From Chloroflexota bacterium (GTDB lineage Bacteria; Chloroflexota; Limnocylindria; QHBO01), in assembly GCA_003243965.1 (NCBI GenBank), contig QHBO01000016.1:71076-135075 (forward strand): 64,000 nt of DNA. The letters are read 5' to 3'. Positions within the stretch are counted from its first letter, which is position 1; each line of letters opens with the position of its first letter. Both the position numbers and the translations under genes were made by a program. Under the pieces are notes generated by a model. That model was given only the letters and a program-made list of their open reading frames with translations. It did no database searches and was not told where the DNA came from. Shown here one piece after another: positions 1-64,000 of this stretch.

Positions 1-309
1 GCCGGAGAGGAGGTCGAGCGTGGCGAACTGCTGGAAGACGCGCACCGGGTCGTCCGAGCTGATGACGTTGACCGCACTGCTCAGCCTGATCCGCTTGGTG
101 CGTTCCGCGGCCGCCGCCAGCACGACCGCGGGCGCGGAGACCACGAAATCGGGACGGTGATGCTCCCCAACCCCGAAGACGTCGAGCCCCGCATCGTCGG
201 CGAGCGCGATCTCCTCCACGAGGTGGTGCATCCGCTCCACTGGCCTGGTCCAGCCGCCGCTGCTCGTCTGCGCCAGCTCGCCGAAGCTGTACAGTCCAAT
301 CTCCATCAT
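1..309 (-). CDS. LLM-class flavin-dependent oxidoreductase, N-terminal part
   Basis: The minus strand reads without a stop from an ATGATG start at 309 to the window edge, giving 103 residues. It begins [12 protein letters not shown] and carries the motif GEHHRPDF near residues 49-56, followed by a segment reading [20 protein letters not shown]. This is the N-terminal pattern of bacterial luciferase-like monooxygenases, which use reduced flavin (FMNH2 or F420) on a TIM-barrel scaffold. The C-terminal two-thirds lie outside the window, so the substrate cannot be judged. The second ATG at 306 is an equally possible start. An ACCGATG word lies 4 bases upstream of the start. Confidence 0.82.
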
Positions 310-674
310 GCGACCGATGATCGCCTACCGGCGGGATGGCCGCTGCCGTCCGGCGACGCAGCCTTGCGGTCCTCGACTCATCCAGCATTCGCCGGACTTC
401 TTCAGTCCGAGTGGCGCTCTCTACTTGACGGAGACCGGACTCGTCGAAGCCACCGCGGCCGGCCTGGCGCTTGCCGTCGCCGTCGGATCACGTGCGATCG
501 ACCGTATCGGCGTCCTTGGCGCCTTCCGCGAGCGATAGAGTCCGTTGAGCGGAGCCAGGATCTCGCGCACCACGCCCTGTGCGGCCGATTCCATGCCTTT
601 TCACTGGCCGTCCACACGTCGCCGGAAACACCCTTGACTCCCCCCCCCCCAAGACGGATAGGATCTGCGACAGC
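310..674. other. Gene-free stretch
   Basis: I see no convincing coding region here. The short open frames on both strands have no recognisable motif, and they overlap each other in a way typical of GC-rich shadow frames. The right end holds the promoter of the secreted protein that follows, and a run of eleven C at 640-650. Confidence 0.5.
634..664 (+). promoter_or_regulatory. Promoter of the secreted-protein gene
   Basis: TTGACT at 634-639 is followed, after a spacer containing an 11-C homopolymer, by GATAGG (657-662) or TAGGAT (659-664). The second box ends 10 bases before the ATG at 675, which leaves room for only a very short or absent leader. Confidence 0.45.
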
Positions 675-1373
675 ATGGTGGGGAGATGGGGGTTCTCGCG
701 ACTGGCGCAGTTGTGCATTGCTTGTGCAGTTGCCTCAGTCGCGATCGGGACTTCTGGTGGGTCGCAAGTCGCCGCGAATGCAGCTGACCCGTACCTCGTG
801 GGGAACGTCTGGGGCTACGGATTCTCCGGGACGTTCCGATATCAGAGCACGATGCCGCTCCAATGGATGCGCAACGAGGCAACTGCCGGGGTTGCAGTCA
901 TCAGTACCTCCCCATATCGGAATCCGTATTTGAGCCTGACGACGAGCTCCTCGGCCAACGTCAACATCGGGATGAGGAACTCCAGCAGCTCGTCTTGCGC
1001 CGGCTCCTTCGGCTGGGTCGCCTGCGCCGAGGTGCGAGGGTCGTGGACGGTCTGGTACGTGGACTTGACCACGACCAGATGCTGGATGAACGGCGGTCAG
1101 TACCGGACCTGTTCCACGACGGCGACGTATGACGTTTGGACGCTGATCCTCGTTGAGATGCTCCATGTAAACACGTTGAACCACCACGTCAACCCGGATC
1201 GCTCCGACGCCGTGTCACAGGGGGCCCCGATCGCGTACCCCAACTCCGGGTGGCAAGACCGCGCCCTCCGATGGGCAGATAATTCGGCGCTCTACGCTCG
1301 TTTTGGTTCAGACCCATGCACAATGGCACAGACGCAGGACGGCGCAGCTGGTCCGTTGAGGTGTATTCCATGA
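675..1373 (+). CDS. Secreted cysteine-containing protein of unknown function
   Basis: This 232-residue protein starts MVGRWGFSRLAQL and has a clear Sec signal peptide: a basic N-terminus, a hydrophobic core around residues 10-22, and a likely cleavage site after VAANA. The frame is open further upstream, but the ATG at 675 is preferred because it starts the signal peptide and sits just behind a promoter. The mature part is rich in Ser/Thr/Asn and has several Cys (CAGS, ACAE, CWMN, CSTT, DPCT, RCIP), suggesting disulfides outside the cell. I do not recognise a family. The stop overlaps the start of the following lipoprotein (ATGA at 1370-1373), so the two are probably translationally coupled. 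Confidence 0.62.
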   Translation: MVGRWGFSRLAQLCIACAVASVAIGTSGGSQVAANAADPYLVGNVWGYGFSGTFRYQSTMPLQWMRNEATAGVAVISTSPYRNPYLSLTTSSSANVNIGMRNSSSSSCAGSFGWVACAEVRGSWTVWYVDLTTTRCWMNGGQYRTCSTTATYDVWTLILVEMLHVNTLNHHVNPDRSDAVSQGAPIAYPNSGWQDRALRWADNSALYARFGSDPCTMAQTQDGAAGPLRCIP

Positions 1374-2014
1374 GGGCGATGGCCCGCGGCGCCTTGCTCG
1401 CGGTGGTGGTGACGGTGGTCGTTGCCGGTTGTGACGGGCAGGTGACGCCGACATCGACCGCATCGCAGTCAGGTTCGCCGGGCGCAGCGAACGGTCCGGC
1501 GGTCAGTCAATCTCCTACGGCCATGCCGGCAGGCGCCGCGGTAATGTTCGACTACCTCGACCTTCGGGACATGGCTCGCGACACCAAAGGCGTCGCGCTG
1601 GTACAGGTCACCAGCATCGGCGAGCTGCAGTACAACACCGCCGACGGACTGCGGCCCGCCGAGGGAACGCCCCTGAGCGGCAGCATCAGCGTCGGACGCA
1701 TCGTCGAGGTCCGGCTGGTGCGGCTCGTCAAGGGTGCCTGGGTCGCCGGCGACGTCGCCCGGTACTGGCAACCCGGCGGGACGATCGGCGCGGACACGGC
1801 GCCGTCGGAGGGATGGATGGGTCTCCCGCGTCCCGAGCTGGGCGGCACCATGGTGGCGTTCCTCACGCCCCAGCCCGCCGACCTTGATCCAACCGATGCG
1901 CAGTTGTTCATGGACGTCATTGCCCTGTTTCCGGTCGCGGATTCTGGCCGCGTGATCACACCAGATCCTCAAGAGCGAGTGCAGGCCGATCGGCTCGAGG
2001 ACGCGGTGCGCTAG
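1370..2014 (+). CDS. Lipoprotein of unknown function
   Basis: This 214-residue protein has a lipoprotein signal: a short basic N-terminus, a hydrophobic stretch VVVTVVVAGC, and a lipobox cysteine at about residue 21. A Ser/Thr/Pro-rich linker (residues 25-60) follows, as is usual for surface-exposed lipoproteins. The C-terminal 150 residues form a soluble domain reading VALVQVTSIGEL ... GRIVEVRLVRLVKG, which I cannot assign confidently. The start chosen is the ATG overlapping the upstream stop (ATGA), because the lipobox is then at the right distance. It is co-transcribed with the secreted protein upstream, so a joint extracellular role is likely. Confidence 0.68.
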   Translation: MRAMARGALLAVVVTVVVAGCDGQVTPTSTASQSGSPGAANGPAVSQSPTAMPAGAAVMFDYLDLRDMARDTKGVALVQVTSIGELQYNTADGLRPAEGTPLSGSISVGRIVEVRLVRLVKGAWVAGDVARYWQPGGTIGADTAPSEGWMGLPRPELGGTMVAFLTPQPADLDPTDAQLFMDVIALFPVADSGRVITPDPQERVQADRLEDAVR

Positions 2015-2457
2015 TACTTACTCGCGCGCACGAGCGCTGGCAGCCCCCTACGCGCCCCGATCGCCGGGTGCGGCGGATGGCCGGGGTTGCCCGATGGTGT
2101 CTGTCGCGGGCTTGTCATGGATGGCATTCTTCGCCGCCGGAGCGGTGGCGGTCAGCACATCGGTCACAATCGCGATGCGGAGTCGACGCCGGCGGTGAGG
2201 TGGTCAGAACAGATCTGCCACGAGATCCAGGCTTCGTTGCCCACACCTTGGGAATGGGCCGACAGCGATTGCCGCGGAAACCGCGGCTTGTTCGCATGAC
2301 GTGCAGACAAGGGCCGTCGATCGGCGTAAACAGTGTCGACATCCGACGACGTGCGCCGAGGCGCGCCGGACCGAGTGGGGAGTCGTAGCAACTGAACGGG
2401 GCAGGGCCGCGGAACGACCCTGCCCTTGGCTACCGGCGTCGGCCGGCTGACGATGTG
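2015..2457. other. Intergenic stretch between convergent genes, with a hairpin
   Basis: I see no supportable gene. The region separates a plus-strand and a minus-strand gene that face each other. A perfect 8-bp inverted repeat, GGGCAGGG at 2399-2406 and CCCTGCCC at 2418-2425 with an 11-base loop, lies near the minus gene stop. It could act as a bidirectional terminator, but neither side has a T-tract. Confidence 0.4.
2399..2425. terminator. Possible bidirectional terminator hairpin
   Basis: Perfect 8-bp stem GGGCAGGG/CCCTGCCC with an 11-base loop, 33 bases past the stop of the minus-strand surface-protein gene. There is no T-run on either flank, so intrinsic termination is uncertain. Confidence 0.3.
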
Positions 2458-3198
2458 CTAGCGGCGCCGGCGAACCGTCACGACCTTCAGGGCGGCGAAG
2501 GTGGCCGAGCTCGCGAGGAGCAGGAACGAGAGGAATAGCAAGGCGCTCGGGCCGTTGCTTCCCGGCTGGTTGAGCGCGGTGTTCGGGAGGCTGCCAGCCG
2601 GTGTGCCGGTGGCGGCCAGTACGCTCTGCCGAGGTGTGCTCGACGGAGGAGTGGTCCGAGTCACATGGGTCGGTGCCGGGGTCGGCGTTGGCGTGGCGCT
2701 CGGAGGAGTCGGAGTCGAGCTGGGCGTCGGGGTTGGGGTCGGCGTCGGGGTTGGAGTTGGACTCGGGGTTGGAGTTGGAGTCGGCGTTGGCGTCGGCTGC
2801 TGGCACAGGCTTTCGTTGGCGGTCGCCTGCGTGCCGATGCTGTGATCATTCGCCCAGCGCACGTACAGAACGGAGCCGCGGCGTGCGGTGGTGAAGTCGT
2901 GCATCCCGGCGGTCTTGAAGTCCCGCTCAGTGTAGGTCGTGAACGACGAGTTGAATGACCACTGGATGATCTCATCGGTCTCCACCGGCAGACCGATGGT
3001 CCAGGCAAAGTGCGTGGCATCCGGAGCGCATCGAGGGGCCAGCGTGGGCGCGCTCCAGGCACCGACCGGGGCGGCCAGGGCAAGGTAGACGGTCGCCGCC
3101 ACTGCCGGAAAGACGAGTGCGCGGATGAGCTTCGACCGCGACGCTGACAGTTGTGTCAGCACCCGTCGCGGCGCGCTCAATCGAGGAAACGTGAGCAT
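2458..3198 (-). CDS. Surface protein with Pro-Thr stalk and LPNTA-type sorting signal
   Basis: This 246-residue protein starts MLTFPRLSAP. An N-terminal export segment lies at residues 25-46 (ALVFPAVAATVYLALAAPVG). A globular part of about 80 residues has WSFNSSFTTYTERDF and VLYVRWANDHS. A long (Thr-Pro)n stalk follows at about residues 135-180. The end is a classical cell-wall sorting signal: LPNTA at about 204-208, a hydrophobic helix, and a basic RRRR tail. Sortases cut such motifs between T and the next residue and join the protein to the cell wall; LPNTA is the form used by class D sortases. The signal implies a monoderm envelope. The frame is open to 3309, but the ATG at 3198 puts the export signal in the right place. 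No sortase gene is in this window. Confidence 0.75.
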   Translation of the reverse strand: MLTFPRLSAPRRVLTQLSASRSKLIRALVFPAVAATVYLALAAPVGAWSAPTLAPRCAPDATHFAWTIGLPVETDEIIQWSFNSSFTTYTERDFKTAGMHDFTTARRGSVLYVRWANDHSIGTQATANESLCQQPTPTPTPTPTPSPTPTPTPTPTPTPSSTPTPPSATPTPTPAPTHVTRTTPPSSTPRQSVLAATGTPAGSLPNTALNQPGSNGPSALLFLSFLLLASSATFAALKVVTVRRRR

Positions 3199-3554
3199 TC
3201 GAGAAACCCCCTGGTGATGAGTTCGTTTGGTCCGCGGTGTGCGCGCGACAACGCCGCGCGGTTCCACTTGCGACCATAGCGGGGGTAGTACTTCAGGGAT
3301 AGTACCCACCCGAGAGGGGCAGGGTTGGGTCCGGTGAGCTGAGAGGCAGAGCGGTGATCAACGACGGTGCAGGCCGACACCACTTTGTACCGTTGGTACC
3401 CTGACCAGGGGGCCTGCCCGGATCGAAACCACCGCCTGCTTGCACCATGTGCACGCAAGGGCGGCCGATCCGCCGATGAGGTATCGATCGTTGCCCTGGA
3501 TGCAAGCAGCGAATCAGCAGTAAATCCCGCCGATGCCCTGACCCGGCCGGCGAA
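3199..3554. other. Intergenic stretch upstream of the LPNTA gene
   Basis: No gene is supported. A short perfect inverted repeat GTACC-GTT-GGTAC at about 3388-3400 could be a regulator site for the minus-strand surface-protein gene, but nothing else supports this. Confidence 0.3.
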
Positions 3555-4547
3555 TCACACTTGCTCAGCGCTCTCGAGGATCCCGCCCGGGGCGAAGAAG
3601 CTGATGACCAGGTCCGTCTGTTCCTGGCGCGTCGGCTCGGTGAGGGACGGGTCGAGGAGTACGCTTGCCCCGTCCAGTCCGATGTCCTCGAGAATGCGCT
3701 CGTATCGGTAATAGACGATCGCCTCGGCAATCACCTCGACCGCGCCGTAGCCCTCGAAGAAGCGCGCCTCCTCGGAAGGCTCAACCGATCTCGCGATCCG
3801 CGAGCCGATGACGAACAGGAGGTCCCGCTCACGCGGCGCGATCATCGGTCCATCCCAGTCGACCAGGAGGATGCCGTCCTCGTCGGTGACCAGGATGTTG
3901 GCGGCGTGGATATCGGCGTGGCACAGCACCGGGTCGAACCGGCGCGCTCGTAGCCTCATCCCCAACTGCTCCGCCCGCGCGAGCACGGCATCAATCCGTC
4001 CCGCCTGTGCACGCCAGAACTCCGCCATCCGGCGTGCTGCGGGTGACGCGAACGTTCCATGCTCGGCCAGCTCCAGGCAGCGGCGGACCGGCCTCGAGGC
4101 GGCGAGAGAAAAGTGATCGACCGGCAGAAGGTCCGCGAACCGCTGATCCAGGCCACTGTCATGCACGGCGCGCAGCGTCGCGCCGAACGTCCGCCACTGA
4201 TCATCGGTCAGGCCGACGACCATTGCGTTCCGTCCCGTCACGAACGGGTGGAGCACCAGGCTGCGGTCGCCCATCGGTGCCCAGAGCGCGGAGGACCGGG
4301 TCCGCAGCGGGGCAAGGATGTTCGGGACGCCCGCCTCGAGCAGCGCACGCGGCACCTCGAGAGCCGTCTCGCGCAAGCCGTCGAAACGCACCTTCAGGAA
4401 GAAGCTGCCCTCGGACGCAACTACCTGGTAAGACGCCGCGTGCAGGTCATGCGAGCGCAGGAAGCACAGGACCGATGCGTCGATGCCGTACGCGGTCCGG
4501 AGGGCGCCGGCCAGTTCGTCCGGGTCGAGTCCGGGGTCCTCCAGCAT
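3555..4547 (-). CDS. Aminoglycoside/choline-kinase-like phosphotransferase
   Basis: This 330-residue protein has an APH-type protein-kinase-like fold. A Brenner catalytic loop HADIHAANIL is at about residues 210-219 and the metal-binding DWDGP at 230-234; an N-terminal segment GSFFLKVRF supplies the nucleotide-binding lysine. The family phosphorylates small alcohols such as aminoglycosides, spectinomycin, choline or homoserine using ATP. The length and the HADIHAAN loop resemble spectinomycin phosphotransferases (APH(9), about 331 residues), but I cannot tell resistance from a metabolic role. The start at 4547 (MLEDPGLDPDEL) was chosen because the upstream gene ends at 4562. The frame runs open to 6014 only because of high GC. 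Several ACCGATG words lie inside, unlike in the next gene. Confidence 0.75.
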   Translation of the reverse strand: MLEDPGLDPDELAGALRTAYGIDASVLCFLRSHDLHAASYQVVASEGSFFLKVRFDGLRETALEVPRALLEAGVPNILAPLRTRSSALWAPMGDRSLVLHPFVTGRNAMVVGLTDDQWRTFGATLRAVHDSGLDQRFADLLPVDHFSLAASRPVRRCLELAEHGTFASPAARRMAEFWRAQAGRIDAVLARAEQLGMRLRARRFDPVLCHADIHAANILVTDEDGILLVDWDGPMIAPRERDLLFVIGSRIARSVEPSEEARFFEGYGAVEVIAEAIVYYRYERILEDIGLDGASVLLDPSLTEPTRQEQTDLVISFFAPGGILESAEQV

Positions 4548-4561
4548 CGGGCGGAGCGGCC

Positions 4562-5878
4562 TCAGGCCCGCTGCAACAGGAACAGGATGGGGAGCCCGGC
4601 CATCACCAGGAACGCCGCCCCCACGATGAGGTTGGACCACACGCCGCTGCGATACTTGCCGACAACCCTCTTCTTGTTGCCCAGCAGCAGCATCAACAGG
4701 ATGAGCGGCGGAGCTGCGAGCCCGTTCAGCGCCGCGGAGTAGAGCAGCGCCTTGATCGGATCGATGCCGACGACGTTCAACGCCAGGCCGACGAGCATCG
4801 AGAGAATGATGACCACGTAGAAGCCTCGCGCGGCGTGGAAGCTCTCCGAGAGCCCCTCGTGCCAGCTGAAGACCTCGGCCAGCGCATAGCCGGTCGAGCC
4901 GGCCAGGACTGGCACCGCCAGGGCTCCCGTGCCCACCACCCCCAGCGCGAACAGCAGACCGGCGAACGGCCCCGCCAGCGGCCGAAGGGCGGCGGCCGCC
5001 TGATCCGCCGTCCCGATGTTCGTCACCCCATGCGCGCCGAGCGTGAAGGCCGACGCGACGAGGATGGCGAACATGATGGCGACGCCGGTCGACATCCCGA
5101 GGATGATATCGGCCCGCATTCCGCGGACCCGCTGGCGGGTGACCTTGCGCTCGCCAGCGGGGCGCTCGTTCGTCTCCTCGACCTCCTCGGAGGCCTGCCA
5201 GAACATGAGGTACGGCGAGATGGTCGTCCCAAAGATCGCGACCAAGCCCCCCAGGTAGTCCCGAGACAGCTCCAGGTGTGGCACGACCAGCGCCCTGGCG
5301 ACCGCCGCCCAGTCCACGTGCACCACCGCCAGCACGGCTACGTACGCAAACAGCGAGAGCGTGAGGAATCGCAAGAGTCGCGCGTATTGGTGGTATGCCA
5401 CGAACACCTCCAGCACCAGCAGCACAGCGGTCATGGTGATGAGCAGCGGCAGGAATGGGATCGGGATGACAAGCCTGAGCGAGGCGACCATGGCTCCCAG
5501 ATCCGCTCCGATGTTGAACGTGTTCGCCGCGGTCACCAGCAGCGCGGCGGCGTACAGGACGGGCTTGGGGAAGCTCTCCTTGATCAGGGCAGCCAGGCCC
5601 TTGCGACCGGCCAGCCCGAGACGCGCGGCCAGCTCCTCGACGCCGGCAGTCAGCGGTAGCGAGATGGGCACCGTGAAGAGCATCCCGAGGCCGAACTGCG
5701 CGCCAAGCTGTGAGTAGGTGCCGATCCCGGAGGGGTCGTCGTCCGCGGCTCCGGTGATGAGCCCCGGCCCCAGGTGGCTGAAGAGGCCCAGCCGGCCCCG
5801 CCGGCGATGGGCGGGGTGGTGGTGCGCGAGGCGCCCGGCGCGCGTCCTGCCGGTCGGCGCCGCTCTGCGGGATGGCAT
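4562..5878 (-). CDS. Nramp-family divalent metal transporter, variant TM1 motif
   Basis: This 438-residue polytopic membrane protein has about 11 hydrophobic helices. The first helix carries GPGLITGAADDDPSGIGTY where classical MntH/Nramp proteins have a DPGN motif, and the sixth-helix region reads TTISPYLMFWQASEEVEE. These features place it in the Nramp superfamily but in the divergent DDPSGI group; whether it carries Mn, Fe, Mg or another ion is open. The ATG at 5878 is chosen because a TATCCT box (minus strand, 5888-5893) lies 9 bases upstream, giving a leaderless or nearly leaderless message. The first ten codons and the promoter are repeated at 6628-6667. No CATCGGT/ACCGATG word occurs in the gene, in contrast to most of the window. 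Confidence 0.85.
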   Translation of the reverse strand: MPSRRAAPTGRTRAGRLAHHHPAHRRRGRLGLFSHLGPGLITGAADDDPSGIGTYSQLGAQFGLGMLFTVPISLPLTAGVEELAARLGLAGRKGLAALIKESFPKPVLYAAALLVTAANTFNIGADLGAMVASLRLVIPIPFLPLLITMTAVLLVLEVFVAYHQYARLLRFLTLSLFAYVAVLAVVHVDWAAVARALVVPHLELSRDYLGGLVAIFGTTISPYLMFWQASEEVEETNERPAGERKVTRQRVRGMRADIILGMSTGVAIMFAILVASAFTLGAHGVTNIGTADQAAAALRPLAGPFAGLLFALGVVGTGALAVPVLAGSTGYALAEVFSWHEGLSESFHAARGFYVVIILSMLVGLALNVVGIDPIKALLYSAALNGLAAPPLILLMLLLGNKKRVVGKYRSGVWSNLIVGAAFLVMAGLPILFLLQRA

Positions 5879-5889
5879 GCTGGGCGAAG
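5850..5889. repeat. 40-bp direct repeat, copy A (start of Nramp gene)
   Basis: Positions 5850-5889 match 6628-6667 at 38 of 40 bases, in the same orientation. The copy covers the -10 edge, the start codon and the first ten codons (MPSRRAAPTG) of the Nramp gene on the minus strand. Confidence 0.85.
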
Positions 5890-5961
5890 GATAATGCGAG
5901 CGATGTCGCGGCCGCGGGCCATTTGCCGGAGAACCCAACGCTCCCCGCCGTGCAGCCTGAC

Positions 5962-6489
5962 CTAGCTGGCGGGACTCGGCTGCGGTGCCTGGACATTGAC
6001 CTCGATGGTGGCAAACCCGGTGGTGCCGCGTGCCTCGACCTTCCAACACCCCGTGGTGGGAAACGTGATGCCTGGGGGCAGCGTTCCCGGGAAGCGTTGA
6101 GCCTCGTCGTGAGCGAACTCCGCCGTTCCCGTGGCGCGGCCGTCCGATCGGATCGCTGACACCCTTGGGGGATGAGAGTCGAGCGTGTGGATGCCGACCT
6201 TCATGTGGAAGGCACCGGCGTAGAACTCGACGTTGTCGCCCCAGCGTCTTCCTTGGGTGCCCATGAAGAAGGTGTCGCCAGTGCCGATGTAGATCCCGCC
6301 GCTCGAGGTCGGCCCGGGAGGTGACGGAGCGGCTGCACGTGTGTCCACCAAGTCGTTACACGGCTCGTTGGGAGCGCTTGAGCGCTGCTCCTCGCGGGCA
6401 GGATGAGGAGTCTCGGCTGCGGCACAGCCGCTCGCCATCATGAGCGTAATGGCTCCGATCAAGAGGAAGCCTGGGCCCGCTCTAGACAT
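5962..6489 (-). CDS. Lipoprotein, paralogue of the one at 19408-19974
   Basis: This 175-residue protein has a lipoprotein signal (FLLIGAITLMMASGC, Cys at residue 22), a Pro/Ser-rich linker, and a C-terminal domain with GIYIGTGDTFFMG, FHMKVGIHT and ITFPTTGCWKVEARGTTG. The last block aligns with VTFPVEGCWEVTGRVGG in the plus-strand lipoprotein at 19408-19974, so the two are paralogues of one unrecognised extracellular family. The gene sits exactly between the two 40-bp direct repeats that copy the Nramp start, which suggests it arrived by insertion or duplication. It contains none of the CATCGGT words common outside this block. Confidence 0.7.
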   Translation of the reverse strand: MSRAGPGFLLIGAITLMMASGCAAAETPHPAREEQRSSAPNEPCNDLVDTRAAAPSPPGPTSSGGIYIGTGDTFFMGTQGRRWGDNVEFYAGAFHMKVGIHTLDSHPPRVSAIRSDGRATGTAEFAHDEAQRFPGTLPPGITFPTTGCWKVEARGTTGFATIEVNVQAPQPSPAS

Positions 6490-6627
6490 TCTCGAGTGCC
6501 ACAGCTAGGGGCGACATTCAGCCGGGGTGAGTGGACTGGCGACATCCATGTACCTGCACAAGCCGGGGGGAATCGTACCTCGGCTGAGAAGGGCAAATTC
6601 ACCGTCGGTCCATCGGCATCGCTCTGA

Positions 6628-6667
6628 CCGGTCGGCGCAGCTCTGCGGGATGGCATGCTGGGAGAAG
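6628..6667. repeat. 40-bp direct repeat, copy B (orphan Nramp start)
   Basis: This copy keeps a -10-like TACTCT and the first ten Nramp codons on the minus strand, but continues into unrelated sequence (open frame to 6459 without a recognisable product). It lies 778 bases from copy A, with the lipoprotein gene between. Confidence 0.8.
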
Positions 6668-6746
6668 AGTAGTCGACGCGCCGGCTCAGCCGGTTGGCCG
6701 CTACGGAATCGATCTCAGCCCAGCCCGGGCATCTTCTACCGAGCCC

Positions 6747-6777
6747 TTGACATTAGAGCTACTCGAAGGTCTAGGGT
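6747..6777 (+). promoter_or_regulatory. MerR-type promoter and operator
   Basis: TTGACA (6747-6752) and TAGGGT (6772-6777) are separated by 19 bases, the over-long spacer typical of MerR-activated promoters. The spacer holds an imperfect dyad TAGAGCT-N6-AGGTCTA (6754-6773). The -10 box ends 7 bases before the merR ATG, so the transcript should be leaderless. Auto-control of merR and the downstream peptide is the natural reading. Confidence 0.75.
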
Positions 6778-6784
6778 TGCGGGC

Positions 6785-7192
6785 ATGAGGATCGGTGAGC
6801 TGGCTCGGCGGGCAGGTACCTCGGCCCACGCGGTCCGCTACTACGAGCGCGACGGCCTCCTCCCGCCGGCGAGGCGATCTGCCAACGGGTTCCGCGAGTA
6901 CGGCCCGGAGGCGGAGGAGCGGTTGCGCCTGCTGCTCGGGCTACGCGGGCTCGATGTGCCGCTGCCACGAGCCGCCGAGCTGGCCACGATGTGCGCCGAT
7001 GGGCGCTGCGGCCAGGTGTCGCACGAGTTGCGCTCCTACATCGCCGCCCAGCGCGCCCAAATCAAGCGGCGCGCCCGCGGGCTGCATGACCTCGACCGCC
7101 GACTCGCGCGTCTGGAAAGCCAACTCGCAGCCGGCGACCTGCCGCGGCCGTTGATCATGCTTGGAAAGGAGGAACGAGATGGCAACCTGTGA
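6785..7192 (+). CDS. MerR-family metal-type transcriptional regulator
   Basis: This 135-residue protein opens MRIGELARRAGTSAHAVRYYERDGLLPP, the winged-helix DNA-binding domain of MerR proteins, followed by a helical coiled-coil dimerisation part. Cysteines 70 and 75 (MCADGRCGQVSHE) lie at the start of the dimerisation helix. Cys75 aligns with the conserved first metal-ligand Cys of MerR/ZntR/CueR proteins. The usual C-terminal Cys pair is absent, so the metal specificity is unclear. The ATG is fixed by the leaderless MerR-type promoter just upstream. The stop lies inside the start region of a tiny Cys-rich peptide gene (overlap 7179-7192), which is the likely target of regulation. Confidence 0.88.
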   Translation: MRIGELARRAGTSAHAVRYYERDGLLPPARRSANGFREYGPEAEERLRLLLGLRGLDVPLPRAAELATMCADGRCGQVSHELRSYIAAQRAQIKRRARGLHDLDRRLARLESQLAAGDLPRPLIMLGKEERDGNL

Positions 7193-7268
7193 ATGCAGCT
7201 GCGGCCGATGCTGCGGCTGTCACGCTTGCGAGTGTGGCTGTGACTGCCGCGCTCACGAGAACGCCTGA
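7179..7268 (+). CDS. 29-residue metallothionein-like Cys-rich peptide
   Basis: A short frame starting ATGGCAACC encodes 29 residues with ten cysteines at positions 4, 6, 8, 11, 12, 14, 17, 19, 21 and 23 and two histidines (15, 26). Cys-X-Cys pairs dominate (CEC, CSC, CGC, CDC), the hallmark of metallothioneins that bind soft metals such as Cu(I), Zn or Cd in thiolate clusters. A textbook ribosome site AAAGGAGG (7165-7172) lies 6 bases before the ATG, inside the end of merR, and the two frames overlap by 14 bases. The context (MerR regulator, MerR-type promoter) supports metal sequestration. Its sequence is not one of the classical bacterial types I know (SmtA, MymT). It is too short for ordinary gene callers. 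Confidence 0.8.
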   Translation: MATCECSCGRCCGCHACECGCDCRAHENA

Positions 7269-7544
7269 GCCGATCCGGATACTAGATCGACCGTCGCCGA
7301 TACGACTCTCGACAGGTCCGAGCAACTGGATCGATTCTGCGCTCCATCGAACACCGTTTGCCTCGGCCGGCACGCCGGTGTCAGCGGGATCGAGCCCGTC
7401 CACCACCAGCGATGGGCCAGCGCAGGTGGGAGGGTTCGAATCACCGAGAGCGCTGAACCGGACCTCGCCCTGGGGTGAGATCGCGAGCCATCCGTTGATC
7501 GTCGTACTGAACGTCAGTGGCCCTCCACGTCAAGCAAGCCAAAC

Positions 7545-8291
7545 CTATGCGACGTCACGGCGGGCGGTTGCGAGCAAACCCGCCAGGACCGCAACTGTCG
7601 CGTAGATGACGAGAAGGACGAGGCCGACGACCGGCGAAAGCAGCGTGTCCGCATTCTGCACCGAGATCGCCGCTGCGGCCGCCCCGGGCAGATACCGCCC
7701 GACGTCGCCAAGGGCGGCGATGTCGCCGGCCAGCAGGCCCTCGACGAACAGCAGCCACGCGCAGATGCCGATCAGCGTCGGAACCTGGTTGCGAAGGACC
7801 GCGCCGAGACCGACGCCGATCGCCGCCCACAGCCCGGCGGCCGCCGCGCCCCCCGCGATCAGGAGCGCGTAGTCGCCTCCGCTGAGCTGGACGTCGATCC
7901 CGCGCGCCCGAAGCGCCGCGGTGCCGACCCCCGCCGCGAGCGCAGACGCCGCGAGGCCGAACGCGGCCCCGACCAGCATGCTCGCCCACACCTTCGCCAC
8001 GATGACGCGGCCACGCCGCGGGCTGACGAGAAACGTCGATCGGATGGTCCCGTAGCGGATCTCGCTCGTGATCGACAGCGCGCCGAGGAGGGCGGCGAAG
8101 AGGATGGCGAGGAACCCTCCCCGGCCGAACACCATCAGCTGCGTCGAGGTGCTGTCGAGGATCCTGGCCGGGAGGGCGTAGGCGTGGAGCAGCATGGCCA
8201 CCAGGACGAGGCCAAGCAAGCCGGCGAAGAGGCCAAGGCCGGTGCGGGTCGATCGCTGCTTGAGCAGCTCGGAGCGGAGCTCGGCCGTCAC
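7545..8291 (-). CDS. ABC-2 type exporter, membrane subunit
   Basis: This 248-residue protein has six hydrophobic helices and the soluble segment SEITSEIRYGTIRSTFLVSP-like pattern (ITSEIRYGTIRST at about residues 75-87) characteristic of ABC-2 permeases of the NatB/CcmB style. The GTG start overlaps the stop of the ATPase gene upstream (GTGA at 8288-8291), so the two subunits are coupled. With the ATPase it would form an exporter; substrates in this family include ions, lipids, antibiotics and peptides, and cannot be deduced here. Confidence 0.85.
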   Translation of the reverse strand: MTAELRSELLKQRSTRTGLGLFAGLLGLVLVAMLLHAYALPARILDSTSTQLMVFGRGGFLAILFAALLGALSITSEIRYGTIRSTFLVSPRRGRVIVAKVWASMLVGAAFGLAASALAAGVGTAALRARGIDVQLSGGDYALLIAGGAAAAGLWAAIGVGLGAVLRNQVPTLIGICAWLLFVEGLLAGDIAALGDVGRYLPGAAAAAISVQNADTLLSPVVGLVLLVIYATVAVLAGLLATARRDVA

Positions 8292-9073
8292 GCTGCCCCT
8301 CCGGTCAGGCCGAGGTAGACGTCCTCGAGCGTTCGTTCGCCGCCGGTGAGCTCGTGCAGTCGCCCGCTCGCGACGTGCCGACCGTGGTCGATGATCACCA
8401 CGTCATCGACGGTCTGCGCCGCCTCGGCGAGCATGTGGCTCGAGACCAGCACCGTGCGGCCCTGCGCCGCGAAGTCGCGCAGGAAGCGCCGCAGCCAGTG
8501 GACGCCCGCCGGATCCAGGCCATTGGCCGGCTCGTCGAGGACGAGCAGCTGAGGGTTGCCGAGCAGCGCTCCGGCCAGCCCGAGCCGTTGTCGCATCCCC
8601 AGCGAGTAGGCCTGCACGCGCCGATGAGCAGCGGCTGCAAGCTCGACCAGCGCCAGCACCTCCTCGACGCGGGTTGACGGGATCTCCGCCGCGAGCGCGA
8701 GCGTGCGCAGGTGGTCGCGCCCGGAGCGTCCGGGGTGAAAGTCGCTCGACTCGAGCACCGCGCCGACTCGTCGCGCCGGGTCGTCGAGCTCTCGATAGCG
8801 GTGGCCGAAGACGAGGGCCTCGCCCGACGTCGGCTCGGCGAGCCCGAGCAGCAGGCGCAGGGTGGTTGTCTTACCGGCGCCGTTCGCCCCGAAGAAGCCG
8901 GTGACGGTGCCCGGGCGGAGCGAGAACGACAGCTCGTCGACGGCGACGAGATCGCCGTAGCGCTTGGTCAGCGAGGTGAGCGTGACCACCGGATCGCGAG
9001 CGCCGGCGTCGCCAATGACGACCGGGAACCTCTCCCGATCGTCGGCGCTCCTCGCCAGGTTGAGGTCACGCAT
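8288..9073 (-). CDS. ABC-2 type exporter, ATP-binding subunit
   Basis: The 261-residue ATPase has Walker A GANGAGKT (about 66-73), a Q-loop region, the signature SLGMRQRLGLA, Walker B LLVLDEPANGLDP and the H-loop SSHML, in the order seen in BcrA/CcmA-like ABC-2 ATPases. The ATG at 9073 is preferred over a TTG one codon upstream because it overlaps the stop of the small gene before it (TGATG). It pairs with the permease downstream. The unit is divergent from a TetR regulator at 9368, which probably controls it. Confidence 0.9.
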   Translation of the reverse strand: MRDLNLARSADDRERFPVVIGDAGARDPVVTLTSLTKRYGDLVAVDELSFSLRPGTVTGFFGANGAGKTTTLRLLLGLAEPTSGEALVFGHRYRELDDPARRVGAVLESSDFHPGRSGRDHLRTLALAAEIPSTRVEEVLALVELAAAAHRRVQAYSLGMRQRLGLAGALLGNPQLLVLDEPANGLDPAGVHWLRRFLRDFAAQGRTVLVSSHMLAEAAQTVDDVVIIDHGRHVASGRLHELTGGERTLEDVYLGLTGGAA

Positions 9074-9261
9074 CAATGGAGCCCTGGGCCGATGGCGCCT
9101 GTGAGGTGCGCGACGACGATCAGCAGGACCAGGACGATCGCGATGATGATTCCAAGCACGGATGCCCAGCGTCGCTTACCGCGGGCCGACTCGCGGTCGG
9201 GTCCCGAGCCGAGATCGCGGGTCTCGCCGGTGGAGTCTGGGTCGGGCGACAGGTCAGCCAT
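9073..9261 (-). CDS. Small single-pass membrane protein of the ABC unit
   Basis: This 62-residue protein has an acidic N-terminal half (MADLSPDPDSTGETRD), a basic patch GKRRW and one strong transmembrane helix (VLGIIIAIVLVLLIVVAHL) close to the C-terminus. The ATG at 9261 is the first that leaves a sensible protein; the frame is open further upstream into the divergent tetR promoter. Its stop overlaps the ATPase start, so it is the first gene of the ABC operon and may be an accessory or regulatory subunit. No family recognised. Confidence 0.65.
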   Translation of the reverse strand: MADLSPDPDSTGETRDLGSGPDRESARGKRRWASVLGIIIAIVLVLLIVVAHLTGAIGPGLH

Positions 9262-9355
9262 GGCGTGTGTCCTCGGGCGCTTGGTGGGCAGAGGGGATCT
9301 TGATGGAGACAGGATGTCTACGTCAAGTCGGAGTGTCTCTAGGTCAGTCACCACG

Positions 9356-9361
9356 TATACT
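9356..9361 (+). promoter_or_regulatory. -10 box of tetR, leaderless
   Basis: TATACT ends 6 bases before the GTG start at 9368. No strong -35 is visible, and the transcript would begin at or next to the start codon. Confidence 0.55.
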
Positions 9362-9367
9362 CGTGCG

Positions 9368-9946
9368 GTGCCGAAGCTGTGGACCGAGACGATCGAGGCG
9401 CACCGCCACGCAGTGCGCGATGCGACTTTGGATACCGCTGCGGAACTGGTGGCCGAGCATGGCCTGCGGTCGGTGACGATGTCGCAGATCGCGGAGGAGA
9501 CCGGCATCGGGCGGGCGACGCTGTACAAGTACTTCCCGGACGTCGAAGCCATCCTGCTCGCATGGCATGAACGTCAGATCAGTGGCCATCTCGCACATCT
9601 CGCCCAAGTCCGCGACCAGGCTGGCGACGCCGGCGAGCGACTCGAAGCGGTGCTCGAAGCCTACGCGCTCATCTCCCACGAGTCCCGTGGGCACCACGAC
9701 ACCGAACTCGCGGCGTTCCTGCATCGAGATGAGCAGGTCGGTCGAGCGCAGCATCAGCTCCGCGACATGATTCGACACTTGCTGAGGGAGGCCGCGGAGG
9801 CCGGCGTGCTGCGGGGCGATATCGCGCCTGACGAACTCGCTGGCTACTGCCTGCACGCCCTCGGAGCAGCCAGCAGCCTGCCGTCCAAGGCCGCAGTTCG
9901 CAGGCTGGTGGCGGTGACGCTGGCTGGGTTGCAACCCCCGTACTGA
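9368..9946 (+). CDS. TetR/AcrR-family transcriptional regulator
   Basis: This 192-residue protein has an N-terminal helix-turn-helix (LVAEHGLRSVTMSQIAEETG ... GRATLYKYFPD, about residues 25-58), the canonical TetR fingerprint, followed by an all-helical ligand-binding and dimerisation domain. The GTG start at 9368 is chosen from the TATACT box directly upstream and because it gives the usual TetR N-terminal length. It is divergent from the small membrane protein/ABC-2 exporter unit, so it is most simply a repressor of that exporter, relieved by the exported compound. Confidence 0.88.
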   Translation: MPKLWTETIEAHRHAVRDATLDTAAELVAEHGLRSVTMSQIAEETGIGRATLYKYFPDVEAILLAWHERQISGHLAHLAQVRDQAGDAGERLEAVLEAYALISHESRGHHDTELAAFLHRDEQVGRAQHQLRDMIRHLLREAAEAGVLRGDIAPDELAGYCLHALGAASSLPSKAAVRRLVAVTLAGLQPPY

Positions 9947-10304
9947 GTCAGCCTGCGCGCGGCTAGCACTCCTCCGCGCCGCGAGCGGAAGATCGGCTCG
10001 CGCGAATCGGCGCTTTCGGTCTGTCGGAGGTAGCGCACCGCGCCTGGCGGGCCGTGTTGCCGACCGGCACGACTCGCTCGCGCGAGCCTTTGCCCAGCAC
10101 CTTGACGCTGCCGTCCGGTCGCAGGTCGCAGCGACGCAACCCCGCCACCTCGGACAGGCGCAGGCCGGTGTCCAGCATGATCAGGCCGATGGCGCGGTCG
10201 CGCACCGAGGCGGCATCGAGCAGCCGGCGCAGCGCGTCATCGGACAGCGGTTCGACGAGCTTGTGCGGAATCTGCGGCCGGCGCAGGGTGCCCAGGGCTC
10301 TCAC
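9945..10304 (-). pseudogene. Tyrosine recombinase (XerC/D-like) remnant, left
   Basis: The minus strand encodes a fragment of a phage-type integrase: LSDDALRRLLDAASVRDRAI, then the Arg-I box TGLRLSEVAGLRRCDLRPDG and VKVLGKGSRERVVPVG. Near 10035 the frame shifts; the other frame continues RYLRQTESADSREPIF. The C-terminal catalytic His/Arg/Tyr part and the N-terminal arm-binding domain are missing. The segment is closely similar at DNA level to the remnant at 17385-17585, in the same orientation. It is a decayed gene and part of the accessory block boundary. Confidence 0.8.
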
Positions 10305-10404
10305 AGTGGGTCAGGTGATCAGCGGGCCTTGCTCGAAAGCGCCTGTGTCGCCTATCTGCTCAGCCGCACGGAAGCCTAGGCACGACGTTCGCCGCGAGGT
10401 TCGT

Positions 10405-11142
10405 TTAGTCCGACAACTCGTGACGCTCAATCGGGGCGACTCGATCAAATCTGCTTTCACCGTCGAGGCGCCCGTCGACCAGGCGGACCACCCGCTCAGC
10501 GAAACTGGCAACGGCCGGATCGTGAGTCGCCACGACAACGGTTAGCTCACGATCCTCGCGCAGCCCGGCAATGACCGCGAGAAGGTCCTCCGTGCTCGAG
10601 GCATCGAGATTCCCGGTCGGTTCATCGGCGAGCAGCACAGGGCGTCCCATGAGCAGTGCGCGAGCGATGGCGACTCGTTGTCGCTGACCGGCCGACAGCT
10701 TCGAAGGTGGAAAACCCAAGCGGTCGGCGAGGCCCATCGACTCTAACAGCATCGTGGCTTCGGCCCGCAACTCGTGCGCAGGGGCGTGCGGAAGGCCGGC
10801 GACCACGACGTTCTCGAGGGCGGTCAGGCCAGGGAGCAGATGCGCCTCCTGGAAGACGATTCCGACGACTCGGGCGCGGAATCTAGTCAACGCTGCCTCA
10901 TTCGCCAGATCGAGTCGCTCACCCATCACCGTCAGAGCGCCCCGCGTCGCACGGTCGAGGCCACCGATGAGATTCAACAGCGTCGTCTTCCCGGAGCCAG
11001 AGGGGCCGGTGACGGCGATCATCTCGTTGGGGGGGATCCGCAACGTCACGTCGCAAACGGCCGTGACCTCAGCATCGCCACTCGGGTATGAGCGCGAGAC
11101 CGATTCCAGGACGATGGCGTCGCGCTCAGCCGAACTGCTCAA
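10405..11142 (-). CDS. MacB/LolD-type ABC transporter ATPase
   Basis: This 245-residue ATPase has Walker A GPSGSGKT (about 45-52), the Q-loop IVFQEAHLLPGLTALENV, signature LSAGQRQRVAIARAL (usual form LSGGQ, so the first Gly is Ala here), Walker B VLLADEPTGNLD and the H-loop THD. This is the type that partners FtsX-like permeases in MacB, LolCDE and bacteriocin-export or immunity systems. Its partner is the split permease at 12635-15314 in the same operon. The start is a TTG at 11142 overlapping the end of padR by 17 bases. It is the last gene of the seven-ORF operon. Confidence 0.88.
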   Translation of the reverse strand: MSSSAERDAIVLESVSRSYPSGDAEVTAVCDVTLRIPPNEMIAVTGPSGSGKTTLLNLIGGLDRATRGALTVMGERLDLANEAALTRFRARVVGIVFQEAHLLPGLTALENVVVAGLPHAPAHELRAEATMLLESMGLADRLGFPPSKLSAGQRQRVAIARALLMGRPVLLADEPTGNLDASSTEDLLAVIAGLREDRELTVVVATHDPAVASFAERVVRLVDGRLDGESRFDRVAPIERHELSD

Positions 11143-11674
11143 CCTGATCCTCCTCGGTTCGCGCGGGTGGCCTGGCGACGATCTCCGCGGAGTTGTCGCG
11201 AAGGGTGACCAGCCACCGGATTTCCGCCTCGATGCGCCTGATCTCTACGGCGAGGGCCTCTGGTTGAAAGCCTCGCTTCGAGTCTGTGCGTACCTGCCGC
11301 AGACCATGCAGCGCTGCAGACCGCTGCTCGGTCATGACGTCCACGAGCTCAGGAAACCTGTCCGGCGCCACCATCCGCGCGATTGCCAGGCGGACGACGA
11401 GCTCGTCAGCGGGCCCATCGTCGAAGAGATAGCTCTCACCGAATGCGCGCCCAGAGGCCGTCAGCGTGAAGACTTGGCGGTCCGGGCGATTCGGCTGCGG
11501 AACACGCTCGGACCGGGCGAGCCCATCTCGGATCAACCGCCCGAGGGTGGTGTACACCTGGCTCGGCCGGGTGGCCCACAGCGGTCCGAGCTCAGCGTCC
11601 AATGCCGACAACAACTCGTAACCATGCGCAGGACCGCGCAGGAGAAGGGCGGCGAGGGCCCCCTGAAGGCTCAT
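11126..11674 (-). CDS. PadR-family transcriptional regulator
   Basis: This 182-residue protein starts MSLQGALAALLLRGPAHGYELLSALD and continues WATRPSQVYTTLGRLIRDGL, the winged-helix fingerprint of PadR regulators, with a helical C-terminal dimerisation domain (about residues 100-175). The ATG overlaps the stop of the thioredoxin-like gene (ATGA at 11671-11674), and its end overlaps the ATPase start. PadR proteins commonly repress neighbouring drug or peptide exporters and release DNA on ligand binding; its position inside the operon points to auto-control of this system. Confidence 0.88.
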   Translation of the reverse strand: MSLQGALAALLLRGPAHGYELLSALDAELGPLWATRPSQVYTTLGRLIRDGLARSERVPQPNRPDRQVFTLTASGRAFGESYLFDDGPADELVVRLAIARMVAPDRFPELVDVMTEQRSAALHGLRQVRTDSKRGFQPEALAVEIRRIEAEIRWLVTLRDNSAEIVARPPARTEEDQVEQFG

Positions 11675-12207
11675 GAGGTTGCCGCCCCGGTCCTAATGAT
11701 TGCCGCCAATTGAGTAACCTCGGCTCCGATCGTCTGCGCGGCGATCCTTCCGCCCAGAATTGCGAACGAGTGCGGCGTGACGTTCGTTTCAAAGGCTTTC
11801 GCGAGGCCGCCGTCAGGATCAGTTACATAGTCCGCTTCGCACCGCACGGAGTCTGTCAATGGCGATCCGTCGGGACCCGGCCGCTCGATGATGGCCACCC
11901 TGTTGCCAAACAGGTGGAGATCTGTGTCGCTGATTGATGCCATCAGCTCTCGACACGGTTGGCAGTTGGCAGCGGCAAAGACGATGAGGCTGGGGCCCTC
12001 CAGCCAGGCCTCGATGTCCGAGCCGGGGGGAAGGCTCGCAACAAACGGCCGCGGGATCTCGCTCCCGACGGCAAGCCCAGCACTTGGCGTTGGCGCACCA
12101 TGGCCTTCCATGTGGGACACTCGCAGCGTAACGCCAACCGCCAGCAGAACGGCCACCATGGACAGGAGGAGCGCGGCGGCGGCCAAGCAAAGCGCCAGCA
12201 CATCCAT
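11671..12207 (-). CDS. Membrane-anchored thioredoxin-like protein, MauD-like
   Basis: This 178-residue protein has one N-terminal membrane helix (LALCLAAAALLLSMVAVLLAVG) and a thioredoxin-like domain with the redox motif CQPC in VFAAANCQPCRELM (about residues 80-93), a VAIIERPG strand and a TPHSFAI segment that supplies the cis-Pro region. This layout matches MauD, which helps the disulfide-rich light chain of methylamine dehydrogenase to fold. It follows a MauE-like gene by 21 bases, as mauE and mauD do in mau clusters. Here the probable client is the ten-Cys TAT peptide at the head of the operon. It would act on the outer face of the membrane. Confidence 0.75.
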   Translation of the reverse strand: MDVLALCLAAAALLLSMVAVLLAVGVTLRVSHMEGHGAPTPSAGLAVGSEIPRPFVASLPPGSDIEAWLEGPSLIVFAAANCQPCRELMASISDTDLHLFGNRVAIIERPGPDGSPLTDSVRCEADYVTDPDGGLAKAFETNVTPHSFAILGGRIAAQTIGAEVTQLAAIIRTGAATS

Positions 12208-12228
12208 CGTTGGTCCATTACCTCCAAC

Positions 12229-12633
12229 CTAGGTTGCAAGCACGAGAAGCAGAGCCAGCCACGATGCCATCGCCAGACCGACTGCCCGGAAGAGCGTCCC
12301 CGGACCAAGCGCCTCCTCTCGAACGATTCCGAGACAGCCGCATTCGCCTCGCCACCCAAGCGACCACGCCACTGCCTGCGCGCCTGAGAAGCCCGTGAGC
12401 AACGCGGACGAGACGATTAGGCCGTACAGGCGCGCAGCAGGCAGCACCAGAAGGCCGGCGCAGGCTGACTCGGCGATGAGAACGCCCCAAGCGACGGACG
12501 GCGCCAGGTCCGGAGGCAGGTGGTAGGTGGTGACCAGAGCTCGCTGGAACAGCCGGTGGCGAAGCGCCTTCCCGCCAGCCGAGACGACGAACACGGCCGC
12601 GAGAGCAACGGCCACGACGGTCACCGGCTCCAC
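12229..12633 (-). CDS. MauE/DoxX-like redox membrane protein
   Basis: This 134-residue protein has four hydrophobic helices. The loop WRGECGCLGIV carries the Cys-X-Cys-X-Gly signature typical of the MauE/DoxX-like family, and the N-terminal segment VVSAGGKALRH fits the same family. MauE proteins cooperate with thioredoxin-like MauD in periplasmic disulfide chemistry, probably passing electrons across the membrane. The gene starts 2 bases after the stop of the permease and precedes the MauD-like gene, so the pair is part of the peptide/ABC operon. Confidence 0.75.
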   Translation of the reverse strand: MEPVTVVAVALAAVFVVSAGGKALRHRLFQRALVTTYHLPPDLAPSVAWGVLIAESACAGLLVLPAARLYGLIVSSALLTGFSGAQAVAWSLGWRGECGCLGIVREEALGPGTLFRAVGLAMASWLALLLVLAT

Positions 12634-12634
12634 C

Positions 12635-13741
12635 TCAGAGATCCTCCTTCAGCGCCAGGGCAGGTGAGGTGCGATAGGAGTAGGCCATGGGACCGACGGC
12701 GGCCAGCAGGGAAATGGCGGCCATCGCAAGGGCGGCGAGGGTCGCGCTGAGCAGGATCGCGCCCATTCCACCTTGTAGCAGCATGCCCATCGTGACTACC
12801 GCCAACGCACCGGCTGCCGCGCCCGTGAGCCCGATTGCAGTTGACTGCGTGATCAGAAGGAAGGCCACGGCTCGTTGAGGCCAACCCAAGGCTCGCAACG
12901 CTGCCAATTCGACTTGACGCTCGAGGTAGCTCATCGCCACCACCTCGGTCACGGCGATGATCGCAACGACCGCCGTCAGCCCCGCGATCGCCAGATGGAA
13001 CGGTTGGACCCTCGCTGACAGGAAGGTGCCGAGCAGGGTCGTGTCGAGGACGCCGCGGAAGCCGAGCACGATGAGCACAATGCCGCCCACAAGGAATGTG
13101 GCCAATCCGACGCCCAACGCCCCGAGCAGGGCTTCGACGCGCCGGTACCCCAGCAGCTCACCCAGAGCGAGGCGCGGTATCGTCGCGCCGCCAAGGAGGT
13201 TCGATAGCCCGGGGCCCTGGATGACTTGCAAGGTCGTTCCCCGGCTGGCGGCAAGAGCGGGAGCGGCACCGGCAATGCCGGCAGTCACGGTCGCGAGCGG
13301 CACGGCGACCAACAGCAGCACCGGCTGAAGCTCGAGGTGCAGCACGAGGGCCGCGACCACGCCCGAAAGCGCGGCCGCGAGCCCCACAGCCAGACCTAAG
13401 AGGAGCATCTCCAACTCGACCAGGAAGGCGACGCGGACTGCTGGCCAGCCGAGGGCGCGGAGGATGCCGAACTCCCTCCGCCTCCGCCTGACACTGAGGT
13501 ATGCGGTCTCCCCGACCAGGATGGCTGCCACCACCAGCACCAGCCCGAAGATTGCAATGTCTTGCGCCTGGACCGCCTCCAGGAAGCGGATGGCAACACC
13601 CTTCACCGCCCATCCCTCGGTGGCCGTCAGGGCGGGCCTGCCGAACTTGCCGGCGGCGAGCTCGATGCTCATGGGTTGCGGGCTCGATCCAACCACGATG
13701 TCAACCTCGAGGCCGGTCGCAGCGGCGATGTCAGCCGCCAC
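12635..13741 (-). CDS. FtsX-type ABC permease, C-terminal part (frameshifted)
   Basis: This 368-residue part holds two FtsX-like modules. Each has membrane helices around a cytosolic coupling motif: VRRRRREFGILRALGWPAVR (about 85-104) and YLERQVELAALRALGWPQRA (about 270). Its first residues, AADIAAATGLEVDIVVGSSP, are the continuation of the extracytoplasmic domain encoded by the 13731-15314 frame, which runs into this frame only if one base is removed from the CCCGGG at 13792-13797. The two together would make a permease of about 890 residues with eight or more helices, partner of the ATPase at 10405. Annotated as a separate part because the shift is what the sequence shows; a sequencing error is a real alternative. 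Confidence 0.8.
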   Translation of the reverse strand: MAADIAAATGLEVDIVVGSSPQPMSIELAAGKFGRPALTATEGWAVKGVAIRFLEAVQAQDIAIFGLVLVVAAILVGETAYLSVRRRRREFGILRALGWPAVRVAFLVELEMLLLGLAVGLAAALSGVVAALVLHLELQPVLLLVAVPLATVTAGIAGAAPALAASRGTTLQVIQGPGLSNLLGGATIPRLALGELLGYRRVEALLGALGVGLATFLVGGIVLIVLGFRGVLDTTLLGTFLSARVQPFHLAIAGLTAVVAIIAVTEVVAMSYLERQVELAALRALGWPQRAVAFLLITQSTAIGLTGAAAGALAVVTMGMLLQGGMGAILLSATLAALAMAAISLLAAVGPMAYSYRTSPALALKEDL

Positions 13742-15314
13742 CCTGGTGAGCTTTCCCTGCGCCGTCGAGCTCGGTTCGCTGACCCCGGAGACCCGGGACG
13801 CGGATGGCGCTGATTAAGGCCTGCCCTGGTCGACCCGCAAAGCGCTTCGGGTCAGCCAGGAACTCAGCACCCTCCAAGGTGGTCAGGACGAGGGGTGGGC
13901 TGTTGACGTAGCCAGCCATGTTCCGCGTCGGCTTGAGCTCCGAGCCATCGGGTAGCCGAACCAGCGGCGGAGCGTATGTCTCCATCCGATATCCAGCCAA
14001 GGGGTCGAAGCCGGGCAGGCAACTCGGGTCGTACTGGCCGAGCAACTCCCATGCCGCCGGTCGATAGTCTCCGGGCTGCTCGTGGGCGGTCAGGTGCCGG
14101 AACCAGGTGTCCCGCGCCTCGGCGGGTACCTCGATCCCTCCCTGCGGCAGCATCTTCGACAGGTACACACCGAGATCCGTCGACACAGGCTGGGCGGCAA
14201 TGTGGCCGTCGATGTTGCGGTAGCTGACATCGCTCTGCGTCCAGAGCGAAGACACGCTATCGAAGAAACCTGCCGCCAGGGTCGGAAGCATGAGACGGTA
14301 GGTGCTGTCGCCAGTTGCCTGCTGCTGCCCGACGCGTTCCCATCCGGCGATGGCTGCTATCCCCTGGTCCTGCAGCAGCGGACCGGCAGCAGCGCTGCGC
14401 TCGATCGAAAGCTCGATCTGCTCATCGATGAAGCTCCCGCCGCTGGCGATGACCTGCAGTCGGGGTTGGTAATCCTTGCTTCGCCCGATCCCACCCGTCT
14501 CGGGGAGGTACCGGCCGCTGGTGACGCACTTGTCCAGTCCGAAGAGGGCCGCCTCGGCCTGAGGATCGATGCCCGCGATTACCACCGGCTGGTTGAAGGA
14601 GCCCCACAGCGTCGGGTGGGTAGTGTCGGTGCCGACGGGCTGGAACGCCACAGAATTGTCGATCGCATCAGGTGTCGCGCCTCCGAAGCAGGGCTGGTAG
14701 TTGCGTCCCGTCGGCGAGGTCGGATCGGGGAAGTTCCAGCAGTCGATCTGGTGGCCGTCGACCGTCAGGACAACGTGCGTGGGAAGGCCCTGGACGTCGC
14801 GGGTGATGCTGACGCTGCCAGATGGGGATACCAGCACAGCCCCGCTCGTGGCAGCCGGATACGTCGATAGACCGGCGTCGCCGCGCGCCTGCTCGATGAC
14901 ACGGAACGCCTGCAGCGGCTTGGACGGATCCACGTACGGGGAAAGATCGATCGACCAGGCCGCCGGCCAGTTGACGACGCCAGCCACAGCCACCGGTGCG
15001 GCGATCTTTACCCCTGGGATACCGCGGATCTTGTCCAGCTGCGCCAGCGTGATCCCGCCGGTTAGGCCGGACAGGAAATTCGGTCGCACCAGCCCGGACT
15101 GTTGCTCAAGGTCCGATCGGCTGCCGGCGGGGCGTACCAGCAGATCATACGGGCCCGTCCAGACGCGACCGATGTCTCCGGTGACCACCGCCTGGGTGGT
15201 GCGCGACGTCCCTGCGAGGAGCAAGAAGCCGAGCGTTGCTGTCAGCAGTCCCAACGCGCCGAGCAGCGTTGCAGCCCGTCGGGCGATCAACTGACGGATG
15301 GCGAGACTAACCAT
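13731..15314 (-). CDS. FtsX-type ABC permease, N-terminal part (frameshifted)
   Basis: This 527-codon frame starts with a membrane helix (LLGALGLLTATLGFLLLAGT, about residues 17-36) and continues with a large extracytoplasmic domain of about 450 residues, including TGPYDLLVRP and ITLAQLDKIRGIPGVKIAAP, the MacB-like periplasmic pattern. At about residue 505 the reading (AIRVPGLRGQRTE) departs from what the family predicts; the other frame reads VSGVSEPSSTAQGKLTRVAA and joins the next part. Thus one permease gene is split by a +1 shift near 13792-13797. It lies directly downstream of the Cys-rich peptide gene and is presumably the transport channel of the operon. Confidence 0.8.
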   Translation of the reverse strand: MVSLAIRQLIARRAATLLGALGLLTATLGFLLLAGTSRTTQAVVTGDIGRVWTGPYDLLVRPAGSRSDLEQQSGLVRPNFLSGLTGGITLAQLDKIRGIPGVKIAAPVAVAGVVNWPAAWSIDLSPYVDPSKPLQAFRVIEQARGDAGLSTYPAATSGAVLVSPSGSVSITRDVQGLPTHVVLTVDGHQIDCWNFPDPTSPTGRNYQPCFGGATPDAIDNSVAFQPVGTDTTHPTLWGSFNQPVVIAGIDPQAEAALFGLDKCVTSGRYLPETGGIGRSKDYQPRLQVIASGGSFIDEQIELSIERSAAAGPLLQDQGIAAIAGWERVGQQQATGDSTYRLMLPTLAAGFFDSVSSLWTQSDVSYRNIDGHIAAQPVSTDLGVYLSKMLPQGGIEVPAEARDTWFRHLTAHEQPGDYRPAAWELLGQYDPSCLPGFDPLAGYRMETYAPPLVRLPDGSELKPTRNMAGYVNSPPLVLTTLEGAEFLADPKRFAGRPGQALISAIRVPGLRGQRTELDGAGKAHQGGG

Positions 15315-15407
15315 TTAGTTGGGCTTGCTCGACCGGCAGCGATCGCGATTCAACCGCGGCGACCTCCATTGGCTGGGGCTGCAACGTCCGCGCGGGAAGA
15401 CCGGACG

Positions 15408-15788
15408 CTAGCAGGGGTTGAAGGAGTAGCAGAAGCTGGAGCAGGGACTCAAGCAGAAGTAAGAGTCGTAGTCGGTGCAGTAATTATGGCAGCGGTGCGT
15501 TGACTTCCCTGACCCGCATACATTGCATCCGCCAATGTAGTAGCAGTACCACCAGCAGGCATCGGGAGTGGCCGGCTTTCCGTTCGCGCCCAGGATCGGA
15601 GGTGCCTGTTTCTGCGTTAGCGAGATGGTCGCTGCCGCAGTTTGGCGTTGCAGGTCGCGGGCTCGTGTGATCCCAGGTGCAAGGAGTGAGGCCGCGACTC
15701 CTGCCGTTCCGATCGCCAGACGCCGCAGAAAACGGCGCCGGTCGAGCTGCCCCTCGACGTGCTCTGCTAACGCCGACAGTCGTTCCAT
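15408..15788 (-). CDS. TAT-exported ten-cysteine peptide (MauA-like pattern)
   Basis: This 126-residue precursor has a twin-arginine signal: DRRRFLRRL at residues 16-24, then a hydrophobic stretch AIGTAGVAASLLAPG and likely cleavage near ITRA (43). After a 35-residue linker comes a cysteine-dense end with Cys at 78, 82, 88, 91, 100, 104, 112, 116, 120 and 126. The block ACWWYCYYIGGCNVCGSG recalls the start of the disulfide-knotted domain of MauA, the methylamine dehydrogenase light chain (also TAT-exported and needing MauD/MauE), but the widely spaced Trp pair that makes the TTQ cofactor is not present. Start 15788 has a purine-rich site GGAAGGGGG upstream and a TATACT (15826-15831). It heads the operon with the FtsX permease, MauE/MauD-like proteins, PadR and ATPase. 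Function unknown: secreted bioactive peptide or redox carrier are both possible. Confidence 0.78.
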   Translation of the reverse strand: MERLSALAEHVEGQLDRRRFLRRLAIGTAGVAASLLAPGITRARDLQRQTAAATISLTQKQAPPILGANGKPATPDACWWYCYYIGGCNVCGSGKSTHRCHNYCTDYDSYFCLSPCSSFCYSFNPC

Positions 15789-15825
15789 GCTCCCGCCCCC
15801 TTCCGCAGTGATTAGTCTGCACATG

Positions 15826-15854
15826 AGTATATGCTGACCGTCAAGCGCCAAATC
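15826..15854 (-). promoter_or_regulatory. Promoter of the Cys-rich peptide operon
   Basis: On the minus strand TATACT (15831-15826) lies 37 bases upstream of the ATG; a weak GATTTG (15854-15849) is 17 bases further up, and TTGACG overlaps between them. The leader of about 30 bases carries the purine-rich ribosome site, unlike the leaderless genes elsewhere in the window. Confidence 0.4.
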
Positions 15855-15940
15855 GTGACGCCTGAGCTCACGCGAGCGCCGGGTTTATCGGGATGGCGCT
15901 CTGGAAACTCTCTGGGCTCTGGATGCCATCCTGATGTGAT

Positions 15941-16130
15941 CCTCGAATACAGGCCGACCATGTCGCACGCCTCCATGATGGCCTTGGTCAGGGCCATATC
16001 CAGATTGGTGGGGGCCATGCTGCCCGACGGGTAGTTGTGGACCACCACGAACCGAGCGGTCCCGGACAGCAACACCGCCGATGGCACAGCTGGGCTGCTG
16101 ACCTCGACCACACAAGCGCTGGTCCTCGGT
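15941..16130 (-). pseudogene. RadC/JAB-domain fragment
   Basis: A minus-strand fragment of about 60 residues reads TARFVVVHNYPSGSMAPTNL followed by TKAIMEACDMVGL. RadC-like proteins have HNHPSG and the same following helix; here the second His is Tyr. No intact N- or C-terminal parts are present. RadC genes are common passengers of mobile elements, so this fits a decayed island. Confidence 0.6.
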
Positions 16131-16702
16131 GGCCAGGCTCGAAGCCATGAGGCTGCAGTGGTGCGTGGGGTCGAGCCATCTTCGGGGGCTGCTCGGCTCG
16201 TCGCGCTACAATCCCCGACACGAGTCGCCCGAGCGTGGGACCTGATTCCTTCAGTTTATGCGCTGTGGCCCATCCCGCGCCTCCGCTAGCGCGCCAGATC
16301 TCCCATTTGGCGCTTGTGGTGACGTGGCTGGTAGCTGGGCAATACAGCGGGCCTTGCCTGTTTACGTTATGGACACGCTGGGATTCGGCGAACAGTCGAT
16401 AACCTCCCCCAGCTCAGCGCCGAGCGACCGCCATGAAGTGAGTGGCAGAGCGCATTGGCGGCAGTGTGCCTTTCTTCGGCAAGCGTCACGTCCCGATCAG
16501 GCATCGGCCCCCGCCGGCTCGTAATGCGCCCAGCGGCGCTCGCCAACAACCTGGACGAGATCGCGACCCGCCTCAAGGGTGCGCAGGATATTGGTCGCCT
16601 CGCCTAGCGGAACCCATGCTGAGGCCAGCCACTCGGTCAGCATGTGGCCGGCATCAGCGATGCCTCCGAAATATCGTGTCCGCCGATGCGCACAACGCCG
16701 AA
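16131..16702. other. Decayed stretch without a supportable gene
   Basis: No intact gene is visible. A minus-strand frame at 16497-16724 (75 codons, TEWLASAWVPLGEATNILRT) could be the tail of a former gene, but no family is recognisable and it overlaps the vapB promoter. The stretch lies between a RadC remnant and a toxin-antitoxin module and looks like accumulated relics. Confidence 0.4.
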
Positions 16703-16716
16703 TGATGCTAGCATCA
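16703..16716. promoter_or_regulatory. Palindromic operator/promoter of the VapBC module
   Basis: TGATGCTAGCATCA is a perfect 14-bp palindrome. It contains the -10 box TAGCAT (16709-16714), 8 bases before the vapB ATG, and is followed by another half-site GCATCATG at 16718-16725. Binding by the VapBC complex would block RNA polymerase directly. Confidence 0.65.
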
Positions 16717-16722
16717 CGCATC

Positions 16723-16956
16723 ATGACTCAGCTACGCCGCACGACCGTCAGCGCCCCGCCGGGTGCCATCCGCACCCTCGAAGCGGAGGCGGAGCGCCGG
16801 AACGTGCCCCTCGCAAGTCTCCTGCGTGAAGCCGTGGAGGACAAGGCGCAGGCGCTCCGCACAGCGCGCCGGCCGCGGCTCGGCGTCGCGCGCTCCACCG
16901 ACGGGCGGAGCGCCGCCGATGTGGCCGCCGAGCCCATCGCCGAAGAACCCCGCTGA
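16723..16956 (+). CDS. vapB: VapB-like antitoxin
   Basis: This 77-residue protein starts MTQLRRTTVSAPPGAIRTLE and continues AEAERRNVPLASLLREAVED, the ribbon-helix-helix pattern of antitoxins that bind operator DNA as dimers. The C-terminal tail is disordered and would wrap the toxin. It precedes a PIN-domain gene by 2 bases, the usual antitoxin-toxin order. The ATG is set by the overlapping operator/-10 box. The short spacing after TAGCAT again implies a leaderless message. Confidence 0.82.
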   Translation: MTQLRRTTVSAPPGAIRTLEAEAERRNVPLASLLREAVEDKAQALRTARRPRLGVARSTDGRSAADVAAEPIAEEPR

Positions 16957-16958
16957 CG

Positions 16959-17372
16959 GTGGCGCTGGTCTGCGACACGGGGCCGCTGCTTGCGGCGCTC
17001 GATGCCGCCGATCCCGATCACGAGCGCTGCGCTGGATTGCTGACCGCGGGGGACGAGGATCTGGTCGTCCCGGCCCTCGTCCTCGCCGAGCTCGACTACT
17101 GGTGTTCCCGGCGCCTGGGGCCCGACGCCTGGCTCATCTTCCTCGACGATCTGCTGGCAGGGGTCTACCGGGTCGAGCCGCCGACCGGCGCCGATCTCGC
17201 CCGCTGTCGCGAGCTGCAGGCTCGCTACGCCGACCTGAAGCTCGGGCTCGTCGACGCGAGTGTCGTGGCACTCGTCGAGCGTCTGAGCGAGCCAAAGGTG
17301 GCTACCCTCGACCAGCGCCACTTCCGGGCCGTGCGGCCGGCGCATATCGAGGCTCTGGAACTCCTGCCGTGA
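16959..17372 (+). CDS. vapC: VapC-like PIN-domain ribonuclease toxin
   Basis: This 137-residue PIN-domain protein has the acidic active-site residues of the family: Asp6 in VCDTGPL, Glu44 in VLAELDYW, Asp99 in LGLVDASV and Asp117 in TLDQRHF. VapC toxins cut tRNA or rRNA with Mg when freed from the antitoxin. The GTG start lies 2 bases after the vapB stop. The module sits at the edge of the accessory block beside an integrase remnant and tRNA-Gln, where it may have stabilised the element. Confidence 0.88.
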   Translation: MALVCDTGPLLAALDAADPDHERCAGLLTAGDEDLVVPALVLAELDYWCSRRLGPDAWLIFLDDLLAGVYRVEPPTGADLARCRELQARYADLKLGLVDASVVALVERLSEPKVATLDQRHFRAVRPAHIEALELLP

Positions 17373-17384
17373 ATGGGTCCGCGG

Positions 17385-17585
17385 CAGCCCTGGGGAATCT
17401 CGGAAGGCGCGAGGTGCAGCGTCTGGGCCGCGCTCGCGCAGGTAGCGCACCAGCGCCTGGCGCGCCGTCGAGCCGACCGGCACGATGCGCTCGCGCGAGC
17501 CCTTGCCCGTGACCTTGACGCTGCCGTCGGGCCGCAGGTCGGCGAGGCGCAGGCCCGCCAGCTCCGACAGCCGCAGGCCGGTAAT
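17385..17585 (-). pseudogene. Tyrosine recombinase remnant, right
   Basis: The minus strand reads TGLRLSELAGLRLADLRPDG, then VKVTGKGSRERIVPVGSTAR and QALVRYLRERGPD, the same Arg-I region as the remnant at 9945-10304 and in the same orientation. It begins abruptly beside the hairpin at 17583-17603 and tRNA-Gln and has no catalytic C-terminus. The two remnants bracket about 7.4 kb, including the Cys-rich-peptide operon. Confidence 0.8.
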
Positions 17586-17603
17586 CCCACAGGTTGTGGG
17601 ATT
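17583..17603. terminator. Hairpin directly after tRNA-Gln
   Basis: AATCCCACA (17583-17591) and TGTGGGATT (17595-17603) form a perfect 9-bp stem with a 3-base loop, starting at the CCA end of the tRNA on the minus strand. It may be a terminator or processing signal (no U-run) or a trace of the recombination site. Confidence 0.4.
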
Positions 17604-17677
17604 GGCTGGGGCGGAAGGATTCGAACCTTCGATCTCCTGATCCAGAGTCAGGCGCCTTACCGCTTGGCCACACCCCA
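17603..17677 (-). tRNA. trnQ: tRNA-Gln (anticodon CTG)
   Basis: A 75-nt cloverleaf with encoded CCA. The acceptor arms TGGGGTG/CGCCCCA pair along their length. The anticodon arm is CCTGA-CTCTGGA-TCAGG, giving anticodon CTG for codon CAG. The T-arm contains GGTTCGAATCC. The 3' end faces the accessory block and abuts a recombinase remnant, the usual geometry of an integration site in a tRNA gene. Confidence 0.95.
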
Positions 17678-17946
17678 GCGTCGCGCGCCGTCCCGGCGCG
17701 TCCTGGTTCGGTGGCGACAGGCCCCAGGCGGCAGCGGTTCGCCCGACGGCACCGAAGGCCCGAATCTTAGCATCGCCTCGCGGCAATCGGCCCTGCCGCG
17801 CCTCCCGGCGGCCAGCCGGCCGACTCCATCGGTACGGGGTCGGGTAGGCCGGACGGCCGTCTTCGCGCGGCGCCCATGGATCGGTACCGTGCGGCCCACG
17901 ACGCGGCACCGCCCTGAGCCGCCCCGACCAGGAGCCAACGACACCG

Positions 17947-18309
17947 ATGCAGAACGGCGAGCACCCCCACACCTGGCGCCGCTACGGACACGGCGGCCCA
18001 CCCGAGCCGTGGGAGCGCGGGGCACACCGCGACCTCGACCGCTTATCGACGTCCTACTACGTGAACATCCTCGAGATGCACCGTCGGATCCTCGCGCAGG
18101 GACCATCGCGCGAGGTGTGCCGAGAGATCGACGAGCTGTTCACGACCGCCAGCCGGCACAAGCACGAGATCGATTACACGCTGCGCCACTGGGCCACTCC
18201 GGTCGAGCGCGCGCGGGTGGAGGACAGGCTCGGCTCGCTGATGCGCATCAGCCAGCGGCTGCATCGGCTGCTCGGCGCCCCCGACCCGGAGCTCAAGCCG
18301 GCGGCCTGA
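17947..18309 (+). CDS. Conserved-looking hypothetical protein
   Basis: This 120-residue protein is hydrophilic and mostly helical, beginning MQNGEHPHTWRRYGHGG and containing YYVNILEMHRRILAQG and HKHEIDYTLRHWATP. It has no signal peptide or membrane helix and is rich in His and Arg. No family recognised. The ATG is part of an ACCGATG word. It stands alone between tRNA-Gln and the dehydratase gene, and marks the return of the over-represented heptamer after the accessory block. Confidence 0.6.
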   Translation: MQNGEHPHTWRRYGHGGPPEPWERGAHRDLDRLSTSYYVNILEMHRRILAQGPSREVCREIDELFTTASRHKHEIDYTLRHWATPVERARVEDRLGSLMRISQRLHRLLGAPDPELKPAA

Positions 18310-18381
18310 ACCGCCCGGGATCGCCCCGCCTCCGCCGGGACCGATCGAGCGACGACCCTCAGACGACCGGGACGACCCTCG

Positions 18382-18387
18382 TAGACT
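18382..18387 (+). promoter_or_regulatory. -10 box of the dehydratase gene, leaderless
   Basis: TAGACT ends 6 bases before the ATG at 18394. Confidence 0.5.
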
Positions 18388-18393
18388 CGTGGC

Positions 18394-19371
18394 ATGCCGC
18401 GTTTCCCGGTGCTGGCCGATGTCCTCGCCGCACGGCGGCGCCTGGCGGGCATCGCCCTCGACACGCCGCTCGAGCCGTCGCGTGAGCTCGCCGAGGAGAG
18501 CGGCGCGGCCGAGGTGCGGCTCAAGCTCGAGAGCCTCCAGCCGACCGGCTCGTTCAAGACGCGGGGAGCGCACAACAAGGTGGCCATCATCGCCGCCGAG
18601 CGGCCGGATGCGGAGCTGGTGACGGCGAGCAGCGGCAACCACGGGATCGCCGTCGCGGCCGCGGCGCGTCGCCACCAGCTGCGGGTCACGATCCTGGTCG
18701 GCGCCAGCGTGTCGCCCGCCAAGCTCTCGATCCTGCGAGCGCTGGAGTCGGATCGGTGCACGGTCGAGATCTCCGGTCGCGACACGGACGACGCGGAAGC
18801 GGAGGCGCGCCGCCGCCATGAGCTGGGGGCGGCCGTCTACGTGCCGCCCTACAACGACGCGGATGTGATCGCCGGCCAGGCGACGGTGGCGGTCGAGATC
18901 CTGGAGCGCTGGCCGGAGTGCGACGCGATCGTCGTTCCGATCGGCGGTGGCGGGCTCATCTCCGGCATCGGTCTGTGGGCCAAGGCCATGAATCCCGAGC
19001 TGCGGCTGGTCGGCGTGCAGCCATCGGCCTCGCCACCGATGTACGCGTACCTCGAGTCCGGCTCCACCAGACCGATGCCCATCGCCCCCACCCTCGCGGA
19101 CGGGGTCGCCGGCAACGTCGACCGCGACAGCATCACCTGGAGGATGTGCCGGCGGCTGGTCGACGAGGTGGTGCTCGCCGGCGAGGAGGAGATCGCGGGC
19201 GCGATCCGATGGAGCATCGAGGTGCCGCACCTCCTGCTCGAGGGGAGCGCGGTGCTGGGCATCGCGGCGTTGCGCAAACGCACCACCGGGGTGGAGGGGA
19301 AGCGGGTGGTGGTGGTGGCCACGGGGCGCAACCTGGCCACCGAGACCCTGCGCTCGGTGCTGGAGGCATGA
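18394..19371 (+). CDS. Threonine/serine dehydratase-like PLP enzyme
   Basis: This 325-residue fold-type-II PLP enzyme carries the Schiff-base lysine in LQPTGSFKTRGAHNK (about residue 53), the substrate loop SSGNHG and the phosphate-binding glycine loop GGGGLISGI (about 186-194). This is the IlvA/serine racemase/EutB group, which removes water and ammonia from threonine or serine to give 2-oxo acids. It lacks the C-terminal regulatory domain of biosynthetic IlvA, so a catabolic dehydratase or racemase is as likely as an isoleucine-pathway enzyme. The start is fixed by the TAGACT box 6 bases upstream. Confidence 0.85.
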   Translation: MPRFPVLADVLAARRRLAGIALDTPLEPSRELAEESGAAEVRLKLESLQPTGSFKTRGAHNKVAIIAAERPDAELVTASSGNHGIAVAAAARRHQLRVTILVGASVSPAKLSILRALESDRCTVEISGRDTDDAEAEARRRHELGAAVYVPPYNDADVIAGQATVAVEILERWPECDAIVVPIGGGGLISGIGLWAKAMNPELRLVGVQPSASPPMYAYLESGSTRPMPIAPTLADGVAGNVDRDSITWRMCRRLVDEVVLAGEEEIAGAIRWSIEVPHLLLEGSAVLGIAALRKRTTGVEGKRVVVVATGRNLATETLRSVLEA

Positions 19372-19407
19372 GAACCGAACGCGCCATTGCGGTGTAGGAA
19401 CACGGAG

Positions 19408-19974
19408 ATGGGCAAATCGATCGCAGCCCGAGCCGCGATGACGCTTGCGGTGCTCGCGCTTGCCAGTTGCGGGGGCGTCCAGCCAACGCGAATCCCGACC
19501 ACCTCGGTCTCCGCATCCGCCTCATCCGCATCCCCGTCGCCGACCGGGCGACCGCTCGCCCTCGCCAGTGGCCAGCCCTGCCCAACCACCCAGCCGCGAT
19601 CTGTGGGACCGCCGGGGGTGGACGCGGGGAGCTTCTTCGGATGGGGCAGCTCCTACGGCAACGGCAAGCTCTGGGTCGGAGGACTATGGCCCCGCGGCGT
19701 GATTGCGGCCGGGCGCGACTTCGTGAACAGCGACGGCTCAATCGGTATGAAGTTCGGCTGGTGGCGCGCGACCGTCGGCCAGCTGGCAATCAGCGGTCGC
19801 CGGCTCGACGGGCCCTCTCCGCCAGCACGGGCAGACGTTCCGTCGGGGTATGGCCAGACCGGATTCCAGGCCAGCGGCGTCACGTTCCCAGTTGAGGGTT
19901 GCTGGGAGGTCACGGGGCGGGTCGGCGGCGTCACGCTGACCTTCGTGACGCTGGTGGTGAAGCAGGGGACCTGA
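19408..19974 (+). CDS. Lipoprotein, paralogue of the one at 5962-6489
   Basis: This 188-residue protein has a lipoprotein signal (AMTLAVLALASC, Cys at 21), a Ser/Pro-rich linker (residues 30-55), and a domain with SFFGWGSSYGNGKLWVGGLW, GMKFGWWR and VTFPVEGCWEVTGRVGG. The last block matches ITFPTTGCWKVEARGTTG of the minus-strand lipoprotein in the accessory block. The shared GCW core with flanking beta-type sequence suggests a common extracellular beta-sandwich, function unknown. The ATG has GGAG 3 bases upstream. Confidence 0.68.
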   Translation: MGKSIAARAAMTLAVLALASCGGVQPTRIPTTSVSASASSASPSPTGRPLALASGQPCPTTQPRSVGPPGVDAGSFFGWGSSYGNGKLWVGGLWPRGVIAAGRDFVNSDGSIGMKFGWWRATVGQLAISGRRLDGPSPPARADVPSGYGQTGFQASGVTFPVEGCWEVTGRVGGVTLTFVTLVVKQGT

Positions 19975-20013
19975 TGGTCAGACGCCGCGCATCGGGATCG
20001 GCTTCGCAGCCGG

Positions 20014-20019
20014 TATCCT
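20014..20019 (+). promoter_or_regulatory. -10 box of kgd
   Basis: TATCCT ends 9 bases before the ATG at 20029. Confidence 0.45.
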
Positions 20020-20028
20020 GTCAGCCTC

Positions 20029-23000
20029 ATGTCAGCGCACGAGCCGGCCGAGGAATCGCCGATCCAGCTCGCGCTCGAGAGCGTCAACGCCGGGTACGTC
20101 GCGCAGCTCTACGAGCAGTACCGCCGCGACCCGGGCTCCGTCGACCAGGAGTGGCGCTCGCTGTTCGAAAGTGGCGCCGCGGGGTTCAGTACGGCAGCCG
20201 CGTCCCGGCCGGGGCAGGCGGCGACGCCCGCCGCCCCGGCGCCGGCCGGGGCAGGCGCGCCGCCTGACTCCAACCCCACCAACGGAACCGGCGAGTCCGG
20301 CCGCAGCGGAGCGAGCACCACCACCCAGCCGGCCGTGGCGGTGAATCCAGTGGGCCAGCGCACCGGCGGCGCGACACCGCTCAGGGGCCCCGCGGCGCGA
20401 CTCGCGACCAACATGACCGCCAGCCTGGCCGTCCCGACCGCGACCTCGTTCCGCGACACCGACGTCAGCGTGCTGGAGGCGCGCCGACGAGAGCTGAACA
20501 CGCAGCTCGACCCGCGCAAGGTCTCGTTTACGCACCTCGTCGGTTTCGCGATCGTGCAGGCAGCGGGAACGCATCCGGAGATGACCCACTTCTTCCGCGA
20601 GACCGACGGCGTGGCCCACCGCGTCGATCCCGGGGCGGTGAACCTGGGCCTGGCCGTGGATGTCGAGCGCGGGGGCGGCCACTTCCTGGTGGTGCCGGTC
20701 ATCAGGGGCGCGGAAGCGATGGATTTCGCGGCCTTCCACGCACGGTACGAGGAGCTGGTCGAGAAGGCTCGTGCCAACCACCTCTCACCCGATGACTTCA
20801 CCGGCGCCACCATCACGCTCACCAATCCCGGCACGCTGGGAACCACCGCCAGCGTCCCGCGCCTGATGCCAAACCAGGGCACCATCGTGGCCACCGGCTC
20901 GATCCGCTCCGTCGGCGAGCAGCGGATCATGACCCTCACCAGCACGTACGACCACCGCATCATCCAGGGCGCGGAGTCGGGCGCCTTCCTGCGCGCCATC
21001 GACGCACTGCTGCGGGGCGACGACGATTTCTTCGCCCGGGTCTTCGCGGCCGTGGGCGCGACGATCGAGGAGCGCTCCGAGCGCGGAACCGCATCGCGCG
21101 GAACCGCGTCGCGCGGAGCTGCGCCGGCACCGGCGGCTGCGACACCGGCGCCGCCGGCACGCGCGGCGGCTGCGGAGGAGGCGACCGACGCCATCGGTCC
21201 GGGCGACCTGGAGGCCGTCGCCGCCGGCATGGCGCTGGTCAAGGCATACCGCAACTTTGGGCACATGGCCGCGCACCTGGATCCACTCGGCTCCGAGCCG
21301 CCCGGCGACCCCTCACTCGACCCGGGGCCGCTGGGGCTGGACGAGGCGCGAATGGCTCGCATCCCCGCTCGGCTGATGCGGATCTACGTCCCCGGCGAGA
21401 CATTGGCCGAGGCACTCCCGCACCTGCGCGCCACCTACTGCGGCTCGATCGCGTACGAGGTCGAGCACATCGGCAGCCACCAGGAGCGCGTCTGGCTGCG
21501 GCACGTCATCGAATCGGGCGAGCATCGGCGGCCGATGACCGCCAACGATCAGCGCGACCTGCTGGCCCGACTCACCCGCGTCGAGGGCCTGGAGCGTTTC
21601 CTCCACAAGGCGTACCTGGGGCAGAAGCGATTCAGCATCGAGGGGCTCGACGCCATGGTGCCGATGATCGACCTGATCGCTCGTCGCGCGGCGGTGATCG
21701 GTACCGGCAACATCGTGATCGGGATGGCGCACCGCGGGCGGCTCAACGTGATGGCCCACGTGGTGGGCGTGAGCTACGAGGCGATCCTCTCCGAATTCGA
21801 GGCGGGGCGCGGCGAGACCGAGCTGCCGGAGCCACGCGCGGCGGTCGACGACGTGAAGTACCACCTCGGTGCCGAGGCGGAGCGGGAGCTGGAGGGTCGG
21901 CGGCTGACGGTCAGCCTGTCGCCGAACCCGAGCCACCTGGAGGCGGTCGATCCGGTGGTCGAGGGACGGGCGCGCGCCGAGCAGACGGACCGATCGCGGG
22001 TCGAGGCCGCCATCGACCACTCCCGGACGCTCCCGCTGCTGATTCACGGCGACGCCGCGTTTGCCGCCCAGGGCGTGGTGGCCGAGACGTTCAACCTGGC
22101 GCGGCTCCCCGGTTACGCGACCGGGGGGACGCTGCACATCATCGCCAACAACCAGATCGGCTTCACCACCGGGCCGCGCGAGGGACGCTCGACCGATTAC
22201 TCCTCCGACCTGGCCAAGGGCTTCGACGCGCCGATCATCCACGTCAACGCCGATGACCCCGAGGCCTGCCTGGCGGCCGCCCGGCTGGCGATGATGTACA
22301 AGGAGCGCTTCTCGAACGACGTGGTGATCGACCTCGTCGGCTATCGGCGCTACGGCCACAACGAGGCCGATGAGCCGGCCTACACCCAGCCGCTCGAGTA
22401 CGAGAAGATCACCCATCACGCCAGCGTCCGCGAGCTTTACCTCCAGCGCCTCGTGGCGGCGGGCATCGTGGACCAGGCGACCGGGGAGGCGGATGCCAAG
22501 GCGCTGACCAGGGAGCTCTCCGGGCGCCAGGCGGAGCTCCGACGGGCCAAGGAGGGGCGGGGCGCGGAGAGCCAGCCGGAGCTGGACCGCGGCGCGGACG
22601 GCATCGCTCGAGAGGGAGTCGCGGAACCGGTCACATCGGTCGATGCGGAGTCCCTGCGGCGGCTCAACGCCGAGCTGAACCGATGGCCAGACGGGTTCAC
22701 CGTCAGCACCAAGCTCGCCCGCCAGCTCGAGCGGCGTAGCGCCGCGCTGGACGCTGACGAAGGGCACCTCGAGTGGGCGCAGGCGGAGAGCCTGGCGTTC
22801 GCGTCGCTCCTGTGCGAAGGCACACCGGTGCGCCTCACCGGCCAGGACACGGTGCGCGGCACCTTCAGCCAACGCCACCAGACGATCTTCGACGCACGGA
22901 CCGGCGAGGCGTACACCCCGATCCGGCACGTGTCAGGCGCGGCCGCGGCATTCGAGCTGCACAACTCGCCCCTCTCAGAGTACGCCTGCCTGGGGTTCGA

Positions 23001-23802
23001 GTACGGCTACGCGGTCAGCGCCCCGGAGACTCTCGTCCTGTGGGAGGCGCAGTACGGCGACTTCGTGAACGGCGGCGAGATCGTCATCGACCAGTTCCTG
23101 ATCGCCGGGCTCGCCAAGTGGCGGCAGACGTCGCGGCTGACGCTGCTGCTGCCACACGGGTACGAGGGCTCAGGTCCGGAGCATTCATCGGCGCGACTCG
23201 AGCGCTTCCTGGCCCTGGGGGCAGAGGGCAACATCCGCGTCGCGTACCCGACCACCGCGGCACAGTACTTCCACGTCCTGCGCCGCCAGGCGCTCCATGC
23301 CGAGCTGCGCCCCCTGGTGCTCATGACGCCCAAGTCCCTGCTGCGACTGCCGGCGGCCAGCTCCACGCTGCACGACCTTACCGACGGGGCCTTCCAGGCC
23401 GTCCTGGACGACCCGATGCAGGCGGACGCCGATCCGGCTGCAGTTCGGCGGCTGGTGCTGTGCAGCGGCAAGGTCTATTTCGACATCGCCGGCGCGGATG
23501 CGCGCTCATCCGCAGCTGACCTCGCGGTCATCCGCGTCGAGCAGCTCTACCCATTCCCGAGCGAAGAGCTGCGGCGAGTGCTGGCTCGCTACCCCGCCGT
23601 CGAGCGCGTGAGCTGGGTCCAGGAGGAGCCGCGCAACATGGGAGCGCGGAAGTTCGTCCTGCCGCGGATCCGCCACCTGGTGCCGTACAACGTTCCGCTG
23701 AGTGACGTCTCGCGGCCGGAGCGCTCCCGGCCGGCGGAGGGTTACCCGGCGGCGCACCAGGCGGAGCAGGCGAGGATCGTCCGCGACGCGCTCAGCGAGT
23801 AG
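20029..23802 (+). CDS. kgd: Multifunctional 2-oxoglutarate decarboxylase/dehydrogenase (E2-E1 fusion)
   Basis: This 1257-residue protein has the mycobacterial Kgd architecture. A short N-terminal E1-like segment (NAGYVAQLYEQYRRDPGSVD) is followed by an Ala/Pro-rich linker, then an acyltransferase-like (E2) domain at about residues 120-345 with the catalytic YDHRIIQGAESG near 306, then a full E1 from about 400 with GMAHRGRLNVMAHVVG, SPNPSHLEAVDPVVEG, the ThDP/Mg region and YGHNEADEP (about 774). There is no lipoyl domain, so lipoate must come from a partner E2. The enzyme decarboxylates 2-oxoglutarate for the TCA cycle and can form 2-hydroxy-3-oxoadipate or succinic semialdehyde. The length is close to the 1231 residues of the mycobacterial protein. 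This fusion is best known from Actinobacteria. Confidence 0.93.
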   Translation: MSAHEPAEESPIQLALESVNAGYVAQLYEQYRRDPGSVDQEWRSLFESGAAGFSTAAASRPGQAATPAAPAPAGAGAPPDSNPTNGTGESGRSGASTTTQPAVAVNPVGQRTGGATPLRGPAARLATNMTASLAVPTATSFRDTDVSVLEARRRELNTQLDPRKVSFTHLVGFAIVQAAGTHPEMTHFFRETDGVAHRVDPGAVNLGLAVDVERGGGHFLVVPVIRGAEAMDFAAFHARYEELVEKARANHLSPDDFTGATITLTNPGTLGTTASVPRLMPNQGTIVATGSIRSVGEQRIMTLTSTYDHRIIQGAESGAFLRAIDALLRGDDDFFARVFAAVGATIEERSERGTASRGTASRGAAPAPAAATPAPPARAAAAEEATDAIGPGDLEAVAAGMALVKAYRNFGHMAAHLDPLGSEPPGDPSLDPGPLGLDEARMARIPARLMRIYVPGETLAEALPHLRATYCGSIAYEVEHIGSHQERVWLRHVIESGEHRRPMTANDQRDLLARLTRVEGLERFLHKAYLGQKRFSIEGLDAMVPMIDLIARRAAVIGTGNIVIGMAHRGRLNVMAHVVGVSYEAILSEFEAGRGETELPEPRAAVDDVKYHLGAEAERELEGRRLTVSLSPNPSHLEAVDPVVEGRARAEQTDRSRVEAAIDHSRTLPLLIHGDAAFAAQGVVAETFNLARLPGYATGGTLHIIANNQIGFTTGPREGRSTDYSSDLAKGFDAPIIHVNADDPEACLAAARLAMMYKERFSNDVVIDLVGYRRYGHNEADEPAYTQPLEYEKITHHASVRELYLQRLVAAGIVDQATGEADAKALTRELSGRQAELRRAKEGRGAESQPELDRGADGIAREGVAEPVTSVDAESLRRLNAELNRWPDGFTVSTKLARQLERRSAALDADEGHLEWAQAESLAFASLLCEGTPVRLTGQDTVRGTFSQRHQTIFDARTGEAYTPIRHVSGAAAAFELHNSPLSEYACLGFEYGYAVSAPETLVLWEAQYGDFVNGGEIVIDQFLIAGLAKWRQTSRLTLLLPHGYEGSGPEHSSARLERFLALGAEGNIRVAYPTTAAQYFHVLRRQALHAELRPLVLMTPKSLLRLPAASSTLHDLTDGAFQAVLDDPMQADADPAAVRRLVLCSGKVYFDIAGADARSSAADLAVIRVEQLYPFPSEELRRVLARYPAVERVSWVQEEPRNMGARKFVLPRIRHLVPYNVPLSDVSRPERSRPAEGYPAAHQAEQARIVRDALSE

Positions 23803-23887
23803 GATCGTCGCTGCCGCCACAGCGCTAACAGCCGGGGCGCCGCCGAATCCCGGAACGCGGCAGAACCGCGGGACGCCTCTCCCTGCC

Positions 23888-23893
23888 TATACT
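23888..23893 (+). promoter_or_regulatory. -10 box of thrC, leaderless
   Basis: TATACT ends 7 bases before the ATG at 23901. Confidence 0.55.
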
Positions 23894-23900
23894 CGCCGCC

Positions 23901-24956
<1,056 letters not shown>

Positions 24957-25000
24957 GCCAATCTCGGCCTTCCGCCATCAGCGAGGAAACCCGAATCTCC

Positions 25001-25369
25001 GTGAGGATCATCCGCCTGCTGCTCCTCGGCGCTGCCGTGGCCGTGTCGCTCGCCGCCTGCGGAGGCGCGGCTCCGAGCGGCAGCCCGGTCATCGGTGACA
25101 TCACCGTCGTCGCCCAGGACATGAAGTTCGACCGGGCCCAGGTGCAGGTGCCCGCCAACCGGCCCTTCACCTTCGCCTTCCGCAACCGGGACTCGATGCC
25201 GCACAACATCGCGATTTACACCGATGACTCGGCGACCACCAAGGTCTTCATCGGTCAGATCATCACCGGGTCGGAGACCCTGTACCGGATTCCAGCGCTC
25301 AAGCCCGGCACGTACTTCTTCCGATGCGACGTGCACCCGAGCATGACGGGCAGCATCGTCGCCAGATAG
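25001..25369 (+). CDS. Cupredoxin-domain lipoprotein
   Basis: This 122-residue protein has a lipoprotein signal (LLLLGAAVAVSLAAC, Cys 20) and a plastocyanin-like domain. The type-1 copper ligands are visible: His in SMPHNIAIY, then Cys, His and Met in FFRCDVHPSMTG. It would be an extracellular membrane-anchored copper or electron-transfer protein, similar to the cupredoxins that serve terminal oxidases. The frame is open from a GTG at 24950 inside the end of thrC, but the GTG at 25001 gives a normal signal peptide. Confidence 0.78.
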   Translation: MRIIRLLLLGAAVAVSLAACGGAAPSGSPVIGDITVVAQDMKFDRAQVQVPANRPFTFAFRNRDSMPHNIAIYTDDSATTKVFIGQIITGSETLYRIPALKPGTYFFRCDVHPSMTGSIVAR

Positions 25370-25523
25370 GCCGCCGGGCACCGGCGAGACGGCCACCGGC
25401 TGCGCATCCGGCGGCCGAGAACGCCCCGCTGATGGTCCGCGGGCTGGATGCCCGTGCAGCGGGCAGGACGACGGCCGGAAGGTGCCGAGCCGACATCAGA
25501 CTCGAGGTGGAGCGAGCAGTTCC

Positions 25524-25529
25524 TATACT
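25524..25529 (+). promoter_or_regulatory. -10 box of thrB
   Basis: TATACT ends 9 bases before the ATG at 25539. Confidence 0.5.
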
Positions 25530-25538
25530 CGGCGGGCC

Positions 25539-26462
25539 ATGCCGCCCCTCGCGTCGGTCGACGTGCCGGCCACCTCCGCCAACCTGGGCAGCGGCTTCGA
25601 CTGCTTCGCCGCCGCGCTGAGCCTGAAGCTGCGCGCGGAGCTGTACCAGGGCGACGAGGCGGGAATCCTGCTCAATGCCCATGGCGAGGGTCTGCCAGCG
25701 GCCGATGCCGATCCGGACCAGAACCTGGTCATCCGCGCATTCCGTGAGGGCCTGCGCGCGGCGCACGGGGCGAACGCCGGCGCCGGGGCCTGGCGGATCG
25801 AGGTCTCAAGCATGATCCCTTCGGCCCGCGGGCTCGGCAGCTCCGCCTCCGCGATCGTGGCGGGTCTGCTGCTGGGGGCGAGCGTCGGTCGGACGGCACC
25901 CGGCGCGGACGAGCTCCTGGCGTTGGCGGTCGACCTCGAGGGCCACCCGGACAATGTGGCCGCGGCCCTGTACGGAGGCTTCACGCTGGCCGTCTCGCGC
26001 CGCGAGGCGCCGCTGATCCTGCGCCGGTTCCATGTGCCGGAGGAGTGGATCCCGGTCGTCTTCATCCCGCAGGCCGAGAGCGCCACCGCCGAGATGCGGG
26101 CGGCGCTCCCGGAGCGCGTCTCCCATCGCGAGGCGGCGCTGCACGGCGCGCAGGCCGCGCTGCTGGCGACCGCCATCGTCACCGGCGACGCCTCGCTGCT
26201 GCGGGCCGCGATGGACGACCGCCTGCACCAGCCCTATCGGCTGCCGCTGCTGCCCGATAGCCGGGAGCTGATCGAGACGGCCTACCGCCACGGGGCGGCG
26301 GGAGCCGCCCTCTCCGGAGCCGGGCCCAGCGTGCTGGCCATCTGCGACTCCCCGGCCGTGGCGCACTCGGTCGAGAAGGGGCTCAACGCCGCCGGCGTGG
26401 AGGGGATGGCGGCTCGGCTGCGGTTCGATCCCGCGGGCGCGCGGCTGACGGTGACGCCATGA
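25539..26462 (+). CDS. thrB: Homoserine kinase
   Basis: This 307-residue GHMP kinase has the N-terminal [19 protein letters not shown], the ATP-binding glycine/serine loop [16 protein letters not shown] (about residues 91-106), [13 protein letters not shown] and the C-terminal [13 protein letters not shown]. This combination is diagnostic for ThrB, which phosphorylates homoserine for threonine synthase. Its stop overlaps the start of the ABC-F gene (ATGA at 26459-26462). Confidence 0.94.
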
Positions 26463-28456
26463 GCCTCGTCACGCTCAGCGGCGTGGCCAAGTCGCACGGG
26501 GCACAGCACCTGTTCAGCGGCGTCGGCCTGCAGATCGCCGCCGGCCGCCGGATCGCGATCGTGGGACCGAACGGCGCCGGCAAGACGACCCTGGTCGAGA
26601 TCATCGCCGGTGAGCAGGAAGCGGACAGCGGCACCGTCGCGCGGGGCCGCGATGTGGTCATCGGCTATTTGCCGCAGGACGTGCCGGCCGGGCGTGGGCG
26701 GAGCGTCCTGGACGAGGTGATGGCCGGGGCGGCGGAGGCGACCGGCATCGAGCGGCGGATGCGGCACATCGAGGCGGAGACGGCCGAGGCGACCGAGGAG
26801 GAGGAGTTGACCGAGCTGCTGGCCGAATACGGCCGGTTGCAGGATCGTTTCGCCGCCATCGGTGGCTACTCACTGGAATCAGAGGCGCGACGCATCCTGG
26901 CCGGCCTCGGCTTCGCACAGACCGATGTCGAGCGCGAGGTGGGCGAGTTCTCCGGCGGTTGGATGATGCGCGTCGCCCTCGGACGGCTGCTCCTCCAGAA
27001 CCCGGACCTGCTCCTGCTCGACGAGCCGACAAACCACCTCGATCTCGCATCGGTGGAATGGCTGCAGTCGTTCCTGGCCGAGTATGCCGGCGCGATCGTC
27101 TTGGTCAGCCATGACCGCGACTTCATCGACGTGGTCGCCAACCGCGTCGCGGAGCTGGCCCACGGCGAGCTGACCGAGTACGTCGGCGATTACGCGCAGT
27201 TCATCGAGCAGCGCGAGGCGCGCGTTGCACAGCTCGAGGCCGCCGCCAGGTCTCAGCAGCGAAAGATCGCGCACACCGAGGCGTTCATCGAGCGGTTCCG
27301 CTACAAGGCGACCAAGGCGCGGCAGGTGCAGTCGCGCATCAAATCGCTCGAGCGCCTCGACCGCGTCGAGGCGCCCACGGCCAGGACCCGGAACGTCCGG
27401 TTCCGCTTCCGCGAGCCGCCACGCAGCGGCCGGACGGTGATCACCCTGCACGACCTCCACCAGCGCTACGGCGACCATGTCGTGTACGACAGCCTCGACC
27501 TGGAGCTGGAGCGCGGCCAGAAGGTGGCGCTCATCGGTCCCAACGGGGCCGGCAAGTCGACGCTGCTCAAGATCCTGGCCGGCGTGCTGCCGTTCGAGGG
27601 CGGAAGCCGCGAGCTGGGGAGCAAGGTGCGGGTCGCCTACTTCGCCCAGCACCAGATCGACGCGCTGGATCCGGCGCGGACGGTCTTCGAGGAGCTCGCG
27701 ACCGCGGCCGCGCGGATGACCACCGCCGAGATGCGCCGGCTGCTCGGCGCGTTCCTGTTCAGCGGTGACGCGATCGACAAGCAGGTCGCTGTCCTGTCCG
27801 GCGGCGAGCAGACCCGTCTGGCGCTCGCCAAGCTCCTCGCCGACCCGGTCAACCTGCTGTGCCTCGACGAGCCGACCAATCACCTGGACATGGCATCCCG
27901 CGACGTCCTGGAGGATGCCCTCAACGAGTTCGGCGGGACGCTGGTGCTGATCACCCATGATCGATACCTGATCCGCAGCGTGGCGAACACGATCATCGAG
28001 GTCAACGGCGGAACCGCCACGATGTATCGCGGCGATTTCGAGTACTACGCGGCTAAGCGCGGGGTCGATATCGAGCAGCGCGGCGCCACAGAGGGGCAGG
28101 CCACGCCGAGGGGCCTGGCCGAGCAGCCGGTCGCGAAACGCGGGACCGCCGCCGAGACGGCGGCACGCAAACGCCAGGAGGCGGACCGGCGCAATCGGCG
28201 CTACCGCCGCACCAGGGAGCTGCGGGCCGCGCTGGAGCGAACGGAGCGGGAGGCACGCACCACCGTGGCCGAGCTGGCGGAGCTCGCAGAGCGCCTGGCG
28301 GACGGATCGACCTATGCCGATGCCGACCTGGTGCGTCGGCTCGTTGAGCGCCACAACACCGCGCTCGACCACTCCGCGGACCTCGAGACGCGCCGGGCGG
28401 CACTCGCGGCGGAGCTTGCGGCGGTCGACGCCGAGGATCTGGTCAGCGCGGAGTGA
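26459..28456 (+). CDS. ABC-F family ATPase
   Basis: This 665-residue protein has two ABC domains and no membrane helices: Walker A GPNGAGKT near residues 37-44 and again GPNGAGKS near 360, signatures [15 protein letters not shown] and [15 protein letters not shown], each followed by [14 protein letters not shown] or [13 protein letters not shown]. The inter-domain linker (about 240-300, [14 protein letters not shown]) and a basic coiled-coil C-terminus are those of ABC-F translation factors (EttA/Uup/YdiF group) that act at the ribosomal E site; some give antibiotic resistance. Coupled to thrB upstream and to the EamA gene downstream (GTGA). Confidence 0.92.
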
Positions 28457-29412
28457 GGCGCGGATCCGGCGCGCTGGGCGCAGCGCTGATCGTCCTCGCC
28501 GCCGCCTGCTTCGGGACGCTCGGGCCGGTCTCGCGCTTCGCCGGCGAGCACGGCGTCAGCAGTCTCGCGCTCGTCACCTGGCGGAGCGGGATCGGCGCCA
28601 TCTTCGTCACGGCGCTGATCGTTGCCCGGTCTGCGACGGGTCAAGCCGGCCTGATCCGGATCGGCCAGGTTCCCCGCAGAGACCGATGGTTGATCGGGGC
28701 GGCGGCCGTGACCAGCACCGTCCTGAACCTGGCCATTTTCATTGCCTTCGGCCGAATCAGCATCGCGCTTGCGCTCCTGATCTTCTACCTGTATCCGGCC
28801 CTGGTCGCGCTCGCCAGCGTCGCCTGGTTCGGCGAGCGCCTCGACCCGCTCCGCTGGCTGGCGCTCGCCGTCAGCCTGCTCGGCGTGGTGCTGATCGTCG
28901 CGGGCGGGCAGGGACTAGGCAGCATCGACCTGCTCGGCGTGACGCTCGCGTTCGTCGCCGCGGTGGCGCAGGTCGCCTACGTGCTTCTCGCCCGGCACGG
29001 CTTCAGCTCGATCTCCGGCCCACAGGCCTCAGCGGCCACCATGATCGGCGCAGCGGTCCTGTACCTGGGGGTGGCCGCGGGGAGCGGACACCCCGGCGTC
29101 GTCTCAGAACCGCTCGGCTCGCCCGCCGCGCTGGGCCTGGTGCTGTTCGCCGGAACGCTGGGGGCGGGCATCCCAACCACGGCCTACATTGTCGGCATCC
29201 GGCTGCTCGGCGCGCCGCGCGCAGCGATCCTGGCCACCTTGGAGCCGGTGGTCGGCGTGGCCCTGGCTGCGCTCCTGCTGCACGAGACGCCGAGCCTGCT
29301 CCAGGTCGTGGGTGGGTGCCTGATCGTCGCCTCCGGCGCGCTGCTGCAGGTCGGCGGCGGGCCGTCCCCGGAGCACGAGGCGGCACCCGGGCCTCCGGCT
29401 CACGAAGCCTGA
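28453..29412 (+). CDS. EamA/DMT-superfamily transporter
   Basis: This 319-residue protein has ten hydrophobic helices in two repeats, opening [20 protein letters not shown], with [19 protein letters not shown] and the second-repeat [20 protein letters not shown]. These are EamA-domain drug/metabolite transporters that export amino acids or other metabolites. The GTG start overlaps the ABC-F stop. The position next to threonine genes would suit an amino-acid exporter, but this is inference. Confidence 0.88.
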
Positions 29413-29426
29413 TGGAGCGCGCGGGC

Positions 29427-30461
29427 CTAGGGCCGGCGCTCCATCAGCGCTGCGTGGACCGCGCGGGCGGCCTCGCCGACCCGGGCGATCGGCACCTCGG
29501 CCCATACTACCCGCATCCCGCCCTCATCGAACGAACCCTCGCCATGCGCCGGCAGCGGCAGCAGCTCCGGCATGCGGGCCGCGGGCCCGATCAGACTGAT
29601 CCGCGCGACGCGCTCCTTGCGGTCGACCGCCAGCATCAGGACCCCCTCCTCGCCGACCGGCGCGCGGACGGCGCGGATCGTGGTCTGCGGCGCGCGGCCG
29701 TCCAGGGCTCGGACCACCAGCTTCAGCCGGCCGCGCCGCGCCCGGCGGACCGCAACCGGGTGGACCACCTCGGCGCCCAGCTCAGCGAGCAGCTCGAGTT
29801 GCAGCGCGTCGACCACCGGAAGGAAGCGCGCCGCCGGCACCAGCTGGGGGTCGGCCTCCATCACGCCGCCCACGTCCTTGAAGAGCTCGCAGCGGTCCGC
29901 CCGGAGCGCGACGGCCAGGACCACGGCCGAGAGATCCGTTCCGCCACGGCCGAGCGTCGTCAGCTCGCCGTGCGAGCCGATCCCCTGGAAGCCGGCGACA
30001 ACCGGGACGCGGCCCTCCTCGAGGGCTCGCCGCAGGCTGCGGGCATAGACGCGGCGGACCTCCGCGCCCAGGTGGGCGGCGGCGGTCCGGATGCCGGCCT
30101 CTGCGCCGCTGAAGGATCGCGCGGGAATGCCGCGCGCCTGGAGACCGAGGGCAAAGAGCGCCGCCGATAGCGCCTCGCCGGTGGCCAGCGCGCGGTCGGT
30201 CTCGCGCGCCAGCGCCGACTCGGCTCCGTGCCGCTCTCCCCGCAGCGCGGCGCCGCCATCGGGAAGCAGCACCGCGGCGGCGGACAGGATCGCATCGGTC
30301 ACTCCCTCGAATGCCGACACGACCACCACCGGCCGAAGGCCGGCCTCCCGCTGGGTCGCCACCACCTCCACCGCCTCCGCGATGTCCTGCGGGCGCCGCA
30401 GCACCGAGCCGCCGAACTTGTCGACGACGACCGGCGGGCCGGCCTGGGGTCGCGGTGGCAT
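29427..30461 (-). CDS. lysC: Aspartate kinase, short form
   Basis: This 344-residue amino-acid kinase has VVDKFGGSVLRRPQDIAEAV (substrate and ATP motif near residues 11-31), VVVVSAFEGVTDAILSAA, GRGGTDLSAVVLAVAL and KDVGGVMEADPQLVPAA, all diagnostic of aspartokinase. After about residue 255 only one short ACT-like stretch remains (EGVLMLAVDRKERVARISL), whereas most LysC proteins have two ACT domains and exceed 400 residues, so feedback control may be altered. The ATG at 30461 is chosen because a TACCGT box lies 7 bases upstream and the motif begins soon after. Divergent from mutY. Confidence 0.85.
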   Translation of the reverse strand: MPPRPQAGPPVVVDKFGGSVLRRPQDIAEAVEVVATQREAGLRPVVVVSAFEGVTDAILSAAAVLLPDGGAALRGERHGAESALARETDRALATGEALSAALFALGLQARGIPARSFSGAEAGIRTAAAHLGAEVRRVYARSLRRALEEGRVPVVAGFQGIGSHGELTTLGRGGTDLSAVVLAVALRADRCELFKDVGGVMEADPQLVPAARFLPVVDALQLELLAELGAEVVHPVAVRRARRGRLKLVVRALDGRAPQTTIRAVRAPVGEEGVLMLAVDRKERVARISLIGPAARMPELLPLPAHGEGSFDEGGMRVVWAEVPIARVGEAARAVHAALMERRP

Positions 30462-30487
30462 GCGCGGTACGGTACCCCAGCCCCTGC

Positions 30488-30493
30488 TAGGCT
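30488..30493 (+). promoter_or_regulatory. -10 box of mutY, leaderless
   Basis: TAGGCT ends 7 bases before the GTG at 30501. Confidence 0.45.
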
Positions 30494-30500
30494 CGGCGGC

Positions 30501-31484
30501 GTGATGCCCCCGGCTCCATCGCCGACCGATACCGCAACGCTGCGCAAGGTTCGCGGCCGCATCCTGCGCTGGTATCGCGGCGACCACCGCGACTTCCCGT
30601 GGCGCGCGAGCACGGATCCGTACCCGGTCCTGGTAAGCGAGGTGATGCTGCAGCAGACGCAGGCCTCCAGGGTGATCGCCCGCTTTCCCCGCTTCGTGCA
30701 CCGGTTCCCGTCCGCCGCCGCGCTGGCCCGGGCGACGGAGGCCGATGTGCTCGTCGAGTGGTCGGGACTCGGCTACAACCGCCGGGCCCTGTCACTCCGG
30801 CAGGCGGCTCCCAGCGTGAACCGCAACGGGTGGCCCCGGGACGTGCCGGGGCTCGAGCGGCTGCCCGGCATCGGTCCGTACACGGCGCGCGCGATCGCCA
30901 GCCTTGCCTTCGGGGCGCAGGTTGGGGTCGTGGATACGAACGTCCGCCGCTGGCTGATCCGCCGCTTCCCGCCCGGTGGGACGGCCCTCCAGGCACTCGC
31001 CGACGCCCTCGCCGTCAGCGGCCGACCGACGACAGACTGGACGCACGCCAGCATGGAGTTCGGCGCGCGCGTCTGCACCGCGCGGCGGCCGCACTGCGAA
31101 TCGTGTCCCCTCCGCCGCGGCTGCCCTTCCCTCGAGGCTCCCGCCCGGGTCCCCGTCCGCAAGCAGCCATCGTTCGCGGGCTCGAGCCGCGCGCTGCGTG
31201 GGGCGGTGGTGCGTGCGGTGGCCGCCGCGACCCACGCGGACCGCGGCGCGCGGCAGAGGCGACCCGGCCTCACCGCCTCCGCTCTCGCCAGCCGGACCGG
31301 GCACCCGGTGGACAGTGTGGCGTCTGTGCTGCCGTCCCTCGTGCGCGACGGGCTGGTCCACGTCGCTGGCGCCCGGATCCGGCTCGGCAGACGGGACCCG
31401 ACCGTCCGTCACATCGCGCGCCGCGGCGCGCTGCCGCGGCTAGAATCGGCGCGTGAGCTCCCCGGACGCGTCCGTCAGGCTTGA
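30501..31484 (+). CDS. mutY: A/G-specific adenine DNA glycosylase
   Basis: This protein of about 327 residues belongs to the HhH-GPD family. It has FPWRASTDPYPVLVSEVMLQ QTQ near residue 35, the helix-hairpin-helix LPGIGPYTARAI, the catalytic Asp in VVDTNVRRW, and a 4Fe-4S loop Cys-X6-Cys-X2-Cys-X5-Cys (CTARRPHC, ESC, PLRRGC). This is MutY, which removes adenine opposite 8-oxoguanine. The NUDIX-like C-terminal recognition domain of standard MutY is absent; instead there is a winged-helix-like tail (TASALASRTGHPVDSVASVL). Start GTG 30501 (or ATG 30504) follows the TAGGCT box. The 3' end overlaps the next gene by 32 bases. Confidence 0.86.
   Translation: MMPPAPSPTDTATLRKVRGRILRWYRGDHRDFPWRASTDPYPVLVSEVMLQQTQASRVIARFPRFVHRFPSAAALARATEADVLVEWSGLGYNRRALSLRQAAPSVNRNGWPRDVPGLERLPGIGPYTARAIASLAFGAQVGVVDTNVRRWLIRRFPPGGTALQALADALAVSGRPTTDWTHASMEFGARVCTARRPHCESCPLRRGCPSLEAPARVPVRKQPSFAGSSRALRGAVVRAVAAATHADRGARQRRPGLTASALASRTGHPVDSVASVLPSLVRDGLVHVAGARIRLGRRDPTVRHIARRGALPRLESARELPGRVRQA
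31441..31446 (+). promoter_or_regulatory. -10 box inside mutY for the peroxiredoxin-like gene
   Basis: TAGAAT ends 6 bases before the GTG at 31453, so the downstream gene has its own leaderless promoter within the mutY coding sequence. Confidence 0.5.
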
Positions 31485-31959
31485 CGTTGGCGATCAGATC
31501 CCATCGGTCGGCCTGCGCGCGACCGATGGCTTCCTCCTCAACCTGCGCAGCTTCGTGACCAAGCAGCCGGTCGCGCTCCTCTTCTTTGCCGGGCCGACGG
31601 CGAGCGGCGCGCAGCGCGCAGGCGGCGACGCCCTGGCAACGGCTCTGGCCAAGGGTGCAGGCCGTCTCGCGGAGCGCAGCATCGCTGCAGTCGGGATCAC
31701 CTGCGACAGCGAGGCGCAGCAGCGCGCCTACGTTCAGGAGCGTTCGCTGCCCTTCCTGTTGATGAGCGACGAACGGCGATCGGCGGTCGTGCTGCTCGGG
31801 GTCCCCACCCTCGCCGAGGGCGCGAACCACAACGTCGCGCCACCGGTGCTGGTCGCGGTCGACCGCGAGGGCCTCATCCGTGCCGTGTACCACGATCCGG
31901 ATCCGCGCACGCTGGTGGCGGTGATCCTCGAGACCTTCCGCGAGTCGGCGGCGGCTTAG
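31453..31959 (+). CDS. Peroxiredoxin-like protein without the peroxidatic cysteine
   Basis: This 168-residue protein has the AhpC/TSA layout: VGDQIPSVGLRATDGFLLNL, a core strand VALLFFAG, GITCDSEAQQRAYVQERSLP and PPVLVAVDREGLIRAVYH. In true peroxiredoxins the segment after the core strand is P-x3-(T/S)-x2-C; here it reads GPTASGAQR and the catalytic Cys is missing. The only Cys is the one in GITCDS. It may be a non-catalytic thioredoxin-fold binding protein or use a different chemistry. Convergent with the SseB-like gene, overlapping its stop by 4 bases. Confidence 0.75.
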   Translation: MSSPDASVRLDVGDQIPSVGLRATDGFLLNLRSFVTKQPVALLFFAGPTASGAQRAGGDALATALAKGAGRLAERSIAAVGITCDSEAQQRAYVQERSLPFLLMSDERRSAVVLLGVPTLAEGANHNVAPPVLVAVDREGLIRAVYHDPDPRTLVAVILETFRESAAA

Positions 31960-32693
31960 GCCCGGTCTCCGCCGAACAGCCGCGAGAGGAGACCCTTCTT
32001 CGGCTCGGAGCGGACGTGGAACGGGGCCGCCATGCTGTCGTACACGTCGCGGAGCGACGCGGCCCTCAGGTCTGTGACGGCCAGCTGACGTCGCGAGCCG
32101 AGCTGCTCGGCGGCAACCGCGTGCAAGCGATTGCGCACCTCGTCAAAGGCGGCCAGGTCCGCGCCCGGGGCAAGCTCCACGCCCATCGTCCACGCATCTC
32201 CGGCGCGCAGCAGCCACGCCCGCACCACCTGCGGCAGCCGCTCGAGGGCAGCCCGCGCTGCGCCCGCAAACGCCTGGGGAACCTCCTCCGGCGGCGCCAG
32301 GTTGGCCAGTCCGGCGCCCGCCGCGGTGCGTGCACGCAACGCCTCTGGGCTGTTGGGATCGATGCCGGCCGCCAGGAACGGCAGGAGCGCTGTCGACACC
32401 TCAAGCTGGCGATCGCCGCCCGGGTCGATCATCACGCGTTGGGCGGCCCGGTCCGCGCGCTCGAAGAGGTCGCGGGCCGAAAGCCGAATCCGATCGCTGC
32501 CGGCTGGACCCAGCTCGTCGAACGCCTGTTCCGTGCTGAATGCGGCCAGGAAGCGACCCCGCTCGTCGGAGCCGTGGCGCATACCGTCCACCGGGACGCG
32601 CGCCGGATCGGGCGCTTCCCCGGAAGAGGAGCGGATCGGGACGATCAGCTCGCCCGCCGCGATCTCGGCGAGACGCGGCTCGCGCTCGCTCAT
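31956..32693 (-). CDS. SseB-like protein
   Basis: This 245-residue soluble protein has an N-terminal domain with ELIVPIRSS, GRFLAAFSTEQAFDELGP and VMIDPGG, the SseB N-terminal domain pattern (enhanced serine sensitivity B), and a second alpha/beta part (AWLLRAGDAWTMGVELAPG). Molecular function of the family is unsettled; it occurs in type III and type VII secretion settings and in many free-living bacteria. The ATG is part of an ACCGATGAGC word and overlaps the stop of gltX (ATGA at 32690-32693). Confidence 0.7.
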   Translation of the reverse strand: MSEREPRLAEIAAGELIVPIRSSSGEAPDPARVPVDGMRHGSDERGRFLAAFSTEQAFDELGPAGSDRIRLSARDLFERADRAAQRVMIDPGGDRQLEVSTALLPFLAAGIDPNSPEALRARTAAGAGLANLAPPEEVPQAFAGAARAALERLPQVVRAWLLRAGDAWTMGVELAPGADLAAFDEVRNRLHAVAAEQLGSRRQLAVTDLRAASLRDVYDSMAAPFHVRSEPKKGLLSRLFGGDRA

Positions 32694-34204
32694 CGGTCAG
32701 TGGCCGGCGAGGCGCTGACCGGCTCGGCCTCGAGCTTCCGGAGCGCGTCGTCGATGCGGGCCATGCATCGGTCCCGGCCCAGCAGCTCCATCGAGCCGAA
32801 CAGCGGCGGCGATACGGTGCGGCCGGTGATCGCCACCCGGAGCGGCTTGAAGAGGTCGCCCGGCTTCCAGGCCATCTCGGCAGCCACCTCGCGGGCTCGC
32901 GTCTCCAGCAGGTCGGCGGCCCAGTCCGCATCCGGCAGCGGCTCGATCGCGGCCTGCAGGCGGTTGAGCGCCTGTTCGGCGTCCTGAGCGCCGCGCCCCT
33001 TGGGGTGCAGCTCTGCGGCCTCGTACCACGTCGCCACGGTGGCATCCGACTCGAACAGGAACCCGACCAGCCCGGTCACGTCGCCCAGGCGCACGAGACG
33101 CTCCTTGACGAGCGGCGCCATGGCCAGCACGGTCCGGTCCTCCAGCGCGGCGGGCAGGAACGGGCGCAGCCGCAGCGCAAGCTGCTCATCGGTCAGCGAG
33201 CGGATGTAGACCCCGTTGAGGTAATCGAGCCGAGCCAGGTCGAACACGGCGCCGGCCTTGTGCACGTGCTCGATCTCGAACCGGTCGGCGAGCTCGGGAA
33301 GGGTGAAGACCTCCTCTTCGGTGCCCGGCGACCAGCCCAGAAAGGCGAGGAAGTTGACCATCGCCTCCGGGAGGTAGCCCTGCTCGCGATAGGCCGTGAT
33401 CGACGTCTGGCTCTTCCGCTTGCTCATCTTTGACCGATCCGGGTTGAGGATCAGCGGGATGTGGCCGAAGACCGGTTCGCGGTAGCCGAGCGCCCGGAGG
33501 ACTGCGATCTGCTTGGGCGTGTTCGAGAGATGGTCCTCGCCGCGGATCACGTGGCTGATGTGCATCGCGGCGTCGTCGACCACCACCACGAAGTTGTAGA
33601 GCGGCGCACCGTCGGCGCGGACGATCACGAAGTCGCCCAGCAGCGCATTGTCGAACTCCACCTCGCCTCTGACGAGGTCGGAGAAGCGGACCACCTCGGC
33701 GGGGACCCGGAAGCGTATCGCGGCGCGCCGCCCCGCAGCCTCCAGCTCGGCACGTGCGACATCGGTCAGGTCCCGACAGCGGCCGCTGTAGCGCGGCGGC
33801 TCGTGCCTGTGCTCCTGCTCAAGGTGAACCGCCTCCAGCTCCTCGGGGGTGCAGTAGCACCGATACGCGCTCCCGGCGTCCAGGAGTCGCTGCACCTCGG
33901 CGGCGTACAGCTCGGCGCGCTGGCTCTGCCGGTACGGCCCAAATGGACCGATATCATCGCCTCCGGCGACCTGCGGACCCTCGTCCCATGTGATCCCCAG
34001 CCAGTGCAGGTTGTCGATGATGTCCCGTTCGTGCTCGACGGTGCTGCGTGCGCGGTCGGTGTCCTCGATGCGCAGCACGTAGGTGCCGCCGGTGTGCCGC
34101 GCCAGCAGATGGTTGTACAGGCTGGTGCGTGCGGTACCGACGTGCAGCGGGCCGGTGGGGCTGGGCGCCATCCGGACGCGGATTCCCTCGAACTCGGGCG
34201 GCAT
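32690..34204 (-). CDS. gltX: Glutamyl-tRNA synthetase
   Basis: This 504-residue class I synthetase has RMAPSPTGPLHVGTARTSL (HIGH-type motif, about residues 11-29), the GluRS-specific YRCYCTPEEL, VIRGEDHLSNTPKQI and PDRSKMSKRKSQ (KMSKS motif near 258). It charges tRNA-Glu, or both tRNA-Glu and tRNA-Gln if the amidotransferase route is used. The start is fixed by a minus-strand TAGGCT box (34216-34211) 6 bases upstream. Coupled to the SseB-like gene downstream. Confidence 0.96.
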   Translation of the reverse strand: MPPEFEGIRVRMAPSPTGPLHVGTARTSLYNHLLARHTGGTYVLRIEDTDRARSTVEHERDIIDNLHWLGITWDEGPQVAGGDDIGPFGPYRQSQRAELYAAEVQRLLDAGSAYRCYCTPEELEAVHLEQEHRHEPPRYSGRCRDLTDVARAELEAAGRRAAIRFRVPAEVVRFSDLVRGEVEFDNALLGDFVIVRADGAPLYNFVVVVDDAAMHISHVIRGEDHLSNTPKQIAVLRALGYREPVFGHIPLILNPDRSKMSKRKSQTSITAYREQGYLPEAMVNFLAFLGWSPGTEEEVFTLPELADRFEIEHVHKAGAVFDLARLDYLNGVYIRSLTDEQLALRLRPFLPAALEDRTVLAMAPLVKERLVRLGDVTGLVGFLFESDATVATWYEAAELHPKGRGAQDAEQALNRLQAAIEPLPDADWAADLLETRAREVAAEMAWKPGDLFKPLRVAITGRTVSPPLFGSMELLGRDRCMARIDDALRKLEAEPVSASPATDR

Positions 34205-34210
34205 GCGCCT

Positions 34211-34216
34211 AGCCTA
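34211..34216 (-). promoter_or_regulatory. -10 box of gltX, leaderless
   Basis: Minus-strand TAGGCT ends 6 bases before the ATG at 34204. Confidence 0.5.
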
Positions 34217-34346
34217 CGCGACCGATGCGCCGCCGACACGCCTCGCTCCCTCGCTGCCTCGGACGTCGGTGGCTCAACCCGCGGGAGGCCATCGCTCGCG
34301 CGGCGTGCCGGCGCGGCCCGCACTCGCGCGGTGCCGGGAGAGCGGG

Positions 34347-35471
34347 TCAGTTGGCGAGCCGGAAGACCGTGCGGACCTCGCCGGACGGCTCGCCTCGCGG
34401 ATCCCGGACCGGCGGTGAGGCAAACGCCGCGAGCCGCGACATCGACGCGCGGTCGAGAACGCCAAGCTGCTCGAGCGCCGCACAGGTGGCCGCGCCGCCC
34501 GCGCGCGACGCACCGGTGCCGTCCTCGATCTTCAGCGCCAGGCCCAGCGGTGCCGACGGGTCTGCGCGCCGGCGGCCCCCCGTGCCCTGCCCTCGGCGCG
34601 CTCCGTCACCAGCTGATTGCGCATCGGGCGGTCCCGACGCTCCCCGCTCGCGCACGGCCCCCTCCAGCAGGCCGATCGCCTGCACCCCCTCCGCCCCTCC
34701 CTTGGCGATCAGCACGCCGGGACGTTCCCGCATGAGCGAAGTGTCGAGGCGCCGGCGCTCCCCGCCGACCAGGACCGGATGCTCCATCATCGCCGCCCCG
34801 ATGCGAGCCAGCGCACGCCGGATCGGGGGGTCGGCGACCGAGGCGGGATCGGCCAGCCGGGCGTAGGCAAGCGCCAGCGCGCGCAGGGGAAGGCCAAAGG
34901 TGACGACCCCGCAGCCATCGGTGGCGGTGAGGACCTGCGCGGCCGGCACATCGGTGAGCGCCGCCACCACGTCCAGGGCCGCCTGCTGGATCGGGTGGCT
35001 CGGCTCGTAATACGTCTCCATCGGCCAACCCGAGGCCCTGGCGAAGAGCACCATTCCGGCGTGCTTGCCGCTGCAGTTGTGGCGGGCCGCGGAGGGCGCC
35101 TCCCCCTCCCGAATGAGACGCTCGGCCGTCTCGGCGTCATACGGCGCGTGGGTGCCGCACTTGAGCGCGGACTGGGTGAGGCCGGCGCTGCGCAGGAGCG
35201 CCTGGACGAGGCGCACGTGGCGGTCCTCGCCGGAGTGCGAGGCGGACATGATCGCCAGCGCATCGGTCCCGAAGCCATACTCGTCGAAGCGTCCGGAGGT
35301 GACGAACGGCGCGAGCTGAAAGGGCTTGGCCGCGGAGCGCAGGTAGATCAGCTGGTCGGGATCGCCGACCGCGGCACGCAGCTCGCCGTTGGGGGCAACG
35401 ACGGCGATCGAGCCCCGATGCCGCGACTCGACCTGGCTGCCTCGGGTGACCTCGACGAGAACCGGCGGCGC
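34347..35471 (-). CDS. L-asparaginase (rhizobial/AnsA-like type), start codon not evident
   Basis: The frame encodes a type-III (Rhizobium etli AnsA-like) asparaginase. It reads PPVLVEVTRGSQVESRHRGS, then the catalytic SxxK motif RSAAKPFQL, then CGTHAPYD, HNCSGKHAGM and TATDGCGVVTFGLPL. The first in-frame ATG (35249) lies after the SxxK motif, so that start would remove the active site. Between an in-frame TAA at 35532-35534 and 35249 there is no ATG, GTG or TTG; an ATG at 35473 is one base out of frame. Either a single-base change has broken the start (natural or sequencing) or an unusual start is used. A low-complexity Gly/Arg insertion (GDGARRGQGTGGRRRADPSA) lies near the C-terminus. The enzyme hydrolyses asparagine to aspartate and ammonia. 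Confidence 0.72.
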   Translation of the reverse strand, partial: APPVLVEVTRGSQVESRHRGSIAVVAPNGELRAAVGDPDQLIYLRSAAKPFQLAPFVTSGRFDEYGFGTDALAIMSASHSGEDRHVRLVQALLRSAGLTQSALKCGTHAPYDAETAERLIREGEAPSAARHNCSGKHAGMVLFARASGWPMETYYEPSHPIQQAALDVVAALTDVPAAQVLTATDGCGVVTFGLPLRALALAYARLADPASVADPPIRRALARIGAAMMEHPVLVGGERRRLDTSLMRERPGVLIAKGGAEGVQAIGLLEGAVRERGASGPPDAQSAGDGARRGQGTGGRRRADPSAPLGLALKIEDGTGASRAGGAATCAALEQLGVLDRASMSRLAAFASPPVRDPRGEPSGEVRTVFRLAN

Positions 35472-35566
35472 ATCGGTGCGTCGCGCGGTGCCGGCCCGTC
35501 GCTGCGTGCGTACCGTCCCGTTACGCGCCCGTTACGCGCGGCGTACCGGCCGGTTTATGGCCGCGC

Positions 35567-36205
35567 TTACTGGCCGGCTGTCGGGGTTGCCGGCTGTCGC
35601 TCGGCGCCCGCGCCGGCGTCCTGCTTGCTGAAGATGCTCGACTGCCCCCCGGCGGCTGCCGCACCGGGCTGGGCCGGCTGGGCGTTGCCCTTGCTCTGCT
35701 GTCCCTGCTGGTTGGGCTGCATCGGCTGGTTCTGCTGGGGTCGCGGCGCCGCCTCGCGGCTCATGCTCACCGATCCCTCCCAGTGAGCGCCCTCCTTGAC
35801 GACCAGGACCTGCGTCTTGATCGCGCCCTTGACTCGGCCGGTGGAGCCGATCTCGAAACGCCCGCCGCAGTCGACGTCGCCCTCGTAGTCGCCGTTGATG
35901 ATCACGTTGTGGGCCTTGATCGCGCTGCGCACGCGCGCCTGCGGGCTGATGATCAGCGTGCCCTGGCACTCGATCTCGCCCTGTGCCTCTCCCTCGATCC
36001 GCAGGTCGCGGTCGCTGACGTACTTGCCGTTGAATCGGGCGTGCGGATCGATGACGCTCTCGTTGCCCGCCTCGCTGGGCCGGCGGAACTCGCTTGGTGC
36101 AGGCGTCACATCGACCTCATTGGTAAGACTGTCTGGGTACAGGTTCCCGACCACGTCCTCACGCGACAGCGCGTCGGGCTTCTGGTCACGTTTTCCGAAG
36201 ACCAT
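35567..36205 (-). CDS. Bactofilin-family cytoskeletal protein
   Basis: This 212-residue protein has a central right-handed beta-helix of bactofilin type: RIEGEAQGEIECQGTLIISP, ARVRSAIKAHNVIINGDYEG and VKGAIKTQVLVVKEGAHWEG, each turn about 17 residues. An unstructured N-terminal 60 residues and a Gln/Pro/Ala-rich C-terminal tail (residues 150-212) flank it, as is usual. Bactofilins polymerise without nucleotide at the membrane and organise cell-wall synthesis and shape. Start ATG 36205 follows a purine-rich GAGGAGG site. Confidence 0.86.
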   Translation of the reverse strand: MVFGKRDQKPDALSREDVVGNLYPDSLTNEVDVTPAPSEFRRPSEAGNESVIDPHARFNGKYVSDRDLRIEGEAQGEIECQGTLIISPQARVRSAIKAHNVIINGDYEGDVDCGGRFEIGSTGRVKGAIKTQVLVVKEGAHWEGSVSMSREAAPRPQQNQPMQPNQQGQQSKGNAQPAQPGAAAAGGQSSIFSKQDAGAGAERQPATPTAGQ

Positions 36206-36331
36206 GCCGTGGTTCCTCCTCTGCGGCGAACGGCCAGGGCGGGCGCGTGCGCGATGACGGGCACGGACTAGCCTACCAGCACGCGCAGCCGAAAAAGAAG
36301 TGACCGACCGATGACCATCGGTGCCTCACTC

Positions 36332-36337
36332 TAGAAT
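36332..36337 (+). promoter_or_regulatory. -10 box of upp, leaderless
   Basis: TAGAAT ends 7 bases before the ATG at 36345. Just upstream, ACCGATG (36309-36315) and CATCGGT (36316-36322) stand back to back as an inverted pair. Confidence 0.5.
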
Positions 36338-36344
36338 GCGCGCG

Positions 36345-37073
36345 ATGCCTGAGCCACGCTGGCCTGCGAATGTGCACGTATCGAGCCACCCGCTGGTTGC
36401 GCACAAGCTGACCCTGCTCCGCGACACGCAGACGCAGCCGAAGCAGTTCCGTGAGCTCGTCCGCGAGCTCTCCTGGCTGCTCGGCTACGAGGCGATGGCG
36501 GACATGGCAACCACCGGCAAGCAGGTTGAGACGCCACTGGAACCGATGACCGGCGTCCGACTGGACCTGCGGGTCGGCCTGATCCCCGTGCTCCGAGCGG
36601 GCCTGGGAATGGTCGAGGCGATGCTCGAGCTGATGCCCACCGCCGAGGTGTGGCATATCGGCCTGTACCGCGACGAGCGCACTCTCAAGCCGGTGGAGTA
36701 TTACAACAAGCTGCCCGACGCGGCGACGGTCCAGGTATGCCTCATCCTGGACCCGATGCTCGCCACCGGCGGCTCGAGCGCCGCCACCGTCGACGTACTG
36801 AAGGCCTGGGGCGCGGCGCGCATCAAGCAGGTCTCGCTGATCGCCGCCCCCGAGGGGATCCGGACGCTCACCGCCGCGCATCCCGACGTGGAGGTCCACG
36901 TCGCGGCGATCGACCGTGCGCTCAACGAGCGCGGCTACATCGTGCCGGGGCTCGGCGACGCAGGCGACCGGCAGTTCGGCACGTTCGCCGGCCCTTCGTC
37001 GGAGCCGGGCCACGACCTGTCCGACACGTCGGAGACTGCCGAGATCGTGCGCCGCCTGCAACGACGGCGCTGA
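36345..37073 (+). CDS. upp: Uracil phosphoribosyltransferase
   Basis: This 242-residue protein has [57 protein letters not shown], the PRPP-binding loop [13 protein letters not shown] and the uracil-specific [12 protein letters not shown] near the C-terminus. These are diagnostic of Upp, which salvages uracil to UMP. About 25 extra residues follow the usual end. The frame is open from a GTG at 36321, but ATG 36345 matches the family start and the TAGAAT box. Confidence 0.94.
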
Positions 37074-37118
37074 GAACCGGCCCCGGAGTTCCCCGCAGAC
37101 CAGACCCGCAGACGCCAA

Positions 37119-37152
37119 CATCGGCGTCATCGGCGTCATCGGCGTCATCGGC
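37119..37152. repeat. 9-bp tandem repeat CATCGGCGT, 3.8 copies
   Basis: Perfect tandem copies from 37119 to 37152 in the gap behind upp. The unit shares the CATCGG core of the over-represented heptamer. Confidence 0.85.
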
Positions 37153-37188
37153 AGGGCACAGGCGGACGCAGGCGGACACAAATTTGTC

Positions 37189-37207
37189 CCGAAGGAACCG
37201 CCTTCGG
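37189..37207 (+). terminator. Hairpin downstream of upp
   Basis: CCGAAGG (37189-37195), 5-base loop, CCTTCGG (37201-37207). Stable 7-bp stem, but no T-tract follows. Confidence 0.3.
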
Positions 37208-37507
37208 ACCATTGATGCGATCTCTGGTGCCGTTGGCCGCCCCTTCGGGACGCTGTCCACGATACGCGCTGACGCCGCCGGCGACAAGATGCGTTATCCC
37301 CGACTTTCTCGGTTGTCGGGCGCCTGGTCCACATGCCGTCCACACCCGAGCCCACCGCGTGGGCCTCGCGCCGGTGATCGGTTGGGGCAGCCCGGTACGG
37401 CCCCCCCCCCGACCCCCCTGGTTCGTCGCCTGCGAATCCGGCGTGCGAATCCAGCGTGCCGAATCCGGCGGGAAGTCACGCGGGCCGCCGCGCGCTACTC
37501 TCTCCCA

Positions 37508-37936
37508 ATGCCAACCCGCGTCCTGTTCGTGTGTGTCCACAACTCGGCCCGCTCCCAGATGGCGGAGGGCATGCTCCGCGCATGGGGTGCCCCGGCGTGG
37601 GAAGCGGCAAGCGCCGGGCTGGAGGCAACCTTCGTGCGGCTCGAGGCCATCGCAGCCATGGAGGAGATCGGAATCGACATCAGTGACCAGCAGAGCAAGA
37701 CGCTCGACGCGTTCAAAGGCTCGACCTGGGACCTGGCGATCACCCTCTGCGACGAGGCCGCGGAGGCTTGCCCGATGGTGCCCGGGGCAGCCCGCCTGCT
37801 GCACTGGTCGCTCGAAGACCCGTCGCCCGCCAAGGGTACCGATGAGCAGCGGCTCGACGTCTATCGGCGGGTCCGCGACGATCTGGGAGGCAGGATCCGG
37901 GAGCTGATCGGGGTGGGCGCGCCGGCCATCGCGTGA
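37508..37936 (+). CDS. Arsenate reductase / low-molecular-weight phosphatase family
   Basis: This 142-residue protein starts MPTRVLFVCVHNSARSQMAE. The P-loop CVHNSARS (Cys9) is the LMW phosphatase/thioredoxin-coupled ArsC signature, and a downstream segment LAITLCDEAAEACPMVPGA supplies the further cysteines used in ArsC disulfide relay (about residues 80 and 87). Together they favour arsenate reductase over a protein phosphatase. No other ars gene is nearby. TACTCT (37496-37501) ends 6 bases before the ATG. The stop overlaps the next start (GTGA). Confidence 0.83.
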   Translation: MPTRVLFVCVHNSARSQMAEGMLRAWGAPAWEAASAGLEATFVRLEAIAAMEEIGIDISDQQSKTLDAFKGSTWDLAITLCDEAAEACPMVPGAARLLHWSLEDPSPAKGTDEQRLDVYRRVRDDLGGRIRELIGVGAPAIA

Positions 37937-38431
37937 GCTGGCGCTGGTACGCCAACCCCAGGCCGGCTGCGGCGACGCACGTCGAGCGCGGGGAGGCTGA
38001 CGACGGAAGTGCTCGTCGTCCGGCGTGCCGTCGAGCCGGGGTTTGGCGCCTGGGACCTGCCCGCGGGCTACCTGGAGCCTGGGGAGTCCGCCGAAGAGGG
38101 CGCGCTGAGGGAGACCCGCGAGGAGGTCGGGCTTGCCGTGGACCTCACCGCGCTCGCCGGCGTGTACAGCAGTCGTCCGGCAAACGCGATCACCACCGTG
38201 TACCGCGCGCGTCCGGCGGATGCCGTCGCTCCGGTTGTCATCGACGCGCAGTCGACCGATCACGCCTGGGTCCGCCGCGACCGGGTCGTTGATTGGCTGC
38301 CGCGCATGGCTTTCGCATGGATGGCTGCAGCGCTCGAGGATTGGGCGCTTGACCGACCGGGGAGGCCGAATGGGGGAGGCGCTCCGCGCGACGGGGACGG
38401 GGACGCTCCGCGCGACGGGGACGGAACCTGA
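37933..38431 (+). CDS. NUDIX hydrolase, apparent frameshift near the N-terminus
   Basis: From the GTG at 37933 (overlapping the arsC-like stop) the frame reads [18 protein letters not shown], a plausible NUDIX N-terminus, then shifts at a run of G at about 37992-37995. The second frame continues [20 protein letters not shown] and holds the full NUDIX box [23 protein letters not shown]. Removing one G restores a single protein of about 165 residues. As written, translation could start at a GTG at 38009, giving 140 residues that lack the first strand. Family members hydrolyse nucleoside diphosphates linked to other moieties. The C-terminus ends in a repeated APRDGDGD motif. Confidence 0.75.
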
Positions 38432-38544
38432 TGGCCGGCCACGGCCCATCGTCGTCGTCTGCCTCTGCGTCCCCGGCGCGCTACACTCGGCGCCGTCCGC
38501 TCACCTCCCGTCCGCACTCAGCTCGGAGGTCCATCGCAGGCCCG

Positions 38545-39540
38545 ATGCCCGATCGCCATCTCACGGTGACCGTCACCGGCGCGGCCGGCCAGATCGGGTA
38601 TGCGCTGCTGTTCCGCATCGCGGCCGGCGAGATGTTCGGGGCCGAGACATCGGTCTCGCTGCGGCTCCTGGAGCTGGAGGCCGCGCTGCCGGCGCTGGGT
38701 GGCGTGGCGATGGAGCTCGACGACTGCGCATTCCCGCTGCTCGAGAGCGTGACGTGCACGGCGGACACGGACGAGGCCTTCAGCGGCGCGAACTGGGCGC
38801 TGCTGGTCGGCGCCGTGCCGCGCAAGGCCGGCATGGAGCGCAAGGACCTGCTGACCGTCAACGGCGGGATCTTCACGCGGCAGGGAGCGGCGATCAGCGC
38901 CAACGCGGCCGACGACGTGCGGGTGCTGGTTGTCGGCAACCCGTGCAACACCAACTGCCTGATCGCGGCCGCACGCGCGCCACGGCTGCCATCCGACCGA
39001 TGGTTCGCGATGACCATGCTCGACGAGAATCGCGGACGCACCCAGCTTGCGCAGCGCGCGGGTGTGCCGGTGTCGGAGGTCCGGGATCTCGCCATCTGGG
39101 GCAACCATTCCAGCACCCAGTTTCCTGACTTCGCGCACGCCACCATCGGGGGCCGGCCGGCTCCCGAGGTGATCGGGGACGACGCATGGCTGCGCGGCGA
39201 GTTCATCGCCAGCGTCCAGCAGCGGGGCGCCGCGATCATCGCCGCCCGCGGGCAGTCATCGGCGGCATCTGCGGCCAACGCGATCATCGGTACGGTGCGC
39301 AACCTGGACCAGCCGACGGGTGGCATCTTCAGCGCCGCCGTGCCATCTCCGGGGGCCAAGGCAGCCTACGACGTGCCGGAAGAGATCGTCTTCGGCTATC
39401 CGCTCCGGGGCAGCTCCGGGGATGGAGCGGTCGAGATCGTGCAGGGCATCGACCATGACGAATGGGCGCAGGCACACATCCAGGCGACGCTCAGCGAGCT
39501 GCTGGAGGAGCGCGAGGCGGTCCGGGAGCTGCTCCGTTGA
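38545..39540 (+). CDS. mdh: Malate dehydrogenase
   Basis: This 331-residue NAD-dependent dehydrogenase starts [20 protein letters not shown] (Rossmann glycine motif) and has [41 protein letters not shown] and the catalytic [13 protein letters not shown] with the active-site His. This is the cytosolic-type MDH group used in the TCA cycle. A ribosome site GGAGG (38525-38529) lies upstream, and TACACT (38482-38487) could be the -10, so this gene does have a leader of about 50 bases. Its stop overlaps the citrate synthase start (TTGA). Confidence 0.94.
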
Positions 39541-40829
39541 CCGATCGCACTGCCACGCTTCGTTACGGCCAACGCGAGCTGGCGCTGCCGATCGTGAATG
39601 GCACCGCCGGCGACGATGCGATCGACATCGCCAGCCTGCGGCAGGAGACCGGACTGATCACGCTGGACGCCGGCTACGGCAACACCGGGGCGTGCACCAG
39701 TGCCATCACGTTCCTGGACGGCGAGGCGGGAGTCCTGCGCTACCGCGGCTATCCCATCGAACAATTGGCCGAGAGCAGCAGCTTCCTGGAGGTCGCCTAC
39801 CTGCTGATCAACGGGGAGCTGCCCACGCGAGAGCAGCTCGACGACTTCACGGCCAACGTCACGCATCACACCCTGATTCACGAGGAGATGCGCCGCTTCT
39901 TCGACAGCTTCCCGTACGACGCGCACCCGATGGCGGTGCTGGCGGCCGGGACGGTGGGGCTGTCGACCTTCTACCAGGACAGCCACGACATCTTCAGCCC
40001 AGCGGCGGTCGAGATTACCAGCATGCGGCTGCTCGCCAAGCTGCCGACGCTCGCGGCATGGGCCTACAAGAAGGCCATCGGTCAGCCGTATGTCTATCCA
40101 CGCAACGACCTGGGCTACGCGCCGAACCTGCTGCACATGATGTTCGCCGTGCCGGCCGAGGAGTACCAGGTCCACCCCGATGTCGCCCAGGCGCTCGACC
40201 TGCTGCTGATCCTCCACGCCGATCACGAGCAGAACTGCTCCACCTCCACGGTGCGGATGGTCGGCTCCAGCCACGCCAACCTGTACGCCTCCATCTCGGC
40301 CGGCATCAGCGCCCTGTGGGGGCCGCTGCACGGCGGAGCGAACGAGGCGGTGATCAGCACCCTGGAGCGGATCGTGGCCGACGGCGGCAATGTCCGGAAG
40401 TACGTCGACAAGGCCAAGGACCCCAACGACCCGTTCCGGCTGCCGGGGTTCGGGCATCGCGTGTACAAGAACTTCGATCCGCGGGCGCGGATCATCAAGG
40501 CCGCCGCGGACCGGGTGCTCGCGGCCACGGGCGCGGACGACCAGCTGTTCGAGATCGCGCAGCGCCTCGAGGAGGTGGCCGCCAACGACGAGTACTTCGT
40601 CAAGCGCAAGCTGTACGCCAACGTGGACTTCTACTCGGGGCTCATCTACCGGGCCATCGGCTTCCCAAAGCACATGTTCACCAACTGCTTCGCCATCGGT
40701 CGTCTGCCGGGATGGATCGCCCAGTGGAAGGAGATGATGGACGCGCCGGAGACCAAGATCGGTCGGCCCCGCCAGGTGTACGTGGGAGTCCCGGAGCGGG
40801 CCTACGTCCCGATCGACGAGCGCGGCTGA
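39537..40829 (+). CDS. gltA: Citrate synthase
   Basis: This 430-residue type II citrate synthase has [33 protein letters not shown], the active-site segments [32 protein letters not shown] and [16 protein letters not shown], and the C-terminal RPRQVYVG. The start is a TTG overlapping the mdh stop (TTGA at 39537-39540), which gives the family length; translation is therefore coupled to mdh. The two enzymes form oxaloacetate and condense it with acetyl-CoA. Confidence 0.95.
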
Positions 40830-40833
40830 CCGG

Positions 40834-41256
40834 GTGCCCGCGCCATTTCGGCTGGAGGCCGATGCCCGCCTCTCCCATTCGGAGATCAACGCTGCCTACG
40901 CCTGGGCCGAGTGGCCGCAGCGCGAGGGGTGGCGCCTCGACGCGGTGGGCCGCAGCTGCACCTGGTTCGCGGCACGCCAGACCGATGACGGCGCGCTGAT
41001 CGGCATCGCGCGCCTGCTCGACGACGGCGGCTTGCACGCGGCGCTGTGGGACGTCATCGTCCACCCCGATCGGCAGCGCCAGGGGATCGGGCGAGCGCTC
41101 GTGGAACTGGCCGTGGAGCGCTGCCGCGATCGGCGCTTGGTGGCGTTGGTCGCCACGCCCGCATCGGTCCCGTTCTTCCGCGCGCTCGGCTTCGTGCCGG
41201 AATCCCACGGCCACACCGCGATGTACCTGCGGCCGCACCTGGCTGAGGCCTGCTGA
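40834..41256 (+). CDS. GNAT-family N-acetyltransferase
   Basis: This 140-residue protein has the acetyl-CoA binding motif VHPDRQRQGIGRALVELAVE (Q/RxxGxG/A at about residues 82-88) and the C-terminal strand FFRALGFVPES of GNAT enzymes. The N-terminal half (YAWAEWPQREGWR) resembles small-molecule acetyltransferases. Substrate unknown. GTG start 4 bases after the gltA stop; followed closely by the MBL-fold gene, so the three are probably one transcript. Confidence 0.85.
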   Translation: MPAPFRLEADARLSHSEINAAYAWAEWPQREGWRLDAVGRSCTWFAARQTDDGALIGIARLLDDGGLHAALWDVIVHPDRQRQGIGRALVELAVERCRDRRLVALVATPASVPFFRALGFVPESHGHTAMYLRPHLAEAC

Positions 41257-41262
41257 CCGCCG

Positions 41263-42045
41263 ATGCGCCTCACGGTCCTGGGCCGCTCACCGGCCAAACC
41301 GAACGCCGGAGAGCCGTGCGCCGGCTACCTGGTCGAGGGCGGCCGCACCCGCATCATGCTCGATGCCGGCCCGGGGACCGTGGCGCAGCTCATGTGCCGC
41401 GCCACTCCGGCGGAGCTCGACGCGGTGGTCATCTCGCACATGCACACCGATCACTTCCTCGACCTGGTCACACTGCGCTACGCCTATCCCTGGCGGGAGG
41501 TCGCGGCACCGAAGCTGCGGGTCATCCTGCCGCCCGGCTCCGCCGACCAGATGGCCGACATCGCACGGGGCTCGGGCTTTCCCGACTTCTTCGACAAGAG
41601 CTTCGCGCTCGAGGAGCACGACGGGGAGCGCGCCTTCCAGGTCGGCGACGTGCGCTTCGAGCCGTACCCGATGCAACACTTCATCCCGACCTGGGGCTTC
41701 CGGCTGAACGCGCGCGGCACCGGCGAGGAATACGCCGGCACCCTGGCGTACTCCGCCGACTCGGCCCCGTGCGGCCCGGTGGTCGAGGTGGCGGCCGAGG
41801 CGGATCTCTTCATCTGCGAGGCGGCCCTGCGCTCGATCCGCGAGGACGCTCCGCCGCCCGAGCAGCGCGGCCACCTCATGCCGGCCGAGGCGGGCGAGAT
41901 CGCCACCAGCGCTGGCGCGCGACGCCTGGTGCTCACCCACCTGCCGGTTGGCGACGACGACGGCGCCTGGGCGCTGCGGGAGGCGAGCGGCACGTACTCC
42001 GGCCCGCTGGAGCTGGCGCGCATCCTCCACACCTACGAGCTCTGA
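41263..42045 (+). CDS. MBL-fold metal-dependent hydrolase
   Basis: This 260-residue metallo-beta-lactamase-fold protein has the zinc motif SHMHTDHFLDL (HxHxDH, about residues 59-64), a second ligand His in MQHFIPTWGFRL, Asp in LAYSADSAPC and a C-terminal His in LVLTHLPVGDD. The layout resembles RNase Z/phosphonate-type hydrolases without their specific insertions. Exact substrate cannot be stated. Convergent with the small membrane gene at 42051. Confidence 0.85.
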   Translation: MRLTVLGRSPAKPNAGEPCAGYLVEGGRTRIMLDAGPGTVAQLMCRATPAELDAVVISHMHTDHFLDLVTLRYAYPWREVAAPKLRVILPPGSADQMADIARGSGFPDFFDKSFALEEHDGERAFQVGDVRFEPYPMQHFIPTWGFRLNARGTGEEYAGTLAYSADSAPCGPVVEVAAEADLFICEAALRSIREDAPPPEQRGHLMPAEAGEIATSAGARRLVLTHLPVGDDDGAWALREASGTYSGPLELARILHTYEL

Positions 42046-42050
42046 GCCGG

Positions 42051-42578
42051 CTAGCTCTCCACCCGCGCGCGGGCGATATACCGATCGGCGCTCCACACCA
42101 CGAGCGCCCAGAGCGCCGCCAGGCCGAGCGTAACGAGCACCAGGACAGCGGCCAGCACACCGAGCCCGATACTGATCGGGGCGCCGAGGACCAGAAACGC
42201 CACGAGCCCACCACCGATGACGATCCCGATCATCAGCAGTCCAATCTTCATCGCGGTTCCCAGGAACCAGAGGAACGAGTGGCCCTGCGCCCGCCCCGCG
42301 AGCCACAGCACGCAGGGTCCCGATGCTCCGAAGATCGCGGTGTAGAACCCGAACCCGGAGAGCAGCGCCTCTCCGCCGAGTCGCTGGCGAAACAGGAGCG
42401 CACCGACCAGCCACGCGGCGAGCAGCGAGCTTCCGGCCCCAACCCCGATCAGCCAGGCCAGCAGGAGGGTTGCGGTCCCCCCGGACAGCCGCTCGACCAG
42501 CTCGCCGCGCTCGTCCTCCACGATCTCCGTCGGGCCGTGCTCAGCGGGGTGGTCGGGATTCGGCGGTTGTGCGCTCAC
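42051..42578 (-). CDS. Integral membrane protein of unknown function
   Basis: This 175-residue protein has an acidic N-terminal 30 residues (HGPTEIVEDERGELVERLS) and four to five hydrophobic helices, including LLLAWLIGVGAGSSLLAAWL and LGVLAAVLVLVTLGLAALWA. No family recognised. The GTG start overlaps the stop of the cystathionine-enzyme gene (GTGA at 42575-42578), so it is the last gene of a minus-strand run beginning at the MFS gene. Confidence 0.68.
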   Translation of the reverse strand: MSAQPPNPDHPAEHGPTEIVEDERGELVERLSGGTATLLLAWLIGVGAGSSLLAAWLVGALLFRQRLGGEALLSGFGFYTAIFGASGPCVLWLAGRAQGHSFLWFLGTAMKIGLLMIGIVIGGGLVAFLVLGAPISIGLGVLAAVLVLVTLGLAALWALVVWSADRYIARARVES

Positions 42579-43735
42579 GCCGCCTCGAATGCGTGCGCCA
42601 GGTCTGCCACCAGGTCGTCGACGTGCTCGATCCCGACGGACAAGCGGATCAGGTCCGGCGGCACTGCCAGGCGCGTGTCGGCGACCGAGAGATGGGTCAT
42701 CGCGGCGGGCACCTCGATCAGGGACTCCACGGCCCCCAGCGACTCGGCCAGTGTAAAGAGGCGCGTCGCGGCCGCGAACCGATGGGCCGCCTGCCCCCCG
42801 CCGCGTATCTGGAAGCTGACGATCGCCCCCGGTAGCCGCATCTGCCGCTCCACGAGGTCTCGCTGCGGATGGTGGGGCAGGCCGGGATAGTAGACGCGTT
42901 CGACATCGGCCCGGGTGGTCAGCCACTCCGCGATGCGTGCCGCCCCGGCGCAGGCACGCTCCATCCGGACTGCCAGGGTCCGTATGCCTCGCATCAGCAG
43001 CCAGCAATCGAAGGGCGACGGAACCGCACCCGCGGCGTTCTGGGTGAACCGCAGCCGCTCGGCGATCTGCGCCGAACGGGTCACCACCAGTCCGCTGACC
43101 ACGTCGGAATGGCCGCCGAGGTACTTGGTCGCCGAGTGCAGGACGACATCGGCCCCAAGGTCCAGCGGCCGCTGGAGGAATGGCGTCGCGAACGTGTTGT
43201 CGACCACCGTCAGCGCCCCGGCGCTGGCTGCAAGGCGCGACACGCCTGCGATGTCCACGACCTTGAGCAGCGGGTTGGTGGGCGTCTCGATCCACACCAT
43301 CCGCGCCGACGGACGGCTGCGCAGCGCCCGGTCGACCACATCGAGGTCGCGAAGGTCGACCGCATCGGTCTTGACCCCGTAGCGGGCCATGACCTGCTGG
43401 GCAAGGCGCCAGGTCCCGCCGTAGGCGTCATCGGTCATCAGGATCCGGTCCCCTGGGTCGAGCAGGTAGAGGAGGTTCTGGGTCGCCGCCAGCCCGGAGG
43501 CGAAGGCGAGCCCGTGGCTTCCGCCCTCGAGCGCAGCGATGGTCGCCTCCAGCGCCCGTCGCGTCGGGTTGTCGCTGCGGGCATACTCGAATCCCTGGCG
43601 GGGCGCGCCGACCGCGTCCTGCTTGAAGGTGGTCGAGGGCTGAATGGCGGGCACAACGGCACCCGTCGCCGGGTCCGGCGTGGCTCCGGCATGGACCGCC
43701 AGCGTCTCGAACCGATCCTCCGCGCTCTCGCTCAT
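42575..43735 (-). CDS. Cystathionine gamma-lyase/synthase family enzyme
   Basis: This 386-residue Cys/Met-metabolism PLP enzyme has FETLAVHAGATPDPATGAVV, YARSDNPTRRALEATIAALE, the PLP-stacking DDAYGGTWRL, WIETPTNPLLKVVDI and the Schiff-base lysine in VLHSATKYLGGHSD. Sequence alone does not separate lyase from synthase, but it is coupled to a cystathionine-beta-synthase-like gene (ATGA at 43732-43735), which favours gamma-lyase in reverse transsulfuration (methionine sulfur to cysteine). The start ATG lies in an ACCGATGAGC word and gives the family N-terminus; the frame is open further upstream. Confidence 0.9.
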   Translation of the reverse strand: MSESAEDRFETLAVHAGATPDPATGAVVPAIQPSTTFKQDAVGAPRQGFEYARSDNPTRRALEATIAALEGGSHGLAFASGLAATQNLLYLLDPGDRILMTDDAYGGTWRLAQQVMARYGVKTDAVDLRDLDVVDRALRSRPSARMVWIETPTNPLLKVVDIAGVSRLAASAGALTVVDNTFATPFLQRPLDLGADVVLHSATKYLGGHSDVVSGLVVTRSAQIAERLRFTQNAAGAVPSPFDCWLLMRGIRTLAVRMERACAGAARIAEWLTTRADVERVYYPGLPHHPQRDLVERQMRLPGAIVSFQIRGGGQAAHRFAAATRLFTLAESLGAVESLIEVPAAMTHLSVADTRLAVPPDLIRLSVGIEHVDDLVADLAHAFEAA

Positions 43736-44811
43736 CGGTCGCGCCGCACTACGACCCGGGGTCGCGTCGTCCGCCAGTCGTAATCTCGCGGTGACTCGCC
43801 CTCGGCCAGCAGGCCGTGTGCGCGCAGCCACGCGTCGTCGTACAGCTTCGCGAGGTAGTTGCGGCCGCCGTCGGGCAGGATGACGACCATCAACGCCGAG
43901 GGATCCGCGACGTCGCGCGCGCACTGCAGCGCCGCCCACAGCGCGGTGCCGCACGACTCCCCCATCAGGATCCCCTCGCAGGCGGTCGCTGCCCGGGCGG
44001 TGAGGAACGAGTCGCGATCGGCGACCTGGATGATGAGGTCACACACGTCGCGGTCGTAGGTATCGGGCCAGAAATCCTCGCCGATTCCCTCGGTCAGATA
44101 GGAGCGCGGCGTATCGCCGGAGTAGACGGAGCCGGCGGGGTCCGCGCCGACGACCACCAGGCCTGGCTTGCGCTCCTTGAGATAGCGCCCTGCCCCGCTG
44201 ATCGTGCCGCCGGTGCCGATCGCGACCACCAGGTGCGTGACGCGCCCCTCGGTCGCCTGCCAGATCTCGGGGCCGGTCGCCGCAAAGTGCGCAGCGGGAT
44301 TCAGCGGATTGGCGTACTGGTCCGGCTTCCAGGCGCCGGGAATCTCGCGCGCCAGGCGATCGGAGACGCGGTAGTAGCTGCGCTCGTCGTCCGGGGCTAC
44401 GTCGCTCGGACAGATGACGAGCTCGGCGCCGTAGGCCTGCAGCAGCGCGCGCTTCTCGTCGCTCTGCTTGTCGGCCATCACGAAGATGCACCGATAGCCC
44501 TTCACCGCGGCGGCCATCGCCAGCCCGGCGCCGGTGTTGCCGCTGGTCGGCTCGACGATCGTTCCGCCCGGCTTCAGGAGCCCTTCTCGCTCCGCCGCCT
44601 CGATCATCGGCAGCGCGATCCGGTCCTTCACCGATCCTGCGGGGTTGACGCTCTCCAGCTTGGCCACGATCCGTGGCGCCACGCCGTGCGCCAGCCGGTC
44701 GAGCGCCACCAGGGGTGTCGCGCCAACCGCCGCGGTGACATCGGGGAGAATGGCCGACCGCTCAGCCAGGTTGCGGCTCCGTGGCTCCTGTGTCGGCCGC
44801 TGCCTGGGCAT
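43732..44811 (-). CDS. Cystathionine beta-synthase-like / cysteine synthase
   Basis: This 359-residue fold-type-II PLP enzyme has KLESVNPAGSVKDRIALPMI (Lys near residue 63), PTSGNTGAGLAMAAAVKGY, the phosphate loop VAIGTGGTISGAG and the stretch DDERSYYRVSDRLAREIPGA with WKPDQYANPLNP, the last typical of cystathionine beta-synthases rather than CysK/CysM. No C-terminal CBS-pair domains are present. With the gamma-lyase-like gene it would move sulfur from homocysteine to cysteine. The start overlaps lgt by 50 bases; an ATG in an ACCGATG word was used, and a later start is possible. Confidence 0.88.
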   Translation of the reverse strand: MPRQRPTQEPRSRNLAERSAILPDVTAAVGATPLVALDRLAHGVAPRIVAKLESVNPAGSVKDRIALPMIEAAEREGLLKPGGTIVEPTSGNTGAGLAMAAAVKGYRCIFVMADKQSDEKRALLQAYGAELVICPSDVAPDDERSYYRVSDRLAREIPGAWKPDQYANPLNPAAHFAATGPEIWQATEGRVTHLVVAIGTGGTISGAGRYLKERKPGLVVVGADPAGSVYSGDTPRSYLTEGIGEDFWPDTYDRDVCDLIIQVADRDSFLTARAATACEGILMGESCGTALWAALQCARDVADPSALMVVILPDGGRNYLAKLYDDAWLRAHGLLAEGESPRDYDWRTTRPRVVVRRDR

Positions 44812-45649
44812 CGGTCTGGCGCGATCCGTTCATCCAGGCACCCGGGGTGCCCCAGCCGAACCGATGGCGCAGGACCAGGAAGACGCCGGCGACCACGAAC
44901 GCGATGATCCCGATCCACATCGCGGTCGGGATGCCAAGGATCGTCCAGTTGCCGGTCCCGTTGCGCATCGGCTCCAGCGCGGAGCGGACCGCGCCGTACC
45001 ACATGATGTACAGCAGCGCGATGTCGCCGTCGTACAGGTGGCGGGCGAATCGGCGTGCCACCCACAGCAGCACCACCATGCCGAGCAGGTTGAGGAGCGC
45101 CTCGTACGCGAACAGCGGGTGGAAGCGGGTGGTGGGCACCGGGAAGTCGACCGCGTTCCACGGCGTCCCGGCCCGGTGCGCTCTATCGATCGGGATGCCC
45201 CACGGCAGAGTGGTGGGCGGGCCGTACAGCTCCTGGTTGACGAAGTTCCCGAGCCGACCGATGGCCTGGCCAAGCAGCAGTGCGGGGGCAAAGATGTCGA
45301 GCCAGCGCGCCAGGCTCAGGCCCTTGCGGCGAGTGTAGATCCAGATTCCGAGCACGCCGCCGGCAATCGCGCCGGGAATACCGATGCCGCCGTTCCAGAT
45401 CTGGGGAATCAGTTCCGGGTGCTGCGAATAGATCGGGCCCCACTGGTGGATGACGTGGTAGATGCGCGCGCCGATGAGGCTGGTGAGGATGACCAGCAGG
45501 AGCATCGACCATCCGTGGTCGGGATCCTCGCCGCGACGCCGCGCCTCCACGGTGCCCAGGAAGGCGCCGGCCAGCACCGCAAGGGCGATGATGATGCCAT
45601 ACCAGTGGACCTGGAGCGGCCCGAGCCGGAGGGCGACCGGATCAATCAC
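44762..45649 (-). CDS. lgt: Prolipoprotein diacylglyceryl transferase
   Basis: This 295-residue protein has about seven membrane helices and the Lgt signature GQAIGRLGNFVNQELYGPPT (about residues 125-144), with VHWYGIIIALAV near the N-terminus and the HPLFAYEALLNL segment. It transfers diacylglycerol to the lipobox cysteine of lipoproteins, several of which are encoded in this window. The GTG start lies 7 bases behind a minus-strand TAGAAT (45662-45657). Overlaps the MFS stop upstream by 4 bases and the CBS-like gene downstream by 50. Confidence 0.95.
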   Translation of the reverse strand: MIDPVALRLGPLQVHWYGIIIALAVLAGAFLGTVEARRRGEDPDHGWSMLLLVILTSLIGARIYHVIHQWGPIYSQHPELIPQIWNGGIGIPGAIAGGVLGIWIYTRRKGLSLARWLDIFAPALLLGQAIGRLGNFVNQELYGPPTTLPWGIPIDRAHRAGTPWNAVDFPVPTTRFHPLFAYEALLNLLGMVVLLWVARRFARHLYDGDIALLYIMWYGAVRSALEPMRNGTGNWTILGIPTAMWIGIIAFVVAGVFLVLRHRFGWGTPGAWMNGSRQTDAQAAADTGATEPQPG

Positions 45650-46947
45650 GGCGGCGATTCTACTCCGCCGGCCGAACCGGTCCGCTGCGCGGCGCCGGTC
45701 TCATCGACCGGTGGACGCCCGCCGCCGGCAGCCTGCGGGAAGCGCCGCAGCGACCACAGCCCGGGGAAGAGTCGCGTCCAGATGACCGCGACCGCGATGG
45801 TTGCCACACCGCCGACGAGCACGGCCGGCACCACGCCCAGCCATGCGGCGGCCACGCCCGACTCGAACTCCCCCAGCTCGTTGGACGCACCGATGAAGAC
45901 GGCATTCACCGCGCTGACCCGGCCCCGGATCGGGTCGGGCGTCTCGAGCTGGACGAGCAGGTGCCGGATGAAGACGCTCACCATGTCCGCAGCGCCCAGG
46001 ACGATCAGCGCCAGGAGCGTCATGGGGAAGCTGCGCGAGACACCGAACACCAGGGTCGCCAGGCCGAAGGCCGCCACCGCGCCGAACATCCAGCGTCCCA
46101 CCTGATCCCGGATCGGCTGCGCGCTCATCACCGCGGCGCACAGGGCCGCCCCGACCGCCGGGGAGGCTCGCAGCACGCCGAGGCCGATGGGCCCGACCCG
46201 CAGCAGGTCGCTGGCGAACACCGGCAGCAGCGCCGTCGCCCCGCCGAACAGGACGGCGAACAGATCAAGCGAGATGGAGCCCAGCACGATGGGCTGCGAG
46301 CGCACGAAGCGCACGCCGGAGAGCAGCGTGCCGAGGTGGATCGGCTCAGTCGGAGCGCGCGGCGAGGGTGAGCGGCCGCCGCCACCCAGACCGACGATCA
46401 GGACTGCTGCCACGGCCAGCAGGGCAAGCACCGTGGCGTACACCACGCCGGCGCCGGCGAGGAACAGGAGGCCACCGATCGCCGGTCCGGCGATGGTCGC
46501 CACCTGGCCGGCGGACGAGTGGACCGCTACCGCGTTGGCGAACATCGGCGGCGGCACCAGGTTGGGAAGCAGCGCCTGGCTGGTCGGCATCGAGAAGGCT
46601 CGTGCCACGCCGAACAGGGCCATCACCGCGAAGACCGGCGCGGCGCTGCGCAGTCCGACCACGCTGAACGTCAGCAGGGCAGCCGCAGCGATCGCTTCCA
46701 GGGCGTAGCAGCCCGCCACGATCCGTCGTCGATCGAGCCGGTCGGCCGCCTGGCCGGCGGGGAGCACCAGCAACAAGAACGGCAGGAACTGCGAGAGCCC
46801 GATCAGCCCCAGGTCGAGCGGGTTGTGGGTGGTGGCGTACACCTGCCAACCGACCGCCACGGTCTGCATCTCGACGGCGATGGAGCCGAGGAAGCGACCG
46901 GCCACGTACCGCCGGAAGTCGGGAACGCTGAGCGCGTGGTTCGCCAT
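45646..46947 (-). CDS. Major facilitator superfamily exporter
   Basis: This 433-residue protein has 12 predicted helices. It opens FRRYVAGRFLGSIAVEMQTV AVGWQVY and has the loop-2 motif GQAADRLDRRRIV, both typical of the EntS-like (enterobactin exporter/TMS1) MFS group. Substrate unknown. A minus-strand TATCCT lies about 10 bases before the ATG. The Pro/Gly-rich cytosolic tail extends about 30 residues past the last helix. First gene of a five-gene minus-strand chain through lgt, the CBS- and CGL-like enzymes and the small membrane protein. Confidence 0.88.
   Translation of the reverse strand: MANHALSVPDFRRYVAGRFLGSIAVEMQTVAVGWQVYATTHNPLDLGLIGLSQFLPFLLLVLPAGQAADRLDRRRIVAGCYALEAIAAAALLTFSVVGLRSAAPVFAVMALFGVARAFSMPTSQALLPNLVPPPMFANAVAVHSSAGQVATIAGPAIGGLLFLAGAGVVYATVLALLAVAAVLIVGLGGGGRSPSPRAPTEPIHLGTLLSGVRFVRSQPIVLGSISLDLFAVLFGGATALLPVFASDLLRVGPIGLGVLRASPAVGAALCAAVMSAQPIRDQVGRWMFGAVAAFGLATLVFGVSRSFPMTLLALIVLGAADMVSVFIRHLLVQLETPDPIRGRVSAVNAVFIGASNELGEFESGVAAAWLGVVPAVLVGGVATIAVAVIWTRLFPGLWSLRRFPQAAGGGRPPVDETGAAQRTGSAGGVESPP
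45657..45662 (-). promoter_or_regulatory. -10 box of lgt inside the MFS gene, leaderless
   Basis: Minus-strand TAGAAT ends 7 bases before the GTG at 45649. Confidence 0.5.
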
Positions 46948-46973
46948 CGGCGGCGGCAGGATACTGCTCGCGG

Positions 46974-46979
46974 TAGCAT
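46974..46979 (+). promoter_or_regulatory. -10 box of the small membrane protein gene
   Basis: TAGCAT ends 9 bases before the ATG at 46989. Confidence 0.45.
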
Positions 46980-46988
46980 CGGCGGGGC

Positions 46989-47261
46989 ATGCTGCCGCTG
47001 ATCTGGACCCTCTTTGCGCTGTGCGCGGTCGCGGGATTCATCGTGATTGCGGCGTATTGGCTCGACGTGCAGGACCGCCCCGACCTCACCCTGCGGAGCC
47101 GCATCGCCTGGTCTGCGGGCACCTTCCTCTTCCCGCTGACCATCCCGGCCTACGCATTGGTCGGCGGCGCCGGGTGGCCGTTGGCGCTGCGCATCGGTGC
47201 GTTCGTCCCGGCCGCGGCCATCCTGCTGTTCCTGGGCTTTGCGTTCGGGATCTTCCGCTAG
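46989..47261 (+). CDS. Small three-helix membrane protein
   Basis: This 90-residue protein has three hydrophobic segments: LIWTLFALCAVAGFIVIAAY, then WSAGTFLFPLTIPAYALVGG, then IGAFVPAAAILLFLGFAFGI. A short charged loop LDVQDRPDLTLRSR lies between the first two. It resembles no family I can name. It lies 37 bases upstream of the dipeptidase gene, divergent from the MFS gene. Confidence 0.68.
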   Translation: MLPLIWTLFALCAVAGFIVIAAYWLDVQDRPDLTLRSRIAWSAGTFLFPLTIPAYALVGGAGWPLALRIGAFVPAAAILLFLGFAFGIFR

Positions 47262-47285
47262 CCGCGGCCGCCAGTCGCTGACCGA

Positions 47286-47291
47286 TATCAT
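47286..47291 (+). promoter_or_regulatory. -10 box of the M20 peptidase gene, leaderless
   Basis: TATCAT ends 7 bases before the ATG at 47299. Confidence 0.45.
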
Positions 47292-47298
47292 CGGCGCC

Positions 47299-48732
47299 AT
47301 GACAGATGTCCACCGTGCCGAACCCGGCCTCGACGACGCCCTGACCTACCTGCGCGACCATGCCGACGAGCACCTTCAGCAGCTGGACGAGTTCCTGCGC
47401 ATCCCATCGGTCTCGGCGGACCCGGCGCGGGACGCCGACGTGCGCCGGGCGGCCGATTGGATCGTGCAACAGCTGACCGCGATGGGAGTCGAGCGGGCGC
47501 AGACACACGAGACGAGCGCCCACCCGATCGTGACCGGGGAGTGGCTTGGGGCCGGCCCGCTGGCGCCCACGGTGCTGGTGTACTGCCACTACGACGTCCA
47601 GCCGCCGGACCCGCTGGACGAGTGGATTCGCCCGCCCTTTGAGCCGCGCTACGAGGACGACCGGGTGTATGCCCGCGGCTCGGGCGACGACAAGGGTCAG
47701 CTGTTCATGCACCTCAAGGCCGTGGAGGCGTGGCTGCGGGGCTCGGGGAAGCTGCCGGTCAACCTGCGCTTCTTCTTCGAGGGGGACGAGGAGGTCGGCT
47801 CCGAGCCGGTCGAGGCGTTCATCGCCGCGCACCCCGAGCTGCTCCGCGCGGACCTGTGCGTGGTCAGTGACAACGACATGTATGACGACGAGGGCACGCC
47901 GGCGATCACCTATGGCCTGCGCGGGATCGCCTACTTCGAGGTGCGGGTCACGGGGCCGTTCCAGGACATCCATTCCGGCCAGTACGGTGGCGGCGTGGCG
48001 AACCCGGCCAACGTGCTGGTCAAGTTGCTCGCTTCGCTCCAGGACGACGACGGCCGGCTGACCATCCCCGGCTTCTACGACCGGGTCCGCGAGCTCACCG
48101 ATGCGGAGCGCGCCGCCTACGCCGAGCTGCCCTTCGATGAGGAGGCCTATCGCAAGGCCCTGGGCGTGCCCAAGCTGAGCGATGGCGAGCGCGGCTACAC
48201 CCTTGCCGAGCGGCTCAGCGCGCGGCCCACCTTCGACATCAGCGGGCTGTGGGGCGGCTACTCCGGCGAGGGCGCCAAGACGATCATCCCCGCCTTTGCG
48301 GCGGCCAAGTTCTCCACGCGGCTGGTCCCGGACCAGGACTACCGCGAGATCGAGCGCCTGGTCGTGGAGCACCTGACGCGCGTCGCGCCGCCCGAGGTGC
48401 GGGTCGCGGTTAAGGTCATCCACGGCGGCGCGCCGGCGATCACGCCGCTCGACCATCCGGGGGTGCAGCTGGCGGCCCGGGCGCTGGAGGGGGCTTTCGG
48501 CAAGGCGCCGCTCTTTCATCGGTCCGGCGGTTCCATCCCGGTGGTCGCCGCGCTGGACGCCGGGATCGGCGTCAAGACCGTGCTGGTCGGCTTCGCGTCA
48601 CCGAACGGCAACTTCCACGCCCCGAACGAGTGGATGCCGCTCGCCAACTATCGGGGTGGCCTCGACGCGCTGGCCCGGCTGTGGGCCGAGATGGGAAGCG
48701 TCTCGCCGGACCGGCTTCGGGGTTCCGCCTAG
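47299..48732 (+). CDS. M20-family dipeptidase
   Basis: This 477-residue metallopeptidase has the metal ligands in VLVYCHYDVQPPDP (His/Asp), ARGSGDDKGQLFMHL, FEGDEEVGSE (Glu pair) and the dimer-domain His in GPFQDIHSGQYGG, plus a C-terminal FHRSGGSIPVV and NFHAPNEW. This is the CNDP/PepV-like M20 group, which cleaves dipeptides with two zinc ions in the cytosol. The frame is open from 47197, but ATG 47299 fits the family start and the TATCAT box. Confidence 0.92.
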   Translation: MTDVHRAEPGLDDALTYLRDHADEHLQQLDEFLRIPSVSADPARDADVRRAADWIVQQLTAMGVERAQTHETSAHPIVTGEWLGAGPLAPTVLVYCHYDVQPPDPLDEWIRPPFEPRYEDDRVYARGSGDDKGQLFMHLKAVEAWLRGSGKLPVNLRFFFEGDEEVGSEPVEAFIAAHPELLRADLCVVSDNDMYDDEGTPAITYGLRGIAYFEVRVTGPFQDIHSGQYGGGVANPANVLVKLLASLQDDDGRLTIPGFYDRVRELTDAERAAYAELPFDEEAYRKALGVPKLSDGERGYTLAERLSARPTFDISGLWGGYSGEGAKTIIPAFAAAKFSTRLVPDQDYREIERLVVEHLTRVAPPEVRVAVKVIHGGAPAITPLDHPGVQLAARALEGAFGKAPLFHRSGGSIPVVAALDAGIGVKTVLVGFASPNGNFHAPNEWMPLANYRGGLDALARLWAEMGSVSPDRLRGSA

Positions 48733-48886
48733 TTGTGGGTCAATCAGTCGGCGCTCTGCAACGTATACGTCGACCTGTCGAGCGGAACACGCTATTTTTG
48801 GCACAGTCAGGCCGTGAGGTGCGATTCGTGGACGTTTCGTCAGTGCGTTGCAAGCAGGTCGTGGTTGACCTGCTCTACTACCGGCC

Positions 48887-49429
48887 ATGACGCCACATGT
48901 CGGGACCCAGCTTCTTCGCGGTACGCGCGTCGTCGCGGCATTGTGCGCGGCGGTGCTCGTTGGAGTGACGGGAGCGCAACTCGTCGCGGCAACGCCGCAC
49001 GCACGCCAGGTCGATCGCGTCAGCGGCGACGCGCTCCTTCCGGCCGCCCTCGCGGTCGCACCGTTCCACGTACGCCAGCCGACCTGGCTCCCGGCCGGTA
49101 TGCAGCTGCGTGCGGTTAACTACAATCCGCCAGCCACCGATGCGGGTGTCGAGACCTTCGCGGTCGACTTCCACTACGTCGACGATGCCTCCCGAACGCT
49201 CCACGTATGGCAGACGAACATTCCGAATCTGGCGGAGATGGGGAAGGACCCAACCGCACAGGGATCTGCACTGCCCGTCGGCGATCTCACCTGGCACCGG
49301 GTCTTCATCGACGACGCAAGAGGGCCGACATTGGTCCTCAGCGCACGGTATCCGGACGGTGTCACCATTTCGCTGGACACCACGCTCGGCGAGGACGCGC
49401 TGGTGCGCGTCGCGGCGGCGCTGAAGTAG
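48887..49429 (+). CDS. Exported protein of unknown function
   Basis: This 180-residue protein has a signal-type N-terminus (VVAALCAAVLVGVTGAQLVAA, residues 14-34), then VAPFHVRQPTWLPAGMQL and VDFHYVDDASRTLHVWQTN. The PxWLPxG motif followed by beta-rich sequence recalls DUF4367-like extracellular domains, but the match is weak. Gene is alone or coupled to the next, whose frame starts close to its stop. Confidence 0.6.
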   Translation: MTPHVGTQLLRGTRVVAALCAAVLVGVTGAQLVAATPHARQVDRVSGDALLPAALAVAPFHVRQPTWLPAGMQLRAVNYNPPATDAGVETFAVDFHYVDDASRTLHVWQTNIPNLAEMGKDPTAQGSALPVGDLTWHRVFIDDARGPTLVLSARYPDGVTISLDTTLGEDALVRVAAALK

Positions 49430-49440
49430 GGGCGACCTCA

Positions 49441-49890
49441 GCCATCCGCCGGCTCCTGCTCGTAATCGCGCTGCTGGCCGCGGGGCTCATCGCTTGGCTT
49501 CTGGCCTCACGCGGCCATCCCCGCTCCGCGTGGTGCGGCGATCTCGGACCGATCGACGGATTCGCGGCGAACAGTGTGTCTCGCGTGGACTGCATTCCGG
49601 CCTACGTGGTGCGCCTGGGTGATGCCGCGCCAGTGGTGTTCCTGGCCCGCGCCCCGCATCTCAAGAACGATCCGCTCGAATGGAACCCAAGCCGCAAGCT
49701 GTTCGTGTCCCCGGCTCACGGCGAGAGCTTCGATCTTCGTGGCCGGATGGTCCAGGGTCCTGCCGTCCACGATCTATGGCAGTGCCCGACCAACATGGTC
49801 GGCGGCGAACTGCTCATTGCGCTGCCCGAGGGAGCAGGATCGGATGCCATCATCGCGAGCTGTTATGGCGGCCGTCCGCCACCTGGCTGA
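49441..49890 (+). CDS. Membrane-anchored cysteine-containing protein, start unclear
   Basis: The frame encodes one N-terminal membrane helix (LLLVIALLAAGLIAWLLAS) and an outside domain with four Cys (AWCGDLG, VDCIPAY, LWQCPTN, ASCYGG), probably two disulfides. It directly follows the exported protein gene. No ATG, GTG or TTG lies in frame between 49207 and the membrane helix; the only in-frame ATG (49207) would place the helix about 80 residues in and lies inside the preceding gene. A rare start such as ATC at 49444, or an error, is possible. No family recognised. Confidence 0.5.
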   Translation, partial: AIRRLLLVIALLAAGLIAWLLASRGHPRSAWCGDLGPIDGFAANSVSRVDCIPAYVVRLGDAAPVVFLARAPHLKNDPLEWNPSRKLFVSPAHGESFDLRGRMVQGPAVHDLWQCPTNMVGGELLIALPEGAGSDAIIASCYGGRPPPG

Positions 49891-50006
49891 ACCATCCTCG
49901 CCAGGTCGGTCGTCGCGTCAGCGACCGGCAGATCCTCAAGCTCATCGGCAAGTGGCTGCGCGCGGGCGTGATGAGGAACCTTGACCGTCCCGCCTGGTCG
50001 AGCGCT

Positions 50007-51146
50007 TTACTCGACCAGGTGCAGATCGGTGGAGAGGGTATTCAGACGCTTTCCGCCGACATCGGTGCAGACCACGATGTCCTCGATCCGGGCACCCCAG
50101 CTGCCGGCCACGTAGATCCCCGGCTCGACGCTGAACGTGTTGCCGGGCTCGAGCGGCTCCGAGTTGGAGGCCACCAGGTAGGGCTCCTCGTGGGTTTCCA
50201 GACCGATGCCGTGGCCGGTCCGATGGAAGAACAGCTCACCGTAGCCGGCGTCGGCGATGATCTCGCGCGCCGCGGCATCCACCGCGGCGGCCGGGACTCC
50301 CGGCGCAACGGCGGCGCACGCGGCGGCCTGCGCGCGCTGCAACACCGCGTACTGCGCGGCGAACTCGGCGGACGGCTCGCCGACGAACGCGGTGCGCGTC
50401 GTGTCGCTGCAGTAGCCGTCCCGCGAACCACCGATGTCCAGCACCACCGCGTCACCCTGCCCGATGACCCGCTCCCCGGGCTGGTGATGTGGGCTCGCCG
50501 CGTTCGGCCCGGAGGCCACGATCGCGAACTCGGCGATCTGGTGTCCCGCCGCCAGCAGGTGCTGGGAGATCCGGCGGCTGACCTCCGCCTCCGTGCGTCC
50601 GGAGAGCCGCTCGCCGGTGATGGCCCGCATCGCCTCGTCCGCCGCCGTGGCGGCCGCCCGCAGGCGCTCGATCTCCTCGGAGCTCTTGACCCTGCGCAGC
50701 TGGCTCATGGTCGGCCCCGCCTCCACCAGCTCGATCGGATCCAGCGTCGCGCGCAGGCGAAGCACGAAGCGGGCCCACATCTGGTCCTGCACCGCCACTC
50801 GGAGGGCGCCACCGCCGACCAGCTCACGTACGCGCCGATACGGATCGTCGGTCTCGTCCCAGGCGACCAGGGTCAGGGCCTCGGTCAGCGGGCCGAGCTC
50901 GCTGCGGGCCAGCGGTTGCTCGAGACGCGGCAGCACCAGCGAGGGCTCGCCGTCAGCCGGCACCACCAGGCAGGTGAGGCGCTCGAGCGGCGGGGCGAGA
51001 TAGCCGAGCAGGTATGCGTAATCCGGCGAGGGGGTGATCAGCAGGGCGTCCAGGCCACGGTCTCCTGCCGCGGTCGCCGCTCGGCGCAGCCGCTCCCGGT
51101 ACACGGCCGGAGCAAAGCGGTCGATGGCAGCTGAGAGGCTGGTCAC
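50007..51146 (-). CDS. M24-family aminopeptidase (Xaa-Pro dipeptidase-like)
   Basis: This 379-residue protein has a creatinase-type N-terminal domain (LDALLITPSPDYAYLLGYLA) and a pita-bread metallopeptidase domain with all five ligands: Asp in VVLDIGGSRDG and YCSDTTRTAF, His in FHRTGHGIGLETHE, Glu in FSVEPGIYVAG and Glu in ARIEDIVV. It cleaves Xaa-Pro or similar peptides with Mn or Co. The GTG at 51146 follows a minus-strand TACGCT box by 6 bases. Confidence 0.92.
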   Translation of the reverse strand: MTSLSAAIDRFAPAVYRERLRRAATAAGDRGLDALLITPSPDYAYLLGYLAPPLERLTCLVVPADGEPSLVLPRLEQPLARSELGPLTEALTLVAWDETDDPYRRVRELVGGGALRVAVQDQMWARFVLRLRATLDPIELVEAGPTMSQLRRVKSSEEIERLRAAATAADEAMRAITGERLSGRTEAEVSRRISQHLLAAGHQIAEFAIVASGPNAASPHHQPGERVIGQGDAVVLDIGGSRDGYCSDTTRTAFVGEPSAEFAAQYAVLQRAQAAACAAVAPGVPAAAVDAAAREIIADAGYGELFFHRTGHGIGLETHEEPYLVASNSEPLEPGNTFSVEPGIYVAGSWGARIEDIVVCTDVGGKRLNTLSTDLHLVE

Positions 51147-51664
51147 CGAGCGAGCGTACCCGAACATGGGGCGGTCACGGAACCCTGTGCGCACCGCAGG
51201 GTGGCGCTGCGAGCGCCAGCGCAGGCGCGGTAGTCGATGTTGGTTCAGCCGGGTGGCGGATGCTCCGGCGGCTGCGGCTGGGGCTGCTGAGTCCTGTCAG
51301 GACATCATTTTCAGCGTGGCGGTGCTTCCACGCGCGAAAGTAGTCCTGTCGGGCACCATGCCCCACCCGGAGCACTCGTCCCGGACCCTTCTGAGCCGGA
51401 CGCGTGCCCTTTGATGTCATGACAGGACTGTAGAGCCCGCCTGAGACCGCCGACGGCCGGCGATCGCTCATGCGCCGGCCAACCCGCGGTCAGGCACGGA
51501 GCAGCGCTGCCTCGGTGGCCACGCGCCGCGAACGATCCGCAGCCCATCCTGCCATGGACCAAGCGGGGCACCGCATGAGCCGCATGGGCCGGCGCCGCGG
51601 TCACCAAGCCGGCCGCCCCGCGCAGGAGAATGGCGAACGCATGCCGCGCCTCTCAGCACCGGTG
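51147..51664. other. Gene-free stretch with an inverted-repeat element
   Basis: No supportable protein gene. It contains the inverted repeat pair at 51290-51306/51412-51428 described separately. The remaining frames are GC-rich shadows. Confidence 0.5.
51290..51428. repeat. 139-bp element bounded by 17-bp inverted repeats
   Basis: Left arm 51290-51306 (GTCCTGTCAGGACATCA) and right arm 51412-51428 pair at 16 of 17 bases in inverted orientation. Each arm is itself a near-palindrome around GTCCTG-T-CAGGAC, and a third partial copy GTCCTGTCGGG lies inside near 51344. The layout resembles a miniature inverted-repeat element or a structured RNA. Confidence 0.6.
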
Positions 51665-52012
51665 TCACCGGCCGCTCCGCCTGTCTTGCAGGCGCTTGGC
51701 CCACTCGCGCACGCCGTGATCGCCGATGTACTGAAACGTTGCGCGCCGCATGCCGTAGCTGGGCAGCACCACGAGCACAAGGACCGCCACCAGCAGCGCA
51801 GCGGTCCCAAGGTCCGCCTGTCGGAAGATCAGGATTCCGAAGAGCACTGCGAGTGGTAGGTACGTGATCGCGATTGAGAGGGCCGCCGCTCGAGCCGCCG
51901 TCATCCCATTGGCCATCCAACGGGCGCGCAGCCACCACCACGCGCCGAGATGCCAAATGGCATACCCGACGAACAGCGCGAGGAGCAGCCAGTTCACCGC
52001 CGGAGCGTACAC
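51665..52012 (-). CDS. Small membrane protein
   Basis: This 115-residue protein has three hydrophobic helices (WLLLALFVGYAIWHLGAWWW, ALSIAITYLPLAVLFGILIF, AALLVAVLVLVVLPSYG) and a basic C-terminal tail (EWAKRLQDRRSGR). GTG start at 52012. No family recognised; no operon partner close by. Confidence 0.62.
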   Translation of the reverse strand: MYAPAVNWLLLALFVGYAIWHLGAWWWLRARWMANGMTAARAAALSIAITYLPLAVLFGILIFRQADLGTAALLVAVLVLVVLPSYGMRRATFQYIGDHGVREWAKRLQDRRSGR

Positions 52013-52271
52013 CTCGCCCCGGGCGGCACGGTGGATTTCGGCCGGCGCTCAGCCAAGGAGCTGCGACCGCTGGGCTTCAGTCAGCCGGTCGCGGTAGGCC
52101 TCCGCCGTCCAGCCTCGTCCGCGAAGTTCGAGGTACACCTCCACCATGCTCAGTGCCAGCAACTGGTCGTGTGCTCTTTCGACGCTGAGTCCGGACCGGA
52201 GGTCGGCGCCGAGCTCATCGGCGGGTCGGATGGTTGCGCGTCCTCGCGCGGTCGCTGAAACGAGGCTTTCC

Positions 52272-52709
52272 CTAGGTGATGACGAGCGCCGTCTCCACCG
52301 ATTCGCCGTCGCGGATCCGCCAGGCGCGCAGCGCCTCGTCCGGCCGTGCCGCTGGATCGGTCAGCGAGGCGAGCAGGTAGAACGCGTCGGGGTACCGGGC
52401 CGCCCGCAGATCGGTCGGTGACGGAACTGCCGGCGTGTGGGTGTGCGAGTGGAAGATGGCCAACAGGTCCTGGCCCACGTCTTCCAGCGCGAAGGTGATG
52501 CGCACCAGGTCGTCGGGGTGGACCGAGTAGCGCGACGGACTCGCCTCGCGGTTGCGCGTCGGGTGGAGGCTGAGCGCCTGCCCGGTCGAGGCGTCTCCGC
52601 CCAGCAGCGCGCAGGCCTCGTTGGGCAGCTCCGCGCGGGCAAGCTCCAGCAGCGCCTCCGCCATCGGTCGCGGGATGGTGAGGCGGGCGGCGCTCGGTGC
52701 GTCGCTCAT
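52272..52709 (-). CDS. JAMM/MPN metalloprotease (Mec-type)
   Basis: This 145-residue single-domain JAMM protein has the upstream Glu in ARAELPNEACALLGG and the zinc motif FHSHTHTPAVPSPTD (HxH-x7-S-x2-D). In Mycobacterium the related Mec removes cysteine from the carrier CysO; in other bacteria such proteases trim tails from ThiS/MoaD-type carriers. It lies 18 bases after cysM and in the same minus-strand run as the CysO-like carrier, whose C-terminus carries five residues after its GG, so trimming and cysteine release are both plausible jobs. Confidence 0.88.
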   Translation of the reverse strand: MSDAPSAARLTIPRPMAEALLELARAELPNEACALLGGDASTGQALSLHPTRNREASPSRYSVHPDDLVRITFALEDVGQDLLAIFHSHTHTPAVPSPTDLRAARYPDAFYLLASLTDPAARPDEALRAWRIRDGESVETALVIT

Positions 52710-52727
52710 GCCCTGCTCACCCTGAGC

Positions 52728-53711
52728 TCACCACAGCAGCGATCCCTCCAGCTCGTCCTCCAGCTCGTCGAGGTCGCGATCCCAGATGCCGGTTGAGAGG
52801 TACTTCCAGCCGGCATCGGCCAGGAGGACCACCACGCTGCCGGATGCCATCTCGCGGGCGACGCGGACCGCGACCGAGACGGCCGCCCCGGACGAAAGGC
52901 CGGCAAAGATGCCCTCCTCGGCGGTGAGGCGCCGCAATCCGATGACCGCGTCGCGATTGCCGACCAGGAAGCGGTCATCCAGGACCGATTCGTCGAGGAC
53001 CGGTGGCACGAAGCCCTCCTCCAGCGAGCGGAGGCCCTGCACCAGCTCCCCGGGGAGCGGCTCCGCCGCCACCACGCGGACGCCGGGGCGCTCGCGCTTC
53101 AGGTAGCGGCCCACCCCGGTCAGCGTTCCGCCGGTGCCAAGCCCCGCGACGAAGACGTTGATCTCCGGGACCTGGGCCAGGATCTCTGGCCCGGTGGTCG
53201 TCTCATGCGCGCCGGGGTTGGCCGGATTGCCGTACTGGTACGGCATGAAGAGCGTCAGGTCGGCCGCGGCCAGCTCGTGCGCCAGCCGGATCGCGCCGTT
53301 CGACCCCTGGGCACCGGGCGAGGAGACGATCTCCGCGCCGAACAGGCGCAGGAGCTGCGTACGCTCCGGGGTCGTGTTGTCCGGCATCACGATCCGGACC
53401 GGATGCCCCAGTCGCGCGCCGATCATCGCCAGGCTGATGCCGGTATTGCCGCTCGACGGCTCCAGGATCGTCTGGCCGGGCCGCAGCGCGCCGCTGGCCC
53501 GGGCATCCTCGAGCATCGCTCGCGCGACACGGTCCTTGACCGAGCCGGTGGGGTTGTTGCCCTCCAGCTTGGCGAACAGCCTGACGCTGGGATGGGGTGC
53601 CAGGTGGCGGAGCTCGACCATCGGCGTCTGACCGATGGCCGCCACGATCTCCGGGTAGGCTGCGGCGAGGCTCGCGGCGGCGCCGGTCGTCATCTGGCCG
53701 GCGGAGGTCAT
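52728..53711 (-). CDS. cysM: Cysteine synthase, CysM/CysO-dependent type
   Basis: This 327-residue fold-type-II PLP enzyme has FAKLEGNNPTGSVKDRVARA (Lys near residue 60), PSSGNTGISLAMIGARLGH, the phosphate loop VAGLGTGGTLTGVGRYL and the C-terminal LLADAGWKYLSTGIW. The last segment is the CysM ending seen in the O-phosphoserine sulfhydrylase of Mycobacterium, which takes sulfur from thiocarboxylated CysO. The ATG overlaps the carrier gene stop (ATGA at 53708-53711), which supports this pathway. It is the second cysteine/cystathionine synthase paralogue in the window. Confidence 0.92.
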   Translation of the reverse strand: MTSAGQMTTGAAASLAAAYPEIVAAIGQTPMVELRHLAPHPSVRLFAKLEGNNPTGSVKDRVARAMLEDARASGALRPGQTILEPSSGNTGISLAMIGARLGHPVRIVMPDNTTPERTQLLRLFGAEIVSSPGAQGSNGAIRLAHELAAADLTLFMPYQYGNPANPGAHETTTGPEILAQVPEINVFVAGLGTGGTLTGVGRYLKRERPGVRVVAAEPLPGELVQGLRSLEEGFVPPVLDESVLDDRFLVGNRDAVIGLRRLTAEEGIFAGLSSGAAVSVAVRVAREMASGSVVVLLADAGWKYLSTGIWDRDLDELEDELEGSLLW

Positions 53712-53992
53712 CGCGCCCGGGCCGATCCCCCTGCCATGGCGGGGAGGAGGATGACCGTGTCGGTCGGGCCGACCTGGGTCTCCAGGCCGTCGCGGTACCG
53801 GACGTCGCGATCGTTGACGTACACGTTCACGAAGGAGCTCAGCTCGCCGTCCTCGGTGACGCGCGCGCGCAGCTCGGGGTAGCGGACGAAGAGGTCGCCG
53901 AGCACCTCGGCCACCGTCGCTCCCTGGGCCTCCACGCTGCGGTTTCCGCCCACCACCTCGCGCAGGACGGGCGGAATGCGGACCGTGCTCAT
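53708..53992 (-). CDS. cysO: Ubiquitin-like sulfur carrier (CysO/MoaD family)
   Basis: This 94-residue beta-grasp protein starts MSTVRIPPVLREVVGGN and ends DTVILLPAMAGGSARAR. In ThiS, MoaD and CysO the Gly-Gly is the last pair, adenylated and converted to thiocarboxylate; here five residues (SARAR) follow it. A JAMM protease gene two genes downstream could remove them. Start and stop overlap the activating enzyme (ATGA at 53989-53992) and cysM, so three proteins are translated in lock-step. It would carry sulfide for cysteine synthesis. Confidence 0.88.
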   Translation of the reverse strand: MSTVRIPPVLREVVGGNRSVEAQGATVAEVLGDLFVRYPELRARVTEDGELSSFVNVYVNDRDVRYRDGLETQVGPTDTVILLPAMAGGSARAR

Positions 53993-55089
53993 GCCAGCGA
54001 CCCCTCGCCGCATGCCGGGCAGGCCGGGTTGCGCCAGATGCGCACCTCGTCGAAGCGGGTGGCCATGGCGTCGAACATCAGCAGCCGGCCGGCGAGCGTC
54101 TCGCCCACGCCGAGGACCAGCTTGTAGACCTCGTTCGCCTGGAGCAGACCGATGATCCCCGGCAGCACTCCGAGCACGCCCGCGACCGAGCAGGCAGGGG
54201 CCAGCTCATCGGGCGGCTGGGTCGGGTACATGCACCGGTAGCACGGCCCCTCGAAGGGGACGAAGGTCGTCACCTGGCCGTCCCATCGGTAGATGGAGCC
54301 GTGGACCACCGGCTTGCGCAACCTGACGGCCGCGTCGTTGAGCAGGTAGCGCGTGTCGAAGTTGTCGGTCCCGTCGACGATCACGTCGTATCCGGCGATC
54401 AGCCGCTCCACGTTCTCGGCGGTGAGCCGCTCGGGATACTTGACCACGTGGGTCTCCGGATTCAGCGCACCGATGGTCTGCGCCGCCGAGTCAACCTTGC
54501 GGACCCCGATCCGGTCCGCGGTGTGCAGCACCTGGCGCTGGAGGTTGCTCTCGTCCACCACGTCGTCGTCGACGATGCCGATGGTGCCGACTCCGGAGGC
54601 GGCCAGGTAGAGCGCTGCGGGCGACCCGAGCCCTCCGGCACCGATCAGCAGCACGCTGCTGTCGAGAAGCTTGCGCTGCCCCTCCTGGCCGATCTCGGGG
54701 ATCAGCAGCTGCCGCGAGTAGCGGCGCCGCTGGGCGTCGGAGAGGAGCGGCTCGGGCACTTCCCATGCCCCGCCGCGCTGCCGCCACTCGGCGAGTGGGC
54801 CGCGCATCGAGATCACATCGGTGTAGCCCAGACGCTCCAGGATCGCCGCCGCGCGGGCGGAGCGGACCCCCGCTGCGCAGTGGACGAGGATCGGGGCGGA
54901 GCGCTCCGGAAGGAGGGTCGGCGCTCGTTCCGCCACCTCGGCGAGCGGCAGCAGCGTGGCGTTCGGGATGTGGCCGTCGTTCCACTCCACCGGCTCGCGC
55001 ACGTCGACGATGACACGGCCTCTTGCAGCCTCGATCGCCTCGGAAACGGTCACTTCCCGGATGGTTGGGGTGGTCAGCTGGTTGGTCAT
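53989..55089 (-). CDS. Rhodanese-E1 fusion, sulfur-carrier activating enzyme
   Basis: This 366-residue protein has a rhodanese domain first (REVTVSEAIEAARGRVIVDV ... ILVHCAAGVRSARAA with active Cys near residue 71) and then a ThiF/MoeB-type E1 (RRYSRQLLIPEIGQEGQRKL, VLLIGAGGLGSPAALYLAAS, DGTDNFDTRYLLND, zinc Cys pairs CYRCMYP and CPACGEG). MoeZ of Mycobacterium has the opposite order (E1 then rhodanese). It would adenylate the carrier C-terminus and pass sulfur onto it. The ATG lies in an ACCGATG word 18 bases after sufU stop. Confidence 0.9.
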   Translation of the reverse strand: MTNQLTTPTIREVTVSEAIEAARGRVIVDVREPVEWNDGHIPNATLLPLAEVAERAPTLLPERSAPILVHCAAGVRSARAAAILERLGYTDVISMRGPLAEWRQRGGAWEVPEPLLSDAQRRRYSRQLLIPEIGQEGQRKLLDSSVLLIGAGGLGSPAALYLAASGVGTIGIVDDDVVDESNLQRQVLHTADRIGVRKVDSAAQTIGALNPETHVVKYPERLTAENVERLIAGYDVIVDGTDNFDTRYLLNDAAVRLRKPVVHGSIYRWDGQVTTFVPFEGPCYRCMYPTQPPDELAPACSVAGVLGVLPGIIGLLQANEVYKLVLGVGETLAGRLLMFDAMATRFDEVRIWRNPACPACGEGSLA

Positions 55090-55106
55090 CGGTCCTCGCG
55101 TGGGAT

Positions 55107-55514
55107 CTAGGGTGCCGCCTCTGCCTCTTCCGGCCAGGCAACCTCGCCGCCGCTGACCGCGCCCTGGAGGACCTTGTAGCCGAGCAGCGCGCACTTCAGC
55201 CGCGCCGGGCCGATCGGTACGCCCAGCTCCTCCAGCACGTCCTTGGGGTCGAGGGCGGTGATCTCGTCCAGGGTCTTGCCGCGCAGCTCATCGGTCAGGA
55301 TCGATGCCGAGGCCTGGCTGATGGCGCAGCCCCGTCCGTCGAAGGCGACATCGGTCACCCGCTGCCGCGCCTCGTCGAGTCGCAGGGTCATGCTCATCTC
55401 GTCGCCGCAGGTCGGATTGGAGTCGGCGAAGTGCAGGTCGTGGGGATCGAGCACGCCCTTGTTGTGCGGGTTGCGGTAGTGCTCGAGGATGAAGTCGCGG
55501 TACAGGTTGTCCAT
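55107..55514 (-). CDS. sufU: SufU iron-sulfur assembly protein
   Basis: This 135-residue protein starts MDNLYRDFILEHYRNPHNKG and has the three zinc/sulfur cysteines in SNPTCGDEMS, GRGCAISQAS and LKCALLGYK, plus the SufU-type insertion between the second and third. It accepts sulfur from SufS for Fe-S assembly. It lies 4 bases after sufS and opens the path to the cysteine-synthesis genes downstream. Confidence 0.93.
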   Translation of the reverse strand: MDNLYRDFILEHYRNPHNKGVLDPHDLHFADSNPTCGDEMSMTLRLDEARQRVTDVAFDGRGCAISQASASILTDELRGKTLDEITALDPKDVLEELGVPIGPARLKCALLGYKVLQGAVSGGEVAWPEEAEAAP

Positions 55515-55518
55515 CGGC

Positions 55519-56832
55519 TCAGGCGTTGAAGAGCTGCTGGCAGCTGCGCACCGCATCGGTCAGGGCCGCGATGTCGTCGAGGTCGTTGTAGACGTAGAAG
55601 CTGGCTCGCGTGGTGGCCGGTATGTCATAGCGGAGCATCACCGGCTGCGCACAGTGGTGGCCGGCGCGGACGGCGATCCCCTCGTGGTCGAAGACGGTCG
55701 CCACGTCGTGCGGATGGATCCCCTCCAGCACCAGGCTGATCACCCCGGCATGCAGCTCCGGGTCGGCAGGTCCCAGGCGCCAGACGCCGGGGATCTCGCC
55801 CAGCGCCGCCCAGGCATGCTCGACCAGGTAGCGCTCGTGCTCCCGGACCCGGTCCATGCCGAGCGCCTCCAGGTAGTCGATCGCCGCGCCGAGACCGATC
55901 GCCTCGGCGATCGCCGGCGTGCCGGCCTCGAACTTGTACGGCACCTCGTTCCACTCCGCGCCGTCCAGGGTGACCTTGATGATCATGCTGCCGCCGGTCA
56001 TGAACGGCGGCATGCCGTCGAGCAGCTCGCGGCGGCCCCAGAGGGCCCCGATTCCCGAGGGACCGAGCATCTTGTGCCCGGAGAGCGCGAAGAAGTCGCA
56101 GCCCAGCGCCGTCACGTCGACCGGCATGTGAGGCGCCGACTGCGCGCCGTCGACCAGCACCAGCGCGCCAACCGCATGCGCCAGCTCCACGACCTCCGCC
56201 ACCGGGCTGATGGTGCCCAGCGCGTTGCTGACCTGTGAGACGGCGACCAGCTTGGGGCGCGCCTCCAGCTTGCGCCGCAGGTCGTCCATGTCGAGGCGGC
56301 CGTCGTCGGTGATCTCGACGTAGTCGAGCGTGGCGCCCACCTCGCGGGCGAGCTGCTGCCACGGGACGATGTTGGCGTGGTGCTCGAGCTGCGTGCTCAG
56401 GATGTGATCGCCGCGGCCCACGTTGGTGCGGCCCCAGCTGTAGGCGACCAGGTTGATCGCCTCGGTCGCGTTGCGGACGAAGACCACCTCGCGGGCCGAT
56501 GGCGCACCGATGAAGCCCGCGACCTTGCGCCGTGCCGCCTCGAAGCGCCCGGTGGCGTCCTCGCTCAGCTCGTAGATTCCGCGGTGGACGTTCGCGTAGT
56601 GGTGCGCGTACGTGTCGGCCAGGGCGTCGATCACCGCCCGGGGCTTGGGTGCGCTGGCCGCGGCGTCCAGGTAGACGAGGCGCTTGCCGAGGTGGGTCGG
56701 CGTGTCGAAGGCCGGGAAGTCGGCGCGCAGCGCGGCGCCGGAGAAGGCGCCCTGAACTGGCTTCTGCGCGGGACGCGCCGCTGCGGTCGCAACGGCGGTT
56801 GCGGTTGCGCTGGCTGCGGGCTCGACGGCCAT
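55519..56832 (-). CDS. sufS: SufS cysteine desulfurase
   Basis: This 437-residue group II desulfurase has VYLDAAASAPKPRAVIDAL, EAINLVAYSWG, EHHANIVPWQ, the PLP lysine in FFALSGHKMLGPSGIG and the catalytic Cys in VRAGHHCAQPVM. An Ala-rich N-terminal extension of about 30 residues precedes the fold. It removes sulfur from cysteine and hands it to SufU. Start ATG is in an ACCGATG word. Confidence 0.95.
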   Translation of the reverse strand: MAVEPAASATATAVATAAARPAQKPVQGAFSGAALRADFPAFDTPTHLGKRLVYLDAAASAPKPRAVIDALADTYAHHYANVHRGIYELSEDATGRFEAARRKVAGFIGAPSAREVVFVRNATEAINLVAYSWGRTNVGRGDHILSTQLEHHANIVPWQQLAREVGATLDYVEITDDGRLDMDDLRRKLEARPKLVAVSQVSNALGTISPVAEVVELAHAVGALVLVDGAQSAPHMPVDVTALGCDFFALSGHKMLGPSGIGALWGRRELLDGMPPFMTGGSMIIKVTLDGAEWNEVPYKFEAGTPAIAEAIGLGAAIDYLEALGMDRVREHERYLVEHAWAALGEIPGVWRLGPADPELHAGVISLVLEGIHPHDVATVFDHEGIAVRAGHHCAQPVMLRYDIPATTRASFYVYNDLDDIAALTDAVRSCQQLFNA

Positions 56833-56851
56833 CGGTCCTCCTCCTCCTGCC

Positions 56852-57697
56852 TCAGGCGTGCTCGGCGACCGGCTCGGGGGCCTCGTCGGCGACGCCCTCT
56901 GGCTCGCCGACCTGCTCCCGCACCCACTCGTAGCCGTTCGCCTCCAGCTGGTGGCTCAGCTCCTCGCCGCCGCTCATCACGATCCGCCCGCCCATCAGGA
57001 CGTGGACGAAGTGGGGCTTCACGTAGTTCAGCATGCGCTGGTAGTGCGTGATCAGCAGCACCCCCATCTGCGGCGAGAGGGTGGCGTTGATCCCCTCCGC
57101 CACGGTGCGCAGCGCATCGATGTCGAGCCCCGAGTCCGTCTCGTCCAGGATCGCGAGCCGCGGGCCGAGGATGGCCATCTGAAGCATCTCGAGGCGTTTC
57201 TTCTCTCCGCCCGAGAACCCGTCGTTGACGTATCGCGCGGCGAAGCCCGGATCCATCTTGAGCAGAGCCATCTGCTCCTCGAGCATGCGGCGGAACTTGG
57301 CCAGCGGGATGCCGGTGTACTTGGGGACCTGCCCGTTCTCCCCACCGCCGGGCGCCGGCTTGGGAGCGTGGACCGCGTTGTAGATGTTGCGCAGGAAGCT
57401 GGCGACCGTGACGCCGGGGATGGCGCTCGGGTACTGGAAGGCAAGGAAGACGCCCAGCCGCGCTCGCTTGTCGGGAGCCAGACCCAGCAGGTTCTCGCCC
57501 TTCCAGGTGATGCTGCCGGCGTCGACTCGATAGTCGGGATGGCCCATCAGCGTGTAGGCCAGGCTCGTCTTGCCCGAGCCGTTGGGGCCCATCAGCGCGT
57601 GGACTTCACCCTGCTTCACGGCGAGGTCCACACCGCGGAGGATCTTCTTGGTCCCGATGCTCACCTCGAGCCCGGAGACCACCAGCTCATCGGTCAT
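56852..57697 (-). CDS. sufC: SufC ATPase
   Basis: This 281-residue ABC-type ATPase has Walker A GPNGSGKTS (about 38-46), FLAFQYPSAIPGVTV, the signature FSGGEKKRLEMLQMA, Walker B LAILDETDSGLDIDAL and THYQRMLNYV, the SufC-specific set. It powers the SufBCD scaffold. The ATG at 57697 overlaps the stop of the Rrf2 gene (ATGA). A Glu/Pro/Ala-rich tail of about 20 residues is unusual but unremarkable. Confidence 0.95.
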   Translation of the reverse strand: MTDELVVSGLEVSIGTKKILRGVDLAVKQGEVHALMGPNGSGKTSLAYTLMGHPDYRVDAGSITWKGENLLGLAPDKRARLGVFLAFQYPSAIPGVTVASFLRNIYNAVHAPKPAPGGGENGQVPKYTGIPLAKFRRMLEEQMALLKMDPGFAARYVNDGFSGGEKKRLEMLQMAILGPRLAILDETDSGLDIDALRTVAEGINATLSPQMGVLLITHYQRMLNYVKPHFVHVLMGGRIVMSGGEELSHQLEANGYEWVREQVGEPEGVADEAPEPVAEHA

Positions 57698-58221
57698 GCG
57701 CGTGTCACGTCGCTCCTCAGCGTGTTGGTGGCGTGCGCGACGATCGGCATCGCCGCGTTGTGAATCGTCTCGTGGCGCCGGCGGCGGATCGCTGGCGGAT
57801 AGGGCGGCCCGCCCGCGGTGGCGGCGGCATCGGCCAGGGTCGTGCCGCCAAGGGAAACGGTCAGCGATTCGAAGACCCGCTGAAAGACCTCGTGGACGCT
57901 GCATGGCTGCGGTCGGTCGCACGCCTCCAGCGTCACCGGGCCGGCGCACGGCATCTCCAGCAGCGGCCCCTCCAGCGCGCGGACGACCTGGATCAGGCTG
58001 ATCTCCGCCGGGTCGTGGGCGAGCCGGTAGCCGCCCGCCTGCCCGCGCGTGGCGGTCACCAGGCCGGCACGCCGCAGGTCGCCGATGAGCTGCTCCAGGT
58101 AGGCGTGCGGGAGCTTCTCTCGCTTGGCGATCCCGCTCAGCGAGAGCGGCCCCTGCCCATGGCCGCGCGCCAGGGTCACCAGCACGCGGACGCCGTACTC
58201 CGTGCGGCTGCTGATCTTCAT
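57694..58221 (-). CDS. Rrf2-family Fe-S-type regulator of the suf operon
   Basis: This 175-residue protein starts MKISSRTEYGVRVLVTLARG and has a winged helix (LPHAYLEQLIGDLRRAGLVT ATRGQAGGY) and three Cys in MPCAGPVTLEACDRPQPCSV (spacing C-x8-C-x5-C, close to IscR), likely ligands of a 2Fe-2S or 4Fe-4S cluster. It should sense cluster status and control the operon, and a palindromic site at 61378-61394 upstream of sufB is the candidate target. The C-terminus carries about 40 extra residues. Confidence 0.9.
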   Translation of the reverse strand: MKISSRTEYGVRVLVTLARGHGQGPLSLSGIAKREKLPHAYLEQLIGDLRRAGLVTATRGQAGGYRLAHDPAEISLIQVVRALEGPLLEMPCAGPVTLEACDRPQPCSVHEVFQRVFESLTVSLGGTTLADAAATAGGPPYPPAIRRRRHETIHNAAMPIVAHATNTLRSDVTRA

Positions 58222-58541
58222 GGCAGCTCGACCACGAGCTGCTCGCCCTCGACGCGCGCCGGGTAGGCGCGCACCGGGCGGACCGCCGGCAACGCCAGCA
58301 CCCGGCCGCTGAACAGGTCGAATCGGGCGCCGTGTCGCGGGCACTCGACCGCGTTGCCATCGAGCTCGCCGGTCCCCAGCACGCCGCCGTCGTGGGTGCA
58401 CACGTTGTCGATGGCGCCCCACTCCCCGTCCTCGGTCAGACCGATGCACAGCGAGCGACCATCGACGGTCACCACCTGCACGCTGCCGGGCTGGACCTGG
58501 TCCGGACGAAGTCCCGTCGCGAAACCGCTGGTCAGTGTCAT
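58218..58541 (-). CDS. Rieske-type ferredoxin
   Basis: This 107-residue protein has the Rieske 2Fe-2S motifs VCTHDGGVLG (C-x-H) and ECPRHGARFDLFSG (C-x2-H), in the soluble non-haem-iron-dioxygenase ferredoxin style. It sits between sufD and the Rrf2 regulator with 4-base overlaps on both sides, a position often seen in SUF operons of Chloroflexota and Actinobacteria. It may feed electrons to assembly or be a client. Confidence 0.9.
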   Translation of the reverse strand: MTLTSGFATGLRPDQVQPGSVQVVTVDGRSLCIGLTEDGEWGAIDNVCTHDGGVLGTGELDGNAVECPRHGARFDLFSGRVLALPAVRPVRAYPARVEGEQLVVELP

Positions 58542-59875
58542 GCCGCGTCGGCCTCATCGGCCTCGTCGAAGGCCGTGGATGAGCCGATGCGTCGCGCCAG
58601 CGCGTCGAGCACCAGCGCCTTGATCGTCTCGCTGCTGATCTGCCCCACCACCTGCTCGAAGAAGCCGCGCACGATCATCCGCTCCGCTTCGTCCGCGTCG
58701 AGGCCGCGGCTCTGCGCATAGAAGAGCTGGACCGGGTCGATGGCGCCCGCGGTCGCACCGTGACCGCAGCGCAGGATGTCGTTGGTCTCGATCTCCAGCA
58801 CCGGGATCGGTTCGGCGCCGGCGCCCGGGGAGAGGAGCAGGTTCCGGCACTCCTGGTAGCTGCTGGTCTGCTTGGCCCCCGGCCGCACCACGATTCGCCC
58901 GTAGAAGGCCGCGTGGGCCCGGTCGTAGAGCGCCGCGAGGTAGAGCAGATCCGAGGTGGTGTGGCTGCCGACCAGCTCCTGGACGCTGTTGATGTCGATG
59001 TGCTGGTCACCGCCGGCGGCCAGCAGGCCCAGGACGCGCGAAACGCCGCCGCGGCCGGTCATCTGGACGTCCAGGCCGACTTTGGTGACACGCGAGCCGA
59101 CCTCCGCGTTGAGCGTGGTCACCTCCGCGTCGGTGCCGACCACCACCCGCTGCGCGCCGATGTTCCAGACTCCGTCGCCGAGTCGCTGGAGCCGCGCGTA
59201 TCGGATCCGCGAGCCCTCCTGGGCGTGGATCTCCACCGTTCCGCCGAACCAGCCGGCGGCGCCGTCCGCGGAGACGAGCTCCTCGAGCACCGTGACGCTG
59301 GCGCCCGGCTCAGCCGCGACGATCGTGTGCGGGACGAAGGCGACATCGGCGCGGTCGGTCACCAGGCGCGCGATCAGCGTCCCGTCGACCTCGACTCCGC
59401 GCGGCACGTACAGGAATGTCCCGGCCGTCCAGGCCGCCAGCGAGAGCGCCCAGAAGGCCGCGTGACTTTCGACCGGCTCACCGATGCCCAGGTGCGCACG
59501 GACCAGCTCGGGATGCTCGCGGACGGCGGTCCGCAGGTCGGTGAAGATCACGCCGCGGGCAGCGAGGTCAGCGTCGTGGTCGAGCTCCGTGGCGGGCGCA
59601 TCGAGGAGCAGCTCCGCGTTCCGCGGCAGATCGGCGAGCGGCGTCCGACGCCACTCCTCCTCCTGTCCGCTCGGAAGCGGCGTGTCCTGGTAACGCTGCC
59701 ACCAGGCGCTTCGAAGATCACGCAGCCAACTCGGCTCGTAATGGCGCTCGCTGAAGCGCCGCAGGGTTGCCCAGTCGGTCGGGCCCGAATGCGTCGCCGA
59801 TCCGGCGCCATCGGTCGCGGCGCCACCCACCAGCACCGACCTGCCGACGCCCGGCTGCGTCGCAGAGAGGCTCAT
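58538..59875 (-). CDS. sufD: SufD scaffold protein
   Basis: This 445-residue protein belongs to the SufB/SufD family: LAAWTAGTFLYVPRGVEVDG, VGSRVTKVGLDVQMTGRGG and the C-terminal RGLDADEAERMIVRGFFEQV. It lacks the SufB-specific assembly residues and has an N-terminal region typical of SufD. It forms the SufBC2D scaffold. Ends by overlapping the Rieske gene (ATGA). Confidence 0.93.
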   Translation of the reverse strand: MSLSATQPGVGRSVLVGGAATDGAGSATHSGPTDWATLRRFSERHYEPSWLRDLRSAWWQRYQDTPLPSGQEEEWRRTPLADLPRNAELLLDAPATELDHDADLAARGVIFTDLRTAVREHPELVRAHLGIGEPVESHAAFWALSLAAWTAGTFLYVPRGVEVDGTLIARLVTDRADVAFVPHTIVAAEPGASVTVLEELVSADGAAGWFGGTVEIHAQEGSRIRYARLQRLGDGVWNIGAQRVVVGTDAEVTTLNAEVGSRVTKVGLDVQMTGRGGVSRVLGLLAAGGDQHIDINSVQELVGSHTTSDLLYLAALYDRAHAAFYGRIVVRPGAKQTSSYQECRNLLLSPGAGAEPIPVLEIETNDILRCGHGATAGAIDPVQLFYAQSRGLDADEAERMIVRGFFEQVVGQISSETIKALVLDALARRIGSSTAFDEADEADAA

Positions 59876-59879
59876 CGGG

Positions 59880-61292
59880 CTAGCCGACCGCGCCTTCCAT
59901 CTGGAGCTGGATGAGCCGGTTCATCTCGACCGCGTACTCCATCGGGAGCTCCTTGACGATCGGCTCGATGAAGCCGTTGACGATCATCGCGCTCGCCTCC
60001 GCCTCGGTAAGGCCGCGGCTCATCAGGTAGAAGAGCTGCTCGGCACCGACCTTGGAGACGGTCGCCTCGTGACCGATGGTCACGTCCTCCTCGTCGATCT
60101 CCATGTACGGGTACGTGTCGCTGCGCGCCTCGTCGGAGAGGATCAGCGCGTCGCAGCGGACGGTCGACTTGGAGTGCTTGCAGCCGGGATAGACCTTGAT
60201 CAGGCCGCGGTACGAGGTCCGGCCGGTCCCCTTGCTGATCGACTTGCTGGTGATCAGGCTGGTGGTGTTCGGCGCGGCGTGGATCACCTTGCCGCCGGCG
60301 TCCTGGTGCTGGCCCTCGCCGGCGAAGGCGATGCTGAGCACCTCCCCGTGCGCCCGCTCGCCGAGCAGATAGATGCTCGGGTACTTCATCGTCAGGTGCG
60401 AGCCGAGGTTGCCATCCACCCACTCCATGACCGCGTCCTCGTACGCCACGGCCCGCTTGGTGACGAGGTTGTAGACGTTGTGGCTCCAGTTCTGGATCGT
60501 GGTGTAGCGGACGCGCGCACCCTTCTTGACGATGATCTCGACTACTGCGGAGTGGAGGCTGGCGGTGCTGTACGTCGGGGCGGTGCAGCCCTCGACGTAG
60601 TGCACGCTGCTCCCCTCGTCGGCGATGATCAGCGTCCGCTCGAACTGGCCCATGCTCTCGGTGTTGATCCGGAAGTAGGCCTGCAGCGGCAGGTCGACGT
60701 GGACGCCCTTGGGCACGTAGATGAACGAGCCGCCCGACCAGACCGCGGTGTTGAGCGCCGCGAGCTTGTTGTCGTTGGCCGGAATCACCGTCCCGTAGTA
60801 CTCGCGGAACATCTCCGGGTAGCGCTGCAGAGCCTCATCGGTGCCCAGGAAGATGACGCCCTTCTTCTCGAGATCGGCGTGGATGTTGTGGTACACGACC
60901 TCGGAGTCGTACTGGCCGCCGACGCCGGCGAGGTACTTCTTCTCCGCCTCGGGGATCCCGAGCCGGTCGTAGGTGCGGCGGATGTAGTCCGGCACGTCGT
61001 CCCACGACTGCGCCGCCCGATCGGTGGCGGTCACGTAGTAGTAGATGTCCTGGAAGTCGATCTGTGTGAGGTCGCCACCCCAGGTCGGCATCGGGCGCGC
61101 CTCGAAGTGCCGAAACGCCTTGAGGCGCAGGTCGGTCATCCACTTGGGCTCGCCCTTGATGCGGCTGATCTCCTCGACGACCGCGGTGCTGAGCCCCTTC
61201 TTCATCAGGTGAAGCGGCTTCATCTCCGGGTCGTGCCAGCCGTACTTGTAGTTGTCTGGGAGCTGGCTCAGGGCTGGGTTGGGAAGGGCCAT
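59880..61292 (-). CDS. sufB: SufB scaffold protein
   Basis: This 470-residue protein starts [20 protein letters not shown] and has [35 protein letters not shown] (SufB cysteine), [20 protein letters not shown] and [20 protein letters not shown], the full SufB pattern. It is the cluster-building subunit of SufBC2D. First gene of the operon; sufD follows 4 bases later. The leader upstream is about 85-100 bases long and contains a tandem repeat and the Rrf2-type site. Confidence 0.96.
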
Positions 61293-61340
61293 GGTTCCTC
61301 GCGTGTTCGCGCTGCCTGGCGGTCAGTTCGTGATCGGCCG

Positions 61341-61377
61341 TCGTGAATCGTCGATCGTGAGTCGTCGATCGTGAATC
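61341..61377. repeat. 14-bp tandem repeat in the sufB leader
   Basis: TCGTGAATCGTCGA (61341-61354), TCGTGAGTCGTCGA (61355-61368) and a partial TCGTGAATC (61369-61377). It lies between the sufB start and the palindromic operator. Confidence 0.8.
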
Positions 61378-61394
61378 CCGACCAAGTTGGTCGG
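61378..61394. promoter_or_regulatory. Rrf2/IscR-type palindromic operator of the suf operon
   Basis: CCGACCAAGTTGGTCGG is a perfect 8-1-8 palindrome, of the GACCAA-N-TTGGTC kind reported for Rrf2-family repressors. It lies 86 bases upstream of sufB; an Rrf2 regulator gene is in the same operon. AATACC next to it could be part of the -10 region. Confidence 0.7.
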
Positions 61395-61531
61395 TATTGC
61401 CGGCCCATGATCCTCCATGGGGTCCGATGCGTCAATCGAACCGATCGGCCGTGCCGGCCCGCGACGGCTGTCTGGTTCCCGGCTTCCCGGCAGTTGGGCA
61501 GCCGATGTCCGAGCTCGCCGATGCGTTCAGA

Positions 61532-62803
61532 TCAGCGTGCCATGAACCCGACCAGCTCCCTCGGGCCGGGGCCGGCCTCGATCCAGGCGCGGGCGAGGCT
61601 CACGTCTGCGAATCCATTCACCAGCGCGAGCTGCCGAACCACGGCGTCGCGCACGTGGGCTACGCCGAAGCGACCGCTGGCCGGATCCCCGAGGATCAGT
61701 TGGTCGTCCCAGGTCGGCGACCAGCCGATGACATCGAGCGTCTGACCGGCGAACTCCGAGAAGACCCACGGCACCTGGCGAGTGGGCGCCGGGAGATCCA
61801 GCATCCCGAGCGCCGCCGCCTCCCCGCCCTCCCGGGCAGCGTGCCAGTGCTCAACGCGGATCCGTCGACCATCGGCGATGGGATGCGGAACGGCGGCGAC
61901 GTCCCCGGCGGCGAAGATGCCCTCGGCGCTCGTCTGGCGCCGCTGATCCACCGCGATGCCGGTTGCGGGGCCGCCTGGTTCCCCACACGCCAGACCGGCG
62001 GCCTCCGCGAGCTCGAGCCGCGGCGTCACGCCCACGCCCGCCACCACCATGTCGGCGGCCAGGAGCTCCGTGTCGAGCCACACGCCGCGGACGGTCAACG
62101 CGCTGGCCCGCGCACGGAACCGAACCTCGACGCCGACCGCCTGGAGCGCGGCCCGGGCCCAGTCGCTCAGCGGCGTACCCAGCGCGCCGCCCCACAGGGC
62201 ATCGCCGCCCTCCAACAGGGTGACCTGCAGCCCGAGCGAGGCGAGGGAGCCCGCAGTCTCCACCCCGATGAAGCCGCCGCCGATGATCGCCACCGAGCGC
62301 TCGGCGACCGAAGGCCCCGCGGTCGCGCCTTCGGGACCAGTTGCGGCTCCGGCACCGGTGGCGGCTGCGCGAATGCGCTCGGCGTCGGCCAGCGTGCGCA
62401 GCAGGTGCGCACGCTCGAAGCCGGGGATCGGCAGGAGGCGCGGGGCGGCGCCGGTCGCCAGCAGGCATCGGTCGAAACGGAGGCGCGTTCCGTCCTCCAG
62501 CTCCGCAAGTCGGGCCTGCGGATCGAGCCGCATGACGCGGGCGGAGGCCAGCAGTCCCACCCTGTTCCGGGCGTACCACTCGTGCGGCTCCGCGGCGATC
62601 AGATCAGGATCGACCTCGCCCCGAAGCAGCTCCTTGGTGAGCGGCGGCCGGTTGTACGGGATGCCCGGCTCCTCGCCGACCAGCAGGATCGAGCCGGCGA
62701 AGCCCCGCCGGCGCAGCGTCCGCGCGCAGCGGACCGATGCGACTCCCCCACCCACGAGCAGCACGTCAACCGATCGGGTTGCAGCGCTCCGCATCGGTCG
62801 CAT
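61532..62803 (-). CDS. FAD-dependent NAD(P)H/ferredoxin reductase
   Basis: This 423-residue two-dinucleotide-domain flavoprotein has an FAD motif VLLVGGGVASVRCARTLR, IPYNRPPLTKELLRGE, the NAD motif VAIIGGGFIGVETAGSLASL and the second FAD motif GIFAAGDVAAVPH, with a C-terminal region reading FGVAHVRDAVVRQLALV. This fits rhodocoxin/putidaredoxin-reductase-type enzymes that reduce ferredoxins, so the Rieske protein in the suf operon is a possible partner. The start at 62803 is chosen from a minus-strand TAGCAT (62816-62811) 7 bases upstream; ATGs at 62812 and 62794 are alternatives. Confidence 0.9.
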   Translation of the reverse strand: MRPMRSAATRSVDVLLVGGGVASVRCARTLRRRGFAGSILLVGEEPGIPYNRPPLTKELLRGEVDPDLIAAEPHEWYARNRVGLLASARVMRLDPQARLAELEDGTRLRFDRCLLATGAAPRLLPIPGFERAHLLRTLADAERIRAAATGAGAATGPEGATAGPSVAERSVAIIGGGFIGVETAGSLASLGLQVTLLEGGDALWGGALGTPLSDWARAALQAVGVEVRFRARASALTVRGVWLDTELLAADMVVAGVGVTPRLELAEAAGLACGEPGGPATGIAVDQRRQTSAEGIFAAGDVAAVPHPIADGRRIRVEHWHAAREGGEAAALGMLDLPAPTRQVPWVFSEFAGQTLDVIGWSPTWDDQLILGDPASGRFGVAHVRDAVVRQLALVNGFADVSLARAWIEAGPGPRELVGFMAR

Positions 62804-62911
62804 CGGTCTCATGCTACCGGCGATGCGTTGACAGGCGGCCGATGGCATCGGTACCGTGCGCCGGACGGCAGAGCGAGCCGCAGAATTCCTCAGGCGAGAG
62901 GAGGGAGTGCC

Positions 62912-62968
62912 ATGACCACCGTTGTCACCTCGCGCCCCCGCCTGCACGGAGACGGCATTCGGCCCTGA
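62912..62968 (+). CDS. Possible 18-residue leader peptide upstream of rsgA
   Basis: A short frame encodes 18 residues beginning MTTVVTSRPRLHGDG and ending IRP. A strong ribosome site GGAGGGAG lies just before the ATG. It is 121 bases upstream of rsgA. Too short for homology; it may be an upstream regulatory ORF or chance. Confidence 0.35.
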   Translation: MTTVVTSRPRLHGDGIRP

Positions 62969-63089
62969 CCGGCCGTTCAGTTGCCTCTCGCGCGTCGTCG
63001 GGTGCGCTCCACTCACCGACGACCATGACCCCCACCGATGTTTCGCGGGCGTGCCCCACACGACATCGGTCCCACGTGGAGACCCGACC

Positions 63090-64000
63090 GTGCTGACCAA
63101 GCCCAAGACCCTCGCGGGCGCCAACCTGTCCGGTATCGTGCTGCGCGCGCGATCCGGCTTCTACACCGTCCAGACCGATGACGGCCTCGTCGAGTGCCGG
63201 CTTCGCGGCATCCTCAAGAAGGAGCGCCAGGGCTCCGACATCGCGGTCATCGGCGATCGGGTGGGACTCGTCCGGATCGACGAGGCGAGCGGCGTGATCG
63301 AGTCCATCGAGCAGCGACGGAGCCGGTTCAGCCGCAAGCAGCCGGGCCCCCGCGGCACCTGGCGCGAGGATGTCCTGGTCGCCAACCTGGACCAGGCGCT
63401 GGTGGTCTTCGCCTGCGCCGATCCGATGCCGCACCTCCGCATGCTGGACCGCCTGCTGGTGGTCGCCGAGTACAACGACGTCGAGGCTGTGATCGTCGTC
63501 AACAAGCTCGACCTGTGCGGGCCGGGCGCGGCCGAAGCGACCTTTGGCGGCTACCGCCGAATCGGCTACCCCGTCGAGTACATCAGCGCGCGGCAGGGAG
63601 TCGGGGTGGAGGAGCTGCGGCGCCGGCTGGAGGGCAGGGTGAGCGTGGTGGTCGGCCCGTCCGGTGTCGGCAAATCGACGCTCCTCAACGCGATCCAGCC
63701 GGGGCTGCGACTCGACACCGGCTTCGTCAGCGACGCATTGCACAAGGGACGGCACACCACGACAACCTCCGAGCTGCATCCGCTCGAGGCGCGCGGGGAG
63801 GCTTCGGCGGTCGCGGATGGGACACGTCCAGGGGAGGCGAGCGGCCGTGACGATGACGCCGGCGGGAGCGCGGGTGAGGGAGCGCGCCAAGCGAGGGGCT
63901 ACATCGCCGATACCCCAGGACTGCGCGAGCTCGGGCTGTTCCGGATCCCCGATTCCGAGCTGGCATCCTGCTTCCGTGAGATGCGCCCGTACCTCGGCTC
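63090..64000 (+). CDS. rsgA: Ribosome small-subunit-dependent GTPase A, N-terminal part
   Basis: The frame starts at a GTG (LTKPKTLAGANLSG) and runs off the window after about 303 residues. It has an OB-fold N-terminus and the circularly permuted GTPase order typical of RsgA: G4 VVNKLDL (about 136-142), G5 YISARQG, G1 VGPSGVGKSTLLN, G2 GRHTTTTSEL, then G3 IADTPGLRELGL. RsgA matures 30S ribosomes. An unusual Gly/Ala/Asp-rich insert of about 35 residues (from EARGEASAVADG to GEGARQARG) lies between G2 and G3. The C-terminal zinc domain is outside the window. Confidence 0.92.
   Translation, partial: MLTKPKTLAGANLSGIVLRARSGFYTVQTDDGLVECRLRGILKKERQGSDIAVIGDRVGLVRIDEASGVIESIEQRRSRFSRKQPGPRGTWREDVLVANLDQALVVFACADPMPHLRMLDRLLVVAEYNDVEAVIVVNKLDLCGPGAAEATFGGYRRIGYPVEYISARQGVGVEELRRRLEGRVSVVVGPSGVGKSTLLNAIQPGLRLDTGFVSDALHKGRHTTTTSELHPLEARGEASAVADGTRPGEASGRDDDAGGSAGEGARQARGYIADTPGLRELGLFRIPDSELASCFREMRPYLG

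Follow-up and report, generated by a model that had tools for sequence, protein, structure and literature searches.

MauE and MauD are best studied in the maturation of MauA, the light chain of methylamine dehydrogenase, and even in this role their biochemical functions are, to our knowledge, unsettled. Disulfide-rich bacteriocins that come with dedicated thioredoxin-like proteins leave the cell via leader-cleaving ABC transporters. The closest published lead to the locus described here comes from decRiPPter, which delineated three mauE-containing candidate RiPP families in Streptomyces, one of them also with mauD; their precursors hold at least eight cysteines and were left uncharacterised there, and the authors likewise propose a peptide-modification role (Kloosterman et al. 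2020, PMC7794033).

Here we analyse an operon in a 64,000-nucleotide stretch of a Chloroflexota genome (the window) that resembles each of these systems in part. With the decRiPPter families, as far as the available parts of that study describe them, it shares mauE, a predicted precursor of at least eight cysteines, a transporter and the absence of other mau genes; it differs in its predicted Tat export, its FtsX permease and MacB-type pump and its PadR regulator, none of which is mentioned for Streptomyces in those parts. Those families are themselves predicted and confined to Streptomyces, and a spread over Chloroflexota does not figure in the same description. As in the MauA system, a small, disulfide-rich protein would be exported and accompanied by MauE and a MauD-like thioredoxin, but the peptide here has ten Cys in a core of some 50 aa and no spaced Trp pair, and the operon adds an ABC pump and PadR. 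It also resembles disulfide-rich bacteriocin systems, in having a predicted secreted Cys-rich peptide, a redox helper and an ABC transporter, with a Tat signal and MauE in place of the leader-cleaving transporter. A literature search, with most subscription papers outside its reach, returned nothing closer than the decRiPPter families, and the original prediction that no described system has exactly this gene set must be qualified in their favour (PMC7794033, in the parts available).

A six-gene operon on a probable island

The operon lies on the minus strand from 15788 to 10405 and encodes, in this sequence, the Tat precursor, permease, MauE, thioredoxin, PadR and ATPase, with neighbouring genes spaced by -17 to +93 bp:

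15408..15788, minus strand: precursor (126 aa) of a Cys-rich peptide, predicted to be Tat-exported (RR motif, TIGR01409)
13731..15314, minus strand: permease part 1, one TM helix and a large extracytoplasmic domain (~40-43% identity to L044/L047)
12635..13741, minus strand: permease part 2, two FtsX domains (PF02687, two stretches)
12229..12633, minus strand: MauE-family membrane protein, CxC motif CGC (PF07291, E 1e-22)
11671..12207, minus strand: MauD-like, N-terminally anchored thioredoxin-fold protein, CQPC, cis-Pro P145 (PF13098, E 0.01; fold match)
11126..11674, minus strand: PadR-family transcriptional regulator (PF03551, E 5e-14)
10405..11142, minus strand: MacB/LolD-type ABC ATPase for the FtsX permease (PF00005, E 1e-30)

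ORF coordinates and family searches confirmed the gene positions, identities and small gaps first proposed for this segment, but the seven genes first counted become six. The permease homologues at loci L044 and L047 are unbroken ORFs of 892-893 aa, and adjacent residues in them (505/506 and 506/507, respectively) map to window positions 13797/13795 in different frames; the supposedly split permease is therefore one gene with a frameshift near 13796, which could be either a sequencing error or a real mutation.

The permease carries FtsX (PF02687) in two stretches, which together with the PF00005 ATPase is the composition of a MacB-type ABC transporter. Its N-terminal part matched no Pfam family, and the whole protein scored far below all named NCBIfam models. 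The best NCBIfam scores of the ATPase were to MacB, LolD and DevA, all under their cut-offs (207 against 966 bits for the MacB equivalog, 186 against 308 for LolD), and the regulator matched TIGR03433 at E 9e-6, likewise under its cut-off. The MacB/LolCDE/ADOP-type (type VII) ABC transporters that come with PadR have a MacB/LolD-like ATPase, FtsX domains and a large extracytoplasmic domain in common with this pump; in the window, by contrast, the permease unites the two FtsX domains in one fused protein and has a single very large domain.

The assembled genome measures 2.2 Mb and is 93% complete. Its placement in Chloroflexota agrees with the permease tree, where a genome assigned to the same phylum (G224) clusters with Thermoflexus. 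Tyrosine-integrase remnants flank the operon (PF00589 at 9963-10304; on the right side 17225-17677), and a direct repeat with 84% identity joins 10025-10169 to 17437-17582, beside tRNA-Gln at 17603-17677. The G+C content of the operon is somewhat under that of the rest of the window. The integrase remnants are probably what is left of an integrated island, and the peptide was probably acquired. Adjoining the operon, at 7545-9946, are the genes of another ABC transporter pair, of the ABC-2 type, and a TetR regulator in divergent orientation.

A Cys-rich precursor and its probable redox partners

The precursor has the RR motif DRRRFL at residues 16-21, a linker and then the Cys core, with ten cysteines within its last 49 residues, which bears out the twin-arginine precursor with ten terminal cysteines that was first read from it. 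The TIGR01409 Tat-signal model scores it at 16.8 bits, just above the cut-off of 16.7, and the genome encodes TatC (PF00902, E 5e-61); with an RR motif, a hydrophobic stretch and the machinery at hand, the precursor is a predicted Tat substrate. The core matched no Pfam or NCBIfam family, and its AlphaFold model (pLDDT 58) was too poor for structure comparison. Across the peptides of all loci discussed below, Pfam and NCBIfam searches gave signal-sequence matches, a weak DCC1-like match for L121 (E 0.02) and otherwise sub-threshold noise.

A pairwise search of the order, of 400 genomes of the phylum and of plasmids found no recognisable homologue of the window peptide; the weak matches that it returned are unrelated signal-like stretches. 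The original prediction would have fallen had homologues turned up without the partner genes. None did, but neither did any sequence homologue in the phylum, so the association with partner genes can be followed only through the neighbours.

Those neighbours include the MauE-like and MauD-like redox proteins that had been proposed. MauE scores 81.3 bits against a PF07291 cut-off of 27, and its CxC motif (CGC in the window gene) is invariant in the aligned MauE proteins. The thioredoxin is weak by sequence (PF13098), and had no NCBIfam match at E <= 1, the MauD equivalog included; its structural model (pLDDT 83) matches DsbE/ResA/CcmG folds at E 8e-8. Its resemblance to MauD is thus one of predicted fold and context only. 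CxxC and the cis-Pro are invariant across 12 thioredoxins of these loci. Elsewhere (L161, L162, L166 and L169), one long ORF encodes MauE and a thioredoxin-like domain as a fusion, next to genes for larger proteins that contain 16 to 28 Cys.

Recurrence of the gene set

The recurrence of the gene set is far from chance. Relatives of the permease N-terminus occur in 12 of 301 genomes of the phylum. A ten-row permease alignment, tried first, was too diverse for scanning; a scan with the permease N-terminus across 84,980 species genomes yielded 79 loci. At the Ktedonobacteria-like loci L035, L036 (twice) and L037, MauE and thioredoxin genes accompany Cys-rich peptides, most of which are Tat-type. 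An Actinomycetota MAG, MGR_bin368, has three paralogous sets of MauE, thioredoxin, Tat peptide and permease (L073, L096, L102); an ATPase gene lies upstream in two of them, L073 and L102, and L102 also has a divergent PadR. Close variants occur in Gaiellaceae (L122), Chloroflexus (L078), Anaerolineales (Anaerolineae; L087) and others. The Thermoflexus loci (L033, L100, L121) lack MauE; immediately upstream of their permease is a gene for a fusion protein in which a DCC-like thiol-disulfide domain (PF04134, at no better than E 0.02) is combined with a segment resembling an RR signal and with a tail of ten Cys.

We then compared 95 permease copies, counting MauE/MauD HMM matches within 6 kb. A Cys-rich ORF lies just upstream of the permease in 15 of the 18 copies with MauE/MauD and in 12 of the 77 without (Fisher p = 8e-8, a value that overstates independence because several of the copies share a genome or belong to close relatives); the opposite-strand control gave 2 of 95. 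About nine of those 12 ORFs look out-of-frame by eye. The three exceptions among the 18 are L074 and L075, whose candidate peptides the filter missed (the one has four Cys only, the other lies downstream), and a second permease copy in L037, whose locus has a peptide. Candidate peptides were sought at L055, L059 and L113 and not found. That these same partners recur in other phyla supports the idea of a system dedicated to exporting a Cys-rich peptide and to oxidising it outside the cell.

Is the pump part of this system? PadR with such ABC pumps but no peptide is found in many Actinomycetota, as with stand-alone resistance pumps. Linkage to MauE and a peptide is scattered over the permease tree, whose well-supported branches require at least seven changes; with so many gains or losses, permease and peptide are not tightly bound. 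Starting from MauE gave the complementary picture: a same-strand Cys-rich ORF lies within 2 kb of 21 of 41 sampled genes, against 1 of 41 on the opposite strand, and the permease HMM found nothing in the 41 loci. The peptide core being common without the permease and the permease common without the peptide, the constant core is MauE, a thioredoxin and an exported Cys-rich peptide, and the FtsX ABC pump is an add-on, contrary to the original prediction, which included it in the system. One of the 41 loci (L180; contig C17, about 44600-46700) belongs to the window's own genome, which thus has a second such locus; it encodes MauE, a thioredoxin, a Tat-type Cys-rich protein of 16 Cys and a small protein of unknown kind, and no pump.

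Where the pump is present, its relation to export differs from locus to locus. At the leader-type loci L078 and L074, an S26 peptidase and a separate ABC exporter stand beside the FtsX permease, which is therefore not the obligatory exporter; L087, also leader-type, has no second exporter within the 16 kb covered, so the FtsX pump may export the peptide there. Export signals are exchangeable, varying among loci while the partner genes stay: Tat-type in the window, L036, L037, L073, L096, L102 and L122, Sec-like in L051 and L091, and leader-type peptides in L078, L074 and L087.

The cysteine count is even (4, 8, 10 or 12) in each of the 22 curated peptide cores, although near-copies among them mean that these are not 22 independent cases. 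Strict parity for all MauE-linked proteins was rejected: 19 of 23 are even when two leader-type cases are counted whole (17 with the script's cut). Among the three paralogous sets, identity is 69-81% for the signal, 67-76% for the permease and 43-47% for the core apart from its cysteines, and a core that diverges more than its signal or permease would fit effectors under diversification.

Proposed function of the operon

We propose, at even chances, that the operon makes a secreted, fully disulfide-bonded, bacteriocin-like peptide and that its pump protects the producer or clears the membrane. Tat export would carry the precursor out of the cytoplasm, followed by cleavage of its signal. MauE would serve as membrane redox partner and the anchored thioredoxin as oxidase or isomerase, the two together forming and sorting the five disulfides of the peptide outside the cell. 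Folding outside by this pair is very probable, given the invariant CxxC and cis-Pro, the invariant MauE CxC and the even Cys numbers. Under PadR control, the ATPase and double-FtsX permease would shield the producer from the mature peptide or clear the membrane of it, and the case for immunity or efflux as the task of the pump stands at about half. The peptide itself would act against other bacteria in bacteriocin fashion, a role suggested by the fast-diverging core in company with a pump and PadR; we hold such antibacterial activity, read from sequence features, at slightly under even.

The pump could also be an exit. MacB-type pumps take substrates from the outer face of the membrane, and after the same maturation the MacB-like FtsX pump might take a membrane-released peptide from the envelope, the peptide then being a signal or a structural surface peptide. 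The large extracytoplasmic domain of the permease would suit such a task, as would L087 with no other exporter in the stretch covered. We nevertheless consider release from the envelope unlikely: the same pair occurs in Actinomycetota, which mostly have no second membrane to cross, and MauE and the peptide core often occur without this pump.

Might the cysteines bind copper or zinc instead of pairing, in a metal-binding or redox-carrier peptide that MauE and the thioredoxin keep reduced or load? TlpA/ResA-like thioredoxins, which the window protein matches by fold, are often reductases, and the L102 MauE weakly matches HvfX, a maturation protein of copper-binding RiPPs (E 0.1). Set against this are the even Cys numbers of all 22 curated cores and a spacing and sequence that differ greatly from locus to locus and among paralogues, as a fixed metal site would not; nor did we notice a DUF692-type (MNIO) enzyme among the genes read by eye in these loci. 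We regard a metal or redox carrier as improbable.

It is more doubtful still that a PadR-ABC resistance pump and a MauE/thioredoxin/peptide unit became neighbours on an island by chance: each unit is found alone elsewhere and the operon sits between integrase remnants, but the two interleave in one operon (peptide, permease, MauE, thioredoxin, PadR, ATPase) and the permease tree shows them combined again on several of its deep branches.

A small-subunit relic of methylamine or quinohaemoprotein amine dehydrogenase, related to MauA or QhpC, is very improbable and already disfavoured, since, for all the MauE/MauD-like partners, the Tat-type signal and the MauA-like genes in the phylum, PF02975 (MauA) did not match the window peptide at E <= 1, the peptide has only two Trp, adjacent (WW) in the core and so no spaced TTQ pair, and PF06433 (MauB) had no match in the genome, though that model matched no control genome either. 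The PF02975 search had a positive control in L188, one of the 41 loci sampled from MauE, in a relative in the phylum, where two MauA-like genes that match it (1e-11 and 9e-9) precede a MauE-containing ORF. By its sequence the window peptide is not MauA, in agreement with the original prediction that this is no methylamine dehydrogenase light chain. Some Ktedonobacteria-like cores look MauA-like by eye and gave no PF02975 match at E <= 10.

Beyond the disulfide-bonded, bacteriocin-like peptide that we favour for this operon, MauE and the anchored thioredoxin may constitute a general and widespread system by which Chloroflexota and Actinomycetota export and fold disulfide-rich peptides, a tentative view to which we give somewhat less than an even chance. 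MauA would then be one special customer, the main ones being hypervariable Tat, Sec or leader peptides with exchangeable pumps (an FtsX ABC pump, or an S26 peptidase with an ABC exporter), and the window would represent a Tat/FtsX subtype making a bacteriocin-like peptide. Since distant bacteria share this kit while their peptides differ greatly, it has the look of a route, so far unstudied, to tough, possibly antibiotic-like peptides. Disulfide-rich peptides combine ruggedness with drug-like character, and few are known from bacteria. The conserved pair for oxidation beside highly variable, mostly even-Cys cores amounts to a simple genome-mining rule for two phyla, one that would reach many uncharacterised peptides and make the biochemistry of MauE and MauD testable.
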